From Amycolatopsis cihanbeyliensis (lineage in GTDB: Bacteria > Actinomycetota > Actinomycetes > Mycobacteriales > Pseudonocardiaceae), in assembly GCF_006715045.1 (NCBI RefSeq), contig NZ_VFML01000001.1, positions 5,490,001-5,554,000 of the forward strand: DNA of 64,000 nt. The letters run 5' to 3'. The position numbers were made by a program, and so were the translations under genes. Under the pieces are notes generated by a model that was given only the letters and a program-made list of their open reading frames with translations, did not search any database and was not told the DNA's origin. The number at the start of each line of letters is the position of its first letter. Position 1 is the first letter of the stretch. Positions 1 to 64,000 of the stretch are shown in pieces.

Positions 1-1
1 C

Positions 2-604
2 GTCCTGGTGAGCAACCCGAGCATGTGGCCGAACATGCGGCAGGGCGATGACCTCGCCGGGGACGATGTGCTCGCCTTCTATGCCAAGAAGCCGGACGGC
101 AGGTACGTCGACGTCGCCGAGCAGCTCGGTCTCGACGTGCCGATCCCGTCGCGAGCCATCGCGACCGGTGACACGACCGGCACCGGTGCGCTGGACTTCG
201 CCGTCGCGCGGCAGTGGGGGCCGTCGTCGTTCTACGCCAACGAGTCACCGGACCGTGGTTCGGCGTTGACCCTGCGGCTGTACCAACCGCCCGAAGGCGA
301 CGGGACCACGTCCGGCGCACGTACCGGACTTTCCGGTGTCGGTGCGCCGGCCTACGGCGCGACCGTCACCGTCACGACGCCGGACGGTCGTACCCAGGTA
401 TCCCAGCTGGATGGCGGGGGCGGACACAGTGGTTTCCGCAGCTTCGAGGTCCGGTTCGGTCTCGGCGAGGAAACCGGTCCGGTGACAGCGCACCTGAACT
501 GGCGTGACGCCGACGGCCAGCTGCGGAACGAGACCGTGGAACTCAGGCCGGGCACATACTCACTCGTGCTGTCGAACACCGTGCAGGAGGTTTCGAGCCG
601 ATGA
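2..604 (+). CDS. unbV: Enediyne biosynthesis protein UnbV, C-terminal part (cut by window edge)
   Basis: The reading frame is open from the first bases, so the gene begins upstream; the GTG at base 8 is internal. The visible 200 residues match the C-terminal part of UnbV/ASPIC-type proteins (E5 in C-1027 nomenclature). They show an FG-GAP-like stretch (ATGDTTGTGALDFAV, near residue 60) and a terminal beta-rich region. Full-length family members are roughly 600 to 650 residues. UnbV is one of five proteins conserved beside every enediyne PKS, and its biochemical role is unsettled. Its stop overlaps the UnbU start by ATGA, so the two are probably translationally coupled. The family call is firm; the 5' end is not visible. 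Confidence 0.9.
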   Translation, partial: VLVSNPSMWPNMRQGDDLAGDDVLAFYAKKPDGRYVDVAEQLGLDVPIPSRAIATGDTTGTGALDFAVARQWGPSSFYANESPDRGSALTLRLYQPPEGDGTTSGARTGLSGVGAPAYGATVTVTTPDGRTQVSQLDGGGGHSGFRSFEVRFGLGEETGPVTAHLNWRDADGQLRNETVELRPGTYSLVLSNTVQEVSSR

Positions 605-1599
605 CCACCACCGTCCGGCAGCCCCCGGCCGCTCCCGTCGCCCCGTCGCCTGCCTCACCCCCCGCACCGGCGAAGCCCGACCCCCGCTACCTGGCGCTGC
701 GCAACTTCGCCCTGTCGATCTCCGTATTCAACATCTTCGGCTACGCCCTGCTCGGATTCGAGCAACCGTGGCTATGGCCGATACTCAGTGTGCTGACCGG
801 CTATGCGGCCGAACTGGTGTTCGAGAAGGTCACCGCGTGGGCCTACCGCCGGGAGCCACGGTACGTCGGCCGCGGTGGCCGTGGGCTGTACGAGTTCCTG
901 CTGCCTTCGCACATCACCGCTATCGCCGTGAACATGTTGTTGTACGCCAACAACCAGTTCTGGCCGATCGCCTTCGGGGTGATAGTCGGTGTGGGCGCCA
1001 AGTACGTCCTGTGGGCACCGATCGCTGGCCGGATACGGCACTACATGAACCCGTCGAACTGCGGCATCGCCGTCACGCTCGTGGCGTTCAGCAGCTGGGT
1101 CAGCCTCGCGCCGCCGTACCAGTTCAGCGAGAACGCCAACACGTTCTGGCGGGTGATGATCCCGATCATCATCATCACCGCGGGTACGACCATCAATGGC
1201 CTGCTGACCAAGCGCATCCCACTGATCGTCGGCTGGCTCGGCGGGTTCGCCATCCAGGCGTTCGTTCGCCACTGGATCTGGGACGTGTCGCTGTACGGGG
1301 CGTTGGGTGTGATGACCGGTATCGCGTTCGTGCTGTTCACCAACTATATGATCACCGATCCTGGCACGACGCCCATGAAGGGACGCAACCAGTTCATGTT
1401 CGGCGCCTCCGTGGCCACCGTCTACGGGGTGCTCATGGTCTTCGACGTGGTCTATACCATGTTCTTCGCGACCGCGATCGTCTGCCTGGCGCGTGGTCTC
1501 GGCTGGTGGGGGGCGCATTTCAGGCGCCGGCGCAGAGAGCAGCGGGCCACGAAGATCCGAACGAACCTTCTGAGCAACGGGGAGACATCGTCATCATGA
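601..1599 (+). CDS. unbU: Enediyne biosynthesis membrane protein UnbU
   Basis: This 332-residue integral membrane protein matches UnbU (E4), a family related to RnfD/NqrB-type electron-transport subunits. It has a proline-rich N-terminus of about 25 residues, then hydrophobic helices from about residue 37 to 310, and an arginine-rich cytoplasmic tail. The family-like stretches MNPSNCGIAV and AGTTINGLLTKR are present. UnbU is part of the conserved enediyne cassette; a membrane redox or transport role has been suggested but is inference. The ATG overlaps the UnbV stop, and the stop overlaps the start of a 41-residue ORF. Confidence 0.9.
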   Translation: MTTTVRQPPAAPVAPSPASPPAPAKPDPRYLALRNFALSISVFNIFGYALLGFEQPWLWPILSVLTGYAAELVFEKVTAWAYRREPRYVGRGGRGLYEFLLPSHITAIAVNMLLYANNQFWPIAFGVIVGVGAKYVLWAPIAGRIRHYMNPSNCGIAVTLVAFSSWVSLAPPYQFSENANTFWRVMIPIIIITAGTTINGLLTKRIPLIVGWLGGFAIQAFVRHWIWDVSLYGALGVMTGIAFVLFTNYMITDPGTTPMKGRNQFMFGASVATVYGVLMVFDVVYTMFFATAIVCLARGLGWWGAHFRRRRREQRATKIRTNLLSNGETSSS

Positions 1600-1721
1600 G
1601 CGAGCAAATCGCGGTCGGGAAGGTGCGCCGGCCGGACGGGTGTCCACAGGTCGAGCGAGGACCGGGTGGTGGGCTCGCCGATCCGTTGGCGCCCGGCATG
1701 GTGACCGGAGGAGAGGACTGA
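1596..1721 (+). CDS. Possible 41-residue small protein between UnbU and the thioesterase
   Basis: An ATG overlapping the UnbU stop (ATGA) opens a 41-codon frame, and its TGA lies two bases before the thioesterase ATG. A purine-rich GGGGAGA stretch precedes it by about 10 bases. The peptide is rich in glycine, proline and charged residues, with no hydrophobic segment and no family I recognise. It may be a coupling ORF, a small protein or chance. Many enediyne clusters have PksE close to this position, so it could also mark an old rearrangement point, which is inference. Confidence 0.35.
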   Translation: MSEQIAVGKVRRPDGCPQVERGPGGGLADPLAPGMVTGGED

Positions 1722-1723
1722 TC

Positions 1724-2197
1724 ATGGCGCCGTACTACGAGCTGCGGCATCTGGTCGGCTTCGAGGAGACCACTGTCGTCGGCAACGTCTATTTCGTCAA
1801 CTACATGCGCTGGCAGGGCAAGTGCCGGGAGATGTTCCTCAGGGAGAACGCGCCGGATGTGCTGGCGAACTTCGGCGCGGACATGATCCTGTTCACCGTC
1901 AAGGTCGAGTGTGAGTTCCTCGCCGAGCTCGCACTGTTCGACGAGCTGTCCATCCGGATGCGGCTGGTGGACCTGACGCAGACACAGATCGAGTTCGGGT
2001 TCGACTACGTCAAGTTGCACGATGACGGCGGCGAAGAGCTGGTGGCACGGGGACGGCAGCGGGTGGCCTGCATCGGCGGGCAGGACACTGGTTCCCGGCC
2101 GATCAAGGTGCCAGCCTCACTACGCGACGCGCTGGTGCCCTACACGGCCGACTCGGCGCCGGGAGCGCGGGCGGTCGCCTCGGTAAGGAACGGTTGA
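1724..2197 (+). CDS. tebC: Enediyne hot-dog thioesterase (TEBC / E10 type)
   Basis: This 157-residue protein has the single hot-dog (4HBT) fold length of enediyne thioesterases such as SgcE10 and DynE7. The diagnostic stretch GNVYFVNYMRWQGKCREMF is at about residues 20 to 38. In characterised systems the enzyme releases the linear polyene product from the ACP of PksE. The start is set by GGAGGAGAGG about eight bases upstream; a longer in-frame extension back to 1640 has no such site. It follows UnbU and precedes the flavin reductase by three bases, so the genes form one plus-strand operon. Its partner PksE is 18 kb away on the other strand, which is unusual. Confidence 0.92.
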   Translation: MAPYYELRHLVGFEETTVVGNVYFVNYMRWQGKCREMFLRENAPDVLANFGADMILFTVKVECEFLAELALFDELSIRMRLVDLTQTQIEFGFDYVKLHDDGGEELVARGRQRVACIGGQDTGSRPIKVPASLRDALVPYTADSAPGARAVASVRNG

Positions 2198-2200
2198 CCC

Positions 2201-2722
2201 ATGCGTGAGACCGATCAGCGACCACCCGTGCAGTCCGGGGCTGTCCACGACCCGCTGCGGCTTCGCGGCGTGCTGGGCAAGTTCGCCACAGGCGTCACGG
2301 TTGTGACCGCGGGCCCGGTCATGCCGCGCGGGATGACCGTGAACGCCTTCACTTCGGTGTCGCTACAGCCGCCGACGATCCTGGTGTGCGTGCGACGAGC
2401 CAGCTCGATGCACCAAGCCATCCTGACGAACGACGCCTTCGCGGTGTCAGTGCTGTCCGCCGAGCAGGAATGGATCGCCCGACATTTCGCCAACCGCGCC
2501 CGGCCGCGCGGTGAGGGCGAGTTCGCCGTCATCGACTGGGTGACCGGCCGGCATACCGGGGTCCGGCTCATTGCCGATGCCGTCGCCTGGATGGAATGCG
2601 GGCTCGCCGCGGTGTACGACGGTGGCGACCATTCGATTTTCCTCGGTTCCGTGCTGACGATCGAGTGTGGCGCGGTATCGGAGCCGCTGCTCTTCTTCGG
2701 CGGCGGCTACCGCGGTTCGTAG
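2201..2722 (+). CDS. NAD(P)H:flavin oxidoreductase (SgcE6-like, flavin reductase domain)
   Basis: This 173-residue protein has the split-barrel FMN-binding flavin reductase domain, with FATGVTVVTA near residue 28, a VNAFTSVSLQPP stretch, and a terminal FFGGGYR. In C-1027 biosynthesis the homologue SgcE6 feeds reduced FAD to the hydroxylase SgcC. The natural partner here is the HpaB-type oxygenase at 11303 to 12841. It starts three bases after the thioesterase stop with AAGGAACGG upstream, and is the last gene of the operon, followed by a strong hairpin. Confidence 0.88.
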   Translation: MRETDQRPPVQSGAVHDPLRLRGVLGKFATGVTVVTAGPVMPRGMTVNAFTSVSLQPPTILVCVRRASSMHQAILTNDAFAVSVLSAEQEWIARHFANRARPRGEGEFAVIDWVTGRHTGVRLIADAVAWMECGLAAVYDGGDHSIFLGSVLTIECGAVSEPLLFFGGGYRGS

Positions 2723-2750
2723 ACCGTCGTGCGTCGACCGTAAGAGCTGC

Positions 2751-2788
2751 CGATGGCCCTCCGTTGGGAAACCCAGGGAGGGCCATCG
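2751..2788. terminator. Strong hairpin between convergent genes
   Basis: A perfect 12-bp stem (CGATGGCCCTCC with GGAGGGCCATCG) encloses a 14-base loop that can itself pair TGGG with CCCA. It sits between the flavin reductase (plus) and the AraC gene (minus), so it can end transcripts from both sides. There is no clear T-run, which is common in high-GC actinomycetes. Confidence 0.75.
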
Positions 2789-2818
2789 CGGTATCAGGTT
2801 CTCGACACCGGAGCGGTG

Positions 2819-3586
2819 TCACTGCGCCTGGCGCACGGTGGTGACCTCGACCGGCGGCCGGCAGCTGTCCAGCTCGGGTATCACCACGAGGATGGGCGTG
2901 TCGACGGGCCGGGTCTGATGGAGTGTCATGTCCACCTTGTACGACACGCCCGGGCGCACCGAAACCGGCACACTCGAGCCGAAGAATACCGGCCTGCGGT
3001 CCCATGGCGCCGTGTCGAAGTTGTCGGCTTCCACCGCCGCCGCGCACACGTACCAGTCACCGGGCGGTACCGAGTTCAGCAGGTAGTGGTCCGAGTTCTC
3101 GACGACGTCGCACGCCACCGGGATGCCCTGGAGAATCGGGCTGCTGAAGACCGCGACGTACACCCGGATACGCCGGTCGGTCCACGGGTTGTGCAGCTTG
3201 CCGAGTACCGTGCCGCACTGTGCCGGGTCGTCCGTTCGGCGAGGCGGTGACAGCATGCCGATCCCGGTCCGGGCGAGGTGCCGGTACTGTCCCGGCGCCA
3301 GGCCGACGCACTTGGCGAACCGACCCGTGAACGTGCCGAGGCTGTTGTATCCCACGCGGTAGGAGATGTCCGTGATGCTCAGCGACGTGCGTAACAGCAG
3401 GTGCTTGGCGCGGTAGAATCGGACGGCCGCGAGAAAGCGTCCGGGGGAGGTTCCGGTTTCCATGCGGAATACTCGGGTAAAATGGAACTTGCTCAGCAGT
3501 GCTGCGCCGGCCAAGTCGGTCATCGTCAATGGCTCGTCGTAGCGTTGCCACATCATGTTGATCGCTTCTTCGGCGTGTTTATGCAT
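2819..3586 (-). CDS. AraC-family transcriptional regulator with N-terminal HTH
   Basis: This 255-residue protein carries its AraC double helix-turn-helix at the N-terminus (about residues 8 to 108), unlike most AraC proteins, where it is C-terminal. Visible HTH parts are LSKFHFTRVFR and ISYRVGYNSLGTFTGRF. The C-terminal 140 residues form a predicted beta-rich domain of unknown ligand. GGAGGG eight bases before the ATG fixes the start. It lies between the first enediyne operon and the UnbL operon, so it is a likely cluster regulator. The tandem 10-bp repeats upstream could be its site, which is inference. Confidence 0.85.
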   Translation of the reverse strand: MHKHAEEAINMMWQRYDEPLTMTDLAGAALLSKFHFTRVFRMETGTSPGRFLAAVRFYRAKHLLLRTSLSITDISYRVGYNSLGTFTGRFAKCVGLAPGQYRHLARTGIGMLSPPRRTDDPAQCGTVLGKLHNPWTDRRIRVYVAVFSSPILQGIPVACDVVENSDHYLLNSVPPGDWYVCAAAVEADNFDTAPWDRRPVFFGSSVPVSVRPGVSYKVDMTLHQTRPVDTPILVVIPELDSCRPPVEVTTVRQAQ

Positions 3587-3647
3587 GCAATTTCCCTCCG
3601 GTGTGTGACCATGGGAAGAGCCGATGCGTCCTTATCGCACTACGGTG

Positions 3648-3665
3648 AATATGGAACAATATGGA
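3648..3665. repeat. Two tandem AATATGGA repeats, candidate regulator site
   Basis: AATATGGA occurs at 3648 to 3655 and again at 3658 to 3665. The spacing is exactly 10 bases, so both face the same side of the helix. AraC proteins bind direct repeats of this kind, and the AraC gene starts about 60 bases away. Function as an operator is inference. Confidence 0.4.
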
Positions 3666-3734
3666 GACACTTGTTCGAGCTTCGCTGCTGTATGCGCGCC
3701 TGCTGGAACCAAAACTCCGTTCCGTGCAGCTTGC

Positions 3735-3758
3735 TTTTCCGTCATAAAATACGGAAAA
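3735..3758. promoter_or_regulatory. Inverted repeat TTTTCCGT/ACGGAAAA
   Basis: Perfect 8-bp arms at 3735 to 3742 and 3751 to 3758 enclose an AT-rich 8-base loop. It stands out in this GC-rich window. It could be an operator or a small terminator-like hairpin in the AraC upstream region. Confidence 0.4.
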
Positions 3759-3886
3759 ACACCTTGCTCGCTCCCAGTTTCGTACTCGAATACAACGGTA
3801 GTGGACCGGTCACTCGGGGGCATCTATCTGATTGCTCTCACCTGGCAACCACGAAGAAGTAATCGCGTGTCCGACGGTGTACGCGC

Positions 3887-3913
3887 CGCCTTCGAGACGA
3901 CGTCCCGAAGGCG
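3887..3913 (-). terminator. Hairpin downstream of the AhpD-like gene
   Basis: CGCCTTCG and CGAAGGCG form an 8-bp stem around an 11-base loop. It lies 17 bases past the stop of the minus-strand AhpD-like gene, where a terminator is expected. No T-run is seen. Confidence 0.5.
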
Positions 3914-3929
3914 CCCTCGGCCGGACGGG

Positions 3930-4985
3930 TCAGCGGTAGGACTTCAGGAGTGGACCGAGGCGGCTCGACGCCGCGGCGAGGCTGGCCCACGCGGCGACCT
4001 CGACGATTCGCCGGTCGTCCGCGCCGGAACGCGCAAGCTCCTCGATGTCCGCGTCACCGACCTGGTGGGAGGCGAGGGCGGTGAGCAGGGCGACGCGGCC
4101 GGCTGGACGATCGGCGGGCGGGAGACCGGCCACCGCCTCGGTGAGCCACGCACGACCGAGCCCCGTGGGCGCGCCGTCCCAGCCGGCCAGCCTGGCCGTC
4201 ACCAGCTGCCGCACGGGTTCCGGCACCGAACGCTCACCGGCGACGTCGATGGTCGCGGCCGCGCGGGCGAACGCACCGGCGATGTGCGGGGCATCGGCGG
4301 CCCACGCCAGGTCCGGCGACGGCTCGGTGGCGCCCAGCAAGTCGAGGGACGTGCCGGGAGCGCGCTGCCGGCCCGCCGGACCCCGCATGAGCACGCTCAG
4401 CAGGCGCAGCATGGTCCCGCGCATCCGGGCCGGCACGTGCGACGGTAATGGTGACTTGTCGAGAAATACGTTCACCATGCGGTTGAAGTACTCGAACGTC
4501 CCGGCGACGCCGACGAGCTCGGGTGCCTGCGCAGCCGGTAGGGGCGCGGCCTGCGGCGGGTTCCCTGTTCTCGCCCACGTGGCGACGGCCAGCAGCTCCG
4601 GGTCGATGATGTCGTCGAAGCGGTTCTCCGAGATCGCCTGCGCGGTCGGATCGCGAAGTAGCCCGTTCAGTGTTGCGCCGTGCACGGCAACGCAGTACGG
4701 GCAGGCGTTGTTCACCGACACCGTGCTGGCCACGGCTTCCTTCGCCGATCGCGGGGCGTGCCAGGAAGCGATCATGGTCTCGCGCAGGAGGACCCAGCTC
4801 GCCGCCATCACTTCGGGTGCGGGGGAATGCAGCGCGACCGGTGGCGCCAGCATCCCGAACTCCCGCTCCACCTGCCGGTACACCGCGCGGGTGAGCCCGC
4901 CGGAAGCGCCGAACCTGACCGGTGTGACGTACCGGACCTGCTCGAGCGACCTGCGCAACGCCTTGCCGAGAACTACCGGACTCAC
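3930..4985 (-). CDS. AhpD/carboxymuconolactone decarboxylase-like protein
   Basis: This 351-residue protein belongs to the AhpD-like fold. The redox motif CPYCVAVH (CxxCxxxH) lies at about residues 95 to 102. In AhpD this motif carries thiol peroxidase or disulfide chemistry; the reaction here is unknown. It is longer than plain AhpD (about 175 residues), and the C-terminal half looks like a second helical AhpD-like repeat without the cysteines. The GTG start is supported by GAGGGA six bases upstream. It follows UnbL by 66 bases on the same strand, so the two are probably co-transcribed. Protection against the reactive enediyne or an oxidative step are possible roles, both inference. Confidence 0.75.
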   Translation of the reverse strand: MSPVVLGKALRRSLEQVRYVTPVRFGASGGLTRAVYRQVEREFGMLAPPVALHSPAPEVMAASWVLLRETMIASWHAPRSAKEAVASTVSVNNACPYCVAVHGATLNGLLRDPTAQAISENRFDDIIDPELLAVATWARTGNPPQAAPLPAAQAPELVGVAGTFEYFNRMVNVFLDKSPLPSHVPARMRGTMLRLLSVLMRGPAGRQRAPGTSLDLLGATEPSPDLAWAADAPHIAGAFARAAATIDVAGERSVPEPVRQLVTARLAGWDGAPTGLGRAWLTEAVAGLPPADRPAGRVALLTALASHQVGDADIEELARSGADDRRIVEVAAWASLAAASSRLGPLLKSYR

Positions 4986-5051
4986 CGCATGTCCCTCTGT
5001 GTCGGTGTGGTCAGGACCTTCGTCGCGGCGCGATCAACCGGGCCACGACGG

Positions 5052-6047
5052 TCAGCTCGGGCTCCGTGCCGCGGCGACCAGCTTGTCGGCGATCCGCTGC
5101 CGCCAGACCTCGAACGCGGGTTTCCCGCCTTCCGACCCCGTGGTGTGCTCGGCCGGGACGGATTCCTGGCAGATCTGGTCCGCGTGTTCCGGGGTGACGC
5201 CGCAGAGCACCCGGGTCGCCAGCTCGGTGTGTGGGGTCACCAGGCCCGCGATCACTCGCGCGGAAGCCGCGAACGCGCTGCCCTGGGCAAGTTGTGCCCG
5301 GCAGTCGCCCGCACGCTCGGCGAGCGTGCGCAGTTCCGGCTCGCCGGCGCCACCGGCGTATGTGGCGGCCAGACCAACGCCGGCGAACAGGTCGGGCCTG
5401 CGGTCGGCGTCGAACTTGTTGATCATGTTGGCCACGAGGGTGACGTCCGTACCGCCGACGAACCACATGGCCCGTCCGATGCCCTGGTCGATGGCCCGCC
5501 CGGCGTACCCCTGAGGGCCGTCGTCCGGCCAGCCGAAGTCCTGCTCCCGGAACTGCTGGTTCACGTACTTCTCTGTCCGGAAGTACGCCTGATGGAACCC
5601 GTACCCGTCGTGGACCAGCCAGCGCAGTAGTGGATCAGTTACGCCGCTTGTCACCGCGGGCCAGCAGAACTTCGGTAGCCGAGCCAGTGCCCAACCCACC
5701 CCGACATACGTGATGTAGGTGTGCTCCTTCGCCGGACCGGAGAGAAAGTCCACGACGTGGTGGCGATGCCCGACCGGCAACCCGTCCCGGATCGCGAAGG
5801 CCATTCCCGCGCCCTCGTATGCGAAACCCTGGAACTCCCGCTCGACCGTTTCCAGGTTTTGCTCGACCTCTACTACCGAAGCCGCTTCGGCCGCGTACGC
5901 GAAGCCGGTGAGGAACGAGCCTCCTGCGGTTTCCAGCAACTCCCGGGACTGCTGGTTCTTCTCTGGAAAACCACGGAACTCGAGATGTGTTTCGGACACG
6001 TTCGGCGTGAGGATACGCCGCCGGACCCTACCCAGGATGCTGGCCAA
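5052..6047 (-). CDS. unbL: Enediyne biosynthesis protein UnbL (DUF1702)
   Basis: This 331-residue protein is a DUF1702 member, the E3/UnbL protein of the conserved enediyne cassette. Recognisable stretches are FQGFAYEGAGMAFAIRDG (near residue 72), YVGVGWALARLPKF, DGYGFHQAYF and GIGRAMWFVGG. The family is found almost only beside enediyne PKS genes; no reaction is assigned. The start is TTG, chosen because AGGAGG lies five bases upstream and no ATG fits. It reads away from the MFS gene, with about 250 bases between them for divergent promoters. Confidence 0.9.
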   Translation of the reverse strand: MASILGRVRRRILTPNVSETHLEFRGFPEKNQQSRELLETAGGSFLTGFAYAAEAASVVEVEQNLETVEREFQGFAYEGAGMAFAIRDGLPVGHRHHVVDFLSGPAKEHTYITYVGVGWALARLPKFCWPAVTSGVTDPLLRWLVHDGYGFHQAYFRTEKYVNQQFREQDFGWPDDGPQGYAGRAIDQGIGRAMWFVGGTDVTLVANMINKFDADRRPDLFAGVGLAATYAGGAGEPELRTLAERAGDCRAQLAQGSAFAASARVIAGLVTPHTELATRVLCGVTPEHADQICQESVPAEHTTGSEGGKPAFEVWRQRIADKLVAAARSPS

Positions 6048-6296
6048 TTATTCCTCCTCGGCAAACGGGGATACCCGTTGGATGTCTTCCCCGAACCGGA
6101 ACGTCCTTTCCAATGTGTCGCACTTTCGTCGCAGTGTCTTCTCGGAGCTTGCTGCGCTCGACGCATCGGCCAGTGCGATCGCGGCGAGGATAATCGCAAG
6201 CCTGGAGATGCTGGTTTCGATCGAGAGCTGGAAGTGTACAGAAATAGGGGCACCTGTGGCTCAGACGGTTGGCGACGACGAGAGGAACTGCAGAAA

Positions 6297-7871
6297 GTGA
6301 CCGTCGACGACGCACATCGCAGGGCCGCCGGGGCCAGGGAGTGGGCCGGACTGGCCGTGCTGACCCTGGCAGTCCTGATGATCACCTTCGACATGTTCGT
6401 GCTGTTGCTTGCGTTGCCCGGCCTGTCCGCGGACCTACGGCCCGGCACGACCGAGCAGCTTTGGATCCTCGATATATACGGGTTCATGGTCGGTGGCTTC
6501 CTGGTTACGATGGGAATGCTTGGCGACCGGATCGGTCGGCGGAAGCTGTTGATGACGGGCGCGGCCTGCTTCGCCGTGGCCTCGCTGGCCTCGGCGTTCG
6601 CCACCAGCCCGGAGATGCTCATCGTGCTGCGCGCTCTGCTGGGTGTCGCCGGAGCGACACTGGCGCCGTCCACGCTCGCGCTGATCAGCGTCATGTTCCG
6701 GGATCCCCGGCAGCGTGGCGTTGCCGTCGGCGTGTGGGCGGCCGGATTCACGGTCGGCGCGATGCTCGGCCCGGTGGTGGGTGGAGTGTTGCTCGCGCAC
6801 TTCTGGTGGGGGTCGGTTTTCCTGCTCGCGGTGCCGGTGATGGTCCTGCTGCTCGTGCTGTGCCCGATCCTGGTGCCCGAGTTCAAGAATCCCGAAGTCG
6901 GCCGGCCGGACCTCATCAGCGTTGCGCTGTCGCTGGGGGCGATGCTGGCAATGACCTACACGCTCAAGCAGGTCGCCCGGCACGGCTGGGAGGTGGTGCC
7001 TGTCCTGGTCGGAGTCGCCGGCGCCGGACTCGGGGTGCTGTTCGTCCGCAGGCAGGGGTGGTTGGCCGAGCCGATACTGGATCCGGCACTGTTCCGCAAC
7101 CGCTCGTTCAGCGTCATGCTGATCGGGTTGCTGTTGTTCGGCATCGTCGGCGCCGCGAGCATGGTGTTCATCACCCAGTTCCTGCAGTCGGTGTCCGGTA
7201 TGACGCCGCTGCGGGCGGCGCTGTGCCTGGTGCCGGGTATGGTGGTCGCCGCGTTCAGCAGCACCGTCTCACCGATGCTGGGGCGGCGACTACGGCCCGC
7301 TTACCTGATCGGGTGGGGTGTGCTCGGGGTCGCCGTGGCCTATGCCCTGTTCACCCAACTCGATGCGAGCTCCAGCCCGGTCGTGCTGATCGTCGGCTTC
7401 GGCATCATCGGCCTGTGCGAGGGGCCGCTGCTGGCACTGGGCGTCAACCTGGTGGTCGACGCGGTTCCGGTGGAGAAGGCGAGCTCGTCGTCCTCGATGG
7501 CGCAGATCGCCAACGAGGCCGGTGCCTCGCTCGGGGTCGCGATTATGGGAAGTGTCGGCGCCGCCGTGTATGTCGGCAATCTGACCTCCAGCATGCCGCC
7601 GGGTGTACCCGGTCCCGCCGCGATCGCCGCAGAGGAGAGTCTCGCGAGCGCGGTGGCCGTCGCACCCAGCCTGCCCGAGCAACAGGCCGGCGAGCTGCTC
7701 GCCGTGGCGCGGGACGCCTTCACCGACGGGATGAACGTCTTCGCGGCGATCAGCGTCGGCATCCTCGTCCTGGTGGCCATTCTCGTCATGGCCCTGCTCA
7801 GGCACGTGCCGCCGACCGGCCAGGAAAAGGCGGCAACCGATGTGTCCCCGGAAGAGCTCACGGCCGGCTAG
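6297..7871 (+). CDS. MFS drug exporter (DHA2, 14-helix EmrB/QacA type)
   Basis: This 524-residue protein has 14 predicted membrane helices and the MFS motif A variant GDRIGRRKLLMTG near residue 78. EmrB/QacA-type exporters usually provide self-resistance to antibiotics, so this is the likely pump for the enediyne product. The GTG start is in frame with AGAGGA about 11 bases upstream. The frame stays open far upstream, but that part is antisense to UnbL and lacks family similarity. A methyltransferase follows after 85 bases in the same direction. Confidence 0.88.
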   Translation: MTVDDAHRRAAGAREWAGLAVLTLAVLMITFDMFVLLLALPGLSADLRPGTTEQLWILDIYGFMVGGFLVTMGMLGDRIGRRKLLMTGAACFAVASLASAFATSPEMLIVLRALLGVAGATLAPSTLALISVMFRDPRQRGVAVGVWAAGFTVGAMLGPVVGGVLLAHFWWGSVFLLAVPVMVLLLVLCPILVPEFKNPEVGRPDLISVALSLGAMLAMTYTLKQVARHGWEVVPVLVGVAGAGLGVLFVRRQGWLAEPILDPALFRNRSFSVMLIGLLLFGIVGAASMVFITQFLQSVSGMTPLRAALCLVPGMVVAAFSSTVSPMLGRRLRPAYLIGWGVLGVAVAYALFTQLDASSSPVVLIVGFGIIGLCEGPLLALGVNLVVDAVPVEKASSSSSMAQIANEAGASLGVAIMGSVGAAVYVGNLTSSMPPGVPGPAAIAAEESLASAVAVAPSLPEQQAGELLAVARDAFTDGMNVFAAISVGILVLVAILVMALLRHVPPTGQEKAATDVSPEELTAG

Positions 7872-7956
7872 GCGATTCCACCGACTCAGGACCGTCGAGG
7901 GTTTCCGGTCCCTACCCGTATGCACAGCAACGCAACTGGAAGGTAGTTGACAGGCC

Positions 7957-8949
7957 ATGAACGACAGCAGGGACCCGGTGGCGCGCATCTTCAACTCGGC
8001 CGTAGCGGCGTCCGCCATCGGCGCCGCGTGGGAAATCGGCATTCTCGACGTCTTGAACCAGGATGGGGTACTGAACCTGCCGGAGTTCGCCGCGGAGCGC
8101 GGGCTCCACCTGCGGTCGACGTCCGGGGTCGTCCGGGCGCTGGCGTCTGTCGACATCGTCGAAACCATCAACAGCAAGGTCGTACCGACCGAACACTTCG
8201 CCGAGGTCTACCGGACACGCTCGTTCTTCCACTGGTTGACCATGGGTAGTGGTGAGCTGTTTCGTCGGATGCCCGACCTGCTGCCCGTGGCCAACCGGAA
8301 GGGCGACTTCTACCAGCGCGACTCGGCGGCGATCACCTTCTCGTGCCGCGAGATGAACAAGTTCTGCTACGACCCGTGGTTCTGGAAAGCCGTCAACCGG
8401 ATGGAGAGCTCGCCGGTCGTCGTGGCGGACCTGGGCTGCGGCAGTGGTGAGCGCCTCATCCAACTGCTCTCCCGCTTCCCGGACGCGGATGCCGTGGGGA
8501 TCGACATCGCCGAGCCGGCGTTGACCGAGGCGGCGGCCGCGACCGCCAAGGCCGGGCTGTCCGACCGGATCACACTGGTGGCCGATGATGTGCTGACCAT
8601 GGCGGCGCGACCCGAGTTCGATGAGGTCGAGCTACTCACCTGTTTCATGATGGGGCACGACTTCTGGCCAAGGCAGCGATGTGTCCAGACTCTGCGACGG
8701 CTGCGTGAGATCTTTCCCCGAGTCGAAAGGTTCCTGATCGGTGACGCCACCAAGACCGTCGGGGTCGACGACCGTGACCTTCCGGTCTTCACATTGGGCT
8801 TCGAAGTCGCGCACGACCTGATGGGGGTTGTTCTTCCCACACTCGCGGACTGGGAGTCGGTATTCGAGGAGGGCGGCTGGGTGATGCGCGAGAAGCACTG
8901 GATCGGTGTGGCCGTCGGCGAAGTGATCTTCGAACTCGAGCCGCGGTGA
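7957..8949 (+). CDS. SAM-dependent methyltransferase (O-methyltransferase type)
   Basis: The 330-residue protein has an N-terminal winged-helix dimerisation part (residues 10 to 85) and a Rossmann methyltransferase domain. Motif I is VVADLGCGSGERLIQLL near residue 155. This layout is typical of antibiotic small-molecule O-methyltransferases. The substrate is unknown; a core or peripheral hydroxyl group of the enediyne product is a reasonable guess. A strong hairpin follows the stop. Confidence 0.85.
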   Translation: MNDSRDPVARIFNSAVAASAIGAAWEIGILDVLNQDGVLNLPEFAAERGLHLRSTSGVVRALASVDIVETINSKVVPTEHFAEVYRTRSFFHWLTMGSGELFRRMPDLLPVANRKGDFYQRDSAAITFSCREMNKFCYDPWFWKAVNRMESSPVVVADLGCGSGERLIQLLSRFPDADAVGIDIAEPALTEAAAATAKAGLSDRITLVADDVLTMAARPEFDEVELLTCFMMGHDFWPRQRCVQTLRRLREIFPRVERFLIGDATKTVGVDDRDLPVFTLGFEVAHDLMGVVLPTLADWESVFEEGGWVMREKHWIGVAVGEVIFELEPR

Positions 8950-8977
8950 GCCACCGAGCGGCCACGGAGTACAGGCG

Positions 8978-9004
8978 GCGGCCCCGTCCACCGGACGGGG
9001 CCGC
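8978..9004. terminator. Bidirectional terminator, 12-bp perfect stem
   Basis: GCGGCCCCGTCC pairs with GGACGGGGCCGC across a 3-base loop. It lies between the convergent methyltransferase and radical SAM genes and can serve both. Confidence 0.8.
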
Positions 9005-9025
9005 AGCCTGTTGCGGGAGACGCGC

Positions 9026-11005
9026 TCAGCAACCGCCTTTGTCGCCGGTCAGCTCGGCGACCACGCCGTCGACGCTCTCGGCGGCGGCGTTGGCGAAGAC
9101 CTCGTCGGCGGTCATCGCCATGAAATGCACGATGGTCTCGTGATTAGTGGAGGCGACCGCGCTTTCGCAGCCGGGCTTGTAGTAGAGGTCCAGATCGATG
9201 GGTTGTGGACGGAGCTCCGGCTGCTCCTCGGCCCGCAGCTGCGCGACGATCGCCGGGATGTCGTAGCTGAGTCGGGCGGTGCGCCGGTAGTACTCCTCGC
9301 CGCGGACCGTCACGAACTCCAACCCGGCGGTGTCCGGCCGGTCGGCGCCCGGTGGCGCCGCGATCGGCTGGGTCAACAGGTCGAACCGGAGCATCTCGTC
9401 CAGTACCGGTGCCACGTCCCCGGGAACCTCCGGGCGGATTCGTTCGTTCCACCAGCGTGTCAGCATCCGCTTGACGTCCGGCTCCCGGTAGATGTAGCTG
9501 ATGGCCGCACCGACCTCGCCGGTGCCCACGACGACACTTTCCAGCGTGGCGAGCAGCGGTTCGGCCGCAGGGTCGTCGGTGTTCCGGATCCACTCGTCGA
9601 GGCTCCGCAGGACCGTGGTCTGCCGGAAGTCGGCGAGCTCGCGCAGCCCGACCCAGACGAACCGCAGCACGGCCATCTCGGCGATTACCCTGGCCCAGAA
9701 GAGGAACCGCTGCATCTCCTGGTTCTCCGCGAAGGAGACCTCGCGGTTCTTCAGCACGTACTCGAAATCGTCGTTGTCGCCGCGCACCGAGATGATCCCG
9801 TGGAACTCACGACGGTCACCGTAGTCGGTGTTCGGCAGCAGCAACATCGGGTAGCAGGCGATGCGGGACACCCGCCGGGCGAGCTTGTCGTAGCCGGCCA
9901 TGAACGACTCGACGGTTTCCCCCGGCGCGCCCCAGATCAACTCTGCGTAGCAGTCCAGGCCCTCGCGGCTGAGCCATTCGGACAGGTCCTCCCAATCGTT
10001 CACCTTCATGTTCTTGCGATTCATCAGGTTGAGGGTGTTGTCGTCGAGTGTCTGCAGGGCCAGTGTGAAGGAGCTTCGCATCCCGGATTGCTTCATCTTC
10101 CGGACGATCGCGTAGAACGTCTTGGACTTGTTCTTCGCCCACGACGTCTCCAGCGCCCTCGGGTAGCCGTACTGGTCACGCACCTCGATCAGGTCATCGA
10201 CGAACGTGAGGTCACCAGGCAACAAACCGAAGTTGGCGTCGCACACGACGATCGTGTGCACGCGCAGCTTGGCGAAGAACTCAAGCTCCGCACGCAGTCG
10301 CTCCCGGGAGAACGACCGGACCTTCTGTCCCACGGCGCCACCCCAATAGCAGAAGGCGCATTTGTAGGGACAGCCGCGATTGGTTTCCATCAGGGCGACG
10401 TCGTAGCGGAACTCGCCGTGTTCATCGGTCATCTCGAGGGCGTTGGTCAGGAACGGCGACGGGATGTGGTCCAGGTCGGCGATCCGCTCCCGGTCCGCGG
10501 TGGTTCGAAGGTGACCGTCGGCGTCCTGGTAGGAGATGCCGTTGATCGCGGCGAGCGTGTCGTCGTCGACGCCGTCGAGGTAGGCGTGCAGCAGGTCGCG
10601 GAAGATGATCTCGCCCTCGCCGTTCACCACCACGTCGACGTCGGGGAACATCGCGAAGGCGCGTTCGGCCTGGTTGGCGACGTGGGTACCGCCGAAGATG
10701 ACCCAGCCGCGAGGGTTGAGTTGCTTGAAGGTCGCGGCAAGGGCGCCGAAGGCGCGGTAGCTCCAGCCGAACACCGAGAACGCCAGGACGTCCGGGACAC
10801 GTTCGCTGAACAGCTGGTACGCCATCGACGACAGAGTGACCCCGCCCCGGAAATTGCGGATGTTGATGTCGAACTTCGTGGCGAGCACGTCGTCCGCGAG
10901 GGCGGTCGCCTTCAGATATCCGGACGCGAGCGGCATCGACTCGAGCGGCATGTCCCAGATGCCTTGCTGGACGATATCTACGGTCAGCTTGCCGTTGTCG
11001 ATCAT
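9026..11005 (-). CDS. B12-binding-domain radical SAM enzyme
   Basis: This 659-residue protein has an N-terminal cobalamin-binding-like Rossmann region (residues 20 to 140, with VIFGGTHVA and VVNGEGE). A radical SAM barrel follows, with the cluster motif CPYKCAFC (CxxxCxxC; Cys212, Cys216, Cys219). A C-terminal extension of about 200 residues is typical of this class. Such enzymes methylate unactivated carbons or rearrange rings. AGAGGGA before the ATG fixes the start. It is divergent from the HpaB gene with a 297-base spacer, and the pair may share control. The substrate cannot be told from sequence. Confidence 0.9.
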   Translation of the reverse strand: MIDNGKLTVDIVQQGIWDMPLESMPLASGYLKATALADDVLATKFDINIRNFRGGVTLSSMAYQLFSERVPDVLAFSVFGWSYRAFGALAATFKQLNPRGWVIFGGTHVANQAERAFAMFPDVDVVVNGEGEIIFRDLLHAYLDGVDDDTLAAINGISYQDADGHLRTTADRERIADLDHIPSPFLTNALEMTDEHGEFRYDVALMETNRGCPYKCAFCYWGGAVGQKVRSFSRERLRAELEFFAKLRVHTIVVCDANFGLLPGDLTFVDDLIEVRDQYGYPRALETSWAKNKSKTFYAIVRKMKQSGMRSSFTLALQTLDDNTLNLMNRKNMKVNDWEDLSEWLSREGLDCYAELIWGAPGETVESFMAGYDKLARRVSRIACYPMLLLPNTDYGDRREFHGIISVRGDNDDFEYVLKNREVSFAENQEMQRFLFWARVIAEMAVLRFVWVGLRELADFRQTTVLRSLDEWIRNTDDPAAEPLLATLESVVVGTGEVGAAISYIYREPDVKRMLTRWWNERIRPEVPGDVAPVLDEMLRFDLLTQPIAAPPGADRPDTAGLEFVTVRGEEYYRRTARLSYDIPAIVAQLRAEEQPELRPQPIDLDLYYKPGCESAVASTNHETIVHFMAMTADEVFANAAAESVDGVVAELTGDKGGC

Positions 11006-11302
11006 AGTGATCCCTCTTTTCTTGGCATGGATGACCGGTCGTTCGGCGAGCGATCACACCAGGGAAAGCATCACACCGATGTTCTGGTGCTGACACCTTT
11101 CCGATTGCGGTTCGTACACTTTCCGGACCGGCTGGTCTGTCTGCTGATGTACGAAACTTCTGGCGTCGGTACGAGTCCGGAGTGAACGCAACTTCTCGCG
11201 TGCGGTGTTGCCAGCACAGAGGAAGATTCCGAAGTCGGTCCTTGCTGATAAGGTTTGCGGTAGTAACTGGCAGGCGCCGCGCGACAAAGGGGACGATGTC
11301 CG
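11006..11302. other. Divergent promoter region between radical SAM and HpaB genes
   Basis: About 297 bases separate the two divergent starts. No gene is supported here. Promoters for both directions are expected, but I see no clear -35/-10 pair or operator. Confidence 0.5.
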
Positions 11303-12841
11303 ATGGGTTCTCGGCCGTTTACCGGCGACGAGTACGTTGAAAGTCTCCGGGACGGACGGGAGATTTTTCTATACGGCGATCGGGTCAAGGATGTGACGGA
11401 GCATCCGGCTTTCCATAACGCGACCCGGATGACCGCGCGGTTGTACGACGCGTTGCACGATCCGGAGCACCGTCCGGTGCTCACCGCACCGACCGACACC
11501 GGCGGCGAGGGCTTCACCCACCGCTTCTTCACCACGCCGCGCAGCGCCGAGGACCTGGTAGCCGCTCAGCAGGCGATCGCGGGCTGGGCCAGGCTGTCCT
11601 ACGGCTGGATGGGTCGCAGCCCGGACTACAAGGCCTCGTTCCTTGGCACACTGGGCGCCAACGCCGAGTTCTACGAGCCGTTCGCGGACAACGCACGGCG
11701 GTGGTACCGGGAGTCGCAGGAGAAGGTGCTGTACTGGAATCACGCGATCGTGCACCCGCCGGTCGACCGCCACCTGCCGCCGGACCAGGTCGCCGACGTC
11801 TTCGTCCATGTGGAGAAGGAGACCGACGCCGGGGTCGTGGTCAGCGGGGCGAAGGTCGTCGCGACCGGATCGGTGCTGACGCACTACAACTTCATCGCCC
11901 ACTACGGGCTGCCGGTCAAGGACGCGAGGTTCGCCCTGGTGGCGACGGTACCGATGGACGCGCCGGGCATGAAGCTGATCTGCCGCCCTTCCTACTCCGC
12001 GACCGCGGCCGTGATGGGCAGCCCGTTCGATTACCCGCTGTCGGCACGGCTGGACGAGAACGACACGATGTTGATCCTGGACAAGGTGCTCATCCCGTGG
12101 GAGAACGTCTTCATCTACGGCGACGTGGGCAAGGTCCAGATGTTCAGCGGGCAGTCCGGGTTCATCGAGCGGTTCACCTTCCACGGGTGCACCCGGCTCG
12201 CGGTGAAGTTGGAGTTCATCGCCGGGTTGCTGGCCAAGGCGCTGGAGTTGACCGGAACGCAGGAGTTCCGCGGCGTGCAGTCCCGGCTCGGCGAGATTCT
12301 GGCATGGCGCAACCTGTTCCAGGCGTTGTCCGACGGGGCGGCGCGCAATCCCGTGCCGTGGCGTAACGGCGCGGTGCTGCCGAATCCGGAGTACGGTATG
12401 GCGTATCGGTGGTTCATGCAGACGGGATACCCGCGGGTGCGCGAGATCGTGATGCAGGACGTCGCCAGCGGGCTGATCTATCTCAACTCTTCCGCAGCCG
12501 ACTTCAAGAATCCGGAAATACGACCGTATCTGGACAAGTACGTGCGCGGGGCGAATGGTACCGACGCGGTAGAGCGGGTCAAGGTGATGAAGCTGCTGTG
12601 GGACGCGGTGGGCACCGAGTTCGGCGGGCGGCACGAGCTGTACGAACGAAACTATGCCGGCAACCACGAGAACACGAGAATCGAACTGCTGGCCGCGCAG
12701 CAGGCGAGCGGGCGGCTGGACGATTACAAGGCGTTTGTCGAGCAATGCCTCAGCGAGTACGACCTCGATGGGTGGACCGTGCCTGACCTGGCCTCATTCA
12801 CCGACCTACAGGCTTACCGCGCGGGCATACTGAACGAGTAA
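11303..12841 (+). CDS. HpaB-type FADH2-dependent aromatic hydroxylase (SgcC-like)
   Basis: This 512-residue protein is a two-component flavin monooxygenase of the 4-hydroxyphenylacetate 3-hydroxylase family, with the usual length and the sequence [18 protein letters not shown] near residue 93. In C-1027 the homologue SgcC hydroxylates carrier-bound beta-tyrosine using FADH2 from SgcE6. A matching flavin reductase is at 2201 to 2722. No tyrosine aminomutase, NRPS or carrier protein is visible in this window, so the substrate may be another phenol or may be encoded outside. The ATG is preceded by AAAGGGGAC at 9 to 10 bases. Confidence 0.88.
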
Positions 12842-12981
12842 CGGCGGCGGTCGCGTGCGGCGGCATCAGGCCGGTACCTGACTCGCTGCCGGTTCGACGA
12901 GTGTGGCATCCTGGGCGCCGAGCGCTACGATATGGCGACAACGGGATCAAGTCACGCCACACGAGGACAAGGACTGACTGA

Positions 12982-13311
12982 ATGCCGCAGTACGCAATTC
13001 TAATCTACGAGAAGGAAATCCCGGTCGAGGACATCCCAGCCGACGTCATGGAGGCCAACATGGCCGCGCCGGCGAAGATCGAGGCAATGGGTGCCCAGGT
13101 GGTCGACGAGCAGGCACTTCAGCCGTCCAGCACCGCCACTACGATCCGTAAGGGCGGCGTCATCACGGACGGGCCGTTCCTGGAGACCAAGGAAGCGTTC
13201 GCCGGAATCTTCGTGGTCGAGTGTCGAGACCTCGACCAGGCGATCGAGATCGGCAAGCTGTTGCCCATCATGGACGGCGGTGTGGAGATCCGACCTCTGC
13301 ACGAAGGGTGA
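12982..13311 (+). CDS. YCII-related DGPF-domain protein
   Basis: This 109-residue protein has the DGPF/YciI-like fold with the signature TDGPFLETKEAFAG near residue 54. DGPF proteins are regularly encoded next to ECF42 sigma factors, as here, and are thought to work with them; their activity is not established. Its stop overlaps the GTG start of the sigma factor (GTGA), so the two are translationally coupled. Confidence 0.85.
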   Translation: MPQYAILIYEKEIPVEDIPADVMEANMAAPAKIEAMGAQVVDEQALQPSSTATTIRKGGVITDGPFLETKEAFAGIFVVECRDLDQAIEIGKLLPIMDGGVEIRPLHEG

Positions 13312-14579
13312 CGGTCGCCCGCCGAGCCGTTCAGCCCATGCACAGGCCAGCCGTTCAGCAGGCCGTCGCGGACGCGCACCGGCGCGAGTGGGCCAAAGTG
13401 CTCGCCGCGGCGGTGCGCGTGGCGCGTGATCTCGATCTGGCCGAGGAATGCGTGCAGGACGCCTATGTCGCCGCGCTCCGGACCTGGTCCACCGACGGCG
13501 TGCCGTCGAATCCTGGCGCCTGGCTGGTCACCACGGCACGCCGCAATGTGCTGGACGCCCTCCGGCGGGCCCAGGTGTTCCGGGCCAAGATGCCGCTGCT
13601 GGCCGTGGACGACGTGGCGGAGGTCAGTTTCACCGGGCACTCGGCGGTCGGCGACGACTATCTCAGCCTGATCTTCATGTGCTGCCATCCAGCGCTGCGC
13701 CCGGAAGGCCAGATAGCCCTCACCCTGCGTCTCGTGTGCGGTCTCGACACGCCGGATATTGCGCAGGCGTTCCTGGTCTCCGAAACCACGATGCGAGCGC
13801 GGATCGGCCGGGCCAAGAAGAAGATCGCCGCCGCGCACATCCCGTTTCGGGTACCGAGCGCCAGCGAGCTTCCGGACCGCATGGACGCGGTACTGACGGT
13901 GATTCACCTGCTGTTCACCACGGGTCACACGGCGCCGTCGGGGGACGACCTGACCCGCACCGACCTCGCCGAACGCGCCGTGGACCTCGCTCGGACACTG
14001 CACTCCTTGATGCCGAACGAGCGTGAGGTCCGTGGCCTGCTCGCACTGCTGTTGGTGAACTACGCCCGCCGCGCCACTCGCACCGACGTGGCCGGCCGGC
14101 TGCTGTTGCTGGAGGAGCAGGATCGCTCCAAGTGGGACGGGGCGATGATCGCTGAAGGACATCACCTGGTCGTGGGCGCGCTGCGCGGCGGAACACCCGG
14201 TAGATTCGCGTTGCAGGCAGCCATCGCGGCGTTGCATGCCACGGCGCCGAGCTACGCGGACACCGACTGGGACCAGGTGCTCGTCCTGTACGACGAGCTG
14301 CTGAACGTGTGGCCGTCCCCGGTGGTCGCGCTCAACCGGACCGTGGCCCTGGCGATGGTCGAGGGCGCGGCGGTGGCGCTGCGGGAAGTCGAAGGGCTCG
14401 AGCGCAACGACCAGCTGGCCGGCTACCACTACGTGCCCGCGGTCAAAGCCGACTTGTTCCGCCGCCTTGGCCGCCGTGAAGACGCCGCCAAGGCTTATCG
14501 CAAGGCACTGGAACTGGTGGACAACGAGGCGGAGCGGGTGTTCCTGGCCGACCGCCTGGCGGAGTCCACGAGCGGGTAG
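13308..14579 (+). CDS. ECF42-type RNA polymerase sigma factor with TPR-like C-terminal domain
   Basis: The protein (423 residues from the GTG) has a sigma-2 region (about residues 25 to 95, DLAEECVQDAYVAALRTW) and a sigma-4 HTH (TPDIAQAFLVSETTMRARIGR, about residue 155). A helical extension of about 230 residues corresponds to the TPR domain of ECF42 factors. The GTG start overlaps the DGPF stop; an ATG at 13338 is a possible alternative. ECF42 factors lack a classical anti-sigma factor and use the C-terminal extension for control. It may regulate the cluster or simply sit beside it. Confidence 0.85.
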   Translation: MTVARRAVQPMHRPAVQQAVADAHRREWAKVLAAAVRVARDLDLAEECVQDAYVAALRTWSTDGVPSNPGAWLVTTARRNVLDALRRAQVFRAKMPLLAVDDVAEVSFTGHSAVGDDYLSLIFMCCHPALRPEGQIALTLRLVCGLDTPDIAQAFLVSETTMRARIGRAKKKIAAAHIPFRVPSASELPDRMDAVLTVIHLLFTTGHTAPSGDDLTRTDLAERAVDLARTLHSLMPNEREVRGLLALLLVNYARRATRTDVAGRLLLLEEQDRSKWDGAMIAEGHHLVVGALRGGTPGRFALQAAIAALHATAPSYADTDWDQVLVLYDELLNVWPSPVVALNRTVALAMVEGAAVALREVEGLERNDQLAGYHYVPAVKADLFRRLGRREDAAKAYRKALELVDNEAERVFLADRLAESTSG

Positions 14580-14594
14580 TCCGTGACTACCCGC
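14572..14594 (+). terminator. Hairpin overlapping the sigma factor stop
   Basis: GCGGGTAGT and ACTACCCGC form a 9-bp stem around a 5-base loop. The first arm contains the stop codon of the sigma factor gene. It is a plausible terminator without a T-run. Confidence 0.55.
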
Positions 14595-14707
14595 CGTGTG
14601 CTCCTGAACCCGCGACCGGATCTTCCGGGTGACGGCGGGCGACGGGGCGGGCTCCGACCTTGGTCGCGGCCGCCTTCTCCGCAGGTCACTCGTCTCGCCT
14701 CCCGCTG

Positions 14708-16288
14708 TCAGCATCGGGCCGACGCCGCTCCGGCGTACTTGCCCCATCCGAAGTCGAGCCGGTAGGCCACGATCTCCGCTCTCTCGTCCTCGTTCTGCGG
14801 CCAGCCGCTGGCGGCGAGCAGGGTGTCCCCGCTGATGGCCACCGGGGAGTTGGACGTTCCTGGCAACTTCGCCTGCCAGACGGGTGTGCCGGTCCAGGTT
14901 CGGTGGGCGTGTACGACCCCGTCGAACGTGGTCGTGAACACCACGTCATTCGCCAACGACGTGCCGCCGTACGGTGACGAGTCGAGTGGGTGGGACCACT
15001 TGATTCGCCCGCTGGCGAGGTCCAGCGCCACGAGCTCACCACGGCCTTCGGTCAGCGGTGGCAACGACGGCGTCGTCTGGTTCTCCCACGTCGCGCTCAG
15101 GTTGTTGACGGCAACGTACACGGTCCTCCGGTCGACGGCGCCGGGTGCGGCGACACCACCGAGCGCGCCGGGATAAAGCTCGAGCGGCAGGGTGGGAAGC
15201 TCGTCGAACTTGCCCTCCATCGCGAGCAGATGATCGTCGTCGTGGCCGTTGTGCTTGCCGACCGGTGTCTCCCACAGCAGGCGCCCGGTCGCGCGGTCGA
15301 GGACGTAGACATAGCCGGTCTTTCCGGAGGTGACCACGACCGGTCGGCCGCGAACCTTGGTCAGGATCGGCGAGTTCTGCAGATCCCAGTCGTAGATGCC
15401 GTGTGGCGTGACCTGGTGGTGCCAGATCACCTTTCCCGTCCTGGCATCCAGCTTCACCACCGAGTTGGAGTAGAGGTTGCGGCCGGGACGGCTCGAACCC
15501 CACGGGAACTCCTCGGTACCGACGAACGGATTGGGGTTGGCCACGGCGACGTAGACGTCGCCCTTCTCGTCGAACGTGGGCGGATACCAGAGGCCGCCCC
15601 CGGAGTTGATGTCCGGGCGTCCCCAGAGGTCGGCGGGTACTGTGTTCCACTTCCACCTGGTCGTGCCGGTTCGTGCGTCGATGGCCCAGAGGACCCCGAC
15701 GGCTCCCTCGGCGTTCCCGCCGTCGAGGAAGCTGGGAACGGTCGAAATGTAGACGGTTCCGTCGTGCAGGCCGGGTGCCATGTCGATGGCCTCGCTGGTG
15801 TTGCGGGTGAGCTTGTGCCGCCAGATCTCCCGGCCGGTTCTCGCGTCGAGGCCGAACGCCTCGGTCAAGGTAGCGCCGAAGACCATGCCGTCGGCGACCG
15901 CGACGCCGTTGGGACCGTTGGTGTGCGAGTTGTACATTTTCGTCCACAACAGACGCCCGGTGCGCAGGTCGATCGCGTAGACGTTGGAGTCGAGGTCCTG
16001 CGTGTAGACGACTCCACGGACGACGACCGGTGTGGCGGCATACGCCCCCGGCCACCGATCCGTCGGTGCCTTGATCGGTACGGACCATGCGGGGCGTAGG
16101 AATGGCGCGGTCCAGGAATTGATCGGCCCGTTGACCGCGCGCGTGCCGGACAGGTCCGCGTTGGGCTGTGCCCACGAATCCCAGCACCAGTGGCCGGCCT
16201 CAGTGGCGTCGGCGGCGGTGAAGGTGGTCGCGGTCAGCACTGTCACGGCGAGCGTGGCGATGCCACGCTTCCAGCGTTTAACGATCAT
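14708..16288 (-). CDS. Secreted PQQ-type (eight-bladed) beta-propeller protein
   Basis: This 526-residue protein starts with a basic, then hydrophobic signal peptide (residues 1 to 28). It continues with repeated WD-like blades of the PQQ-enzyme type (YAIDLRTGRLLW, LDARTGREIWRH, LDRATGRLLWET, LDLASGRIKWSH). It resembles quinoprotein dehydrogenases such as polyvinyl-alcohol dehydrogenase. PQQ binding cannot be confirmed, so the oxidation role is inference. The ATG was chosen because GGAAAGGCGAC precedes it and a signal peptide follows directly; it overlaps the previous gene's stop by 11 bases. The pair with the next propeller gene is unusual in an enediyne cluster. Confidence 0.78.
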   Translation of the reverse strand: MIVKRWKRGIATLAVTVLTATTFTAADATEAGHWCWDSWAQPNADLSGTRAVNGPINSWTAPFLRPAWSVPIKAPTDRWPGAYAATPVVVRGVVYTQDLDSNVYAIDLRTGRLLWTKMYNSHTNGPNGVAVADGMVFGATLTEAFGLDARTGREIWRHKLTRNTSEAIDMAPGLHDGTVYISTVPSFLDGGNAEGAVGVLWAIDARTGTTRWKWNTVPADLWGRPDINSGGGLWYPPTFDEKGDVYVAVANPNPFVGTEEFPWGSSRPGRNLYSNSVVKLDARTGKVIWHHQVTPHGIYDWDLQNSPILTKVRGRPVVVTSGKTGYVYVLDRATGRLLWETPVGKHNGHDDDHLLAMEGKFDELPTLPLELYPGALGGVAAPGAVDRRTVYVAVNNLSATWENQTTPSLPPLTEGRGELVALDLASGRIKWSHPLDSSPYGGTSLANDVVFTTTFDGVVHAHRTWTGTPVWQAKLPGTSNSPVAISGDTLLAASGWPQNEDERAEIVAYRLDFGWGKYAGAASARC

Positions 16289-17555
16289 CTTTGTCGCCTT
16301 TCCAGTCGTCCCAACGCCACAGGCACCCTGTTCCGGCCTCGGCAAGCACGCCGCGGGCGGTCATCTCGAACCGACCGAAGTCGAGTACGTAGAGCGCGCC
16401 GTCGGACGGGCCGACGGCGACGTCGATGGGGCGGTGCGCCTTCGGCCCGCCGGGCAGCGATCGCGTCGACCAGTCCTCGGGGTCGACGAGCAGTAGATCC
16501 CGGCCGACCTGCGGGTGCCCGGGTGGCGCCGTCATCGGTGTCTCGTCGCCGAACAGGGCGACCACGAGTTGCCCGGAGGGCGTCACGGTGAACTTCGTCG
16601 CGGCCACGTGCGGATCGAACTCGACCAGTGCGGCCTCCGGTGTGGGCAGGGTTTCGTGCTGTGCCAGTAGGAAATTCGGTTGCGGTCCGCGCTCCGGGCG
16701 GAACCGAGGGTCGGTCACCGGCACGCCGGACACGAAGTCCGGCCAGCCGTACCAGCGGCCCGCACGCACCTCGAACAGCAGGTCCGGAGCGTTGCCGACC
16801 GGCCTGCTGCCCCGGTCGTCCGCGCCCTGATCCAGGGCGAGCAACCGACCGTCCGGCAGGAAACCCAGACCGAATGCGTTCCGCAACCCCCAGGCGACCA
16901 GCTCGAGGTTCGACCCGTCGAGGTCGCAACGTAGCACCGCGGCCGTGCACGGCACGGATCCGGGAATTCGTTGCCCTGGCTCTGTTTCCGTGCCGAACGG
17001 GACAAAGCCGCCGGTCGTGGTCCTTGCCCCCCGCTTGTCGTGGAACGGATCGACTGTGGTGATGTGCACCCCGGCAAGCGTGATGTCGAGGCCGGGTATG
17101 TCGTGCGCGTGCGGAAGACGTTTCAACCAGCCGATCTCATAAGCGTCGAGCCCGATGACGCCCAGGTTGGACATGGCGCCCTGACTGAAGTAGAGCTTGT
17201 CATCCGGGCCGATCGCGGCCATGTTCGTGTGGTAATTGCCCGGACCCGGCATACCGTCGACGACCGGTGAGCGCGACCCGTCGGGGTCGATCTGTGTGAT
17301 TCGCCCGGCACCGCCCTCGGAGGCGTAGAGGCCACTGCCGTGCCGGCACAGACCGGTGACCGGCGCGGCCAACCCGTCGGCGACGACCGTCCGCCGCATG
17401 TCCTGGCCCGGTTTGCCGATCCGGCTGATCCGGCCGCCGGGCCGCGCGCCGCCGAACGGCAACCCGGACTCCGCCACATACGCCGCGCCGTCGGCACCGA
17501 ACACGATACTCGTGGGGAAATCCAGGCCGCTTGTCACGATGACGGGTTCCGACAC
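16278..17555 (-). CDS. Six-bladed beta-propeller protein (ScyD/ScyE or SMP-30/sugar dehydrogenase-like)
   Basis: This 425-residue protein has repeating blades typical of NHL/SMP-30/ScyD-type propellers (FPTSIVFGADGAAYVAES, GLRNAFGLGFLPDGRLLALDQG, IDVAVGPSDGALYVLDFG). No signal peptide is visible after the GTG start, which is supported by GGGAGG eight bases upstream. The GLRNAFGL stretch recalls soluble glucose/sorbosone dehydrogenases. Its stop overlaps the next propeller gene, so the two probably form one transcript and act together. Substrate unknown. Confidence 0.7.
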   Translation of the reverse strand: MSEPVIVTSGLDFPTSIVFGADGAAYVAESGLPFGGARPGGRISRIGKPGQDMRRTVVADGLAAPVTGLCRHGSGLYASEGGAGRITQIDPDGSRSPVVDGMPGPGNYHTNMAAIGPDDKLYFSQGAMSNLGVIGLDAYEIGWLKRLPHAHDIPGLDITLAGVHITTVDPFHDKRGARTTTGGFVPFGTETEPGQRIPGSVPCTAAVLRCDLDGSNLELVAWGLRNAFGLGFLPDGRLLALDQGADDRGSRPVGNAPDLLFEVRAGRWYGWPDFVSGVPVTDPRFRPERGPQPNFLLAQHETLPTPEAALVEFDPHVAATKFTVTPSGQLVVALFGDETPMTAPPGHPQVGRDLLLVDPEDWSTRSLPGGPKAHRPIDVAVGPSDGALYVLDFGRFEMTARGVLAEAGTGCLWRWDDWKGDKDDR

Positions 17556-17668
17556 GCACGCCTCCCAGAGCCGGTTGCCGGTGAGCCTAGCCGCGGTACT
17601 GGCGGGTGAGCTTCTCGCTGCTTGCGCAACTACCCACGGACAACATACGACACACCCGAAGAAGCGAA

Positions 17669-17696
17669 TTGACAAAAATCGGAGTATTTCTCCGAT
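17669..17696 (+). promoter_or_regulatory. TTGACA box with overlapping inverted repeat, upstream of P450
   Basis: TTGACA at 17669 to 17674 is followed after three bases by ATCGGAG-TATTT-CTCCGAT (17678 to 17696), a perfect 7-bp inverted repeat in the spacer position. This looks like a -35 element with an operator. The expected -10 is poor. The P450 start is 140 bases downstream. Confidence 0.4.
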
Positions 17697-17835
17697 GCTG
17701 TCATTTTTTCACTGCGATGATCCCGGTGGGTGGCGACACTAGTCCTATCCTGGATAAAGTTATTGGTGACGACCCGCAGCCCGGTGACAGTTGTCTCGAC
17801 AAGCCCCGATCGTTTGGTGGCGAGGAGCAGATCTC

Positions 17836-19050
17836 ATGGTTGACAACACGATGGTGCCGACTGAACAGTTCGGCCCGGAATTCCTTCAGGACCCACACTC
17901 TGTGTACTCCCGGTTGCGACGGGAGTGTCCGGTCCAGCGGGTGGTGTTGCCGGCCGGACTGCAGGCATGGGTGGTGACCCGGTACGAAGACGTCCGGGCG
18001 GCGCTGGCCAATCCCGGTTTGCGCAAGGATTTCCGGCGCTATCCGGACTTGTTCGCCCGCAACACCATGCGTAACCGGCCCGGTTTCGTGCACCCCGCGC
18101 TCGTCGCGCACATGCTCAACACCGACCCGCCCGACCACATCCGGCTGCGCAAGCTGGTCACCAAGGCGTTCACCTTGCGCCGGATCGAACAGATGCGGGG
18201 CCGGATCGAGCAGATCACCACTGAGTTGTTGGACGGGATGGACGGCAAGGGCGAGGTGGATCTGGTCGAAGCGTTTGCCTTCCCGCTGCCGATCACGGTG
18301 ATCTGCGAGCTGATCGGGATGCCGGCCGAGGATCTGGACGACTTCCGCTCCTGGTGCAACACGTTGATCTCCGGTGGCGAGCCGGATGAGGTCCAGCAGG
18401 CGGCCGACGACACCAAGGCCTACCTGCTGAAGCTGATCGCCCGGAAGCGTGACCAGGCTGTGGGGGACCTGCTCGGGGCACTGGTGCATGCGCGGGAAGA
18501 CGGCGATCAGCTGACCGAGACCGAACTCGTGTCCATGGTGTTCCTGCTACTGGTCGCCGGCCACGAGACGACCGTCAGCCTCATCGCCTCGGGGGTGCTG
18601 TCGTTGCTCAAGAATCCTGAGCAGTTCGCCACGCTGCGGGCCGACCGGTCGCTCATACCCGGCGCGATCGAGGAGTTCCTGCGCTACGAAGGTCCGCTGA
18701 ACATGGCGACCTTCCGCTATACCAACGAACCTACCGAGATCGGCGGGGTGCTGATTCCGGCGGACGAGTTCGTGATGCTGGCATTGACGTCGGCCAACCG
18801 TGACGGGGACCAGTTTCCCGAACCTGACAAGCTCGACATCAGGCGAGACACCGCCGGGCACCTGGCGTTCGGCCACGGCATGCACTACTGCCTCGGCGCC
18901 CCGCTGGCGCGGATGGAAGCCGAGATCGCGTTCAACGGCCTGTTCGACCGGTTCGACCACATCCAGCTGGCCGGCGCGGCGGAAAGCCTGCGGTGGCGCG
19001 AGGGAGTGGTGATCCGCAGCCTGGAAGCCCTCCCGGTCCAGTTCGGCTGA
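17836..19050 (+). CDS. Cytochrome P450 (class I, actinobacterial type)
   Basis: This 404-residue P450 has all core motifs: I-helix AGHETT near residue 241, a K-helix ExxR in EEFLRY near 278, and the heme loop FGHGMHYCLG with its cysteine near residue 352. The size and sequence fit bacterial soluble P450s that need a separate ferredoxin. Enediyne clusters usually encode at least one P450 (SgcE7 and relatives) that oxidises the core, but its exact role here is inference. The ATG is preceded by GAGGAG. A 12-bp terminator follows. Confidence 0.9.
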   Translation: MVDNTMVPTEQFGPEFLQDPHSVYSRLRRECPVQRVVLPAGLQAWVVTRYEDVRAALANPGLRKDFRRYPDLFARNTMRNRPGFVHPALVAHMLNTDPPDHIRLRKLVTKAFTLRRIEQMRGRIEQITTELLDGMDGKGEVDLVEAFAFPLPITVICELIGMPAEDLDDFRSWCNTLISGGEPDEVQQAADDTKAYLLKLIARKRDQAVGDLLGALVHAREDGDQLTETELVSMVFLLLVAGHETTVSLIASGVLSLLKNPEQFATLRADRSLIPGAIEEFLRYEGPLNMATFRYTNEPTEIGGVLIPADEFVMLALTSANRDGDQFPEPDKLDIRRDTAGHLAFGHGMHYCLGAPLARMEAEIAFNGLFDRFDHIQLAGAAESLRWREGVVIRSLEALPVQFG

Positions 19051-19066
19051 CCTGGACGAAACACTG

Positions 19067-19098
19067 GCGACCCCGGCCGCACATGTGGCCGGGGTCGC
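19067..19098. terminator. Strong bidirectional terminator
   Basis: GCGACCCCGGCC pairs with GGCCGGGGTCGC (12 bp) around an 8-base loop. It lies between the convergent P450 and MDMPI-type genes. Confidence 0.8.
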
Positions 19099-19135
19099 TC
19101 TTCGTGTGGTTATGATACGAGGAAGTTGACGACAC

Positions 19136-19948
19136 TCACAGTCGATGACCGGGTGCGTCGGTGAACTGGCCAGGCTCGCGCCCGGCACCCGTGGGCCCTC
19201 GATACGCCTGAGCGACATCCAGCCAGCGCGTGGCATGCTTACCGGTGGCCACGAGCGACAGGTCCCTGTGATGCCTGCGGCGGGCCGCCAGCAGGCACAG
19301 GTCCAGCGCGGGACCTTCGATCCGCTGCGCGGCGTCCTCCGGCCCGAATGTCCACAAGGTACCGGACGGCGCGGTCACCTCGAACCGGAAGTCGTCGTCC
19401 GGTGGTGTCATTTCCCTCGCGAGATAGCCGAAGTGACGAGTGTGCACGACAAATCCTACGAGTGGGGCGATCCGGTCGGTCCGCTCGATCGGCGTGCCCA
19501 GCGCGTCGGCGATGTCCTGGCCGTGCGCGAACAGCTCCATCATTCCCCCGCTGGCCAGCACGGCCGGTGGTAGGGGATTGACCAGCCACGGGATGTCCTG
19601 GCCCGCCGGCACCGCCGCGAGCGCATCGGCTGCCGTGGTCAGCTCGTCGTACCAGCGGACGAGCAACTCGCCCGGCGGCAACTCGAGGTACGGACGCATG
19701 ACCGTTTCGACTTCCTTGTCGAAATCGGGGTTGGCGTGCTCCATGATCTTCGCGAACGCCGGCGGATCGGACGCGGCGAGCCCCGCGCGCTGGAAGGTCG
19801 CGGCGAGGTGCGCGACCTGATGGGTGACCGTCCAGCCCGGTGCGGGGGTCGGCGTCGCCCACCCGGTCGCGTCGAGGCCCGACAACACCTGCTGAACCTC
19901 CATCGCATCGGCCTTCATAGCCGAGATTACGGCCAATGGCTCGGTCAT
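19136..19948 (-). CDS. DinB/MDMPI-fold protein of the TIGR03084 type
   Basis: This 270-residue protein has the four-helix maleylpyruvate isomerase/DinB N-terminal fold, with WTVTHQVAHLAATF near residue 43 and a second histidine in MELFAHGQDIADAL, consistent with a metal site. Actinobacterial homologues are annotated as TIGR03084 family metal-binding proteins of unknown activity; some MDMPI enzymes use mycothiol. The ATG is preceded by GAGAGGACAGGCGG. It is on the same strand as PksE and downstream of it. A thiol-dependent detoxification role is possible but unproven. Confidence 0.75.
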   Translation of the reverse strand: MTEPLAVISAMKADAMEVQQVLSGLDATGWATPTPAPGWTVTHQVAHLAATFQRAGLAASDPPAFAKIMEHANPDFDKEVETVMRPYLELPPGELLVRWYDELTTAADALAAVPAGQDIPWLVNPLPPAVLASGGMMELFAHGQDIADALGTPIERTDRIAPLVGFVVHTRHFGYLAREMTPPDDDFRFEVTAPSGTLWTFGPEDAAQRIEGPALDLCLLAARRRHHRDLSLVATGKHATRWLDVAQAYRGPTGAGREPGQFTDAPGHRL

Positions 19949-20269
19949 CCGCCTGTCCTCTCGCTGGGAGTCTGGAGTGGGATCTACTTCAGATTGCAGC
20001 AGGGGCGCGGCGGCAGGCACCTTCTGCTGTGCGGCAAACAGGGTGCGGATCATCCGGATATACACCGGTATCGTGCTGCCCGCCGAGCCTGCCGTCCCCG
20101 CGGTCCGGCACGGTTCCATGCCACCAATGTGGACACCGTTGCCGGCATGAACGTGCGAGTTCCTGGTTGTTTCCCAAGTGTGATCCGAGCACGGGGCAGG
20201 GAAACCGCGCGCGAGCCTCGACGGCATCCCGCGCTTGCCGGTCGGGTGCCCAGCGGCTTCCCTCGCCGA
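19949..20269. other. Intergenic region downstream of PksE
   Basis: About 320 bases with no supported gene. A weak hairpin (CATGCC at 20117 to 20122 with GGCATG at 20144 to 20149) could end the PksE transcript. The promoter of the MDMPI-type gene should be here, but no consensus is clear. Confidence 0.4.
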
Positions 20270-23200
20270 TCACTCCTGTTGCGACAGCACGGCGAACACC
20301 ACCGGGTCGGGAAGGCCGTTGATAGTGGTGCTCAAGGTGGCCACCCGCGCGTCGCCTGCCGACAGCACGACCCAGCCACCTTCATGGACTCGGTGCACGG
20401 TCAGCGTCCGATCGGTCACCCCGGCCTTGCGTAGGCACTCCAGCGCACACCACATTCGGGTGCCGGCCACGTCGGCGTCCTCCGCGGACTCGGCCATCAC
20501 CAGGTCGCGGATGTCGCGGAGGCCGTCGCCGAGCAGCCCGGCCCAGTCCTTCTCCGTGCGGTGCGCCACCGTCTCGACATCGCAGCCGAGCCGGCCCGGC
20601 CCGGCCACCACCAGGCTCAGGCCCGCGCCGTGGGACGCCGAGATCGTGGCGCCGTCCACTTCCGGCCTGCCGTCCGGCCGGTGCCGCACCGTCACCGGTC
20701 TACCGAAGCCGCGGCTCGCGGCCAGCCCGGTCTGTGCCCGCCGATCGGCCGGTACGCCCGGCTCGGGATCCGGTTCGACGACCACCGCGCGGCCGCCGCC
20801 GAGTACCCGCTCCAGCGCCCGCTCGAGGTAGCCGCTGAGCATCGCGGGTACCCACGGGCCGGAACCGTCCTTCTTCCGCACCGCGCGGAGTGTCAGACCT
20901 TGCCAGTGTTCGATCACCCGGCCGGCCGGTTCGAGCACGTCGATGTCGTAGACGTAGCTGTCGCCGTCCCGTACGCGCTCCCTGGCATCCACGATCACAT
21001 AGTCGACGTGTTGGTCGGTGGGTGCCGCCAGGTACAGCCGCTGCACACTCTGCGGGAGGAGGGTCGCGTCGGGCACGCAGCACTGGAGTGCGTGCATCAC
21101 CGCGTCTCGCGTACCCGGGTTCGCCAGCACCTGATCCTGCGGCAGGTAGGCGGCGAACCACGGCGCAGGCGTGGTGGTGGACAGCTCCGCGACCGCGTGC
21201 CGGGCGCTTGCTCTCCGGTAACCGAGCAGGCGCTGGAATCGCTTGCCCTGGAACATCACCGTGCCGTAGAGCTCGGTGATCGGGTCGACCGGCACCGGCG
21301 GTAACCGGGTGGCCTCCCGCGCGGTGTCGCCTTCAGGCAGGGGTGGCCGCGGCAGTCGCAGCGTAGCCCGGAAGTGGTCGGCACCGAACCCGGTGTCTTC
21401 GGCACGGATGGCCACCGACACTGTCTCGTTGTCGCGGACCAGTGCCGCCAGCCGCACGGACGTCGCGGTACCCGGGCGGGCCACGATCGGTCGCAGGAAC
21501 TCCACGTCCTCGAGCAGTGGGACACCGGTCCGGCCGAGCACGGCCGTCGCGACCTGCGCCATCGCCTCCATCCCCACGACAGCGGGGAACAGCAGGTCGC
21601 CGTCCAGCAGGTGGTCGGACAGGTACGGGTCGCTGCCGGGGGACAGCTCGACCTCGGTGACCAGCTCGACGTTCGGGTAGTGCACCAGCACCCGGTCGAC
21701 GAATCGGGTCAGCGGCAGCTCCTGGCTCCTGTCCAGGGGCAACGTCGGCAATCCGCCCATCCGGCCGGTGATCGTCAGCACCGGCCCGGCCGAGGGGTCG
21801 GCCAGCACCTGGCGCAGCACGCTCACGCCGTCTTCCACCGAGATTGGCGTGATGCCGTCGCGCAGGAGTGCCTCGACCACGCCCAACCGCTCGCCCATTC
21901 CGGCTCCCGACCACACCGACCACTCCATCGCCAGCACCCGGGCCTCCGGGTGTGCGCGCTGGAAGTCGACGGCCAGCTCGGTCATCCAGTCGTTGGCGGT
22001 CGAGTAGTGCGCCTCGCCGCTCAGCCCGGCCCGGCCGATGATGCTGCCGAACGTGACCAGCAGTTTGAGCCTGTCCTGGGCCACGGCGTCGAGCACCGCG
22101 CGAAGGCCGGAGACCTTGACGGCGAGCGTCTGGTGGAACCGTTCCTCGGTCAGGTTGGTGAGCGCGGCCGGTTCGTTGCGGCCCGCGCCGTGCATCACCG
22201 CGGTGACCGGGCCGAGGTCGGCCTCGAACCGCGCCACGGCCGCGGCGACCTGGTCGGCATCGGTGACATCGGCGCGCTCGTACCGGCAGACCACGCCCGC
22301 GGCGGCCATCCTGGCCAGGTTGGCCGATATCTCCTCGTCGCGGGCAGGGTCGTCCCGGCCGGTCAACGCGAGCTTGGCGCCCGAGTCCCTCGCCATGGCC
22401 AGCGCGCACTCGGCGGTGATGCCCTTGGCGCCGCCGGTGACCAGCAGCACGTCGGAACCGTCCAGCGGCGTGCCGGTCCGCGGCTCGGTGGGCGGCTGTA
22501 GCACGTGCAGCACCGGCACCGTCCGCCCGCCGCCGGCGTCGTAGCGGACCTCGCTGAACGACGTCGTGGCAGCGGCTTCGATGACCACCCGCCGCGCCGC
22601 GTCGTCCAGCTCGGCACCGGTCGGCGAAGCGAGGTCCGCCAGCGTGACGATCGTGGTCGGTACGCCCGTCGCCTCCAAGAACGCGGTCCTGGCCAAGCCG
22701 GACGCCCCGAACCTGTGCTGTACCACGACGAACCGGGTGCCCGGTGGCGCGTCCGCGGCAGCCTGGCCCGCCTTCAGGAACAGCTCGACGTGCTCCTCAC
22801 CGCTGTCCGGAAGGCACAGCAGCACGCCGTCGCCGATGCCGGCCTCGGCGAGCGCGACCCGCAGCCGCTCGGCGAGCGGGTGGCCTGCCGGTGCGAACGC
22901 CTGCCAGGTACCGGCCGGACCGGTGCCGATGTCCACCTCTGGCGCCCGGACCGCCACCTGGTCGACGGAGAACGGCCGCACCCACTGCCCGACGCCGGCC
23001 ACCTCGGTGCTGCCGCCGCCGTTCCCTTCGCCTTGCGCCGACTCGGCCAGCCCGTCGATCAGCTCGGCGATCTCGCCGAGCGTCGCGGTGGCGAAGCTGG
23101 TCGTCGCCTCCAACGTGGGCAAGCCGAGCCGGCTGGTGGCGTCGTTGACGAGTTGGCCGACGGTGATCGAGCTCAGGTGCAGGTGGTCGAGCGGGTGGGT

Positions 23201-26146
23201 GGCCTCGGTCACGGTCTCCAGCGGCAGCTCGACGCGTTCGGCGGCGAGCGTGCGCAGCAGATCCAGTGTGGACGGGTCGGCATCGCCGGAACCGGTGGCC
23301 GCGGCCATTTCGGTGGCGGTGTCGGCGGCGGGCACTGCCAGCCCGACCGCGAGGTCGGGAGCGGTCTCGCAGGGACTCGCCAGGAAGGTGAATCCGCCTT
23401 CCAGCGGCAGCGGACGCAGCACCCGGCCGCCGAACAGCGCCTCGGTGTCGACCGCGGCGCCCAGCGCGTGGGCGGCGCCGAGCACGGACAGCAGCGAGTC
23501 GAGCGACCTGCTGTCGGCGTCGACCGGCAGCACCGGCGTGTCCGGCGCGATATCGCGCAGCAGGCCCGTGAGCACCCGCCCCGGGCCGACCTCCACGGCG
23601 AGGTCGGCCCCGGTGGCGGCCTTGGCGGCTGCCTCGTGGAAACGGACCGGGCACAGGACCTGGTCCCGCAGCAGCACGCGTAGGTCGGTGTCCGGATCGA
23701 GCAGGTCACCGGTCACCGTGGACACCACCGCTCGGGTGGGCCGGGTGAAGGTGAACTCGGCGAGCCGCCCCGCCATCGCCTCGTATGCGGGCCTGACCAG
23801 CGACGAGTGGAACGCGTGCGAGACGTTGATTCGGCTCGCGGTGATGCCGGCGGCCCGTGCTCGCGCACACACGCGGTCCACGGCGCCCGCGTCGCCCGCG
23901 ACGACCGTCTGCTCCGGTCCGTTGTATCCGGCGATCACCACCGGGTCGTCCGCGCACAGCTCTTCGGCCCGGTCAGGAGTGGTGGCGAGACCGGCCATTG
24001 TGCCCCCGCCCCGGCTGGCGTTGGCCATGACTTCTCCGCGTACCTTTGCCAAGCGCAGCACGTCGGTGGTGCTCATGGCACCCGCCCAGGCCAGCGCGGT
24101 CAGCTCGCCGAGGCTGTGGCCGACCGCGACGTCGGCGTCGATGCCCAGCGTGTGCAGCACTCGCAGGGCCGCGACGGAGCCGGCGACGATGCGCGGCTGC
24201 GCCACCTGGGTGGCCACCTGGTCACCGCCGGTCGGCACGCCCGCCTGCTCGAACACGGCCTCCGCGGCGGCGAAACGGCGGTGGATCGCGCCGAAGGGAC
24301 CACGTCCGGATCCCTGGCCGGGGAACAGGTAGGCGATCCTCGGCGCGGTCAGCCGCCGGTCGAGGAAGATCCCGTCCACGGCGAACAGGCTCCGCTCGCC
24401 CGAGTCGAGCGCGGCGAGCAGCCGGCCGAGCTTGGCGGTGGCGTCCTCGGGGTCGGTGGTCACGACGGCAGCGCGCACCGGGCCGCCGGAGAGCTGCCCG
24501 GCCAGCGTCCCTGCCAGGTCGGCGACCTCGGCGAACGACAGCGCGGGCGCCAGCTCGGCCAGCCCGGCGACCCGACCGCGCAGCTCGGTGTGGTCCGCGG
24601 CGTCCAGCAGCAGTAGCTCGGCGTCCTGCCTGCTGCCGGTCAGCGTCACCGTCCGCATGGGCAGCTCGGCGCGGCGGGTGGTGCCGACCGCCCGCTCGAG
24701 CGCGATGTGCGTGTTGACGCCGCCGAAGCCCATTGCCGACACACCAGCCCTGATCGGCCGGTCGGCGGGCCAGAGCCCCGGTCCGCGCGGGACGTACAGG
24801 GCGGGGGCGTCGCCGGTGAGCTCCGGGTGCGGCTCGTCGTGCCCGGTGGCCGGCGGGATGATCTGGTGGTGGACCGAGAGGGCTGCCTTGATCAGCCCGC
24901 CGACGCCCGCGGCTGCCTTGGTGTGGCCGAAGTTGCCCTTGATCGAGCTGATCGCGGCCGGCCGACCGGCAGGGTCGGCTTCACGCAGGGTCGAGCCGAT
25001 CGCCTCGAGCTCGGTGGCGTCGCCGAGCGCGGTTCCCGTGCCGTGGCCCTCGAAGTAGCCGACGGTCTCCACGCCGTACCCGGCCCTGGCGTAGGCGCGC
25101 CGGATGGCCAGCCGGTGACCTCCGGCCTCCGGGCGCGTGATGCCGCCCTTGCCGTCGGAGGAAATGCCCCAGCCGGTGATCGACGCGTAGATGCGCAGAC
25201 CGCGGGCGACGGCGTCGGTCTCGCGCATCAGGACGACGACGCCCGCGCCTTCGCCCGGCCAGAAGCCGTTGGAGTCCTTGTCGTAGACCTTCATCTCGTC
25301 CGCTGCCAGCGCCCCGGTCTTGGCGAAGCCGATCACCTCGAACGGGTCGATGGAAAGGTCGACGCCGCCCGCGAGGCCGACGTCGAGGTCGCCGTCGGTC
25401 AGCGCCTTGGCCGCGGTGGCGACCGAGATCAGCGAGGAGGAGCAGGCGCCGTCGACGGTGTAACCACCGCCGCGGAGGTCGAAGTAGTTGCACGTGCGTC
25501 CCGCGATGGTGTTGGCGAGCCCGCCGGCGAGGCTGTCCTCGTCGACGGGCGGGAACGGCGCCTTGTACACCGATTCCAGGTCACGCAGGAAGGCGCTGGT
25601 CTCGTCGTCCTCCCAGCCCTTGGCGGCCAGCGCGGCGGCGAGGGTGCGCCGGACGTAGGGCCAGCGCAACCGCATCAGGTTGGCGCGGGAGAACTCGCCG
25701 GTCAAGCTGTTGCCGAAGACCACGCCGGTGGTCTCGCGGGGCAGGCCCACCGCGTCCGGGAAGCCGGCGTCGGCCAGTGCCGTCGCCGCGACGTCCAGCG
25801 CCAGCCAGTGCGTGAGGTCTGTCGACCGGAAGGTGCTGCCCGCGATTTTGTACTTGAGCCGATCGAACTCGTAGTCGCGCAGTACGGCCGCCTTGTCGGT
25901 ATAGAAGCGGTCCGGCGCGTTCGGGTCGGGCGAGTAGTAGTCCGCGTGGTTCATCCGCTCGTCGGGCAGCCTACGGAAGGCACGTCGCCCGGCCAGGACG
26001 TTCTCCCAGAGATCCTGGGTGCTGGCGGCGTCGGGGTAACGAAGTCCGATGCCAACGATCGCGATCCGCTCGGTGCTCAAACCTGTACCGCCTGTTCGAC
26101 GCGCTTTCCGGTTCGCAGCCAAGTGTGCCGCCGTGCCGCGGTACAT
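20270..26146 (-). CDS. pksE: Enediyne iterative type I polyketide synthase (KS-AT-ACP-KR-DH-PPTase)
   Basis: This 1958-residue megasynthase builds the polyene precursor of the enediyne core. Domains are KS (about 25 to 465; Cys235 in DGACSSS, then HGTG and GNFGHTKAAAG), AT (about 600 to 890; GQGSG and GHSLGE) and ACP (serine in HLSSITVGQ near 990). They continue with KR (GGAKGI near 1232; Tyr in HYSTANDW near 1380), DH (YLSDHLLDG near 1512) and a fused phosphopantetheinyl transferase (GCDVE near 1854; WCALECLRKA near 1900). This order and the C-terminal PPTase are unique to enediyne PKSs. The ATG at 26146 has AGGAAGAGAAG upstream; a TTG at 26080 just before the KS is an alternative. All catalytic residues I can check are intact. 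Confidence 0.97.
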   Translation of the reverse strand: MYRGTAAHLAANRKARRTGGTGLSTERIAIVGIGLRYPDAASTQDLWENVLAGRRAFRRLPDERMNHADYYSPDPNAPDRFYTDKAAVLRDYEFDRLKYKIAGSTFRSTDLTHWLALDVAATALADAGFPDAVGLPRETTGVVFGNSLTGEFSRANLMRLRWPYVRRTLAAALAAKGWEDDETSAFLRDLESVYKAPFPPVDEDSLAGGLANTIAGRTCNYFDLRGGGYTVDGACSSSLISVATAAKALTDGDLDVGLAGGVDLSIDPFEVIGFAKTGALAADEMKVYDKDSNGFWPGEGAGVVVLMRETDAVARGLRIYASITGWGISSDGKGGITRPEAGGHRLAIRRAYARAGYGVETVGYFEGHGTGTALGDATELEAIGSTLREADPAGRPAAISSIKGNFGHTKAAAGVGGLIKAALSVHHQIIPPATGHDEPHPELTGDAPALYVPRGPGLWPADRPIRAGVSAMGFGGVNTHIALERAVGTTRRAELPMRTVTLTGSRQDAELLLLDAADHTELRGRVAGLAELAPALSFAEVADLAGTLAGQLSGGPVRAAVVTTDPEDATAKLGRLLAALDSGERSLFAVDGIFLDRRLTAPRIAYLFPGQGSGRGPFGAIHRRFAAAEAVFEQAGVPTGGDQVATQVAQPRIVAGSVAALRVLHTLGIDADVAVGHSLGELTALAWAGAMSTTDVLRLAKVRGEVMANASRGGGTMAGLATTPDRAEELCADDPVVIAGYNGPEQTVVAGDAGAVDRVCARARAAGITASRINVSHAFHSSLVRPAYEAMAGRLAEFTFTRPTRAVVSTVTGDLLDPDTDLRVLLRDQVLCPVRFHEAAAKAATGADLAVEVGPGRVLTGLLRDIAPDTPVLPVDADSRSLDSLLSVLGAAHALGAAVDTEALFGGRVLRPLPLEGGFTFLASPCETAPDLAVGLAVPAADTATEMAAATGSGDADPSTLDLLRTLAAERVELPLETVTEATHPLDHLHLSSITVGQLVNDATSRLGLPTLEATTSFATATLGEIAELIDGLAESAQGEGNGGGSTEVAGVGQWVRPFSVDQVAVRAPEVDIGTGPAGTWQAFAPAGHPLAERLRVALAEAGIGDGVLLCLPDSGEEHVELFLKAGQAAADAPPGTRFVVVQHRFGASGLARTAFLEATGVPTTIVTLADLASPTGAELDDAARRVVIEAAATTSFSEVRYDAGGGRTVPVLHVLQPPTEPRTGTPLDGSDVLLVTGGAKGITAECALAMARDSGAKLALTGRDDPARDEEISANLARMAAAGVVCRYERADVTDADQVAAAVARFEADLGPVTAVMHGAGRNEPAALTNLTEERFHQTLAVKVSGLRAVLDAVAQDRLKLLVTFGSIIGRAGLSGEAHYSTANDWMTELAVDFQRAHPEARVLAMEWSVWSGAGMGERLGVVEALLRDGITPISVEDGVSVLRQVLADPSAGPVLTITGRMGGLPTLPLDRSQELPLTRFVDRVLVHYPNVELVTEVELSPGSDPYLSDHLLDGDLLFPAVVGMEAMAQVATAVLGRTGVPLLEDVEFLRPIVARPGTATSVRLAALVRDNETVSVAIRAEDTGFGADHFRATLRLPRPPLPEGDTAREATRLPPVPVDPITELYGTVMFQGKRFQRLLGYRRASARHAVAELSTTTPAPWFAAYLPQDQVLANPGTRDAVMHALQCCVPDATLLPQSVQRLYLAAPTDQHVDYVIVDARERVRDGDSYVYDIDVLEPAGRVIEHWQGLTLRAVRKKDGSGPWVPAMLSGYLERALERVLGGGRAVVVEPDPEPGVPADRRAQTGLAASRGFGRPVTVRHRPDGRPEVDGATISASHGAGLSLVVAGPGRLGCDVETVAHRTEKDWAGLLGDGLRDIRDLVMAESAEDADVAGTRMWCALECLRKAGVTDRTLTVHRVHEGGWVVLSAGDARVATLSTTINGLPDPVVFAVLSQQE

Positions 26147-26690
26147 ATCTTCTCTTCCTGTGCCATCCGTCCGGTTCTTCGAAAAGGCAAGACACCGCAT
26201 TGGGGGAGATGCGCGCCCGCGGCCGAGGCACAGACGATTGTCGATGAGTCACGACGCCGTTCTGAACGACGGTAAGGGGACGAACTTGACCACCTCAGTG
26301 CCTGTTCCTAAACTCGCGTCACGGTCGGCTCGGCCGGGCTCGGACTCCGGCACGGAAAGTCACCTGCGCAGATCATGCGCCCGGCCTCGCCGCCCGTGGG
26401 CTGTCGCCGCGCGAGTTCTTCCACTCGCCTTGAGCAGTAAAAGTCCAGTTCAGGAACGGGCTCTCATGGCGAGTACTGCGGCAGTGCCTTCGGACACCGA
26501 ACTTCGTCGAGACGAGTCCCGACGAGCACGGTTTCCACAAAAAGTCTCCCGCCGGAAGGAAAGGCGGGAGTACGCCGAAAAGATACTTCTCGGCGGTTGT
26601 GCCCACGCGGCAGGACCGACCGAGGTGGACACCCGGCCGGTCCACGGTGGTCTCCGGCGCCGGCGAGCCCCCGGCTGGCGCGGCCGCGCC
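26147..26690. other. Divergent leader region between PksE and P450 operons
   Basis: About 540 bases with no supported protein. It must hold the PksE promoter (minus) and the P450 operon promoter (plus). Two adjacent hairpins near its right end are listed separately. Confidence 0.5.
26546..26595 (+). promoter_or_regulatory. Tandem hairpins in the P450 5' leader
   Basis: CTCCCGCC (26546 to 26553) pairs with GGCGGGAG (26563 to 26570). Two bases later CGCCGA (26573 to 26578) pairs with TCGGCG (26590 to 26595), extended inside by AAG/CTT. They precede a 24-codon ORF by about 95 bases. Terminator, attenuator or mRNA-stability roles are possible. Confidence 0.45.
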
Positions 26691-26765
26691 ATGACCAGCC
26701 CAGTGCCCAGCCGCAGCTTCCGAGGTGGCTACGGAGCGCGCGGAGTCGCGGAGGAGCAAGCATGA
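26691..26765 (+). CDS. 24-residue leader ORF overlapping the P450 start
   Basis: The ORF runs ATG to TGA over 24 codons, and its stop overlaps the P450 ATG (ATGA). It ends GARGVAEEQA. A second ORF of exactly the same length, ending GARIAAEDLA, overlaps the exporter start at 35221 in the same way. About 55 of 75 bases are identical without gaps. The P450 Shine-Dalgarno (GGAGGAG) is inside the ORF. No strong ribosome site precedes its own ATG. It may be a coupling leader peptide, a small protein or a duplicated cis element. Confidence 0.45.
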   Translation: MTSPVPSRSFRGGYGARGVAEEQA

Positions 26766-28144
26766 GTGCCACCAGTGGTCGGATGCCACCGGGGCCGCCC
26801 CGCAGGGCCGTCCTGGGAATCCTGCGCCAGCTCCGCGCGGACCGCCTCGGTCTGATGAGCGAGGCGGTCCGCGAGTACGGCGACGCGGTGCGGGTGGCGA
26901 TCGGCCCGAAGAAGCTCTACATTTTCAACCACCCCGACCACGCCAAGCACGTGCTCGCGGACTACGCGGCCAACTACCATAAAGGCATCGGCTACACCGA
27001 GGCCAAGCGAGCACTGGGCGACGGGCTGCTGACCAGCGAGGGCGCGCTGTGGAAAGAACAACGGCGCACCATTCAGCCGGTGTTCCAGCACAAGCGAATC
27101 GCTGCGCAGGCCGACGTGATCGTCGGCGAGGCGCTCGGCCTCGTCGAACGGCTGCGTACCCACCGGGGTACGGGCCGGCCGGTGGATGTGCTGACCGAGG
27201 TCACCGCGCTGACGCTGGGCGTGCTCGGCAACACCCTGCTGGATACCGACCTCGGCGCGTTCGAGTCGGTCGAGCACGCCTTCGAAGCCGTGCAGGACCA
27301 GGCCATGTTCGAGATGGAGACACTGGGCCTGGTGCCGCGGTGGTTGCCGTCGAGGGGGCAGCGAGCGTTCCGCAGCGCCCGCGCCCACCTGGAACACATG
27401 GTGGGAATCCTTGTGGCGCGGCGGAAAGCCAATCCTTCCGAATCCGGCGACGACGTGCTGACCCGGCTGATCGCCTCCACAGCCAAGGAAACCGACAAGC
27501 GGGTCGCCGACCGCCGTATGCGCGACGAGTTGGTGACGCTGCTACTGGCCGGGCACGAGACGACGGCCAGCACGGTCGGCTGGACGTTGCATCTGGTCAG
27601 CCAGCACCCGCAGGTTCGCGACCGGCTGCACGAGGAGGCAGTGGCTGTCTACGGCGGCCGCCGCCCGACCTATGCGGACCTGTCCCGGCTGCGTTACACG
27701 CATATGGTGCTGCAAGAGGTCATGCGGCTGTACCCGCCGGTGTGGATCCTTCCGCGCCGGGCGGTGGACGACGACGAGATCGGCGGCTACCACGTGCCTG
27801 CCGGCGCGGAGGTCCTGATCTGCCCGTACACGCTGCATCGGCACCCGAGGTACTGGCCCGACCCGGAGCGGTTCGACCCGGAGCGGTTCGACCAGGAAGT
27901 CCCGGCGAACCGCCCCCGCTACGCGCACATCCCGTTCGGCGCCGGTCCCAGGTTCTGCGTCGGTAATCACCTCGGTATGATGGAGGCCACCTTCATCATC
28001 TCCACGCTGATGCGTGACCTGCTGCTGGTGAAGCAGCCCGGCTTCCGGGTCGATCCGGAGCCGATGATGTCCCTGCGCCTCGGTGGTGGGCTCCCCATGA
28101 CCGTCGACGACCGGACCTCGGCCGCCGACCATGCCGAGATCTGA
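26762..28144 (+). CDS. Cytochrome P450 (CYP110/CYP102-like, fatty-acid type)
   Basis: This 460-residue P450 has EQRRTIQPVFQHKRI (C-helix, near residue 101), AGHETTAST (near 264), ExxR in LQEVMRLYPP, the PERF motif (FDPERF) and the heme loop FGAGPRFCVG (near 398). These are typical of the longer eukaryote-like bacterial P450s that often hydroxylate fatty chains. GGAGGAG lies eight bases before the ATG. It heads a plus-strand group with the next methyltransferase. Whether it serves the enediyne or the lipid cluster is open; its motifs and position favour the lipid side. Confidence 0.88.
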   Translation: MSATSGRMPPGPPRRAVLGILRQLRADRLGLMSEAVREYGDAVRVAIGPKKLYIFNHPDHAKHVLADYAANYHKGIGYTEAKRALGDGLLTSEGALWKEQRRTIQPVFQHKRIAAQADVIVGEALGLVERLRTHRGTGRPVDVLTEVTALTLGVLGNTLLDTDLGAFESVEHAFEAVQDQAMFEMETLGLVPRWLPSRGQRAFRSARAHLEHMVGILVARRKANPSESGDDVLTRLIASTAKETDKRVADRRMRDELVTLLLAGHETTASTVGWTLHLVSQHPQVRDRLHEEAVAVYGGRRPTYADLSRLRYTHMVLQEVMRLYPPVWILPRRAVDDDEIGGYHVPAGAEVLICPYTLHRHPRYWPDPERFDPERFDQEVPANRPRYAHIPFGAGPRFCVGNHLGMMEATFIISTLMRDLLLVKQPGFRVDPEPMMSLRLGGGLPMTVDDRTSAADHAEI

Positions 28145-28175
28145 CCCGCACCACGTCACGGAAAGCCTGTTGACC

Positions 28176-29381
28176 ATGAGCAAGCTTGCGGAAGGCCGGT
28201 ACGGTCGACCCGATCGGCATCCCAGGGCGGCGGAGTTCGCGAAGCTCCGAGCCGCCATTGTCGACGAGCGCGTCCGGGAACTCTTCCCGCTCAGGTTCCT
28301 CGCGGCGAACGAGACGTTCGCCCGCCTGGTCGACGCGACCGCGTACCGGATCCTCATGTCGATCGGCGCGCTGCCTCCGGCGAACGGCATTACGGTCCAG
28401 CAGGCCAGGAAGGAGCTCTCGATCCCATGGCGCCGGACGGTTCCCCTGCGGTTCATGTACGAGAAGCTCGCGGAATCCGGGATCCTTGCCCGGCAGGACG
28501 GTCGCTACTTCCCCGGAACGGTCACGGTGGAGGAGTTCGACGCCGTGGCGACAGAGCTCGCCGAGCGTGCACCCGGCGCCGAGGCCGCCGCGGAGATCCT
28601 GCGTACGCTGGTCGACGAGGCCGAACGATACTTCCGTGCCGAGGCGACGGGCGACGAGATCCTGTTCGCGCCCGACAAACTCCCACTCTGGCCGCGGTAC
28701 TTCTCCAATGACAATCTCCTGTACGCCATCAACAACACGGTCGGTGCGGAGGCCCTATCCCGCGTCGTTCCCGCGGGCGGCGGCGCGCTCGAGATCCTGG
28801 AGATCGGTGGTGGCTGCGGCAGCGCGGCCGAGCAAGCGCTCCGCACGCTCGGCTCCGGTGTCACGCGCTACCGGTTCACCGAGGTGGCCGAGACCTTCGC
28901 CCGGCACGGCGAACGGGCGGCGAGGGCCGCGGCCGCACCGTCGACGACGGTCGAGTCCGCGCGCCTTGACATGACGGTGCCATGGGCGGAGCAGGGGGTG
29001 GAGCCCGGCACGTTCGACCTGGTCTACTCGGTCAACTGCTTCCACGTGGCGCCCGACCTCGACTTCGTCGTGGCGGAGGCGGCCAAGGCGCTCAAACCGG
29101 GTGGCACGGTCGTCGTCTCCGAGTGCATTCGTCCCACCAAGCTTGCGCGACCGATCCATGCGGAGATCATCTTCGACTTCCTGGACAGCTTTACCGACGT
29201 CGCCACCGATCCGGTGCGGCGCCCGACGCATGGCTTCCTGACGCCCGCCGCGTGGCGCGCCACGTTCGAGGCGGCGGGTCTCGGCGACGTGACACTGCTC
29301 CCGGACGTCGACGCGGTGGCCGAAGCGTACCCGGACTTCGTGGTGGGCGCCGTGCTGGCCGGCAAGGACACTTCGGCCTGA
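28176..29381 (+). CDS. SAM-dependent methyltransferase with N-terminal helical domain
   Basis: The 401-residue protein has an N-terminal helical region (about 1 to 185) and a class I methyltransferase domain with motif I ILEIGGGCGSAAEQAL near residue 207 and FDLVYSVNCFHVAPD further on. Similar domains occur inside PKS and NRPS enzymes. The ATG at 28176 has GGAAAG about 11 bases upstream; a longer start at 28131 would overlap the P450 by 14 bases but lacks a ribosome site. Substrate unknown. Confidence 0.8.
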   Translation: MSKLAEGRYGRPDRHPRAAEFAKLRAAIVDERVRELFPLRFLAANETFARLVDATAYRILMSIGALPPANGITVQQARKELSIPWRRTVPLRFMYEKLAESGILARQDGRYFPGTVTVEEFDAVATELAERAPGAEAAAEILRTLVDEAERYFRAEATGDEILFAPDKLPLWPRYFSNDNLLYAINNTVGAEALSRVVPAGGGALEILEIGGGCGSAAEQALRTLGSGVTRYRFTEVAETFARHGERAARAAAAPSTTVESARLDMTVPWAEQGVEPGTFDLVYSVNCFHVAPDLDFVVAEAAKALKPGGTVVVSECIRPTKLARPIHAEIIFDFLDSFTDVATDPVRRPTHGFLTPAAWRATFEAAGLGDVTLLPDVDAVAEAYPDFVVGAVLAGKDTSA

Positions 29382-29472
29382 TACTCCCGACGGGCTGACC
29401 CTCCTGCTCGAGACGCCCTTCGTCCCCGGCGCCGGGCCGTGCCTGCTCGACATGCGGTTGTGCCGCGGTGCT

Positions 29473-30615
29473 TCATGGCTGGACCAGGGCTTCGGTCACG
29501 ATTCTCGCGGTTTTCGGTATGGGGGATGGACTGTCCAGGTTTGTGGGGGCGAGTCGGACGACGACGGTATCCGAGCCGGGGTCGACCTGGACGGTCTGGC
29601 CGCCGAGGCCCATGGCCCAGTACATGTCCTGCGGGGCCGACGGTACGAGTTGGGTGTGTGGGGCGCGGGTGCTTTCTTCGCGGGTCATCGGGGAGTCGAC
29701 CCCGGCGACCGGCCTGCGGCGGTTGAGCCACCAGAGGTATCCGTATGCGGTGGTGATGTCCTGCGATGGCTTTCCTGTGGCGTCACTGACCCACGGCTCG
29801 GGCACGACCTGGGTGCCGTTCCAGTGCCCGTTGCGCAGGAAGAGATAGCCGAAACGGGCCATGTCCCGACAGGTCGACTGCAGGCCCATGAACACGTTGG
29901 TGTTACCAGCCTGGTCCTGGGTCATGTTCGAGCGCTTCATGCCCAGGGGATCGAGGAGCTTTTTCTCCGCGTAGTCGACGGGCCGGTCGCCGGTGGCTGT
30001 GTGAAGCACGGCGTCCAGGGCCTGGATGGCGGTGTTGTTGTATGCCCAGAACTCGCCGGGAGGGACGTCCTGGGGCTGGGAGGCGGCGAACGCGGTCCGG
30101 TCTCGCGCCATGAAGACCCGCACCGCGTCGTCGACCCAGTCTGTCCAGTGCCGGCCGGAGTCGTTGCTCAGCAGATTCTTGACGGTGACGTCGGCCGACG
30201 GCGTTCCCGCCCAGGCGGGAATGTACCGCGACGCCCTGTCCTCGATGTCGAGCTTGCGCTCGGACTGGGCGATGCCGACCAGGGTGCTCGACACCGATTT
30301 GGTCGCGGACCACACTTCTTGGGCGGACTCGGGACCGGTGCCGTTCCAGTACCAATCGGCGACCAGCCGCCCGTTCCGGATCACCACCAGGCAGTTCGAG
30401 TCGTCCGCCTTCAAGTCCTCGGCGATCCGCGCCAGTTCGGCCGGGTCGAATCCGGCTGCCGCGGGGTCGACGCGTTCCCATTCCCCGCCAGGGTACGGGT
30501 CGGCACCCACCTGGCCGGCGGCGACAGCTGAACCACTCAACGCGACGGCCGCACTGGCCGCCAGCACCGCGGCGGCCACCGTGGAAACAACCCTACGACG
30601 AGCAGAAAAAGGCAT
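29473..30615 (-). CDS. Secreted serine beta-lactamase-fold hydrolase
   Basis: The 380-residue protein starts with a signal peptide (about 1 to 32, ending AVALSGSAVAAG) and a class C beta-lactamase/esterase fold. The SxxK nucleophile is in WSATKSVS, the YxN motif in YNNTA, and the third motif is replaced by GLGGQT. It resembles 6-aminohexanoate-dimer hydrolase and EstB-type esterases more than true beta-lactamases. GGAGGGCGG sits next to the ATG. It acts outside the cell; the substrate may be an ester or amide, unknown. Confidence 0.85.
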   Translation of the reverse strand: MPFSARRRVVSTVAAAVLAASAAVALSGSAVAAGQVGADPYPGGEWERVDPAAAGFDPAELARIAEDLKADDSNCLVVIRNGRLVADWYWNGTGPESAQEVWSATKSVSSTLVGIAQSERKLDIEDRASRYIPAWAGTPSADVTVKNLLSNDSGRHWTDWVDDAVRVFMARDRTAFAASQPQDVPPGEFWAYNNTAIQALDAVLHTATGDRPVDYAEKKLLDPLGMKRSNMTQDQAGNTNVFMGLQSTCRDMARFGYLFLRNGHWNGTQVVPEPWVSDATGKPSQDITTAYGYLWWLNRRRPVAGVDSPMTREESTRAPHTQLVPSAPQDMYWAMGLGGQTVQVDPGSDTVVVRLAPTNLDSPSPIPKTARIVTEALVQP

Positions 30616-30719
30616 AGCCGCCCTCCGAACCGGCGAAACCCTAGGCAGAAAGAATGAACGTATCCGGGAAGCTGTGTCAACACCACCGAGCGGAACCAGC
30701 CCACCATCGGAATCAGCTG

Positions 30720-30773
30720 TCACCTCTGTGAGTGCTTGGGTTCTGTGACCGGGCCCAGAACGCGCATACGCAT
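30720..30773 (-). pseudogene. Remnant of a SARP regulator gene (17 codons)
   Basis: An ATG with a perfect ribosome site (GGAGGATCGGC) opens a frame that begins MRMRVLGPVTE, the N-terminal signature of SARP/AfsR-type activators (xRVLGPVxV). The frame then stops after 17 codons, and no further SARP sequence follows before the hydrolase gene. A promoter-like pair lies about 100 bases upstream. This looks like a regulator deleted down to its first residues. The match is short, so chance cannot be excluded. Confidence 0.4.
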
Positions 30774-30870
30774 GCCGATCCTCCGGCTCCGGTACCTACG
30801 GGAGAGTCCAGAGCGGCTGATCAGCCGATTCGGTACACCGGTAGAAGTGCGTAACGAACTGCGTACTGCC

Positions 30871-30900
30871 ATTGTCGGCTGAATAATCTGGTTATGACAA
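30871..30900 (-). promoter_or_regulatory. Promoter-like TTGTCA / GACAAT pair (minus strand)
   Basis: On the minus strand, TTGTCA (complement of 30895 to 30900) and GACAAT (complement of 30871 to 30876) are separated by 18 bases. It would drive the SARP remnant and then the secreted hydrolase. Confidence 0.4.
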
Positions 30901-30936
30901 TTCTTGTCCGGCCTGTGCCTACTGTTCTTGTCTGGC
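30901..30936. repeat. Direct repeat TTCTTGTCCGGC / TTCTTGTCTGGC
   Basis: Two 12-base copies differing at one base start 24 bases apart (30901 and 30925), just upstream of the minus-strand promoter-like pair. SARP regulators bind direct repeats near -35 boxes, which fits the setting, but binding is inference. Confidence 0.45.
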
Positions 30937-31427
30937 GGACATAGTTCGCGAGCCTTGTGCATGAATCGGCAACGTCTTACTCTGCCGGCCGCTGGTAGCC
31001 GGTGAGCAAACCGTGCTCGCCAACCACGGGCAACCCCGCGGCGAGTCATCCACTCCGCGGGCCGGGTACCCGAGCGCTCGCCCGGTTCACCTTGCCCGGA
31101 CCGAACGTCACGTTGGAGCGGTGTGGCTCCGCCCGGGACGGCCGGCTACCCGGCGAGCCGGTCAGGTGGTGGCGATGACCAGCGGCGAGGGCACGCTACG
31201 TACCCCGCTACGCAGTTCTACCGATGTCCGCCACCTGGCCTGGCTGGCACCATGCTGCGGCTCTGTGTCCCGGCGGCAACCATCCCAGGCGGGCGAGGTC
31301 GTCACCGCGCGTCCGGCGTTCGACGAGACTTTGTCACCTCGGCTGCGAACCGGCGTTGCGGAGGTGTATTCGAGTGACAAGATTCGCGGCCTCGGTCCGG
31401 CGGGCGGCCTGGTTGTTTCGTTTGGTA

Positions 31428-31457
31428 TTGACAGTCTTCGCCCGCTCGGAGCAATCT
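31428..31457 (+). promoter_or_regulatory. Promoter-like element of the secreted lipase
   Basis: TTGACA at 31428 to 31433 is followed after 18 bases by CAATCT in an AT-rich stretch. The lipase ATG is 66 bases further on. The -35 is perfect, the -10 weak. Confidence 0.4.
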
Positions 31458-31522
31458 TTTTTAGTGGCACCACGGCAGCAACCGTGCCAAATAACTTACG
31501 TCTCTCATGATGGAGAATGGTC

Positions 31523-32749
31523 ATGTCAATTTCGGTTCGACGTGGGCTTACCGCCGTACTGACGTCGGTGACCGTCACGGTGGCGCTGGTTGCCGGGGCG
31601 CCCGCGGCAGGCGCCGAGGCGTTCTACACTCCACCGTCGCCGCTGCCGGCCGGGCAGGACGGTGATGTGATCAAGTCGCAGCCGTCGTTCATCCTCGGTT
31701 CGAAGGCGACCCGGATCATGTATCTGAGTCGGGACTCGAAGGGTGAGGCGATTCCGGTGACCGGCACGGTGATGGTGCCGGACAGGGCGTGGACCGGGGG
31801 TGGCCCGAGGCCGATCGTGGCCTACGCGCCGTTCACCGCGGGTCTTGGTGACAAGTGTGCGCCGTCCAAGACCATGGCGGGCGAGGGGGAGGGCGACGCC
31901 TCCTCGCTGTTCCAGAGTGGGTTTGTCAACGCCTTGCTGGAGAAGGGGATCGCGGTAGCGCAGACCGATTACGAGGGTCTGGGGACTCCTGGGGACCACA
32001 CCTATGTGATGCGGGGGGCTCAGGCGCACGCGGTGCTTGATGTGATCCGCGCGGCGCAGCGGTTGCCGGACACCGGTCTGCCCGCGGATGGGCCGGTAGG
32101 GATCACGGGGTACTCGCAGGGTGGTGGTGGCTCGGCCGCGGCGGTCGAGTTGGCCCCGAGCTACGCACCCGAGCTCGATATCCGGGGCGCCTATGTCGGT
32201 GCGGCACCGGCGGACCTGGCCGTGTTGGCCAAGTCGTTGGACGGTTCGTATGCCGTGGCGTTCCTGGGCTTCGCGCTGGTGGGGTTGAACACCGCGTACC
32301 CGGAGACGGAGATTCTGACCAAGCTTGCCAACGAGAAGGGCAAGGAGCTGTACAACACCGCAAGGGACATCTGCACGATGGAGGCGCTGCTCAGGTACCC
32401 GTTCTCGCGGACGCGCGACTTCACCAGGGACGGGCGGCCGGTGTCGGCGTATCTCGACGAGGAGCCGTTCAGGTCCATCATGGCGGAGGTGAAGATCGGT
32501 AACCGGAAGCCGGAAGCCCCGGTGCTGGTCGAGCACGCCTCGAACGACGACATCGTGCCCTACGGCCAGGGTAGGCAGATGGCCGAGGACTGGTGTGGCA
32601 AGGGCGCCACCGTGCAGTTCGAAGACCTGCCGGCCACTCCCGCTTTCGCGCACGTCGGAGCGCTTCCGGCGGCCATGGACAACTCCGCGATCTGGCTGGC
32701 CGACCGGCTGTCCGGCAAGCCCGCGACCGACAACTGCGGGCAGTTCTGA
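31523..32749 (+). CDS. Secretory lipase (LIP family, alpha/beta hydrolase)
   Basis: The 408-residue protein has a signal peptide (about 1 to 33) and a LIP-type alpha/beta hydrolase domain. The nucleophile elbow is GYSQGGGGS (serine near residue 197). DYEGLGTPGDHTY is typical of the family, and late aspartate and histidine residues (ASNDDIVPYGQG, FAHVGALP) complete the probable triad. It likely cleaves triacylglycerols or esters outside the cell. The second ATG (31523) was chosen because GGAG lies at the right distance. A long stem-loop follows the stop. Confidence 0.87.
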   Translation: MSISVRRGLTAVLTSVTVTVALVAGAPAAGAEAFYTPPSPLPAGQDGDVIKSQPSFILGSKATRIMYLSRDSKGEAIPVTGTVMVPDRAWTGGGPRPIVAYAPFTAGLGDKCAPSKTMAGEGEGDASSLFQSGFVNALLEKGIAVAQTDYEGLGTPGDHTYVMRGAQAHAVLDVIRAAQRLPDTGLPADGPVGITGYSQGGGGSAAAVELAPSYAPELDIRGAYVGAAPADLAVLAKSLDGSYAVAFLGFALVGLNTAYPETEILTKLANEKGKELYNTARDICTMEALLRYPFSRTRDFTRDGRPVSAYLDEEPFRSIMAEVKIGNRKPEAPVLVEHASNDDIVPYGQGRQMAEDWCGKGATVQFEDLPATPAFAHVGALPAAMDNSAIWLADRLSGKPATDNCGQF

Positions 32750-32761
32750 CACACGGACCGT

Positions 32762-32809
32762 GCGGTGGTGCCGGGCACCAGCATTCCCTGCCCGGCCCGG
32801 CGCCACCGC
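32762..32809 (+). terminator. Long stem-loop after the lipase
   Basis: GCGGTGGTGCCGGGC (32762 to 32776) pairs over 15 bp, with one wobble pair, with GCCCGGCGCCACCGC (32795 to 32809) around an 18-base loop. It ends just before the ferredoxin reductase start and probably separates the lipase from the desaturase operon. Confidence 0.65.
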
Positions 32810-32837
32810 CTCGCTCACGAGATGCTGGGAGCACGAC

Positions 32838-33959
32838 GTGGTGCTGAATTCGAGTTTCGCCCGAGTGGGCTGGCGCCGGGCGCACAGGTTGTTGACTTCC
32901 CGGGCGGTCACAGCCCTGACCGTGCCGCACGGCGTGGACCGCTACCTCGGCCTTATAAATCCACTGTGGTCTGTCAATGAGGTACGCGCGGCCGTCGTCG
33001 CGGTCGCGCACCACACCCCGGCCACGGTCACGCTGACGTTACGGCCCAACGGAAACTGGAACGGCGCGCGGGCCGGGCAGTACGTGCGCTTCGCCGTCGA
33101 GATCGACGGGGTACGCCGCACCCGGTGCTTCTCGCTGGCCGGCTCCGAACACCGCACGGACGGCCTGATCGAGATCACCGCGAAAGTGAACCCGACCGGC
33201 ACGGTGTCGGCATACCTCAAGCGGAACGCGCGGCCCGGCCAGATCGTGGCGCTCTCCCAGGCCGAGGGCGAGTTCGTGTTGCCTGCCGCGCTGCCCGAGC
33301 ACATTCTGCTGATCAGCGGTGGCAGCGGCATCACGCCGGTGATGTCCATCCTGCGCACCCTCACCGACAGGCGGTACACCGGCCGGATCACCTTCCTGCA
33401 CTACGCCACAGGCCCCGAGGACGTGGTGTACCGCGACGAGCTCGCGGCCCTCGCCGCGGCCAACCCGCTGCTCACCCTGGCCCCGGCCTATCCCCGGCTG
33501 CCCGGCACCGGGCGGCTGCGCGGGCGGTTCGATCGGGAACACCTGCTGGAGATCGCGCCCGACTACGCCGAGGCGCTGTGCTACGCCTGCGGACCCGCTT
33601 CCCTGCTGGACGCGGTAGGCGCGCTGTGGTGGGCCGAGGAGATCGGCGACCGGCTGCGTATCGAGCGGTTCGCCACGCCCGCCCCGCCGACCGGCGCCGG
33701 GGACGCGACCGGCGAGGTGCGGTTCGGGCGCAGCGGCGTCAGCACGCCGGGCGACGGGCGCACGCTGCTGGAGCAGGCCGAGGCGGCCGGCTTACGCCCG
33801 GAGTACGGCTGCCGGATGGGCATCTGCCACACCTGTACCAGCGTCAAGTCCAGCGGCTCGGTCCGCAATGTACTCAACGGGACGATCACGGCGGAACCCG
33901 GCGAGCGGATCCAGTTGTGCATCAACGCACCCTGCGGTGACGTCGAGCTGGACATCTGA
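32838..33959 (+). CDS. Ferredoxin reductase with C-terminal 2Fe-2S domain (desaturase electron donor)
   Basis: This 373-residue protein joins an FNR module (FAD part with TRCFSLAGS, NAD(P)H part with ISGGSGITPVMSIL) to a plant-type 2Fe-2S ferredoxin. The cluster cysteines are in YGCRMGICHTC (C-x4-C-x2-C) with the fourth in LCINAPC. It resembles mycobacterial Rv3230c, which supplies electrons to the stearoyl-CoA desaturase DesA3. Its downstream neighbour is such a desaturase, 36 bases away. The GTG start at 32838 has GGGAG upstream; the next codon is also GTG. Confidence 0.88.
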   Translation: MVLNSSFARVGWRRAHRLLTSRAVTALTVPHGVDRYLGLINPLWSVNEVRAAVVAVAHHTPATVTLTLRPNGNWNGARAGQYVRFAVEIDGVRRTRCFSLAGSEHRTDGLIEITAKVNPTGTVSAYLKRNARPGQIVALSQAEGEFVLPAALPEHILLISGGSGITPVMSILRTLTDRRYTGRITFLHYATGPEDVVYRDELAALAAANPLLTLAPAYPRLPGTGRLRGRFDREHLLEIAPDYAEALCYACGPASLLDAVGALWWAEEIGDRLRIERFATPAPPTGAGDATGEVRFGRSGVSTPGDGRTLLEQAEAAGLRPEYGCRMGICHTCTSVKSSGSVRNVLNGTITAEPGERIQLCINAPCGDVELDI

Positions 33960-33995
33960 GTCGTCGAAGAAGACGTAACCGACAAGGAAAGCGAC

Positions 33996-35153
33996 ATGGC
34001 TACCCGAGCCCGTATCCCGCAACTCACCTCCGAGCAACTCGACGAGTTCGGCCGGGAGCTCGACGCGATCCGAAGGGAACTGGTCGAGGACCTCGGCGAG
34101 AAGGACGCGGCCTATATCCGCCGTATCGTCGTGCTGCAGCAGCGGTTCGAGCTCCTCGGCCGCGCACTGCTCTGTGCTGGCCGGTTTCCACCCGCCTGGC
34201 TCGCCGGAACCGCGGCGCTGTCGATTTCCAAGATCCTGGACAACATGGAGATCGGCCACAACGTCATGCACGGCCAGTACGACTGGATGGGCGATCCCGA
34301 CCTGAACTCGAAGATGTTCGAGTGGGATACCGTCTGCCCTTCCGAGCAGTGGCGGCACACGCACAACTATGTGCACCACACCTACACCAACATCCTGGGC
34401 AAGGACCGCGACATCGGGTACGGCCTGTTACGCATGATCGACGCGCAGCGGTGGCGGCCGTACTACCTCGGCAACCCGGTGTACGCGTTCGTGTTGATGG
34501 TCGCGTTCGAATGGGGTGTGATGCTGCACGACCTGGAAATCGATCGGATCATGTCCGGGCGGCGGAAATGGTCGGATACCAGGGGACTGCGGCGCCGGAT
34601 GTGGGAGAAGAGCGGCAAGCAGGCCATCAAGGACTACGTGCTGTTCCCGCTCCTGAGCGGTCCCGGTGCGCTGGCCACCCTCGCCGGGAACGGCGCCGCG
34701 AACCTGGTCCGCAACCTGTGGGCGTTCAGCATCATCTTCTGCGGGCACTTCCCGGACGGGGTGGCGGATTTCACCGAGGAGGAATGTGCGAACGAGACGC
34801 GCGGCCAGTGGTACTACCGGCAGATGCTCGGCTCCGCCAACATCGAAGGCGGAAAGCTGTTCCACCTCCTGGCCGGGAATCTCAGCTTCCAGATCGAGCA
34901 CCACCTGTTCCCGGACATCCCCGCGCGGCGATACCAGGAGATCGCGCCACGGATCCGGGAGGTCTGCGACCGTTACGGCCTCACCTACAACACCGGCCCG
35001 CTCGGCAGGCAGGTGGGCAAGGTGTGGAAGAAGATCTTCCGGCTCGCCCTGCCACCGTCCGGTGACCGGGCTTCGGCAGGCGGGAATCACCGGCGCCAGC
35101 CCCGGACCGGGCCACGGGTGCTACCCGGTGCCCGGCGCGTGGCGGCGGCATGA
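33996..35153 (+). CDS. Membrane fatty acyl desaturase
   Basis: This 385-residue desaturase has the three histidine boxes: GHNVMH near residue 89, HTHNYVHH near 121, and QIEHHLFP near 300. These bind the di-iron centre of acyl-CoA or acyl-lipid desaturases. Hydrophobic segments lie near 60 to 80, 160 to 180 and 225 to 250. With the reductase upstream it probably inserts a double bond in the fatty chain used by the FAAL/PKS. AAGGAAAG precedes the ATG. Its stop overlaps a 24-codon ORF (ATGA). Confidence 0.9.
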   Translation: MATRARIPQLTSEQLDEFGRELDAIRRELVEDLGEKDAAYIRRIVVLQQRFELLGRALLCAGRFPPAWLAGTAALSISKILDNMEIGHNVMHGQYDWMGDPDLNSKMFEWDTVCPSEQWRHTHNYVHHTYTNILGKDRDIGYGLLRMIDAQRWRPYYLGNPVYAFVLMVAFEWGVMLHDLEIDRIMSGRRKWSDTRGLRRRMWEKSGKQAIKDYVLFPLLSGPGALATLAGNGAANLVRNLWAFSIIFCGHFPDGVADFTEEECANETRGQWYYRQMLGSANIEGGKLFHLLAGNLSFQIEHHLFPDIPARRYQEIAPRIREVCDRYGLTYNTGPLGRQVGKVWKKIFRLALPPSGDRASAGGNHRRQPRTGPRVLPGARRVAAA

Positions 35154-35224
35154 GTAACTCTGCGCGAAGCCGCGGCACCCAAGGCGACCACGGAGCGCGC
35201 ATAGCCGCGGAGGATCTAGCATGA
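35150..35224 (+). CDS. 24-residue leader ORF linking desaturase and exporter
   Basis: The ATG overlaps the desaturase stop and the TGA overlaps the exporter ATG, so ribosomes could pass through three frames by ATGA junctions. The peptide (MSNSARSRG to ARIAAEDLA) shares length, ends and about 10 of 24 residues with the ORF at 26691 to 26765. Function unknown; no membrane segment and no cysteines. Confidence 0.5.
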   Translation: MSNSARSRGTQGDHGARIAAEDLA

Positions 35225-36671
35225 GTACCGCACCGGCACTGGCCGGGCCGGACGCGGCGGATGCGGCAGGTAAGGGTCCCCGCGCGCCGGCGCTCATGGC
35301 GGTGGTCGCGCTCGTGGGATTCGTGACCACATTGGACAACACGATCGTCGCGGCCGCCGCACCTTCGATCGGCAGGGAGCTCGGGCTGAGCCTTGCCACG
35401 CTACAGTGGATCAGCATCGCCTACATGCTGCCCTACGCCGGGCTGCTGCTGGCCGCCGGCGCGCTGATCGACCGGCTCGGCCGCCAACGCGTCCTGCTCG
35501 CCGGGTGCGCGGTGTTCGCGGCCGGGGCGCTGCTCGGGGGCTTCGCGCGATCGCCCGAGTTGCTGCTCGTGGCCAGGGTGACACAGGGCGTCGCGGCCGC
35601 GTTCATCGTGCCAGGAACGCTCAGCCTGATCCGTACCGAACTGCCGGCACCCCGGCGCGCCGCCGCCATCGCGGTGTGGACCGCCACGCTCGCCTGCGCG
35701 CTCGCACTCGGACCGTGGCTCGGTGGAGCGCTCGCCGAGCACCTGCACTGGAGCTGGATCTTCCTGAGCAACCTGCCGTTCGTCGGGGCGACGTGGCTAC
35801 TGCTGGCGCGCACCAGCCGAGCCGAGCCCGCCCGTTCCGGCGCGCCGGTGCGGCTGGGCGCGACGACGCTGGTGACGGTGAGCCTGGTGCTGCTCACCGC
35901 GTCCGTGGTGACCTCGGGCGGCGTCGCCATCACGGGGCTCCTCGGCGGCGCCGGGCTGCTCGGGCTGCTCGCCTTCGTGGCGTGCGAGCGGCGCGCCGCC
36001 GTGCCACTCGTGCCGGTGCGGCTGCGGACGAACCGGGTGTTCCTCGGTGCGAACGCGCTGATCCTGCTGTGGGGGCTGGGGATCAGCGGGATCGTGTTCT
36101 TCACCCCGTTGCTCTATCAGGACTTCCTGGGGATGGGGCCGGAGGCGGCCGGGCTGCCGCTGGTGGTGGTGGCCGGTGCGGTGATCTGTACGACCCCGTT
36201 CGTGCCGGCGGTGACCAGGGCGCTCGGACCGCATCGCGCGGTGTGCCTCGGGTTGCTGGCGCTGGCCGCCGGGCTGGTGCAACTCGCCGTGGTGAACGAC
36301 GAGACCACGATGGCGCCCCGGTTGGCCGGGTTGGTGCTCGCCGGTGCCGGGTCGGCGTTCACCGCGCCGATCACCGGGCACGCGCTGGAGCGGATCGGCG
36401 AGGACGACACCGGAACCGCCTCCGGCCTTCTCACCGCGTCGAGGGAGCTGTCCAGCGCGTTCGGGGTCGCGCTGATCGGGATCGTGCTCACCTCCGTGCG
36501 GGCCGGTGAGATCGCCGCCGGTGCGGCCGAGGGCCCGGCGCTGGGCACCGGGTACGCCGCGGGACTGGTGGTCGCGGCGGTGCTGCAGCTCGCCGGTGCG
36601 GCGCTCGCACTCGTCGTGCTGCGCCCCCGACCCGCCGCGAAGTCATTGCCGTCCAAGGAATGTGAGGAAAC

Positions 36672-36675
<4 letters not shown>
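35221..36675 (+). CDS. MFS exporter (DHA2, EmrB/QacA type)
   Basis: The 484-residue protein has about 14 membrane helices. Motif A is LIDRLGRQRVLLAG near residue 80 and motif C-like sequence is ALGPWLGGAL near 162. It is distinct in sequence from the exporter at 6297. It lies between the desaturase and the lipid PKS with overlapping junctions on both sides, so it probably exports the lipid product or a precursor. GGAGGA is nine bases before the ATG. Confidence 0.87.
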
Positions 36676-43153
<6,478 letters not shown>

Positions 43154-43157
<4 letters not shown>

Positions 43158-44185
43158 GAAGGATACGACAACGCCGTCGCTTCTCGATGGTCGCGCTCGC
43201 CGCGGGAATGCTGGTCGCGGCCGTAGTCCCGGTCGCGGGGCAGGACGCGGTCGCCGCGCCGGCGGCGGCCGTGGCCGACGACGGGGCGAAGGTCATCGAC
43301 GAGACTCGGATCGACGAGCGCACCATCGACCTGACGATCGAGACGCCTTCGCTGCCAGGGGACATATTCCAGCCAGGGACGGCCATGGTGCGGCTGCTCG
43401 TGCCGGCAGGCTGGTCGAAGGACTCCGACCGGACCTGGCCGGTGCTGTACCTGCTGCACGGCTGCTGCGAGCCCATGGAGTACAAGTCCTGGACCGAGTT
43501 CACCGACGTCAAGGACTTCACCGCGGACAAGCAGGCGATCATCGTCATGCCGAGCGCCGGCAAGATCGGTATGTACAGCAAGTGGTGGAACTACGGGTTC
43601 TCCGACAAGCCGGACTGGCCGACCTTCCACATGACCGAGGTACGGCAGATCCTGGAGCGCGGCTACAACGCGGGCACGAAACGCTCGATCGCCGGGTTGT
43701 CCATGGGCGCCTACGGCGCCATGGAATACGCCAGCCGCTTCCCCGGCACGTTCGGCGCCGCGGCGGCGTACAGCGGTGCGATCAACGTTCTGATGCCGCC
43801 CATCCCCGAGGTGACGCAGCTGAACATCATGGCGCAGGGCATTTTCCCCTGGGGAATCCTGTGGGGCGACCCGTGGTCCCAGCGGGCACGGTGGATGGAC
43901 CACAACCCCTTCGACAAGGTGGAAAAGCTCCGCGGCACGAGGCTGTACGTGTCGTCCGGTGACGGCAATCCCGGACCACTCGAGGACCCGAATGCCCCGG
44001 ACCCCGCCGGAGAACTGCTCGAAGGGATAGCGCTCGGCAATTCCAAGACATTCACCGAAAAGCTGCAACGGAACGGTATTCCGGTCACGACGGACTACTA
44101 CGGTCCCGGCACGCACACCTGGCCGTACTGGGAACGCGCCCTGAAACGGTCCTGGCCCATCCTCGCCTCCGGCATGGGCATCTGA
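43154..44185 (+). CDS. Secreted esterase of the antigen 85 / mycolyltransferase family
   Basis: The 343-residue protein has a signal peptide (about 1 to 34) and an esterase-D/Ag85 fold. Features are VLYLLHGCC near 100, the nucleophile in GLSMGAYGAM (near 184) and the histidine in GPGTHTWPYW near 321, close to the Ag85 GTHSWPYW motif. Ag85 enzymes move mycolic acids onto trehalose or cell-wall arabinan. Here it follows the PKS with an ATGA overlap, so it probably acts on the PKS lipid outside the cell. True acyl acceptor unknown; a plain esterase is also possible. Confidence 0.82.
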
Positions 44186-44188
44186 CGG

Positions 44189-44239
44189 CCTGTTCCGAAA
44201 CTGGAGGTAGCTGCCTGTGTCGCGCGCTCAGGAACAGGC
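44189..44239 (+). promoter_or_regulatory. Stem-loop between esterase and FAAL genes
   Basis: GCCTGTTCC (44189 to 44197) and GGAACAGGC (44231 to 44239) form a 9-bp stem around a 33-base loop. It could act as partial terminator or RNA-processing site inside the operon. Confidence 0.4.
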
Positions 44240-44265
44240 ACTGACGAACGGATTGAAGGAAAGCC

Positions 44266-46062
44266 ATGACTATGACCTCGAACAGCCCGAACTCGGCCGG
44301 CATCGATCCGGTGCGTGCGGGCGCCGAAAGTCTCCCCGCGGCGCTGGCGCACTGGGCCGAGACCCGGGGCGACGCGCGGGCGCTCACCTTCGTGGACTAC
44401 GCCGGCGACCCTGCCGGGGTGGCCACCTCGCTGACCTGGCGGGAACTCGACGCCAAGGTGACCGCGCTGGCGGCCTGGTGCCAGCGGCGCGCCCACCGGG
44501 GCGACCTGGCCGCCATACTGGTCGAGCAGTCGGCGGAGTACGTGATCGCGTTCCTCGGTGCGCTGCGAGCGGGGCTGGTCGCGGTCCCGGTATTCGAGCC
44601 GTCCCCGCTGCCGGGGCACCTGTCGCGGCTGGCGGCCGTACTCGCCGACTGCGACCCGGCCCTGGTGCTCACCACCCGGCGGCAGGCCGACGCGGTGGAC
44701 GAGTTCCTGGTCGAGCACGACCTCGCCGGGTCGCGGCTGGTCGCGGTCGACATGCTGCCGGAGACGATCGGCGCGGAGTTCGACCCGGTGCCACCGCGGC
44801 CGGACGAGCTGGCGTACCTGCAGTACACCTCGGGATCCACGAGGAACCCGGCCGGCGTGATGATCACCCACGGGAACGTGGCCGCCGCGGCCACCCAGAC
44901 CGTGCGGGCCTATGAGGGCACGCCCGGCGGCACGGTGGTGAGCTGGCTGCCGTTGTTCCACGACATGGGGCTGGTCGTCGGCCTGGCGGCGCCGCTGATG
45001 GGCGGGCTGTCGTCCACCCTGATGGACCCGATCGCCTTCCTGACCCGCCCGGTGCGGTGGCTGGAGCTGATGGCGGGCTCGGGAGCGGCGATCACCGTCG
45101 CACCCAACTTCGCCTACGGCTACACGGCCGCGCGTACCACCGATGAGGACATGGCTGGGCTGAGCTTGGACGCCGTGGCGCTCTTCGGCGACGGTAGCGA
45201 GCCGATCGTGCCGTCGATCGTGGACTCCTTCTACGCGAAGTTCGCCGAATGCGGGGCGAAACCCAGCATGTTCCGCCAGGGCTACGGTCTGGCCGAGGCG
45301 GTGCTGCTGGTGTCCTCCTCGCCGGCGGGGGAGCCACCGAAGCTGCGGACCTTCGACCGGGTGGGCCTCGCCGCGGGCCGGGCGATCGAGGTGGCGCCCG
45401 ACGCGGTGTCGAGTTCCACGCTGGTGTCCGCCGGCCAGCCGCTGGACCAGCAGGTGCGCGTGGTCGACCCGCAGACCCACGTGGTGCTGCCGGACGGGCA
45501 CGTCGGCGAGATCTGGACCAGCGGGCCGAACGTCTGCCTGGGGTACTGGGGCAAGGGTGACGCCGAGTCGGCCGCCGTGTTCCGAGCCGAGCCGCGCGAC
45601 GAGGACGACCGCCCGCTCGAACCGTATCCCGGAACTCGTGGCTGGCTGCGCACCGGTGATCTCGGCGTCTGCCTTGACGGCGACCTGTTCGTCACCGGGC
45701 GGTTGAAGGACCTGATCATCGTGGACGGCCGCAACCACTACCCGCAGGACGTCGAGTACACCGTGCAGAACGCGCACCCCGCGATCCGGCGGCACGCGGC
45801 CGCCGCGTTCTCGGTAGCGGGCGACCAGGGTGAGCACGCCGTGGTGGTCGCCGAGCGGGCGCGCCAGGTGACCGCGGAGGAGTTGGACCCCGCGGAGGTG
45901 GCCGCCGCGGTCTCCTCCGCGGTGTCGAGCGAGCACGGGCTGGCCGTGCGGGATGTGGTACTGATCGGACCCGGCGAGCTGCCGCGTACGTCGAGCGGCA
46001 AGGTCCGGCGGGCGGCGTGCCGGACGCGTTACACCGAGGGCACCTTCGGCCTGGACGGCTGA
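44266..46062 (+). CDS. Fatty acyl-AMP ligase (FAAL, FadD32-like)
   Basis: This 598-residue adenylating enzyme has YTSGSTRNPAGVMITH (near 186), LPLFHDMGL, GYGLAEA (near 340) and GWLRTGDLG...FVTGRLKDLIIVDGRNHYPQDVE, which are typical of FAALs. FAALs activate a fatty acid with ATP and pass the acyl-AMP to an ACP, not to CoA. The nearby N-terminal ACP of the PKS is the obvious acceptor, as for FadD32 and Pks13. GAAGGAAAG precedes the ATG; an ATG two codons later is equally possible. The membrane glycosyltransferase follows after five bases. Confidence 0.9.
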   Translation: MTMTSNSPNSAGIDPVRAGAESLPAALAHWAETRGDARALTFVDYAGDPAGVATSLTWRELDAKVTALAAWCQRRAHRGDLAAILVEQSAEYVIAFLGALRAGLVAVPVFEPSPLPGHLSRLAAVLADCDPALVLTTRRQADAVDEFLVEHDLAGSRLVAVDMLPETIGAEFDPVPPRPDELAYLQYTSGSTRNPAGVMITHGNVAAAATQTVRAYEGTPGGTVVSWLPLFHDMGLVVGLAAPLMGGLSSTLMDPIAFLTRPVRWLELMAGSGAAITVAPNFAYGYTAARTTDEDMAGLSLDAVALFGDGSEPIVPSIVDSFYAKFAECGAKPSMFRQGYGLAEAVLLVSSSPAGEPPKLRTFDRVGLAAGRAIEVAPDAVSSSTLVSAGQPLDQQVRVVDPQTHVVLPDGHVGEIWTSGPNVCLGYWGKGDAESAAVFRAEPRDEDDRPLEPYPGTRGWLRTGDLGVCLDGDLFVTGRLKDLIIVDGRNHYPQDVEYTVQNAHPAIRRHAAAAFSVAGDQGEHAVVVAERARQVTAEELDPAEVAAAVSSAVSSEHGLAVRDVVLIGPGELPRTSSGKVRRAACRTRYTEGTFGLDG

Positions 46063-46067
46063 CCACG

Positions 46068-47585
46068 ATGTCCGTTGTGGACGTCCCGGTCGAGGGTGAC
46101 CGGCGCACGGGCGTCCCCGCGTTCGCCGGGCTGCCGGTGCTCGCGATCGCGGGAGCGGTCGGAGCGGTACTGCTGGCGGTCAGCGGCCGGTTCGGCTATT
46201 TCGGCGATGAGCTGTACTTCCTCGCGTCCGGCCGTTACCACTGGTCGTGGGGTTACGCCGACAATCCGTGGCTGCTGCCGGGGCTGGCAAGGCTGCTCGA
46301 CGCGGCGTTCCCCGGCTCGGTGGTCGGGCTTCGGCTGTTGCCGATGATGCTCACCTGCGGTGGGGTGGTGCTGGCTGCGCTGATCGCCAGGGAGTTCGGC
46401 GGTGGGCGGAAGGCACAGGTGCTCACGGCGGGGGCGTACGCGCTGTCGTTCCACCTGCTCGGTTCCGGGCACGTGCTGGCGACCTCGACGGTGGATCCGT
46501 TCTGCTGGGTGCTGGTGAGCTGGCTGGTCGTGCGATGGGTGCGCACCGGGTCCGACCGGCTGCTGCTGATCGCCGGGCTGGTCACGGCGATCGCCATGCA
46601 GGGCAAGTGGCTCATCGCGTTCTTCTGGTTGGCGCTGGCCGTCGGCGCGTCGGTCGCCGGGCCGCGTCGGCTGCTCGGCAGGCCGGCGTTGTGGGCCGGC
46701 GGGGTGCTCACCGTCGTCGCCAGCGTTCCGACGCTGATCTGGCAGATCGACAACGGCTGGCCCTACCTGCTGATGCGGGAGGTGGTTGCCGAGCAGAACT
46801 GGCGGCTGTTCGGCGGTCCACCGGCGATGATCCCGCTGGTGGTGCTGGCGGCCGGACTGCTGCCGGGGGCGTTCCTGGTGTGCCACGGGCTGTATGTGCT
46901 GCTGAGGTCCGAGCACCTGCGGGAACACCGGCTCTTCGGCTGGGCGGCTGTGCTGCTCCTCGTGATCTTCCTGGTCACCGCGAGCCGGTACTACTACGTG
47001 GCGGGGATGTTCGCCGTGCTGTTCGCCGCCTCCGCGGTGATGATCGAGCGACGGTCTCCGGCCCGCTGGTGGCGGTGGGTGCCGACCTGGCCGGTATACG
47101 CGCTGTCGGTGCCGCTGATGGTCTATCTGGTGCTGCCGGTGCGCCCGGCGACCGCGTTCACCGGGATCGGCATCGTGGACTTCGTGTCCAGCGGCAGCTA
47201 CGGCTGGCCCCGGCTGGCCGACACCGCGGCCACGGCGTATCGCGCGCTGCCACCGGACGACCGCGCGCGCACCGCGGTCATGGGCGACAGCTACTGGCAG
47301 GCCAGCGCGCTGGATGTGTACGGCCGCGAGCGCGGACTGCCCGGAGCGTACGGCCCGGAACGCGGATACTGGTACGCCGGTCGCCCGCCGGAGGGCACCA
47401 CGCGGGTGCTCTACGTCGGTGGCGAGGCGGCCTGGTTGCGCCAGTTCTTCGGTGAGGTCAGCCAGGTGGCCACCGTGCGGCTGGACATCACGGCGACGGT
47501 GGCCAACCAGAACGTGCCGATCTGGCTTTGTGACGAGCCTTCCGACCCGTGGCCCGAGCTGTGGGAACGCATGCACCGCCCGTAG
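46068..47585 (+). CDS. Membrane glycosyltransferase, PMT/ArnT-like (GT-C fold)
   Basis: The 505-residue protein has about 11 to 13 membrane helices and the first extracellular loop motif GYFGDELYFLASGRYHWSWG, with the acidic pair (DE) used by GT-C enzymes, followed by ADNPWLLPG. PMT_2 family enzymes transfer sugars from polyprenyl phosphate outside the membrane. The position after the FAAL suggests transfer to the lipid product or a lipid-accepting glycan, compare AftB in the mycolate locus. Sugar and acceptor are unknown. The ATG has only a weak ribosome site and probably relies on coupling. Confidence 0.85.
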   Translation: MSVVDVPVEGDRRTGVPAFAGLPVLAIAGAVGAVLLAVSGRFGYFGDELYFLASGRYHWSWGYADNPWLLPGLARLLDAAFPGSVVGLRLLPMMLTCGGVVLAALIAREFGGGRKAQVLTAGAYALSFHLLGSGHVLATSTVDPFCWVLVSWLVVRWVRTGSDRLLLIAGLVTAIAMQGKWLIAFFWLALAVGASVAGPRRLLGRPALWAGGVLTVVASVPTLIWQIDNGWPYLLMREVVAEQNWRLFGGPPAMIPLVVLAAGLLPGAFLVCHGLYVLLRSEHLREHRLFGWAAVLLLVIFLVTASRYYYVAGMFAVLFAASAVMIERRSPARWWRWVPTWPVYALSVPLMVYLVLPVRPATAFTGIGIVDFVSSGSYGWPRLADTAATAYRALPPDDRARTAVMGDSYWQASALDVYGRERGLPGAYGPERGYWYAGRPPEGTTRVLYVGGEAAWLRQFFGEVSQVATVRLDITATVANQNVPIWLCDEPSDPWPELWERMHRP

Positions 47586-47641
47586 GACCCCTGACCGGAA
47601 GGAGTGTCCCGTGCCTGAGCGTGGGTGGTGAGTACGAGAGC

Positions 47642-48595
47642 ATGCCGGCGACAAGATCCCTGATCGTGCTCGCTCTGGCGACCCTGCTCACCCTGGTGGT
47701 CGCTCCGGCCGCGCGAGCCGGGCGCGGCGAGCCGCGGTTGCCCGTCCCGTGGACCACGGTCGCGGGCTCGCACGCGAACAACGTGACGCCGGGCGCCCCG
47801 CCGCCCGGCGCGAACGACTGGTCCTGCGACCCGAGCGCGCGGCACCCGAATCCGGTGATACTGCTGCACGGCGGCGGGTCGAACCAGACCTCGGCCTGGC
47901 AGACCTTCGCCCCGTTGCTGGCGAACAACGGGTACTGCGTGTTCTCGCTGACCTACGGGGTGCCCTTCGCGCCGCTGCCGGGCGGTCTGCTGCCGATGGA
48001 GCAGAGCGCGAGGGAGCTGTCCGTCTTCGTGGACAAGGTGCGCAGTCGTACCGGATCCGCCAAAGTGGACATAGTCGGGCACTCCGCGGGAACCATCATG
48101 CCGAGCTACTATGTCCGCTTCCTCGGTGGCGGACCCAAGGTGGACAAGTACGTGAGCCTGAGCCCGCTATGGCACGGCACTACGCAGCTCGGGATCTCCA
48201 CGTTGTACCAGCTCTCCGAAACGCTCGGGCTGAAACGCTGGTGGGACCGGATGGTCGGCATCGTTTGCGGCGCCTGCAACCAGTTCCTGCAAGGCTCGGA
48301 GTTCCTGAAGAAGCTGCACGCCAGGGGCATCTTCGATCCCGCGATCACCTATACCAACATCATGACCCGCTACGACTGGGCGGTGATCCCGTACACCAGC
48401 GGCGTCGGCCACGGCCCAGGCGTGCGCAACATCGTGCTGCAGGACGAATGCCCACTGGACTTCGCCGAGCACGGTGGGATCCTCGCCGACCGCAACGCGG
48501 CCGGACATGTGCTCAACGCGCTCGACCCGGAACACGCCGCACCGGTGGGCTGCGTACTGACCACACCCGTGGGCAGCCTGCTCCCGCCACGTTAG
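47642..48595 (+). CDS. Secreted lipase (EstA/lipase class 2-like)
   Basis: This 317-residue protein has a signal peptide (1 to 27, ending ARAG) and an alpha/beta hydrolase domain with the nucleophile in GHSAGTIMP (serine near 149) and VILLHGGG near 75. It resembles actinobacterial triacylglycerol lipases. The ATG at 47642 gives a good signal peptide. A strong ribosome site GGAAGGAG lies further upstream and better fits a six-codon frame at 47611 to 47631 or an in-frame GTG at 47621. It ends the lipid operon. Confidence 0.82.
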   Translation: MPATRSLIVLALATLLTLVVAPAARAGRGEPRLPVPWTTVAGSHANNVTPGAPPPGANDWSCDPSARHPNPVILLHGGGSNQTSAWQTFAPLLANNGYCVFSLTYGVPFAPLPGGLLPMEQSARELSVFVDKVRSRTGSAKVDIVGHSAGTIMPSYYVRFLGGGPKVDKYVSLSPLWHGTTQLGISTLYQLSETLGLKRWWDRMVGIVCGACNQFLQGSEFLKKLHARGIFDPAITYTNIMTRYDWAVIPYTSGVGHGPGVRNIVLQDECPLDFAEHGGILADRNAAGHVLNALDPEHAAPVGCVLTTPVGSLLPPR

Positions 48596-48654
48596 CGCAG
48601 CAGACCTCCGAGCAGGACGGGTTTCAGCAGGTCGACCCGGGCACCCGGAGCTGG

Positions 48655-48933
48655 TCAGTTCGGCGTCGCGCGGTTGCGGGCGAGGAGCCACACGGCGAAC
48701 CCGGGCACACCCGGGACTGCGAAGATGAGTAAGAAGATCGGTAACTCCTCCGCGAAGGAGTAGCCTGCCTCGAACACGCCGATGGCGAGGTTGCCTGCGG
48801 CGAGGGCGAACCAGACCAGCAGGAAATCCTCCGCCGCGCGCTTCACGCCGAGCGGCCGAACGAGCAGTCCGGCCAGCAGGAACACCACGGCGAGGGCGAG
48901 GCCAACAATGATGATGACGAGTGTTCGGCTCAT
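48655..48933 (-). CDS. Small membrane protein, three helices
   Basis: This 92-residue protein has three hydrophobic segments (about 5 to 26, 35 to 55 and 62 to 84) and a short basic C-terminus. I do not recognise the family. GGAGGTGGC directly precedes the ATG, which supports it as real. It faces away from the SnoaL-like gene and converges on the lipase. Confidence 0.7.
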   Translation of the reverse strand: MSRTLVIIIVGLALAVVFLLAGLLVRPLGVKRAAEDFLLVWFALAAGNLAIGVFEAGYSFAEELPIFLLIFAVPGVPGFAVWLLARNRATPN

Positions 48934-49255
48934 GCCACCTCCACGGTGATGTCTGCTTCGGCTGCGAGGTTGCCATATCGGTTCGAGTGCGTCGCCGTCG
49001 AGGATAAGTCGCGTGTGGACATTCTACCGCAGGGCAGGCCGCACTCGTCAGTGCACGCCCTCGATCGGGCGACTTACTGCTGTTGCGCCACCCGGGATCA
49101 CCAGGAGTTGCCGGCGGTACGTGTAGACCCACAGGATGATTGTGTTTCCACTGGTCATGTCGGCTTCTAGGGTGTGGGGTGCGGCCGCGCCACAGGCCCG
49201 GTCGCCCGCTCGACCACAACGGCAAGACGCGACATTTCTGCGAAGGAGAGACGTG
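48934..49255. other. Divergent intergenic region
   Basis: About 320 bases between the small membrane protein and the SnoaL-like gene. I see no gene, clear promoter or structured repeat in it. Confidence 0.4.
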
Positions 49256-49579
49256 ATGCCTGACATCGATGCGATATCGGATCCGCCGGTGCGTGCCGTA
49301 GTGGCCGCGATCAATGCCGCGGACCGAGACGGATTCTTCGCTTCGATCACCTCGGATGCCACCCTGTCCGACGACGGTGTCGAACGAGACCTCACCCAGT
49401 GGGTGGACCGAGAGGTCTTCATCTCACATGGCCGCATGGAGAACGTCGTGTCGCAGTCGGAAGACGGGCGTTCCTTTGTCGTGGACTATCGTAACGACAC
49501 CTACGGCCTCATGCGCACTGCCTGGAAGTTCGAGGTGAGCGACGGAAAGGTGAGTCGTATCGAAACGGGGCAAGCCTGA
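49256..49579 (+). CDS. SnoaL/NTF2-like small protein
   Basis: This 107-residue protein has the cone-shaped NTF2/SnoaL fold pattern: IDAISDPPVRAVVAAINAAD at the N-terminus, FFASITSDATLSDDG, then three beta strands. Family members bind or isomerise small molecules; many are stress-linked and uncharacterised. GAAGGAGAG precedes the ATG. A very strong terminator follows. Confidence 0.75.
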   Translation: MPDIDAISDPPVRAVVAAINAADRDGFFASITSDATLSDDGVERDLTQWVDREVFISHGRMENVVSQSEDGRSFVVDYRNDTYGLMRTAWKFEVSDGKVSRIETGQA

Positions 49580-49638
49580 ACCCGCCGTCCCGTACCGGAC
49601 GCTGGTCGTTTCTCGGCGACGCAAGCGCATTCGTGGAC

Positions 49639-49688
49639 GGCTCGCCGACGTCACGGCCGAGTTGCCCCGGCCGTGACGTCGGCGAGCC
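49639..49688. terminator. Bidirectional terminator with perfect 21-bp stem
   Basis: The arms at 49639 to 49659 and 49668 to 49688 are perfectly complementary (GGCTCGCC...CGGCCG) with an 8-base loop. It is the longest perfect hairpin I found in the window and lies between convergent genes. Confidence 0.85.
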
Positions 49689-49702
49689 ACATGCCGCTTT
49701 CG

Positions 49703-52543
49703 TCAGTAGGGGCGGTCGATGACGTTGCCCGTGTCGCGATACCAGCGGATGTAACCGTGCTGGAAATCGTTCCGCCTACCGCCGGAGACGCTGTACTCCC
49801 CGCTTGCCGGGTAGCCGAGGTACGAGCGTTCCCAGCCGAGCGACTCCCAGCGCCGCCTGATCGAGCCGTACACCTCATGCGCGCCGGTGCCGGCCGTCCA
49901 GTAGATCGAGCCTTTCTTCGAGAAGTGGTTGTACCGGCCGATTCCGTCCGGTGTCGTGGTTTCGTCCGTCACGGGGTATCCCAAGGGGCTCCGTTCCCAG
50001 TCGAGGGCGGCCCACCGCTGCCGGATCGAGCCCCATATGCCGTGTGCGCCGTTGGCGTCCGTCCAGTAGATCGAGCTCTTCTTCGAGAAGTGGTTGTACC
50101 GGCCGATTCCGTCCGGTGTCGCGTTTTCGTCCGTCACGGGGTACCCCATCGGTCCGCGTTCCCATCCGAGCGCGGCCCACCGCTGCCGGATCTCGCCCCA
50201 CACTCCGTGGGCGCCCGTGCTCGGCGTCCAGTAGACCGAGGCCGCGAGGGTGCTCGGGGTGCCCGCGAAGTGGTTGTACCGCCCGACGCCGTCCGGTGTT
50301 GCGGCCTCGTCGGTGGTCGGCGGTCCGAACCGGCCGTGCCCGCCGAGCGCGAGGTAGCGGTCCAGGATGTCGCCGCGTACCCGGTGCACCCCGGTTTCCG
50401 CCGACCAGTACAGCCTTCCCTGCTCGTACGGGCGGTAGTGCACGTCGCCGTCGACGATCTCCGGACCGGTCGGTGCGCCGAGCAGCGCCTGTAGGTCCGG
50501 TTCGGCTTCGTAGCGCTGCTCGATCGGCGTCGAGTAGTGCGCGGACAGCGTCAGGTCCTCGCCGCCCATGGTCAGCGTGCGCGACCGCGCAGGCTCGCCG
50601 TCGGTCCATCCGGTGAACGGCGAGACACCGTCATTCGCGGTCGCGGCCGCGATCACGTCGAGCGTCGCACCCTCGGTGATCATGGACGAACTGACCGGGT
50701 CCTCCCCTCCTTCCCCATCTTCGACGGGAATCTGGAGCACCGCGGGCACGTTGCTGACCAGCTTCAGCAGGTGTTCCCGCGGCCACGCCGTATACGCCCG
50801 GCTCACGGACACGCCGTCGCTGTCGGTCGCCGTGGCCGTCAGCACCATCCGCGAGTTCGGATGGTCGGTGAACGGCACCGTGAACTCGGGGCCGTCCGCA
50901 CTCTCCCCAGGGTGGTCGTGGCAGGCCTCCTCCTCTGGACAGTGCAGGACGTTCCTCGACCAGTGCACCGGCAGCGAGCCGTCCTCGACGTCCGTCGCCG
51001 TGGCGCCGAGTTCCACCGGTTCCCCGACCGCGAACTCGACATCGCCGGGCGTGGTGAGGTCGATCACCGGCGAGTAGTTGCCCGGCACCACCGGGAGCTG
51101 CGTCGACTCGCTCGCCCCGAGCGGGTCGGTCACCGTCAGCGTCGCGGTGAACCGCTCGGGTTCGTCCGCGTAGGTGTGTGCGGCGCGCTCCCCGCCGCCG
51201 GTCGTGCCGTCACCGAAGTCCCACTCGTAGGTGAGCATCTCGCCGTCGGGGTCGTAGGAGCCCGAGCCGTCGAAGGTCGCGGTTCGGGTCGCCGGATCGG
51301 TGCTGACCTCCGCCTTCGCGATCGGTTGCCTGTTGCCTTCGACATAACTGAGCCTGCGCAGCATGCCGGTGGAGATGTCGGCGAGGACGATGTCCCCGTT
51401 GGTGGCCGCGGCGAACTTCACCGGACCGCCGATGTCGACGCCGAAGGGCGGGCTCTGCGGTGGCTCGGTGAGGTTTCCCTGCAGGTCGTATCGCAACGAC
51501 CACAGCTTGTGCCTGACGTAGTCCCCGAAGAAGTACGCGCCCCGGTACTGCTCCGGATAGCTGATACCGGAGTAGAAGATGCCCCCGGTGATGCTGTTGG
51601 CGGTCCCGTGGGGCAACGCGACGAGCGGTGGCGTGTTGGCCACCCCGGCGCAGCCCGGCAGGTCGGCGTAGCCGCCCATGCGCACGTCGCCTTCCCAGCA
51701 CGGCCACCCGTAGGCCCGACCTGGCTGCACGACGTTGATCTCCTCCCACCTGTTCCAGCCGACGTCGCCCACCACCGGCAGGCCGGTGCGTGGATCGAGG
51801 GACAGCCGGAAGGGGCTGCGGAAACCGCTGGCGAACACGCGGCTGCGGACGGAGCCCGGGTCCGCCTCCTCGTAGAACGGGTTGTCCGGCACGCCGAGCC
51901 CGTCGGCCGTCAGGTGCAGGATCTTGCCCTGAAGCGCGTCGGGGTCGAGTGACCTCAGCGCGTTCGGATCGACGCCGGTGTAGCCCGCGTTGTCGCCGAA
52001 GGAGACCCAGAGGGTTCCGTCCTGCGCGGCGACAACGCCCCAGATCCCGTGGACGTTCGTGTCCGCCGGTTCGTCGATCAGTACCCGCTCCAGGGCGATG
52101 CCGGTCGGATCCGGAGAACCGGTCACCCGGTAGCGCTCCAGCCGGAGCGCCGAGCCGGTATCGGTCGGCACCGACCTGGAGAGGTAGATCTGGCGCGAGG
52201 TGGCGTAGTCATGTGCCACGGCGAGCCCGACAAGTCCCAGGTCACCGCTGGTGACGACGGACAGTTCGTGGATCGTCCGTGGCTGCCCGGCGGGCGGGAC
52301 CCAGGCGAGGGTGCCCTGCTTGCCGATGCTCAGCAGGCCACCACCGTCCGGTAGGTACGCGAAGTCGGTCAGCTCCCCCGCCTGCTGGCCGCTCGGCTGG
52401 TCGCGCAGCACGAAGCCCGGCGGCAGCGTCGGCACCGCGGCCGCCGGTGGCGCGCCGGCGACGGGCACGGCCAGCAGACCTCCGATCATCAGGACGGTGG
52501 CGAGGAAAGCGCGGACGAATGGGCGCGTTTTCACAAGAACCAT
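49703..52543 (-). CDS. Secreted PQQ-sugar-dehydrogenase-like protein with PKD and LGFP repeats
   Basis: The 946-residue protein has a signal peptide (1 to 36). A soluble glucose-dehydrogenase-type propeller (about 40 to 400; GLVGLAVAHDY, SFGDNAGYTG, FASGFRSPFRL, GDVGWNRWEEIN) is followed by a PKD domain (about 410 to 490; GSGSYDPDGEMLTYEWDFGDG). A second Ig-like region follows, then LGFP repeats from about 680 to the end. LGFP repeats occur in cell-envelope proteins of mycolate-type bacteria, including mycolyltransferases, and are thought to anchor to the envelope. It likely oxidises or binds sugars at the cell surface. No strong ribosome site precedes the ATG. Confidence 0.83.
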   Translation of the reverse strand: MVLVKTRPFVRAFLATVLMIGGLLAVPVAGAPPAAAVPTLPPGFVLRDQPSGQQAGELTDFAYLPDGGGLLSIGKQGTLAWVPPAGQPRTIHELSVVTSGDLGLVGLAVAHDYATSRQIYLSRSVPTDTGSALRLERYRVTGSPDPTGIALERVLIDEPADTNVHGIWGVVAAQDGTLWVSFGDNAGYTGVDPNALRSLDPDALQGKILHLTADGLGVPDNPFYEEADPGSVRSRVFASGFRSPFRLSLDPRTGLPVVGDVGWNRWEEINVVQPGRAYGWPCWEGDVRMGGYADLPGCAGVANTPPLVALPHGTANSITGGIFYSGISYPEQYRGAYFFGDYVRHKLWSLRYDLQGNLTEPPQSPPFGVDIGGPVKFAAATNGDIVLADISTGMLRRLSYVEGNRQPIAKAEVSTDPATRTATFDGSGSYDPDGEMLTYEWDFGDGTTGGGERAAHTYADEPERFTATLTVTDPLGASESTQLPVVPGNYSPVIDLTTPGDVEFAVGEPVELGATATDVEDGSLPVHWSRNVLHCPEEEACHDHPGESADGPEFTVPFTDHPNSRMVLTATATDSDGVSVSRAYTAWPREHLLKLVSNVPAVLQIPVEDGEGGEDPVSSSMITEGATLDVIAAATANDGVSPFTGWTDGEPARSRTLTMGGEDLTLSAHYSTPIEQRYEAEPDLQALLGAPTGPEIVDGDVHYRPYEQGRLYWSAETGVHRVRGDILDRYLALGGHGRFGPPTTDEAATPDGVGRYNHFAGTPSTLAASVYWTPSTGAHGVWGEIRQRWAALGWERGPMGYPVTDENATPDGIGRYNHFSKKSSIYWTDANGAHGIWGSIRQRWAALDWERSPLGYPVTDETTTPDGIGRYNHFSKKGSIYWTAGTGAHEVYGSIRRRWESLGWERSYLGYPASGEYSVSGGRRNDFQHGYIRWYRDTGNVIDRPY
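49730..50500 (-). repeat. LGFP repeat block, 165-bp DNA period
   Basis: The C-terminal coding region repeats a 55-residue unit (GYPVTDE...PDGIGRYNHFSKK...IYWT...GSIRQRWAALDWERS). Two neighbouring copies are nearly identical at DNA level with a 165-base offset (GTAGATCGAG at 49901 and 50066). The outer copies are more diverged. Confidence 0.8.
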
Positions 52544-52801
52544 GCCTGGCTATCGCTCAACCGGGTGAAGGAGTTTCACACGATCGGGTAGGGTAATGGG
52601 AATGTGACTTGATCGCGTATCGGTCGGGCTATATGTCTTATTCACACGTCGGGTTATTCAGGTCCGTAGCGTGCGTCACAAGTGCTTGACCTGAAACGAC
52701 CTTCCCGCCCGTCGCCCACCACCACCCACACGGTGGCGCTGCGCGCCGCGGTGACCATGGGCCTGGCGGCCCGCGGTCGCTGGGTCGTTCTGAATAACCC
52801 T

Positions 52802-53737
52802 CTATGCACCCGAAAGGTCAGTACGCCCCTCGCTGTGCACCGACAGGATGTCCGTGATCGCCCGGTTGCACGGCGTGGGAACACCGAGCGCGGCGCCGCG
52901 CTCGACCACGTCACCGCTGAGCCAGTCGACCTCGAGCCGGTTGCCGCGTTCGAGGTCGTGGTGCATCGACGAGGTCATGCCCGCGGACACCTGATCGGTG
53001 AAGGCGAGCCGATCGTCGGCGTAGTCGGCGGGCAGCGGCACTCCTGTGGCGCGCGCGACCCGCACCACCTCGTCCATCACGTCGCGAAGGAAAGCGCGAG
53101 CACGTGGATGGTCGCGGATCGGTCCGATCGTCGTGCGGGAGGTGCTGGTCGTGCCGGAAAGCCCGACCAGGAACACGAACTTCTCCCAGACGGCCTGCTC
53201 GATCCGGTCGCTGATCTCGACGTCGATCCCGCTGCCGGCGCAGGCGTCGCGGAACTCCCGCACCCGCGGTGAGATGGCGCCGTCGTACTCGCCGAGCACC
53301 AGCTTCTGCAGCGTGCCGGAGTGGCGAATGACCCCCGGCTCGGCGATCGTGGCGGCGATGTAGCACACCCCGCCGATGACCTGCGCGTCACCGAGGACGC
53401 GTCGCAGGATGTCGTCCTTCACCACGCCGTTCTGGAGCGACACCACACCGGTTTGCTCGGTGAGCAGCGGCCTGACGAGCTCGGCCGAGGCCTCCGTGTC
53501 CCACAGTTTCACCCCGAACAGCACCAGGTCGACCGGATCCAGCTCGGCGGGATCGTCGGTGACCTCGACCTCGGGCAGATGCGCGTCGCCGAGCGGGCTC
53601 TCCACCCGCAGGCCGTGCGCACGCAGCGCCTCGAGCTGGCGTCCCCTGGCCACGAAGGCGACATCGTGGCCGCCCCGCGCCAGCCGGGCGCCGAAGTAGC
53701 CGCCCACCCCACCGGTTCCCATCACCGCGATCCGCAT
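52802..53737 (-). CDS. panE: Ketopantoate reductase family protein (ApbA/PanE)
   Basis: This 311-residue protein has the N-terminal Rossmann motif MGTGGVGGYFGARLA (GxGxxG), a lysine in FGVKLWDT, NGV in LQNGVVKDD near 105, and a C-terminal helical domain with the catalytic-type lysine in WEKFVFLVG and a serine/aspartate region DYADDR. Classical members reduce ketopantoate with NADPH for pantothenate; many paralogues act on other 2-keto acids. AGGAGG precedes the ATG. It is the last gene on the strand of the defence-like genes, 31 bases after the nuclease-like gene, and may simply be their neighbour. Confidence 0.85.
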   Translation of the reverse strand: MRIAVMGTGGVGGYFGARLARGGHDVAFVARGRQLEALRAHGLRVESPLGDAHLPEVEVTDDPAELDPVDLVLFGVKLWDTEASAELVRPLLTEQTGVVSLQNGVVKDDILRRVLGDAQVIGGVCYIAATIAEPGVIRHSGTLQKLVLGEYDGAISPRVREFRDACAGSGIDVEISDRIEQAVWEKFVFLVGLSGTTSTSRTTIGPIRDHPRARAFLRDVMDEVVRVARATGVPLPADYADDRLAFTDQVSAGMTSSMHHDLERGNRLEVDWLSGDVVERGAALGVPTPCNRAITDILSVHSEGRTDLSGA

Positions 53738-53768
53738 GCGACCTCCTTGGCCCCACATTCAGCCCGGT

Positions 53769-55604
53769 CTACCGGCTACCGATCACCACGAGCTCATCGC
53801 ACTGGCCGGTGATCGTTCTTCTCGTGCTGTGCAGCAGATTGTCCAGCAACCGCAGGCAGTGCGTGTCGCGGGTCTCCTTGCCGGCCGCGGTGGCCGCCCG
53901 GGCCTGCTCATGTGTGGCCCGCAGCAGGTGCGGCTGGACGATGGCCACTTTCGTGGGATCGCTGTCCAAGCGTAGCCGCAGCTGGTCGACGAAGTCGGCC
54001 GGCGCGATGCGCTGACCGTCGTGCCACGCCGCGTGCGCCGCGACGCGCGGCACGGCGAGCCTGTTGACGAGCGTTTCCGCGCGCAGGGAGGTCACGTTCT
54101 TCTCCGCCTGGCTGACGAGCTGCTCGAACCCTGTCACGGCGAGCCGCCTGGTTGGTGAGTCGCTCGCCGCGGCCTTGACGTGGATCGCCGTCAGCGTTCC
54201 GTCGTCGGCCAGGTGCAGGAAGTCGGCGATCTCGCCCGCGCCGTCGTCGCAGAGCAGCCAGCCGACCCCGAATCGGTGTACGACCCAGGCGAACAGGGAA
54301 CTGTCGCCACCGATGCCGATCGCGTCGTGGATGGCCCGGTCTCCGTGCACCGCAGGCTTCTCCCGAGTGACCAGGTATCCACCGAAGTCCTCGAACTGGA
54401 GGTTCGTGAACGGTGCGTCGACCAGGCTCCGCCAATGGATGTGGCGCCCGTCGAAAGCGTGCCCGGATCCGTAGTACAGGGTGAGCAGGCCCCCGGTCGC
54501 GAGAGCGTCCTTGATCTGCGCCAGCTCAGCGCCCATCGGCGGACCGTTGTGCCGCACCTCGAGCCGGAACCCGCTGTGTGCCCTCACCGGGTTCAACATG
54601 AACGTCGCCTTGGCATCGCCGATCACCACGTCCAGCTCCGTGGTCGCCGAATCAGGCCGGCCACGTACCTCCATGGTTGCCTGGGCGAGCAACTCGGCGT
54701 AGCGGATCTCGTCCGCACCGGCATCGGCCTCGCCGCGCATCTGGTCAGGATCACTCACCGCGATGTCGACGGCGAACCTTACCCTGGCCAGGTCGGTCTC
54801 GGGCACGGCGAGCCCACCGAAGGGCAGCGCGGGCGAGGCCTCCGAGACAAGTTCCTTGCCCAGCATGTCGAGCGCTTCGCCGGTGGCGGCGAGGAACATC
54901 GGGAATTCTGTGGTCTGCTTCCAGGAGATCTTGGACTTGTCCGGCGACACGGTCAGCAGATCACGAAGGACGGCGGTGTCGTTGCCGGGCACGTAGTGGA
55001 TCTTCGCGGCGCTCAGCGCGAAACCGCCGTCCTCCAGCGGATGCAATGCGTCCTGGAGTCGGAGGCCGGTCAGGGCTTTGCCGTCCGGCCTCGTGGCCCG
55101 GCGGCGGTGCACCCCGCGCATCCAGATCATCCGGCCGTCGCCGTGGAACGTTCCCGCCAGCACCTCGGCGGGGAAGAACCGGAACTCGGCGTTCCGTTCC
55201 ACCCAACTCCTGAGCTGGGACTCGCTCGTGATGGTGGTGCAGACCGCGACGAGGCGGTTCCTTCGCGTGGCGAGGGTGAGGTGGTTGTGGAGATCGACGA
55301 TGCCCGACTCCGCCATCGCCCACCCCGGGGAACGCACGACCTGGCGGTACACGCCGTAGAGACTGTCGAACCCGAGTTCCCGCAGAGTTCCCAGCGACTC
55401 GATCGCGTCGCCGGCCAGTTTGGTCACCTCGGCTCGCACCCGGCACGATGCCGCTCGCCCTCGCTTTCCCGCCGATTCGCGCAGGAACACTGTGAGGCTC
55501 GCGAACGCGATCTGCGGATCCTCGCCGGTGCATTCCAGCACCGTGATCGACAGATACGGGTTGAGCTCGGCCAGCGGCAGTTCCGGCAGGGATTCGTGGT
55601 CCAT
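53769..55604 (-). CDS. Unknown protein with putative nuclease-like C-terminal motif
   Basis: This 611-residue protein matches no family I can name. Around residue 455 it has LLCDDGAGEIADFLHL...LTAIHVKAA, an arrangement (D, then E, then a hydrophobic-x-K) like a restriction-endonuclease (PD-(D/E)xK) core. The middle shows predicted beta-rich sequence. No signal peptide or membrane helix is seen. It follows the helicase and winged-helix genes on the same strand, and this setting supports a nucleic-acid role. The nuclease call is inference. Confidence 0.5.
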   Translation of the reverse strand: MDHESLPELPLAELNPYLSITVLECTGEDPQIAFASLTVFLRESAGKRGRAASCRVRAEVTKLAGDAIESLGTLRELGFDSLYGVYRQVVRSPGWAMAESGIVDLHNHLTLATRRNRLVAVCTTITSESQLRSWVERNAEFRFFPAEVLAGTFHGDGRMIWMRGVHRRRATRPDGKALTGLRLQDALHPLEDGGFALSAAKIHYVPGNDTAVLRDLLTVSPDKSKISWKQTTEFPMFLAATGEALDMLGKELVSEASPALPFGGLAVPETDLARVRFAVDIAVSDPDQMRGEADAGADEIRYAELLAQATMEVRGRPDSATTELDVVIGDAKATFMLNPVRAHSGFRLEVRHNGPPMGAELAQIKDALATGGLLTLYYGSGHAFDGRHIHWRSLVDAPFTNLQFEDFGGYLVTREKPAVHGDRAIHDAIGIGGDSSLFAWVVHRFGVGWLLCDDGAGEIADFLHLADDGTLTAIHVKAAASDSPTRRLAVTGFEQLVSQAEKNVTSLRAETLVNRLAVPRVAAHAAWHDGQRIAPADFVDQLRLRLDSDPTKVAIVQPHLLRATHEQARAATAAGKETRDTHCLRLLDNLLHSTRRTITGQCDELVVIGSR

Positions 55605-55688
55605 CGCCGCTGACGCTAGCTACGCGTGCCGCGCGAAACCATACTGGAAAAGGCTTCGTCAGCGGTTTGACCACAAGCTGTCCAATGG

Positions 55689-56888
55689 TCAATTCAAGCT
55701 GTCGAGGAGTAATACCAGTGCGTCCCGTCCCGCCGCGGCCGCCATCGCGCGCAACGCCGACAAGTCGGTCGACTCGAATCCCAGCTGCCTGCCCGCCTTC
55801 GTCGCGAGCGCGGTGACCTCGCCTGCCTTTCGCTGCCTCGCCCGGGCGAACGACTCCACCCGATCAAGGAACCCCTGCTCCCGTAGCTCCTTGTCCGCAC
55901 ACCAGATCCGTACGACGGTCGTGCTCAACGCTGCGAACGAGCCGAGGCTGGCGCACGGGATCGGCCCGGACGGCTCGAAGGCCGATCTCGGAAGCTCTAC
56001 CTGCCACCCGCCGTGCGGGAACCGGACGGGCCGGTACCCGGACAGTCCTTTGCGCAGCAGCCAGCTGGTTATCCGGGTCCGCTGCTCCTCTTCTGTCGTG
56101 TCCTCGTTCGCGAGCGCGCCTTGGATCTCCGGGGCCTGCTCACACAGTTCGCTCAGCTCGGGGTCGGCGGTGTCGGCCGCCTGACCGTAGGCCAGGAAGC
56201 GGATCTTGCCGCCGGGTTGCACCGCACGGATCACGTGCACCGGCAGGAAGACACACTCCTCACCCAGGCTTTCCGGCCGGTCGAGGCGGTGCGGCAGGTT
56301 GTAGCGTTCCCGGTCGCGATAGCGGGCGAGTTCGGCCAGCGTTTCGCGGCGGAAACCCTTGGTCGTGGCGAGCAGTCGGAAGTCCTGGTCGCGCCCGTGC
56401 ATGGCGCCGGCTTGCGCGAGCGTCAAGAAGGTGACGACCCCGGCGTCATAGTGCCGGCGGGTGAGTGGCAGCGAGGTGTACCCGTCGAAGTACAGCCGGC
56501 GGCGGTCCTGCCGTTCGACGACATAACACACCTGGTCGCGATGCGAGTTCCGGCCGAGGTCGGTCAGCGTGAGCCCGCCGTCCGGTGTCCCGGTGAGGTG
56601 ACCGATACCGGCGAGGAAACGGATGGCGCGGTCGACCAGGACCTCGTCGAGCGAGAAAAATGCCGCGAGCTCGGCCACTGTGTTCAGGCCGCATTCGGCG
56701 AGACCTCGCTCGAGATAGCGGTCGATGAGCTCGTACGGCTTCCCTTCGACGGTCGTTGCCCTGACGTCGACCTGCCATACGGGCAGCAGCAGTGAGAACA
56801 ACCTGACTGGGGTGAAGCCGTGCCGGAAAGCGGCGTCCTCCAGAGCCCGTTCCTTCCGGTAGGGCATGACGGCCTTGCCCGCGTTCAC
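55689..56888 (-). CDS. Winged-helix protein of unknown function, helicase partner
   Basis: The 399-residue protein shows a winged-helix-like stretch near residues 60 to 115 (VAELAAFFSLDEVLVDRAIRFL then GGLTLTDLGRN). The rest is mixed alpha/beta without known motifs. The GTG start overlaps the helicase stop (GTGA) and has GGGGAG eight bases upstream; an ATG seven codons later is possible. The tight coupling says it works with the helicase. Function unknown. Confidence 0.6.
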   Translation of the reverse strand: MNAGKAVMPYRKERALEDAAFRHGFTPVRLFSLLLPVWQVDVRATTVEGKPYELIDRYLERGLAECGLNTVAELAAFFSLDEVLVDRAIRFLAGIGHLTGTPDGGLTLTDLGRNSHRDQVCYVVERQDRRRLYFDGYTSLPLTRRHYDAGVVTFLTLAQAGAMHGRDQDFRLLATTKGFRRETLAELARYRDRERYNLPHRLDRPESLGEECVFLPVHVIRAVQPGGKIRFLAYGQAADTADPELSELCEQAPEIQGALANEDTTEEEQRTRITSWLLRKGLSGYRPVRFPHGGWQVELPRSAFEPSGPIPCASLGSFAALSTTVVRIWCADKELREQGFLDRVESFARARQRKAGEVTALATKAGRQLGFESTDLSALRAMAAAAGRDALVLLLDSLN

Positions 56889-59815
56889 GGTGCGAGCTCC
56901 CCGAGCCGGTGCCAGATGTCCGTGCTCCGGCGGAGGTCGCCGTCGGCCAGGACGTGCTCGTGCAGCCGCCCGACAAGTTCGCGGAAGCCCGGATCCTGTG
57001 CGCGCGACAGCATCTCGAGATCGCCGACGAGGACGAGCTGCTGTTTCGCTCGGGTGAACGCGACGTTCGCGCGTCGTAGCTCGTCGAGAAAGCCGACCCG
57101 GGCGGCGGGGTTGCTGCGAGTGAACCCGTAGAGGATGACGTCGCGCTCCCCGCCCTGGAACGAGTCGACCGTGCCGACCCCCGACTCCACAATGTCCTGG
57201 TCGGGAATGTGCTCCTGGAGACGGCTGACGACGAGGCGCCGCTGCGCCGCATACGGAACGATGAGCGCCCATTCCTTCCCCCGGGTGTGATAGTGGGTGG
57301 CGAGCCTGCACAACAGATGTGCCTCCGCCGAGTTTTCCGTACCCTGTTCCGCGCGCCGCTCCCGGCGTTTGGCTTCCGGCAGATCGGAGGTGTCGACGAA
57401 CGCCAGCGGGCTCGCGAAAACCCCGTCATCATGTACCCGCGTGACCATGGTCTGCAGCTTTCCGCCGTAGAAGGCCTCCGAGACGAAGTCCGCGACCGTC
57501 CTCGGCATGCGGCGCTGCTGGGTCAGCATGTCGACGTGGCTGCCCGGCAGCGCGCCGACGAGGTTCTCGAGCGTGCTCCGCTGCAGAAGTGCCCGGACCT
57601 CGGGATCGCGCCCGGCTTCGCCAAGCGACGCGAGTACCTCGTGCTCGACGATGGGCGGCAGCTGCCGATGATCTCCTACGAGCACCGCGCGCCGCGCGCG
57701 GACCAGCGGTACCAACACGTCCGCCGTGGCGATCTGCCCGGCTTCGTCGATGATCACGAGGTCGAACTCCTCGTCCGCGATCTCCGCCCGGGACGCGGCC
57801 CCGATGCAGGTCGCGCCGACGACGTCGGCGTATCGGATCAGTTCCGGATGCAACTGCTCGGTGTCGCCGGCGATGTCCTCCCGCCAGTCCGCAAGTACCG
57901 CGGCCCGCGCCGCCAGGAGCTGGAGCTGGGGACCGAGTCGCGCATGGAATGTGCTGAGCGCATCGAGGGCCTGCCCCGTCGCCCCGGGCTCGGCGGTGCC
58001 ATCCACCGGCGGTACGGGGAGTACCGGGCCGAGGGCCCTGGCCAGCGCCGATGCGGCGGTGAGCGCTTCGTCCCGGCGTTGCTCGCCTTCGCGTACGGCC
58101 TGGTCCAGCCGCGCGCGTGCATCGCGGACCGCGGGCACGCCCCGGGTCACCCGCTCCACCTCCGCTTCCGCCTGGCTGAGTGCTTGCTGCGTGGTCGACG
58201 CTTCCTCGCTCAGCGCGGTCAGCCGCGCGCCGGCCGCAGCGAGCCGCCGCTGACGCGAGCGGGCGACGGCGTCGGTCAGGAGCCCGAGAACCGGCAGTCT
58301 CCGCCCAGCCCGAGCCATCCGCAGGCCGAGGCGTTCGGCCTTGCGGCGTACACCGATCGCCGTGCGCTCCAGTTCGGCGATCCTGGCGGCCAGCCGTTCC
58401 ACGTTCTGCTGCGCCTGCCCGCCCGTCGCGCGGCGGTGCGCCGTCCATTCGGCACGCAGCTCGTGCTCGGTCGCGAGGGCCTCGGTCAGCTTGGCGATCC
58501 GCCGTTCGAGCTCGATGTGCCATTCGCGCGCGTGCGGTACTCCGGCGTAGCGCCCGAGCGTGCTGCCGGTCGCGGCGATGAGCTCGTCACGCAGGTCGGC
58601 GGCCCAGCGCTCGAGGAGGAACGGCCGGGCGTCCGGGTCGATCTTGCTTTCGTTGCCCATTCGCACCACGAGGACGTCCCGCGGCAGCTTGGCAAGGACG
58701 TTGTCGACCGCGCGGTTGGTGTGCGACGCGATCAGCACGCTGCCCCGTCCCGCCCCGAGGGCGTGCGCGCGGGCCATCTGACTGATGGCCCGCGTCTTCC
58801 CGGTTCCCGGCGGGCCCAGGACGACCATCAGGTCGCGCACGCCGAGCGACTTCCGGAACGCGGCCAGCTGGTCCGGGTCCAGCTCCTCGCCTGGTTCCGC
58901 GCGCACCGTGTCGATCGGCTGGACGTGGTGGTCGACCAGGACGTCCAGCAGCGACGAGTTTCGCGCCTGGCGTGCCCGCAACAGGGCGATCGCCTCTCGT
59001 CGCTTGGCGTACGCGACGTCGGTCACGGTCGGCATCAGCTCGCCCTGCTGGGCCAGCCGCTCCCAGTCCACCTGCCGGTCGAACCGGACGGTGACCTTGC
59101 CATCGGTCACTCGCGTGACATGCCCTCGCTGGTCCGGCTCGCCGCGCACCTGCACGAACGCGTTCCGCTCGGGCGTCACGCCGCCGACGATGTGGAACCG
59201 GTACATGCCGGCGGCGCTGTACCGGCGTTCCCCGACCGGCTCGACGGCGCGGTAGGGGAACGTCGGTAGCCGGCCGGCGTTATCGACACTCAGTCGGTGC
59301 ACTGCGTCGTTCAGCCGGTCGAGTGCGTCGAGAAACCTGGTGTGCTGGGTTTCCAGTTCGGGAGTGCCCGCGGAGTCCCCCAGCTCGGACTGTAGCTTGT
59401 GCCATGCCTGCAACATGCCGTTCCAGCCGGCGTCCGCGCCCTGTGGCACCTGGCGGATCTCCGGCACCGGGCGCCAGACGGTGCGCACGAGCAGGCACCC
59501 CCTTGCCAGCTTGTCGTGCTCTCGCAACCGCAGTGGCGCGGCCCAGTTGACGTGGTACGCGTCGCCGCGACGGCTCAGCCCCAGCTTGACCACGTAAGCG
59601 TCCGTGTGCAGCTGCAGGCTGAAACCGGTGTCGCTGCCCTCCCACGGGGTGAACGTCACCGGCACGCCGTCGCCGCGGGCGGACAGGTCGGTGACGATCT
59701 CGTCGAGCCCCCGGGGGAGCGCCGGATGATCCTTCCGTTGCTTGACGATTCCCTCGTGCAGCTTCCGGCCCGGCACGAGGAAGATCGGCGCGCGCAGATC
59801 CACGGTTTTCAGCAC
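56885..59815 (-). CDS. SF1 (Upf1/Dna2-like) helicase with coiled-coil insert
   Basis: This 976-residue protein has a full SF1B helicase core: Walker A GPPGTGKT near residue 330, Walker B IIDEAG near 690, VGDHRQLPP near 718, QQRRMP near 770, and VDSFQGGERDVI and ANVAFTRAKQQLVLVGD near the end. Residues about 430 to 600 form a long charged coiled coil. The N-terminal 300 residues are unique. The GTG start has a weak ribosome site. It is in a row with a SEFIR-pseudokinase gene and a winged-helix gene, typical of phage-defence operons. Confidence 0.85.
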   Translation of the reverse strand: MLKTVDLRAPIFLVPGRKLHEGIVKQRKDHPALPRGLDEIVTDLSARGDGVPVTFTPWEGSDTGFSLQLHTDAYVVKLGLSRRGDAYHVNWAAPLRLREHDKLARGCLLVRTVWRPVPEIRQVPQGADAGWNGMLQAWHKLQSELGDSAGTPELETQHTRFLDALDRLNDAVHRLSVDNAGRLPTFPYRAVEPVGERRYSAAGMYRFHIVGGVTPERNAFVQVRGEPDQRGHVTRVTDGKVTVRFDRQVDWERLAQQGELMPTVTDVAYAKRREAIALLRARQARNSSLLDVLVDHHVQPIDTVRAEPGEELDPDQLAAFRKSLGVRDLMVVLGPPGTGKTRAISQMARAHALGAGRGSVLIASHTNRAVDNVLAKLPRDVLVVRMGNESKIDPDARPFLLERWAADLRDELIAATGSTLGRYAGVPHAREWHIELERRIAKLTEALATEHELRAEWTAHRRATGGQAQQNVERLAARIAELERTAIGVRRKAERLGLRMARAGRRLPVLGLLTDAVARSRQRRLAAAGARLTALSEEASTTQQALSQAEAEVERVTRGVPAVRDARARLDQAVREGEQRRDEALTAASALARALGPVLPVPPVDGTAEPGATGQALDALSTFHARLGPQLQLLAARAAVLADWREDIAGDTEQLHPELIRYADVVGATCIGAASRAEIADEEFDLVIIDEAGQIATADVLVPLVRARRAVLVGDHRQLPPIVEHEVLASLGEAGRDPEVRALLQRSTLENLVGALPGSHVDMLTQQRRMPRTVADFVSEAFYGGKLQTMVTRVHDDGVFASPLAFVDTSDLPEAKRRERRAEQGTENSAEAHLLCRLATHYHTRGKEWALIVPYAAQRRLVVSRLQEHIPDQDIVESGVGTVDSFQGGERDVILYGFTRSNPAARVGFLDELRRANVAFTRAKQQLVLVGDLEMLSRAQDPGFRELVGRLHEHVLADGDLRRSTDIWHRLGELAP

Positions 59816-59824
59816 CGGTGTCGT

Positions 59825-61240
59825 TCAGCCCCTCAGTGCGGTTTCGAGCTCGTCCATGCCGGGACGCCGCGCGGCGTCGCATGCGAGTGCGGCGTCGATC
59901 GCCGTGGCCGCCCGTGCGGGGACCCTGGGTGCGAGGGCATGGATCGGCAACGGCGTGCCTGGGTCGGGTGGGTGGCTTGTCACCAGGTGATAGGCGATCG
60001 CCGCGAGCCGGAAGACGTCGGTCCACGGACCGGCCCGGCCACCGTGCCGGCGTTCCTGTTCGGACGCCCGGTAGTCCGGCGGGACCTCGCCGGGGCGTTC
60101 GCCACGACCGGCGTCGCCGAGGTCCCGGAGCACGAACGTCCGGTCATCGAGCCGGAGAACACCCGCAGGGGTCAGCCGGCGGTGGGTGTGCCGCGTGGCA
60201 TGCAGGACCGACAGCGACCGGGCGAGCCCGCCCAGCGCGCGAAGCTGGCCCAGCGCGTGCCAGGAATCGACCATCTCGCCCGGCCGTGGCACGAAGTCGG
60301 CCAACGTGCCGCACGGGTCGCCCGGGTCGCCGGAGACCGGCCAGGCGGTCACCAATGTGGTCACGTGCCCGTCCTCGGCCAGCTGGACCAGGCTGGGCAG
60401 GCCGCGGTCTTTTCCGCGCAACCGCACGAGGAGGTCTCGCTCATGTCCGAGTGCGGCGATCTCGTCCTTCGCCGCGGACGTGTCGTGGCGCAACGCCACC
60501 TGACGCAGCCACACGTGCTCGTGCGACCGGTCGAGCCGCAGGGCTCTGCCCTGGCTCCGTACGGCGGCGTGGTCCGCGACCGGTTCGCTCTCCAGGTCGC
60601 CCTGGACCAGGTAGACACTGCCGCCGATCCTCACCTCCGCGCCCGCGGCGATGACCCCGTCCGGTGCGGCGGGCGGGGCCGGTGTCGCGAGCACGATCGA
60701 CTGTTCGGGTGGCAGCGGCGGGAAGTACGGCCCAAGCGGGGGCAGCGGGTATGGCGTTGAGCCGGTGAGCACGTGCAACAACTCGCCCAGGCCGGCGAGG
60801 TTGATCTCGGGAACCGCATACGACGTCGTCGAGTATGGGCGTAGTACCTCGGGGAGGTCGTCGGGATCGCCGCAGGGAAGCACGACCGGAAGGATGCGAC
60901 CCAGGTCCTCCTCCGGGCCGCGGGCCAGGATGTTCCTGATCATCGCGGCTTCGACGTGCGTGAGCTGTCCTGGTGCGGCCGAATAAGCCTTGTCCAGCAC
61001 CCTCTTGTAGGCGGGCGACGCGATGACGACGATGAAGTCGGCCTCGTCGATCTCCTGGAGCGCCCAGGCGACCCGGTCGCGTCGCTGCGCCTGGAACCAC
61101 TCCTCGATTCGCGCGTCCACACCGGCGTCCGTCCGCAGGAAGGTCGCGAAATCCCGCGCCGCCGTCTCGTGCTCCACCGAATCCCGTGCGAACGAGACGA
61201 ACACCCGCGGGGGCACCGCGGCCTCGTCAGGCTCCCGCAC
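59825..61240 (-). CDS. SEFIR/TIR-domain protein with C-terminal pseudokinase
   Basis: This 471-residue protein starts with a SEFIR/TIR domain (about 10 to 175; VFVSFARDS, EEWF, DADF/VVIASPAYKRV, then HVEAAMIRN). A proline-rich linker leads to a kinase-like domain. In that part the catalytic loop reads HRRLTPAGV in place of HRDLKPxN and the DFG equivalent is DLG, so it should be catalytically dead. Bacterial SEFIR domains act in abortive defence, some by NAD degradation. The GTG at 61240 was chosen for GAAGGGA upstream; a GTG at 61294 lacks a ribosome site. Confidence 0.75.
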   Translation of the reverse strand: MREPDEAAVPPRVFVSFARDSVEHETAARDFATFLRTDAGVDARIEEWFQAQRRDRVAWALQEIDEADFIVVIASPAYKRVLDKAYSAAPGQLTHVEAAMIRNILARGPEEDLGRILPVVLPCGDPDDLPEVLRPYSTTSYAVPEINLAGLGELLHVLTGSTPYPLPPLGPYFPPLPPEQSIVLATPAPPAAPDGVIAAGAEVRIGGSVYLVQGDLESEPVADHAAVRSQGRALRLDRSHEHVWLRQVALRHDTSAAKDEIAALGHERDLLVRLRGKDRGLPSLVQLAEDGHVTTLVTAWPVSGDPGDPCGTLADFVPRPGEMVDSWHALGQLRALGGLARSLSVLHATRHTHRRLTPAGVLRLDDRTFVLRDLGDAGRGERPGEVPPDYRASEQERRHGGRAGPWTDVFRLAAIAYHLVTSHPPDPGTPLPIHALAPRVPARAATAIDAALACDAARRPGMDELETALRG

Positions 61241-61421
61241 CAGCACCTGTCCCTTCGCTCCAGCCTGTGATCGACGCGGCCACAAAGGTCTCACGGAAGG
61301 TAGTTGGCAGACAGCCGTATCTCGAAACTGTCATTGATTTGTCCAGCCGCTGCCGCGTGAACACCCGTACGCGGATTGCTATCGTTCTCGACCGGCACGC
61401 GAGCGTCGAAGAGGGACACCG

Positions 61422-62021
61422 TTGACCAGCCCATACGTCTTCATCTCCTACACGCACGACAGTGACGAGCACCGCGACGACGTGCGGGAGCTCGCCACCC
61501 TTCTCGTCTCGTCCGGGATCGGCGTGATCCTCGATGAATGGGCGGGGGTGGCGCGCAAGGACTGGTATCCCTGGGCACTGGACGGCATGTCCGGCGCCGA
61601 CTACGTCCTGGTGATCGCGTCGGAAGGTTACCGCCGGATGGGCGACGGCACCGGCCCGAACGACGCGAACTACGGCGGCCGGGTCGAGGCCGCCTTGCTG
61701 CGGGACTTCCTGCAACGCGATCGCGACCGGTGGACCAGGAAGATCCTGCCCGTGTTGCTCCCCGGCCACTCGGTCGCGGAGATCCCGGACTTCCTCCAAC
61801 CCTATGCCGCCGACCATTACCCGGTCGTGTCACTGACCACGAGCGGTGCCGAAGGGCTGCTACGCGCGGTCACCGGCCAGGCCGCGCACATCCGGCCGCC
61901 GCTGGGGCCGCTGGTCAGCCTCCCACCCAGGTCCGGTCCGGGAGCAGGAACGCCCGAGGCACGAAGGGACTCCGGGCAGCCCCGCTGGACGGCGCCGCCC
62001 GAACCGCCACCGCCGGTCTGA
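61422..62021 (+). CDS. Stand-alone SEFIR-domain protein
   Basis: This 199-residue protein is a SEFIR domain (YVFISYTHDSDEH at the N-terminus, DEWAG, YVLVIASEGYRRM, VEAALLRD) with a proline-rich tail of about 40 residues. It resembles the SEFIR part of the divergent gene, so the two may be paralogues. The start is TTG, with AGAGGGA seven bases upstream. It is transcribed away from the defence-like operon across about 180 bases. Confidence 0.72.
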   Translation: MTSPYVFISYTHDSDEHRDDVRELATLLVSSGIGVILDEWAGVARKDWYPWALDGMSGADYVLVIASEGYRRMGDGTGPNDANYGGRVEAALLRDFLQRDRDRWTRKILPVLLPGHSVAEIPDFLQPYAADHYPVVSLTTSGAEGLLRAVTGQAAHIRPPLGPLVSLPPRSGPGAGTPEARRDSGQPRWTAPPEPPPPV

Positions 62022-62127
62022 CGGTCGACCATTCCGAGAAGGCCGCCTGGACCTGGACAACCGACGAAGCTTCCCAGGACACCGGACTCGCCGTGAACTC
62101 GACACTGTCGGACCCTGCGGGTGTGTG

Positions 62128-62162
62128 TTACTGTTGGTAACAGTAAATCCTGGTAACAGTAA
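62128..62162 (+). promoter_or_regulatory. Palindromic operator TTACTGTT-GGT-AACAGTAA plus half repeat
   Basis: Perfect 8-bp arms at 62128 to 62135 and 62139 to 62146 form a 19-base palindrome. The right half recurs as TGGTAACAGTAA at 62151 to 62162, 16 bases on. This is the form of a TetR-type operator, placed about 20 to 55 bases before the di-iron oxygenase start. No regulator gene is visible in the window. Confidence 0.65.
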
Positions 62163-62182
62163 GAAGCCGTCAGGGAGTCGCC

Positions 62183-63100
62183 ATGACCAGCGTCGACAGT
62201 CACCAGCGCGCGGACGCGCCCCAGTCCGACCGCCAGTCGGTCGCGCAGCGGCTGCTGGACTCCTCGGAGACCTTGTCGTACGACCCGGTCACGGAGGTCG
62301 ACTGGGAGACACCGCTGGACACGAGCTACCACGGCGCGAGCCCGGAGTGGAGTACTCTGTACGGCACGTCGTACTGGAAGGAGATGACCCCGGAGCGGCA
62401 GCGCGAGCTGACCCGCCAGGAGGCGGCGTCGGTCGCCAGCACCGGGATCTGGTTCGAGATGATCCTGCAGCAGATGGTGCTGCGGGACTTCTACGCGAAG
62501 GACCCGACCGATCCGGCGTTCCAGTGGGCGCTGACCGAGATCGCCGACGAGTGCCGGCACTCCATCATGTTCGCGCGAGGCGCCGCGAAGCTGCGCGCGC
62601 CCGCCTACCGGCCGCGGCGGATGGTCGTCGAACTCGGCCGACTGTTCAAGACGGTGGCCTTCGGGGAGGCCGCCTACGCCGCGATCCTGGTCGCCGAGGA
62701 GGTCCTCGACGTCATGCAGCGGGACTGGATGCGGGACGAGCGGGTGGCGCCCTTCGTCCGGACGGTCAACAACATCCACGTGGTCGAGGAATCGCGGCAC
62801 ATGAAGTTCGCCAGGGAGGAGACCAAGGAACGGCTGGAGGGCGCAGGACGGCTGCGGAAGCAGATCAACGCCCTGGTCGTCGCCATCGCCTCGTACTTCA
62901 TCGTCACCAGCATGGTCAACAAGAAGGTCTACGCGAACGCCGGGCTCGACACCAAGCGGGCCCTGCGGGAGGCCGCGGCGAACCAGCACCACAAGTCGAT
63001 GCTGCGCTCGAGCTGCGCTGGGCTGATGGAGTTCCTCAACTCGGCCGGGCTGCTGACGAAGGCGTCCATGTGGTTCTACAAGCGTGCCAATCTGATCTGA
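62183..63100 (+). CDS. AurF-type di-iron oxygenase
   Basis: This 305-residue helical protein carries two Glu/His metal motifs: EIADECRHSIMF near residue 122 and VVEESRHMKFA near 200, with extra ligands in RQEAAS and AEEVLD. This fits the AurF (p-aminobenzoate N-oxygenase) family PF11583. Many actinobacterial members act with TetR-controlled redox genes and have unknown substrates. GGGAG precedes the ATG. The ferredoxin-linked reductase starts 11 bases after the stop and should supply electrons. Confidence 0.85.
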   Translation: MTSVDSHQRADAPQSDRQSVAQRLLDSSETLSYDPVTEVDWETPLDTSYHGASPEWSTLYGTSYWKEMTPERQRELTRQEAASVASTGIWFEMILQQMVLRDFYAKDPTDPAFQWALTEIADECRHSIMFARGAAKLRAPAYRPRRMVVELGRLFKTVAFGEAAYAAILVAEEVLDVMQRDWMRDERVAPFVRTVNNIHVVEESRHMKFAREETKERLEGAGRLRKQINALVVAIASYFIVTSMVNKKVYANAGLDTKRALREAAANQHHKSMLRSSCAGLMEFLNSAGLLTKASMWFYKRANLI

Positions 63101-63111
63101 GCCACTGAGCA

Positions 63112-64000
63112 ATGGCCTTCGCGATCACCCAGACCTGCTGCAACGACGCCTCCTGCGTCGCGGTGTGTCCGGTCAACTGCATCCACCCCACGCCGGACGA
63201 GCCCGACTTCGGCAGTACCGAGATGCTGTACATCGACCCGGACAGCTGCATCGACTGCGGCGCCTGCGCGGACGCGTGCCCGGTGGACGCGATCTTCCCG
63301 GTGGACGCACTGACCGGGCCGTTCGCCGCATACGCCGATGTCAACGCCGAGTACTACGCGAACCAGAGCCCGGCCGCCGGGGAACTCGAGTCCTCGCCGA
63401 ACTTCCACGCCTGGAGCCAGCCGACCTTCACCCGCACCGTCCCCAGCGACTTCGACCCGCTGGACGTCGCCGTGGTGGGCACCGGCCCCGCGGGCATGTA
63501 CGCGGTCGAGGATCTCCTGCTGCACACCAATTCCCGGGTCACCCTGATCGACCGCCTTGCCGACCCCGGCGGCCTCGTCCGGTACGGCGTCGCGCCCGAT
63601 CACCCGTCCACGAAGAAGATCGGCGAGGTGTTCGCGCGCTTCTACACGCATCCCCGGCTCCGCCTGCGCCTCGGCGTCGAGGTGGGCCGGGATGTCACCG
63701 TCGAGGAGTTGGCCGCCCGGCACGACGCGGTGATCTACGCCGTCGGCGCCTCCTCGGCCCGCAGGCTCGGTGTCCCCGGCGAGGACCTGGCCGGCAGCGT
63801 CGCCGCCACGACCGTGGTGGGGTGGTACAACGGTCACCCGGACGTGCCGGCGGACACGATCGACCTGTCCGCGGAGCGGATGGTGGTGGTGGGTAACGGC
63901 AACGTCGCCCTCGACGTGGCCAGGATCATGACCGCCGACCCCGGCACGCTGCGGGGCACCTCGATCTCCCCGCAAGCCCTCGCCATGCTGGAATCCAGCA
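63112..64000 (+). CDS. Ferredoxin-fused NADP reductase (FprB-like), 5' part
   Basis: The gene runs off the window after 296 codons. It begins with a bacterial 7Fe/8Fe ferredoxin (CCNDASCVAVCPVNC and CIDCGACADACP). An adrenodoxin-reductase-type FAD domain follows with VVGTGPAGMYA near 122 and VVVGNGNVALDVAR near 262. This matches FprB/FdxA-type reductases, usually about 550 residues. It probably powers the AurF-type oxygenase just upstream. The ATG has no strong ribosome site and likely depends on coupling. Confidence 0.87.
   Translation, partial: MAFAITQTCCNDASCVAVCPVNCIHPTPDEPDFGSTEMLYIDPDSCIDCGACADACPVDAIFPVDALTGPFAAYADVNAEYYANQSPAAGELESSPNFHAWSQPTFTRTVPSDFDPLDVAVVGTGPAGMYAVEDLLLHTNSRVTLIDRLADPGGLVRYGVAPDHPSTKKIGEVFARFYTHPRLRLRLGVEVGRDVTVEELAARHDAVIYAVGASSARRLGVPGEDLAGSVAATTVVGWYNGHPDVPADTIDLSAERMVVVGNGNVALDVARIMTADPGTLRGTSISPQALAMLESS

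Follow-up and report, generated by a model that had tools for sequence, protein, structure and literature searches.

We propose that five neighbouring genes of the soil bacterium Amycolatopsis cihanbeyliensis (GCF_006715045.1, contig NZ_VFML01000001.1), named E, D, C, B and A here, probably form a split and diverged relative of the type I Mokosh system, E-D-C-B(-A), in which a nucleic-acid sensor would be coupled through a pseudokinase to swappable effectors, in this case by a SEFIR relay to a probable NADase. The kinship follows from profile matches: the products of C and D match the two halves of MkoA, and that of B matches the front part of MkoB. An initial annotation had seen in the locus a candidate defence system that combines SEFIR domains with a pseudokinase and a helicase fit for nucleic-acid sensing, and on the sequence evidence we agree that the genes are a conserved set of defence type. 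It had also found no named system that fits this combination; we found no exact match either, but the likeness of C, D and B to MkoA and MkoB gives the locus a relative.

Gene order and boundaries of the locus

The genes lie at positions 53769-62021 of the window, the whole stretch of 64,000 nt that was analysed. A gene call by codon usage returned all five as first described, with four genes on the minus strand, separated by short gaps or an overlap, and a divergent SEFIR gene. D and C are separated by a 9-bp gap, C and B overlap by 4 bp, and 84 bp lie between B and A. The intergenic stretch that separates D from the divergent gene E (61247..61421 by the gene calls) presumably holds divergent promoters. 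In a blastn comparison of L129 with L128, DNA homology to the near relative G013 begins at 62125, which roughly marks where the accessory block ends on the right, and to the left there is none over the 17 kb compared; a synteny break adjoins the locus.

The helicase, the pseudokinase and the MkoB-like protein

Gene C (56885..59815, minus strand) encodes an SF1 helicase of 976 aa with UPF1/IGHMBP2-like features. Its matches to AAA_11 (7.9e-39) and AAA_12 (1.3e-36) are both above the Pfam cut-off, and SMUBP-2, DNA2 and NAM7/UPF1 were matched among PDB sequences. Of the PADLOC profiles, MkoA was matched at 5.7e-109 over positions 532-1097, while the best stretch on MkoC (4.4e-37) lay within the helicase core. 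The likeness of C extends beyond MkoA to UPF1-like helicases at large; we read its NCBIfam matches to 'PLuB' (143.7 bits, cut-off 999) and 'IGHMBP2 family' (238.5 bits, cut-off 348.9) as a sign of helicase kinship of a general kind. Type II Mokosh is a single protein with a helicase and a PLD domain, and C differs from it in having no PLD match in Pfam. CoCoNuTs with UPF1-like helicases are described in PMC11090510, and our literature search brought up no PLuB/UPF1-like helicase phage system that was evident by title or by the start of the abstract.

Gene D (59825..61246, minus strand, alternative start at 61240) encodes a SEFIR-pseudokinase of 473 aa, the proposed adaptor, as defined by the gene call, Pfam, PADLOC and residue checks. 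Its kinase-like part (59831..60472, minus strand) matches MkoA at 9.8e-10 over profile positions 46-275, so that D and C cover non-overlapping parts of one profile of 1112 positions. The earlier term pseudokinase is borne out by the residues: in the D protein of the window the β3 Lys position holds Arg, HRD reads HRR and DLG is kept, and a census of 45 D proteins found the β3 Lys in 1/45, the HRD Asp in 1/45, the following Asn in 0/45 and the DFG Asp in 45/45. A weak match to the MADS kinase MAD6 reached 28.6 bits (cut-off 460). Going by the description in PMC12599244, rather than by sequence, the DLHK pseudokinases are similar kinase-like domains without the β3 Lys, which frequently occur joined to helicase and DNA2 domains; they are mainly proteobacterial, keep the HRD Asp and have a degraded DFG, whereas the proteins studied here are actinobacterial, have lost the HRD Asp and keep the DFG Asp.

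The product of gene B (55689..56888, minus strand, 399 aa) is MkoB-like and probably winged-helix. Its residues 33-265 align to positions 8-253 of the 610 of the PADLOC MkoB profile (3.5e-12), and all 23 members of the B alignment match MkoB at E ≤ 0.01, none of them with a PLD match in Pfam. This profile is unspecific, giving hits in 8/14 control genomes and 91/296 genomes of the phylum, mostly to the PLD part or to a short front stretch; we used the genome search to locate one canonical Mokosh locus, L095. Aligned to this locus by hhalign, the D and B families match its kinase and front parts, respectively, the B family over 120 profile columns at the start of MkoB. The winged-helix label given to B at first thus belongs to a real gene, but the fold is weakly backed, by ArsR/MarR-like and similar matches with E values of 0.01-0.4, the MarR matches each occurring in 1/23 B homologues. 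B was found in 40/297 genomes of the family at E ≤ 0.001, in 34 of these over most of its length. No relatives of B were found in collections of plasmids and viral contigs, so these collections do not point to carriage by a phage or a plasmid.

SEFIR domains of D and E

Gene E (61422..62021, plus strand) encodes a stand-alone SEFIR protein of 199 aa, recognized by Pfam and PADLOC, and is the proposed effector. The SEFIR domain is above the Pfam cut-off in E (2.6e-11) and in D (2.1e-11; residues 30-162 of the 489-aa frame, 60809..61207, minus strand). Both also match the front of the PADLOC bSEFIR profile (PDLC03957), E at 3.9e-24 over positions 35-193 of 412 and D more poorly at 1.2e-13; E seems to differ from that system in lacking the rest of the profile, and it adjoins a helicase operon.

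A Glu at residue 89 of E (61686-61688) is kept in all 15 aligned E proteins, including that of the window, and in 9/16 kinase-borne SEFIRs, among them the window's D. Its state in D changed at least three times when mapped on the helicase tree. We considered whether it corresponds to the catalytic Glu of TIR domains; an alignment with three TIR domains taken from these loci does not bear this out, as their Glu falls elsewhere, and we call it only a conserved helix Glu. The Glu of the TIR domains aligns at F96 of E. The neighbouring residue 95 is acidic (D or E) in 15/15 E proteins, and in the D proteins it is D in 11 and N in 5.

Long homologues of E have 332-397 aa and carry a C-terminal domain, which the window's E seems to have lost. 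Residues 251-280 of the E protein of L018, used as tblastn query, gave a weak and short match of 42% identity at 62003-62095 (plus strand), out of frame with the SEFIR domain and probably a remnant of the lost domain. D may itself act as an effector, since the helix Glu is kept in 9 of the 16 and since L139 has a SEFIR-D protein without E.

Recurrence and exchange of modules

The initial annotation had made its proposal depend on these genes occurring together elsewhere, and they do: D-C-B was found at 16 more loci, of which 15 have a divergent SEFIR gene and 6 the 611-aa gene. In total E stands at 16/17 SEFIR-D loci and at 0/29 loci with other kinases, counts that are not independent because the SEFIR loci form a single clade (SH-aLRT 95). 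In the close pair L136/L137, the one pair examined, dN/dS values of 0.16-0.44 suggest purifying selection on the genes. Together with the 16 further loci, this argues that the arrangement is not due to chance. Presence is patchy, as the counts of B in the family genomes show, and among 199 relatives 11 had a match, 8 of the 11 being genomes of the same genus, that of A. cihanbeyliensis included.

The N-terminal module of D is exchanged between loci. Across 46 loci, with 16 D proteins assigned by Pfam and the remainder by BLAST likeness or by eye, we counted 17 SEFIR, 12 short, 11 PNP_UDP_1, 2 TIR, 2 BTAD-linked, 1 DUF4145 and 1 membrane-like form; one further TIR and one further short form lie outside this set. 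The kinase genes of L021, L149 and L156 were located by tblastn, and 4/52 loci with C and B have no kinase gene nearby. In two Actinomadura loci a BTAD domain lies in or beside the kinase gene; as a transcription-activator domain it fits less well with defence.

Gene A, an optional accessory

Gene A (53769..55604, minus strand) encodes a protein of 611 aa and is an optional accessory. It is present in 7/17 SEFIR-kinase loci, again within that one clade, and in 0/29 loci with other kinases; we rejected it as a core member as it is missing from 10 of the 17. It occurs in 36/297 genomes of the family, partial matches included, and in 14/16 neighbourhoods around A no C or B gene was called. An alignment of 18 rows contains a conserved block, CDDGxGExADFLH...HVK (54168..54251, minus strand), PD-(D/E)xK-like by eye, in which C452, D453, D454, G457, E458, D461, H464 and V476 are invariant and H475 and K477 nearly so. 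Nothing useful came from PDB sequences, from NCBIfam or from Pfam, the last searched with both the window's protein and the 18 rows of the alignment. The earlier description of A as nuclease-like is kept up by the motif and by one weak PADLOC match (PDC-S71, 1.2e-6), but it lacks backing from Pfam or PDB; A is possibly a nuclease.

Discussion

The locus resembles type I Mokosh in the order kinase-helicase-MkoB, in an SF1 helicase that matches the helicase half of MkoA (which may partly reflect its general UPF1-like character), in the kinase fold of D, which matches the other half, and in B, which corresponds to the front part of MkoB. It is distinct in that the kinase is on its own protein, D and C being separate here and in the gene-called kinase loci; in that the kinase of D is joined to SEFIR or other modules and has lost its catalytic residues, whose role in defining the family is assumed; and in the second SEFIR gene and, at some SEFIR loci, gene A. 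A PLD-like domain is named for Mokosh I in PMC10952713, whereas the MkoB match of B ends at position 253 and no PLD match was found. The MkoA and MkoB matches would also be expected of a type I system that has merely drifted in sequence and still relies on kinase activity and on MkoB as a nuclease, yet nearly all of the 45 D proteins have lost the kinase residues, and in L095, whose genome belongs to the same class, kinase and helicase are still fused, the VAIK, HRD and DFG residues are intact and MkoB has PLDc_2. We regard mere drift as distinctly unlikely.

Another possibility, which we consider rather unlikely, is that the module made up of D and E has a signalling or regulatory role in actinobacterial physiology rather than in defence, and that the helicase serves RNA surveillance or genome upkeep. 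The BTAD domains of the Actinomadura loci would agree with it, as would the conservation of the clade, for which one pair gave dN/dS values below 1, but the patchy presence, the synteny break at the locus, the SEFIR, TIR and PNP output modules and the kinship to a defence system speak against it. That E is a bSEFIR gene with no functional link to a neighbouring Mokosh-like operon D-C-B seems very unlikely: E does score better than D on the bSEFIR profile, and four loci (L017, L018, L021 and L142) have a further SEFIR gene at another place, but the divergent gene accompanies SEFIR-type D proteins and is absent from loci with other kinase cargo.

We therefore return to the split Mokosh relative, whose role in defence, NADase activity and SEFIR relay we infer from sequence. 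By homology to UPF1-like helicases, C and the MkoB-like B would most likely form a nucleic-acid sensor. The kinase domain of D, its catalytic residues lost, would serve as a coupling or scaffold domain, while the N-terminus of D carries the output module, which is a SEFIR domain in this locus and is replaced by others in related ones; this exchange in the same place points to a detector with exchangeable output parts. The SEFIR of D probably recruits or nucleates E, which most likely would deplete NAD and stop the growth of the infected cell, and A would be an optional addition. NAD depletion is the mode listed for SEFIR defence in PMC12322248. NLR-type immunity, for example in SEFIR-NB-ARC-TPR proteins, likewise places a SEFIR or TIR module at the N-terminus of its sensor; the sensor proposed here differs in being a helicase with an MkoB-like protein, acting via a pseudokinase, and not a STAND ATPase. 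The open-access literature searched did not contain a split Mokosh-like SEFIR architecture.

More tentatively, the loci might represent an actinobacterial immune family with a helicase/MkoB-like core, a pseudokinase adaptor and interchangeable outputs (SEFIR, TIR, PNP, DUF4145, BTAD, a RHIM-like stretch or a membrane segment). In its SEFIR branch the adaptor SEFIR may have been relieved of catalysis repeatedly, the signal being passed to a second SEFIR enzyme, comparable to the way in which one SEFIR domain relays to another in animal IL-17 signalling. If this holds, Mokosh-like helicase sensors would be modular in the way of NLR-like receptors, effectors being plugged in through the dead kinase, and the family would offer a simple bacterial setting for the role of a pseudokinase in immunity and for SEFIR-SEFIR signalling as in IL-17 receptor signalling.

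Results

Five genes lie between a ketopantoate reductase-like gene (52802-53737, read by eye) and an AurF gene (62183-63100; AurF 8.9e-103) in this genome of 7.4 Mb. Gene E (61422-62021, plus strand) encodes a stand-alone SEFIR protein; diverging from it on the minus strand are D (SEFIR-pseudokinase, 59825-61246), C (SF1 helicase, 56885-59815), B (MkoB-like, probably winged-helix, 55689-56888) and A (611-aa accessory protein, 53769-55604). D, C, and B are closely spaced, with a 9 bp gap between D and C and a 4 bp overlap between C and B. The AurF proteins of genome G013 and the window are 97% identical; homology between G013 and the window DNA begins only at ~62125, with none in the 17 kb compared leftward, which places the SEFIR genes at the boundary of an accessory region. 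All three Pfam SEFIR matches found in the window genome fall within 5 kb, the third gene (L004:5239-8442, +) lying ~1.2 kb past the window end and encoding a 1067-aa, NLR-like SEFIR-NB-ARC-TPR protein. Elsewhere in the window, two very large gene calls (20270-26080 and 36672-43157; 1936 and 2161 aa) resemble polyketide synthases or similar assembly-line enzymes by eye.

The gene set and its homologies, both seen directly, point to a split relative of Mokosh type I. C matched the PADLOC profile of the kinase-helicase MkoA (5.7e-109; best stretch, positions 532-1097 of 1112), and D matched positions 46-275 of the same 1112 (9.8e-10); because the two match different halves of one profile, the MkoA halves are two proteins here. 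B matched MkoB with 6.1e-12 (longer frame) or 3.5e-12 (399-aa form), as did all 23 proteins in the B alignment at E <= 0.01. In contrast, the canonical Mokosh type I locus L095, from a genome of the same class, has a single 1145-aa kinase-helicase with VKLLK, HRD, and DFG present; its MkoB is 466 aa long and includes a PLD-like domain. In profile comparison, the D family aligned with the L095 kinase at probability 96.8 and E 2.2e-10, over 119 columns confined to the C-terminal part; the B family aligned with the first third of the L095 MkoB over 120 columns (probability 81.1, E 1.2e-5). The MkoB match alone is little proof, since in whole-genome searches this profile had matches in 8/14 control genomes, as well as in 91/296 phylum genomes, mostly to its PLD portion or to a short segment near the front; this control covered the MkoB profile. 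The proposed kinship to Mokosh rests on the C, D, and B matches jointly, on the single operon and on the expected gene order. Two same-class genomes have a cousin layout (L096:1189-8083 and L097:1364-8258) of a TerY-type VWA-like small gene (by eye), a kinase, a helicase and an MkoB-like gene; the kinase (Pkinase 3e-16 in L096) has the beta3 Lys and catalytic Asp by eye, and the helicase is an SF1 protein of 1124 aa.

Searches with B matched 11 of 199 relatives at E <= 0.001 (G108 gave a weak match only), 23 loci in GTDB contigs and 40 of 297 family genomes (in 34, the match spans most of B); no B relatives were found in viral contigs and plasmids. After exclusion of duplicates (L028-L030, L033, L047, L130-L134, L159), loci read without both C and B (L026, L027, L050, L158) and six weak B matches from the 297-genome search, 52 loci with C and B remained, those of L149 being short gene calls only. 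A kinase gene adjoins C in 48 of these, and tblastn found none near C in the other four (L022, L023, L044, L150).

Loss of kinase residues was seen directly in a census of 45 D proteins (without L068, L149, and L156). The beta3 Lys position holds Arg in 44 and Lys in one, although the stretches were cut with the aid of a WLR motif, which may bias somewhat toward Arg. The HRD aspartate is Asp in 1/45 and the Asn after it is found in 0/45, whilst the DFG aspartate is kept in 45/45. Judged by these residues, the kinase of D is predicted to be dead. At L068:10552-11864, the SEFIR and kinase parts of D lie in two different frames, through either a genuine disruption of the gene or an error in sequencing.

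The N-terminus of D varies among 46 loci, with modules of proteins outside the Pfam runs assigned via BLAST likeness. Seventeen loci have SEFIR (five run through Pfam), 11 have PNP_UDP_1, all Streptomyces (four run through Pfam), two have TIR (Pfam on both) and one has DUF4145 (Pfam); 12 have a short stretch, and one has a stretch judged membrane-like by eye (T2SSF 0.03). BTAD is fused to the kinase in one locus and encoded by a neighbouring gene in another (Pfam on both). Beyond the 46, tblastn identified L149 as a TIR form and L156 as a short form. By eye, a VxGxVVQAGxIxGxVH-like motif is present in 11/12 short stretches (L034, L040, L135, L141-L144, L153-L155, L157), at the start of the kinase gene ahead of the pseudokinase, and we take it to resemble RHIM-like / BASS amyloid signalling motifs. 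An M48 peptidase gene, perhaps another output protein, occurs within the fetched stretch in 6/46 loci (L034, L040, L139, L140, L142, L152; Pfam on four proteins).

In a helicase tree, 51 family rows separate from two VWA-linked helicases and the single canonical MkoA with an SH-aLRT of 99, although the software flags long branches there. Mapping the ten label groups onto this tree takes 12 changes against a minimum possible of 9, so the modules mostly follow clades; the PNP type needs 3. Module exchange, itself seen directly among the loci, is on this phylogeny real and not frequent. The SEFIR loci form a single clade (SH-aLRT 95, quick method), and the 46 loci are therefore not independent events.

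SEFIR pairing was likewise observed directly: a divergent stand-alone SEFIR gene accompanies 16/17 SEFIR-D loci but 0/29 loci with other kinases (Fisher p 1.7e-11), the exception being L139, with a SEFIR-D and no partner. In the short-type locus L142, a SEFIR gene lies elsewhere. The Glu of the helix motif GGxxEAxxLR(D/E) is present in 15/15 E proteins but only 9/16 D proteins, where the position otherwise holds G (4), D (1), A (1) or T (1); the count is without the L075 E, truncated where the retrieved sequence ends, and the frame-split L068 D. On the helicase tree this Glu changed at least 3 times, with gain and loss undistinguished. We read this as catalytic constraint that may have been released in D, while E would remain an enzyme. 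Against this reading, the Glu of three TIR domains from these loci does not align with the helix-Glu column, residue 95 is D/E in 15/15 E proteins and D (11) or N (5) among the 16 D proteins, and the helix Glu is present in the window's own D. Within the close pair L136/L137, dN/dS was 0.163 (C), 0.193 (B), 0.335 (D) and 0.439 (E). Seven of 14 measured E proteins are short (162-207 aa) and seven long (332-397 aa); a weak out-of-frame match behind the window E (199 aa) suggests that it lost a C-terminal domain. At L018:13025-16508, L021:12683-16026 and L158:3-2981, a further SEFIR gene is followed by genes encoding a TIR protein and one resembling CATASP/ParA; of these three loci, L018 was searched with Pfam, which found an NPCBM domain in its SEFIR protein.

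Gene A is present in 7/17 SEFIR loci and 0/29 others, and in 36/297 family genomes, partial matches included. Of 16 neighbourhoods centred on A, L068 and L075 contain the complete operon, and the other 14 have no C or B; in one of these 14, L069, A adjoins a SEFIR gene in a setting that resembles L021, without E-D-C-B. A block conserved across 18 rows, CDDGxGExADFLH...HVK, looks like a putative PD-(D/E)xK core, a reading without support in the libraries searched. A 315-380-aa gene adjoins A or SEFIR genes (L069:7980-9011, L070:8042-9037, L072:4400-5395) and is also seen by eye at L020:2558-3505 and L021:3457-4599, the L021 copy having no Pfam match at E <= 0.01.

Discussion

We propose that C, a UPF1/IGHMBP2-like helicase, and B would together sense abnormal phage nucleic acid and thereby alter the state of D, whose SEFIR domain may gather E, which would then break down NAD. 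An RNA target would fit with the degradation of viral transcripts by Mokosh, as stated in PMC11291487. The NAD step is proposed for E because PMC12322248 lists SEFIR defence as NAD depletion and because of the kinship to TIR domains.

Mokosh and SEFIR defence are each already known. In the open-access literature searched we found neither a split Mokosh with a pseudokinase bearing exchangeable modules nor a SEFIR pair within a split Mokosh system, and there is a real chance that the family merits a name of its own.
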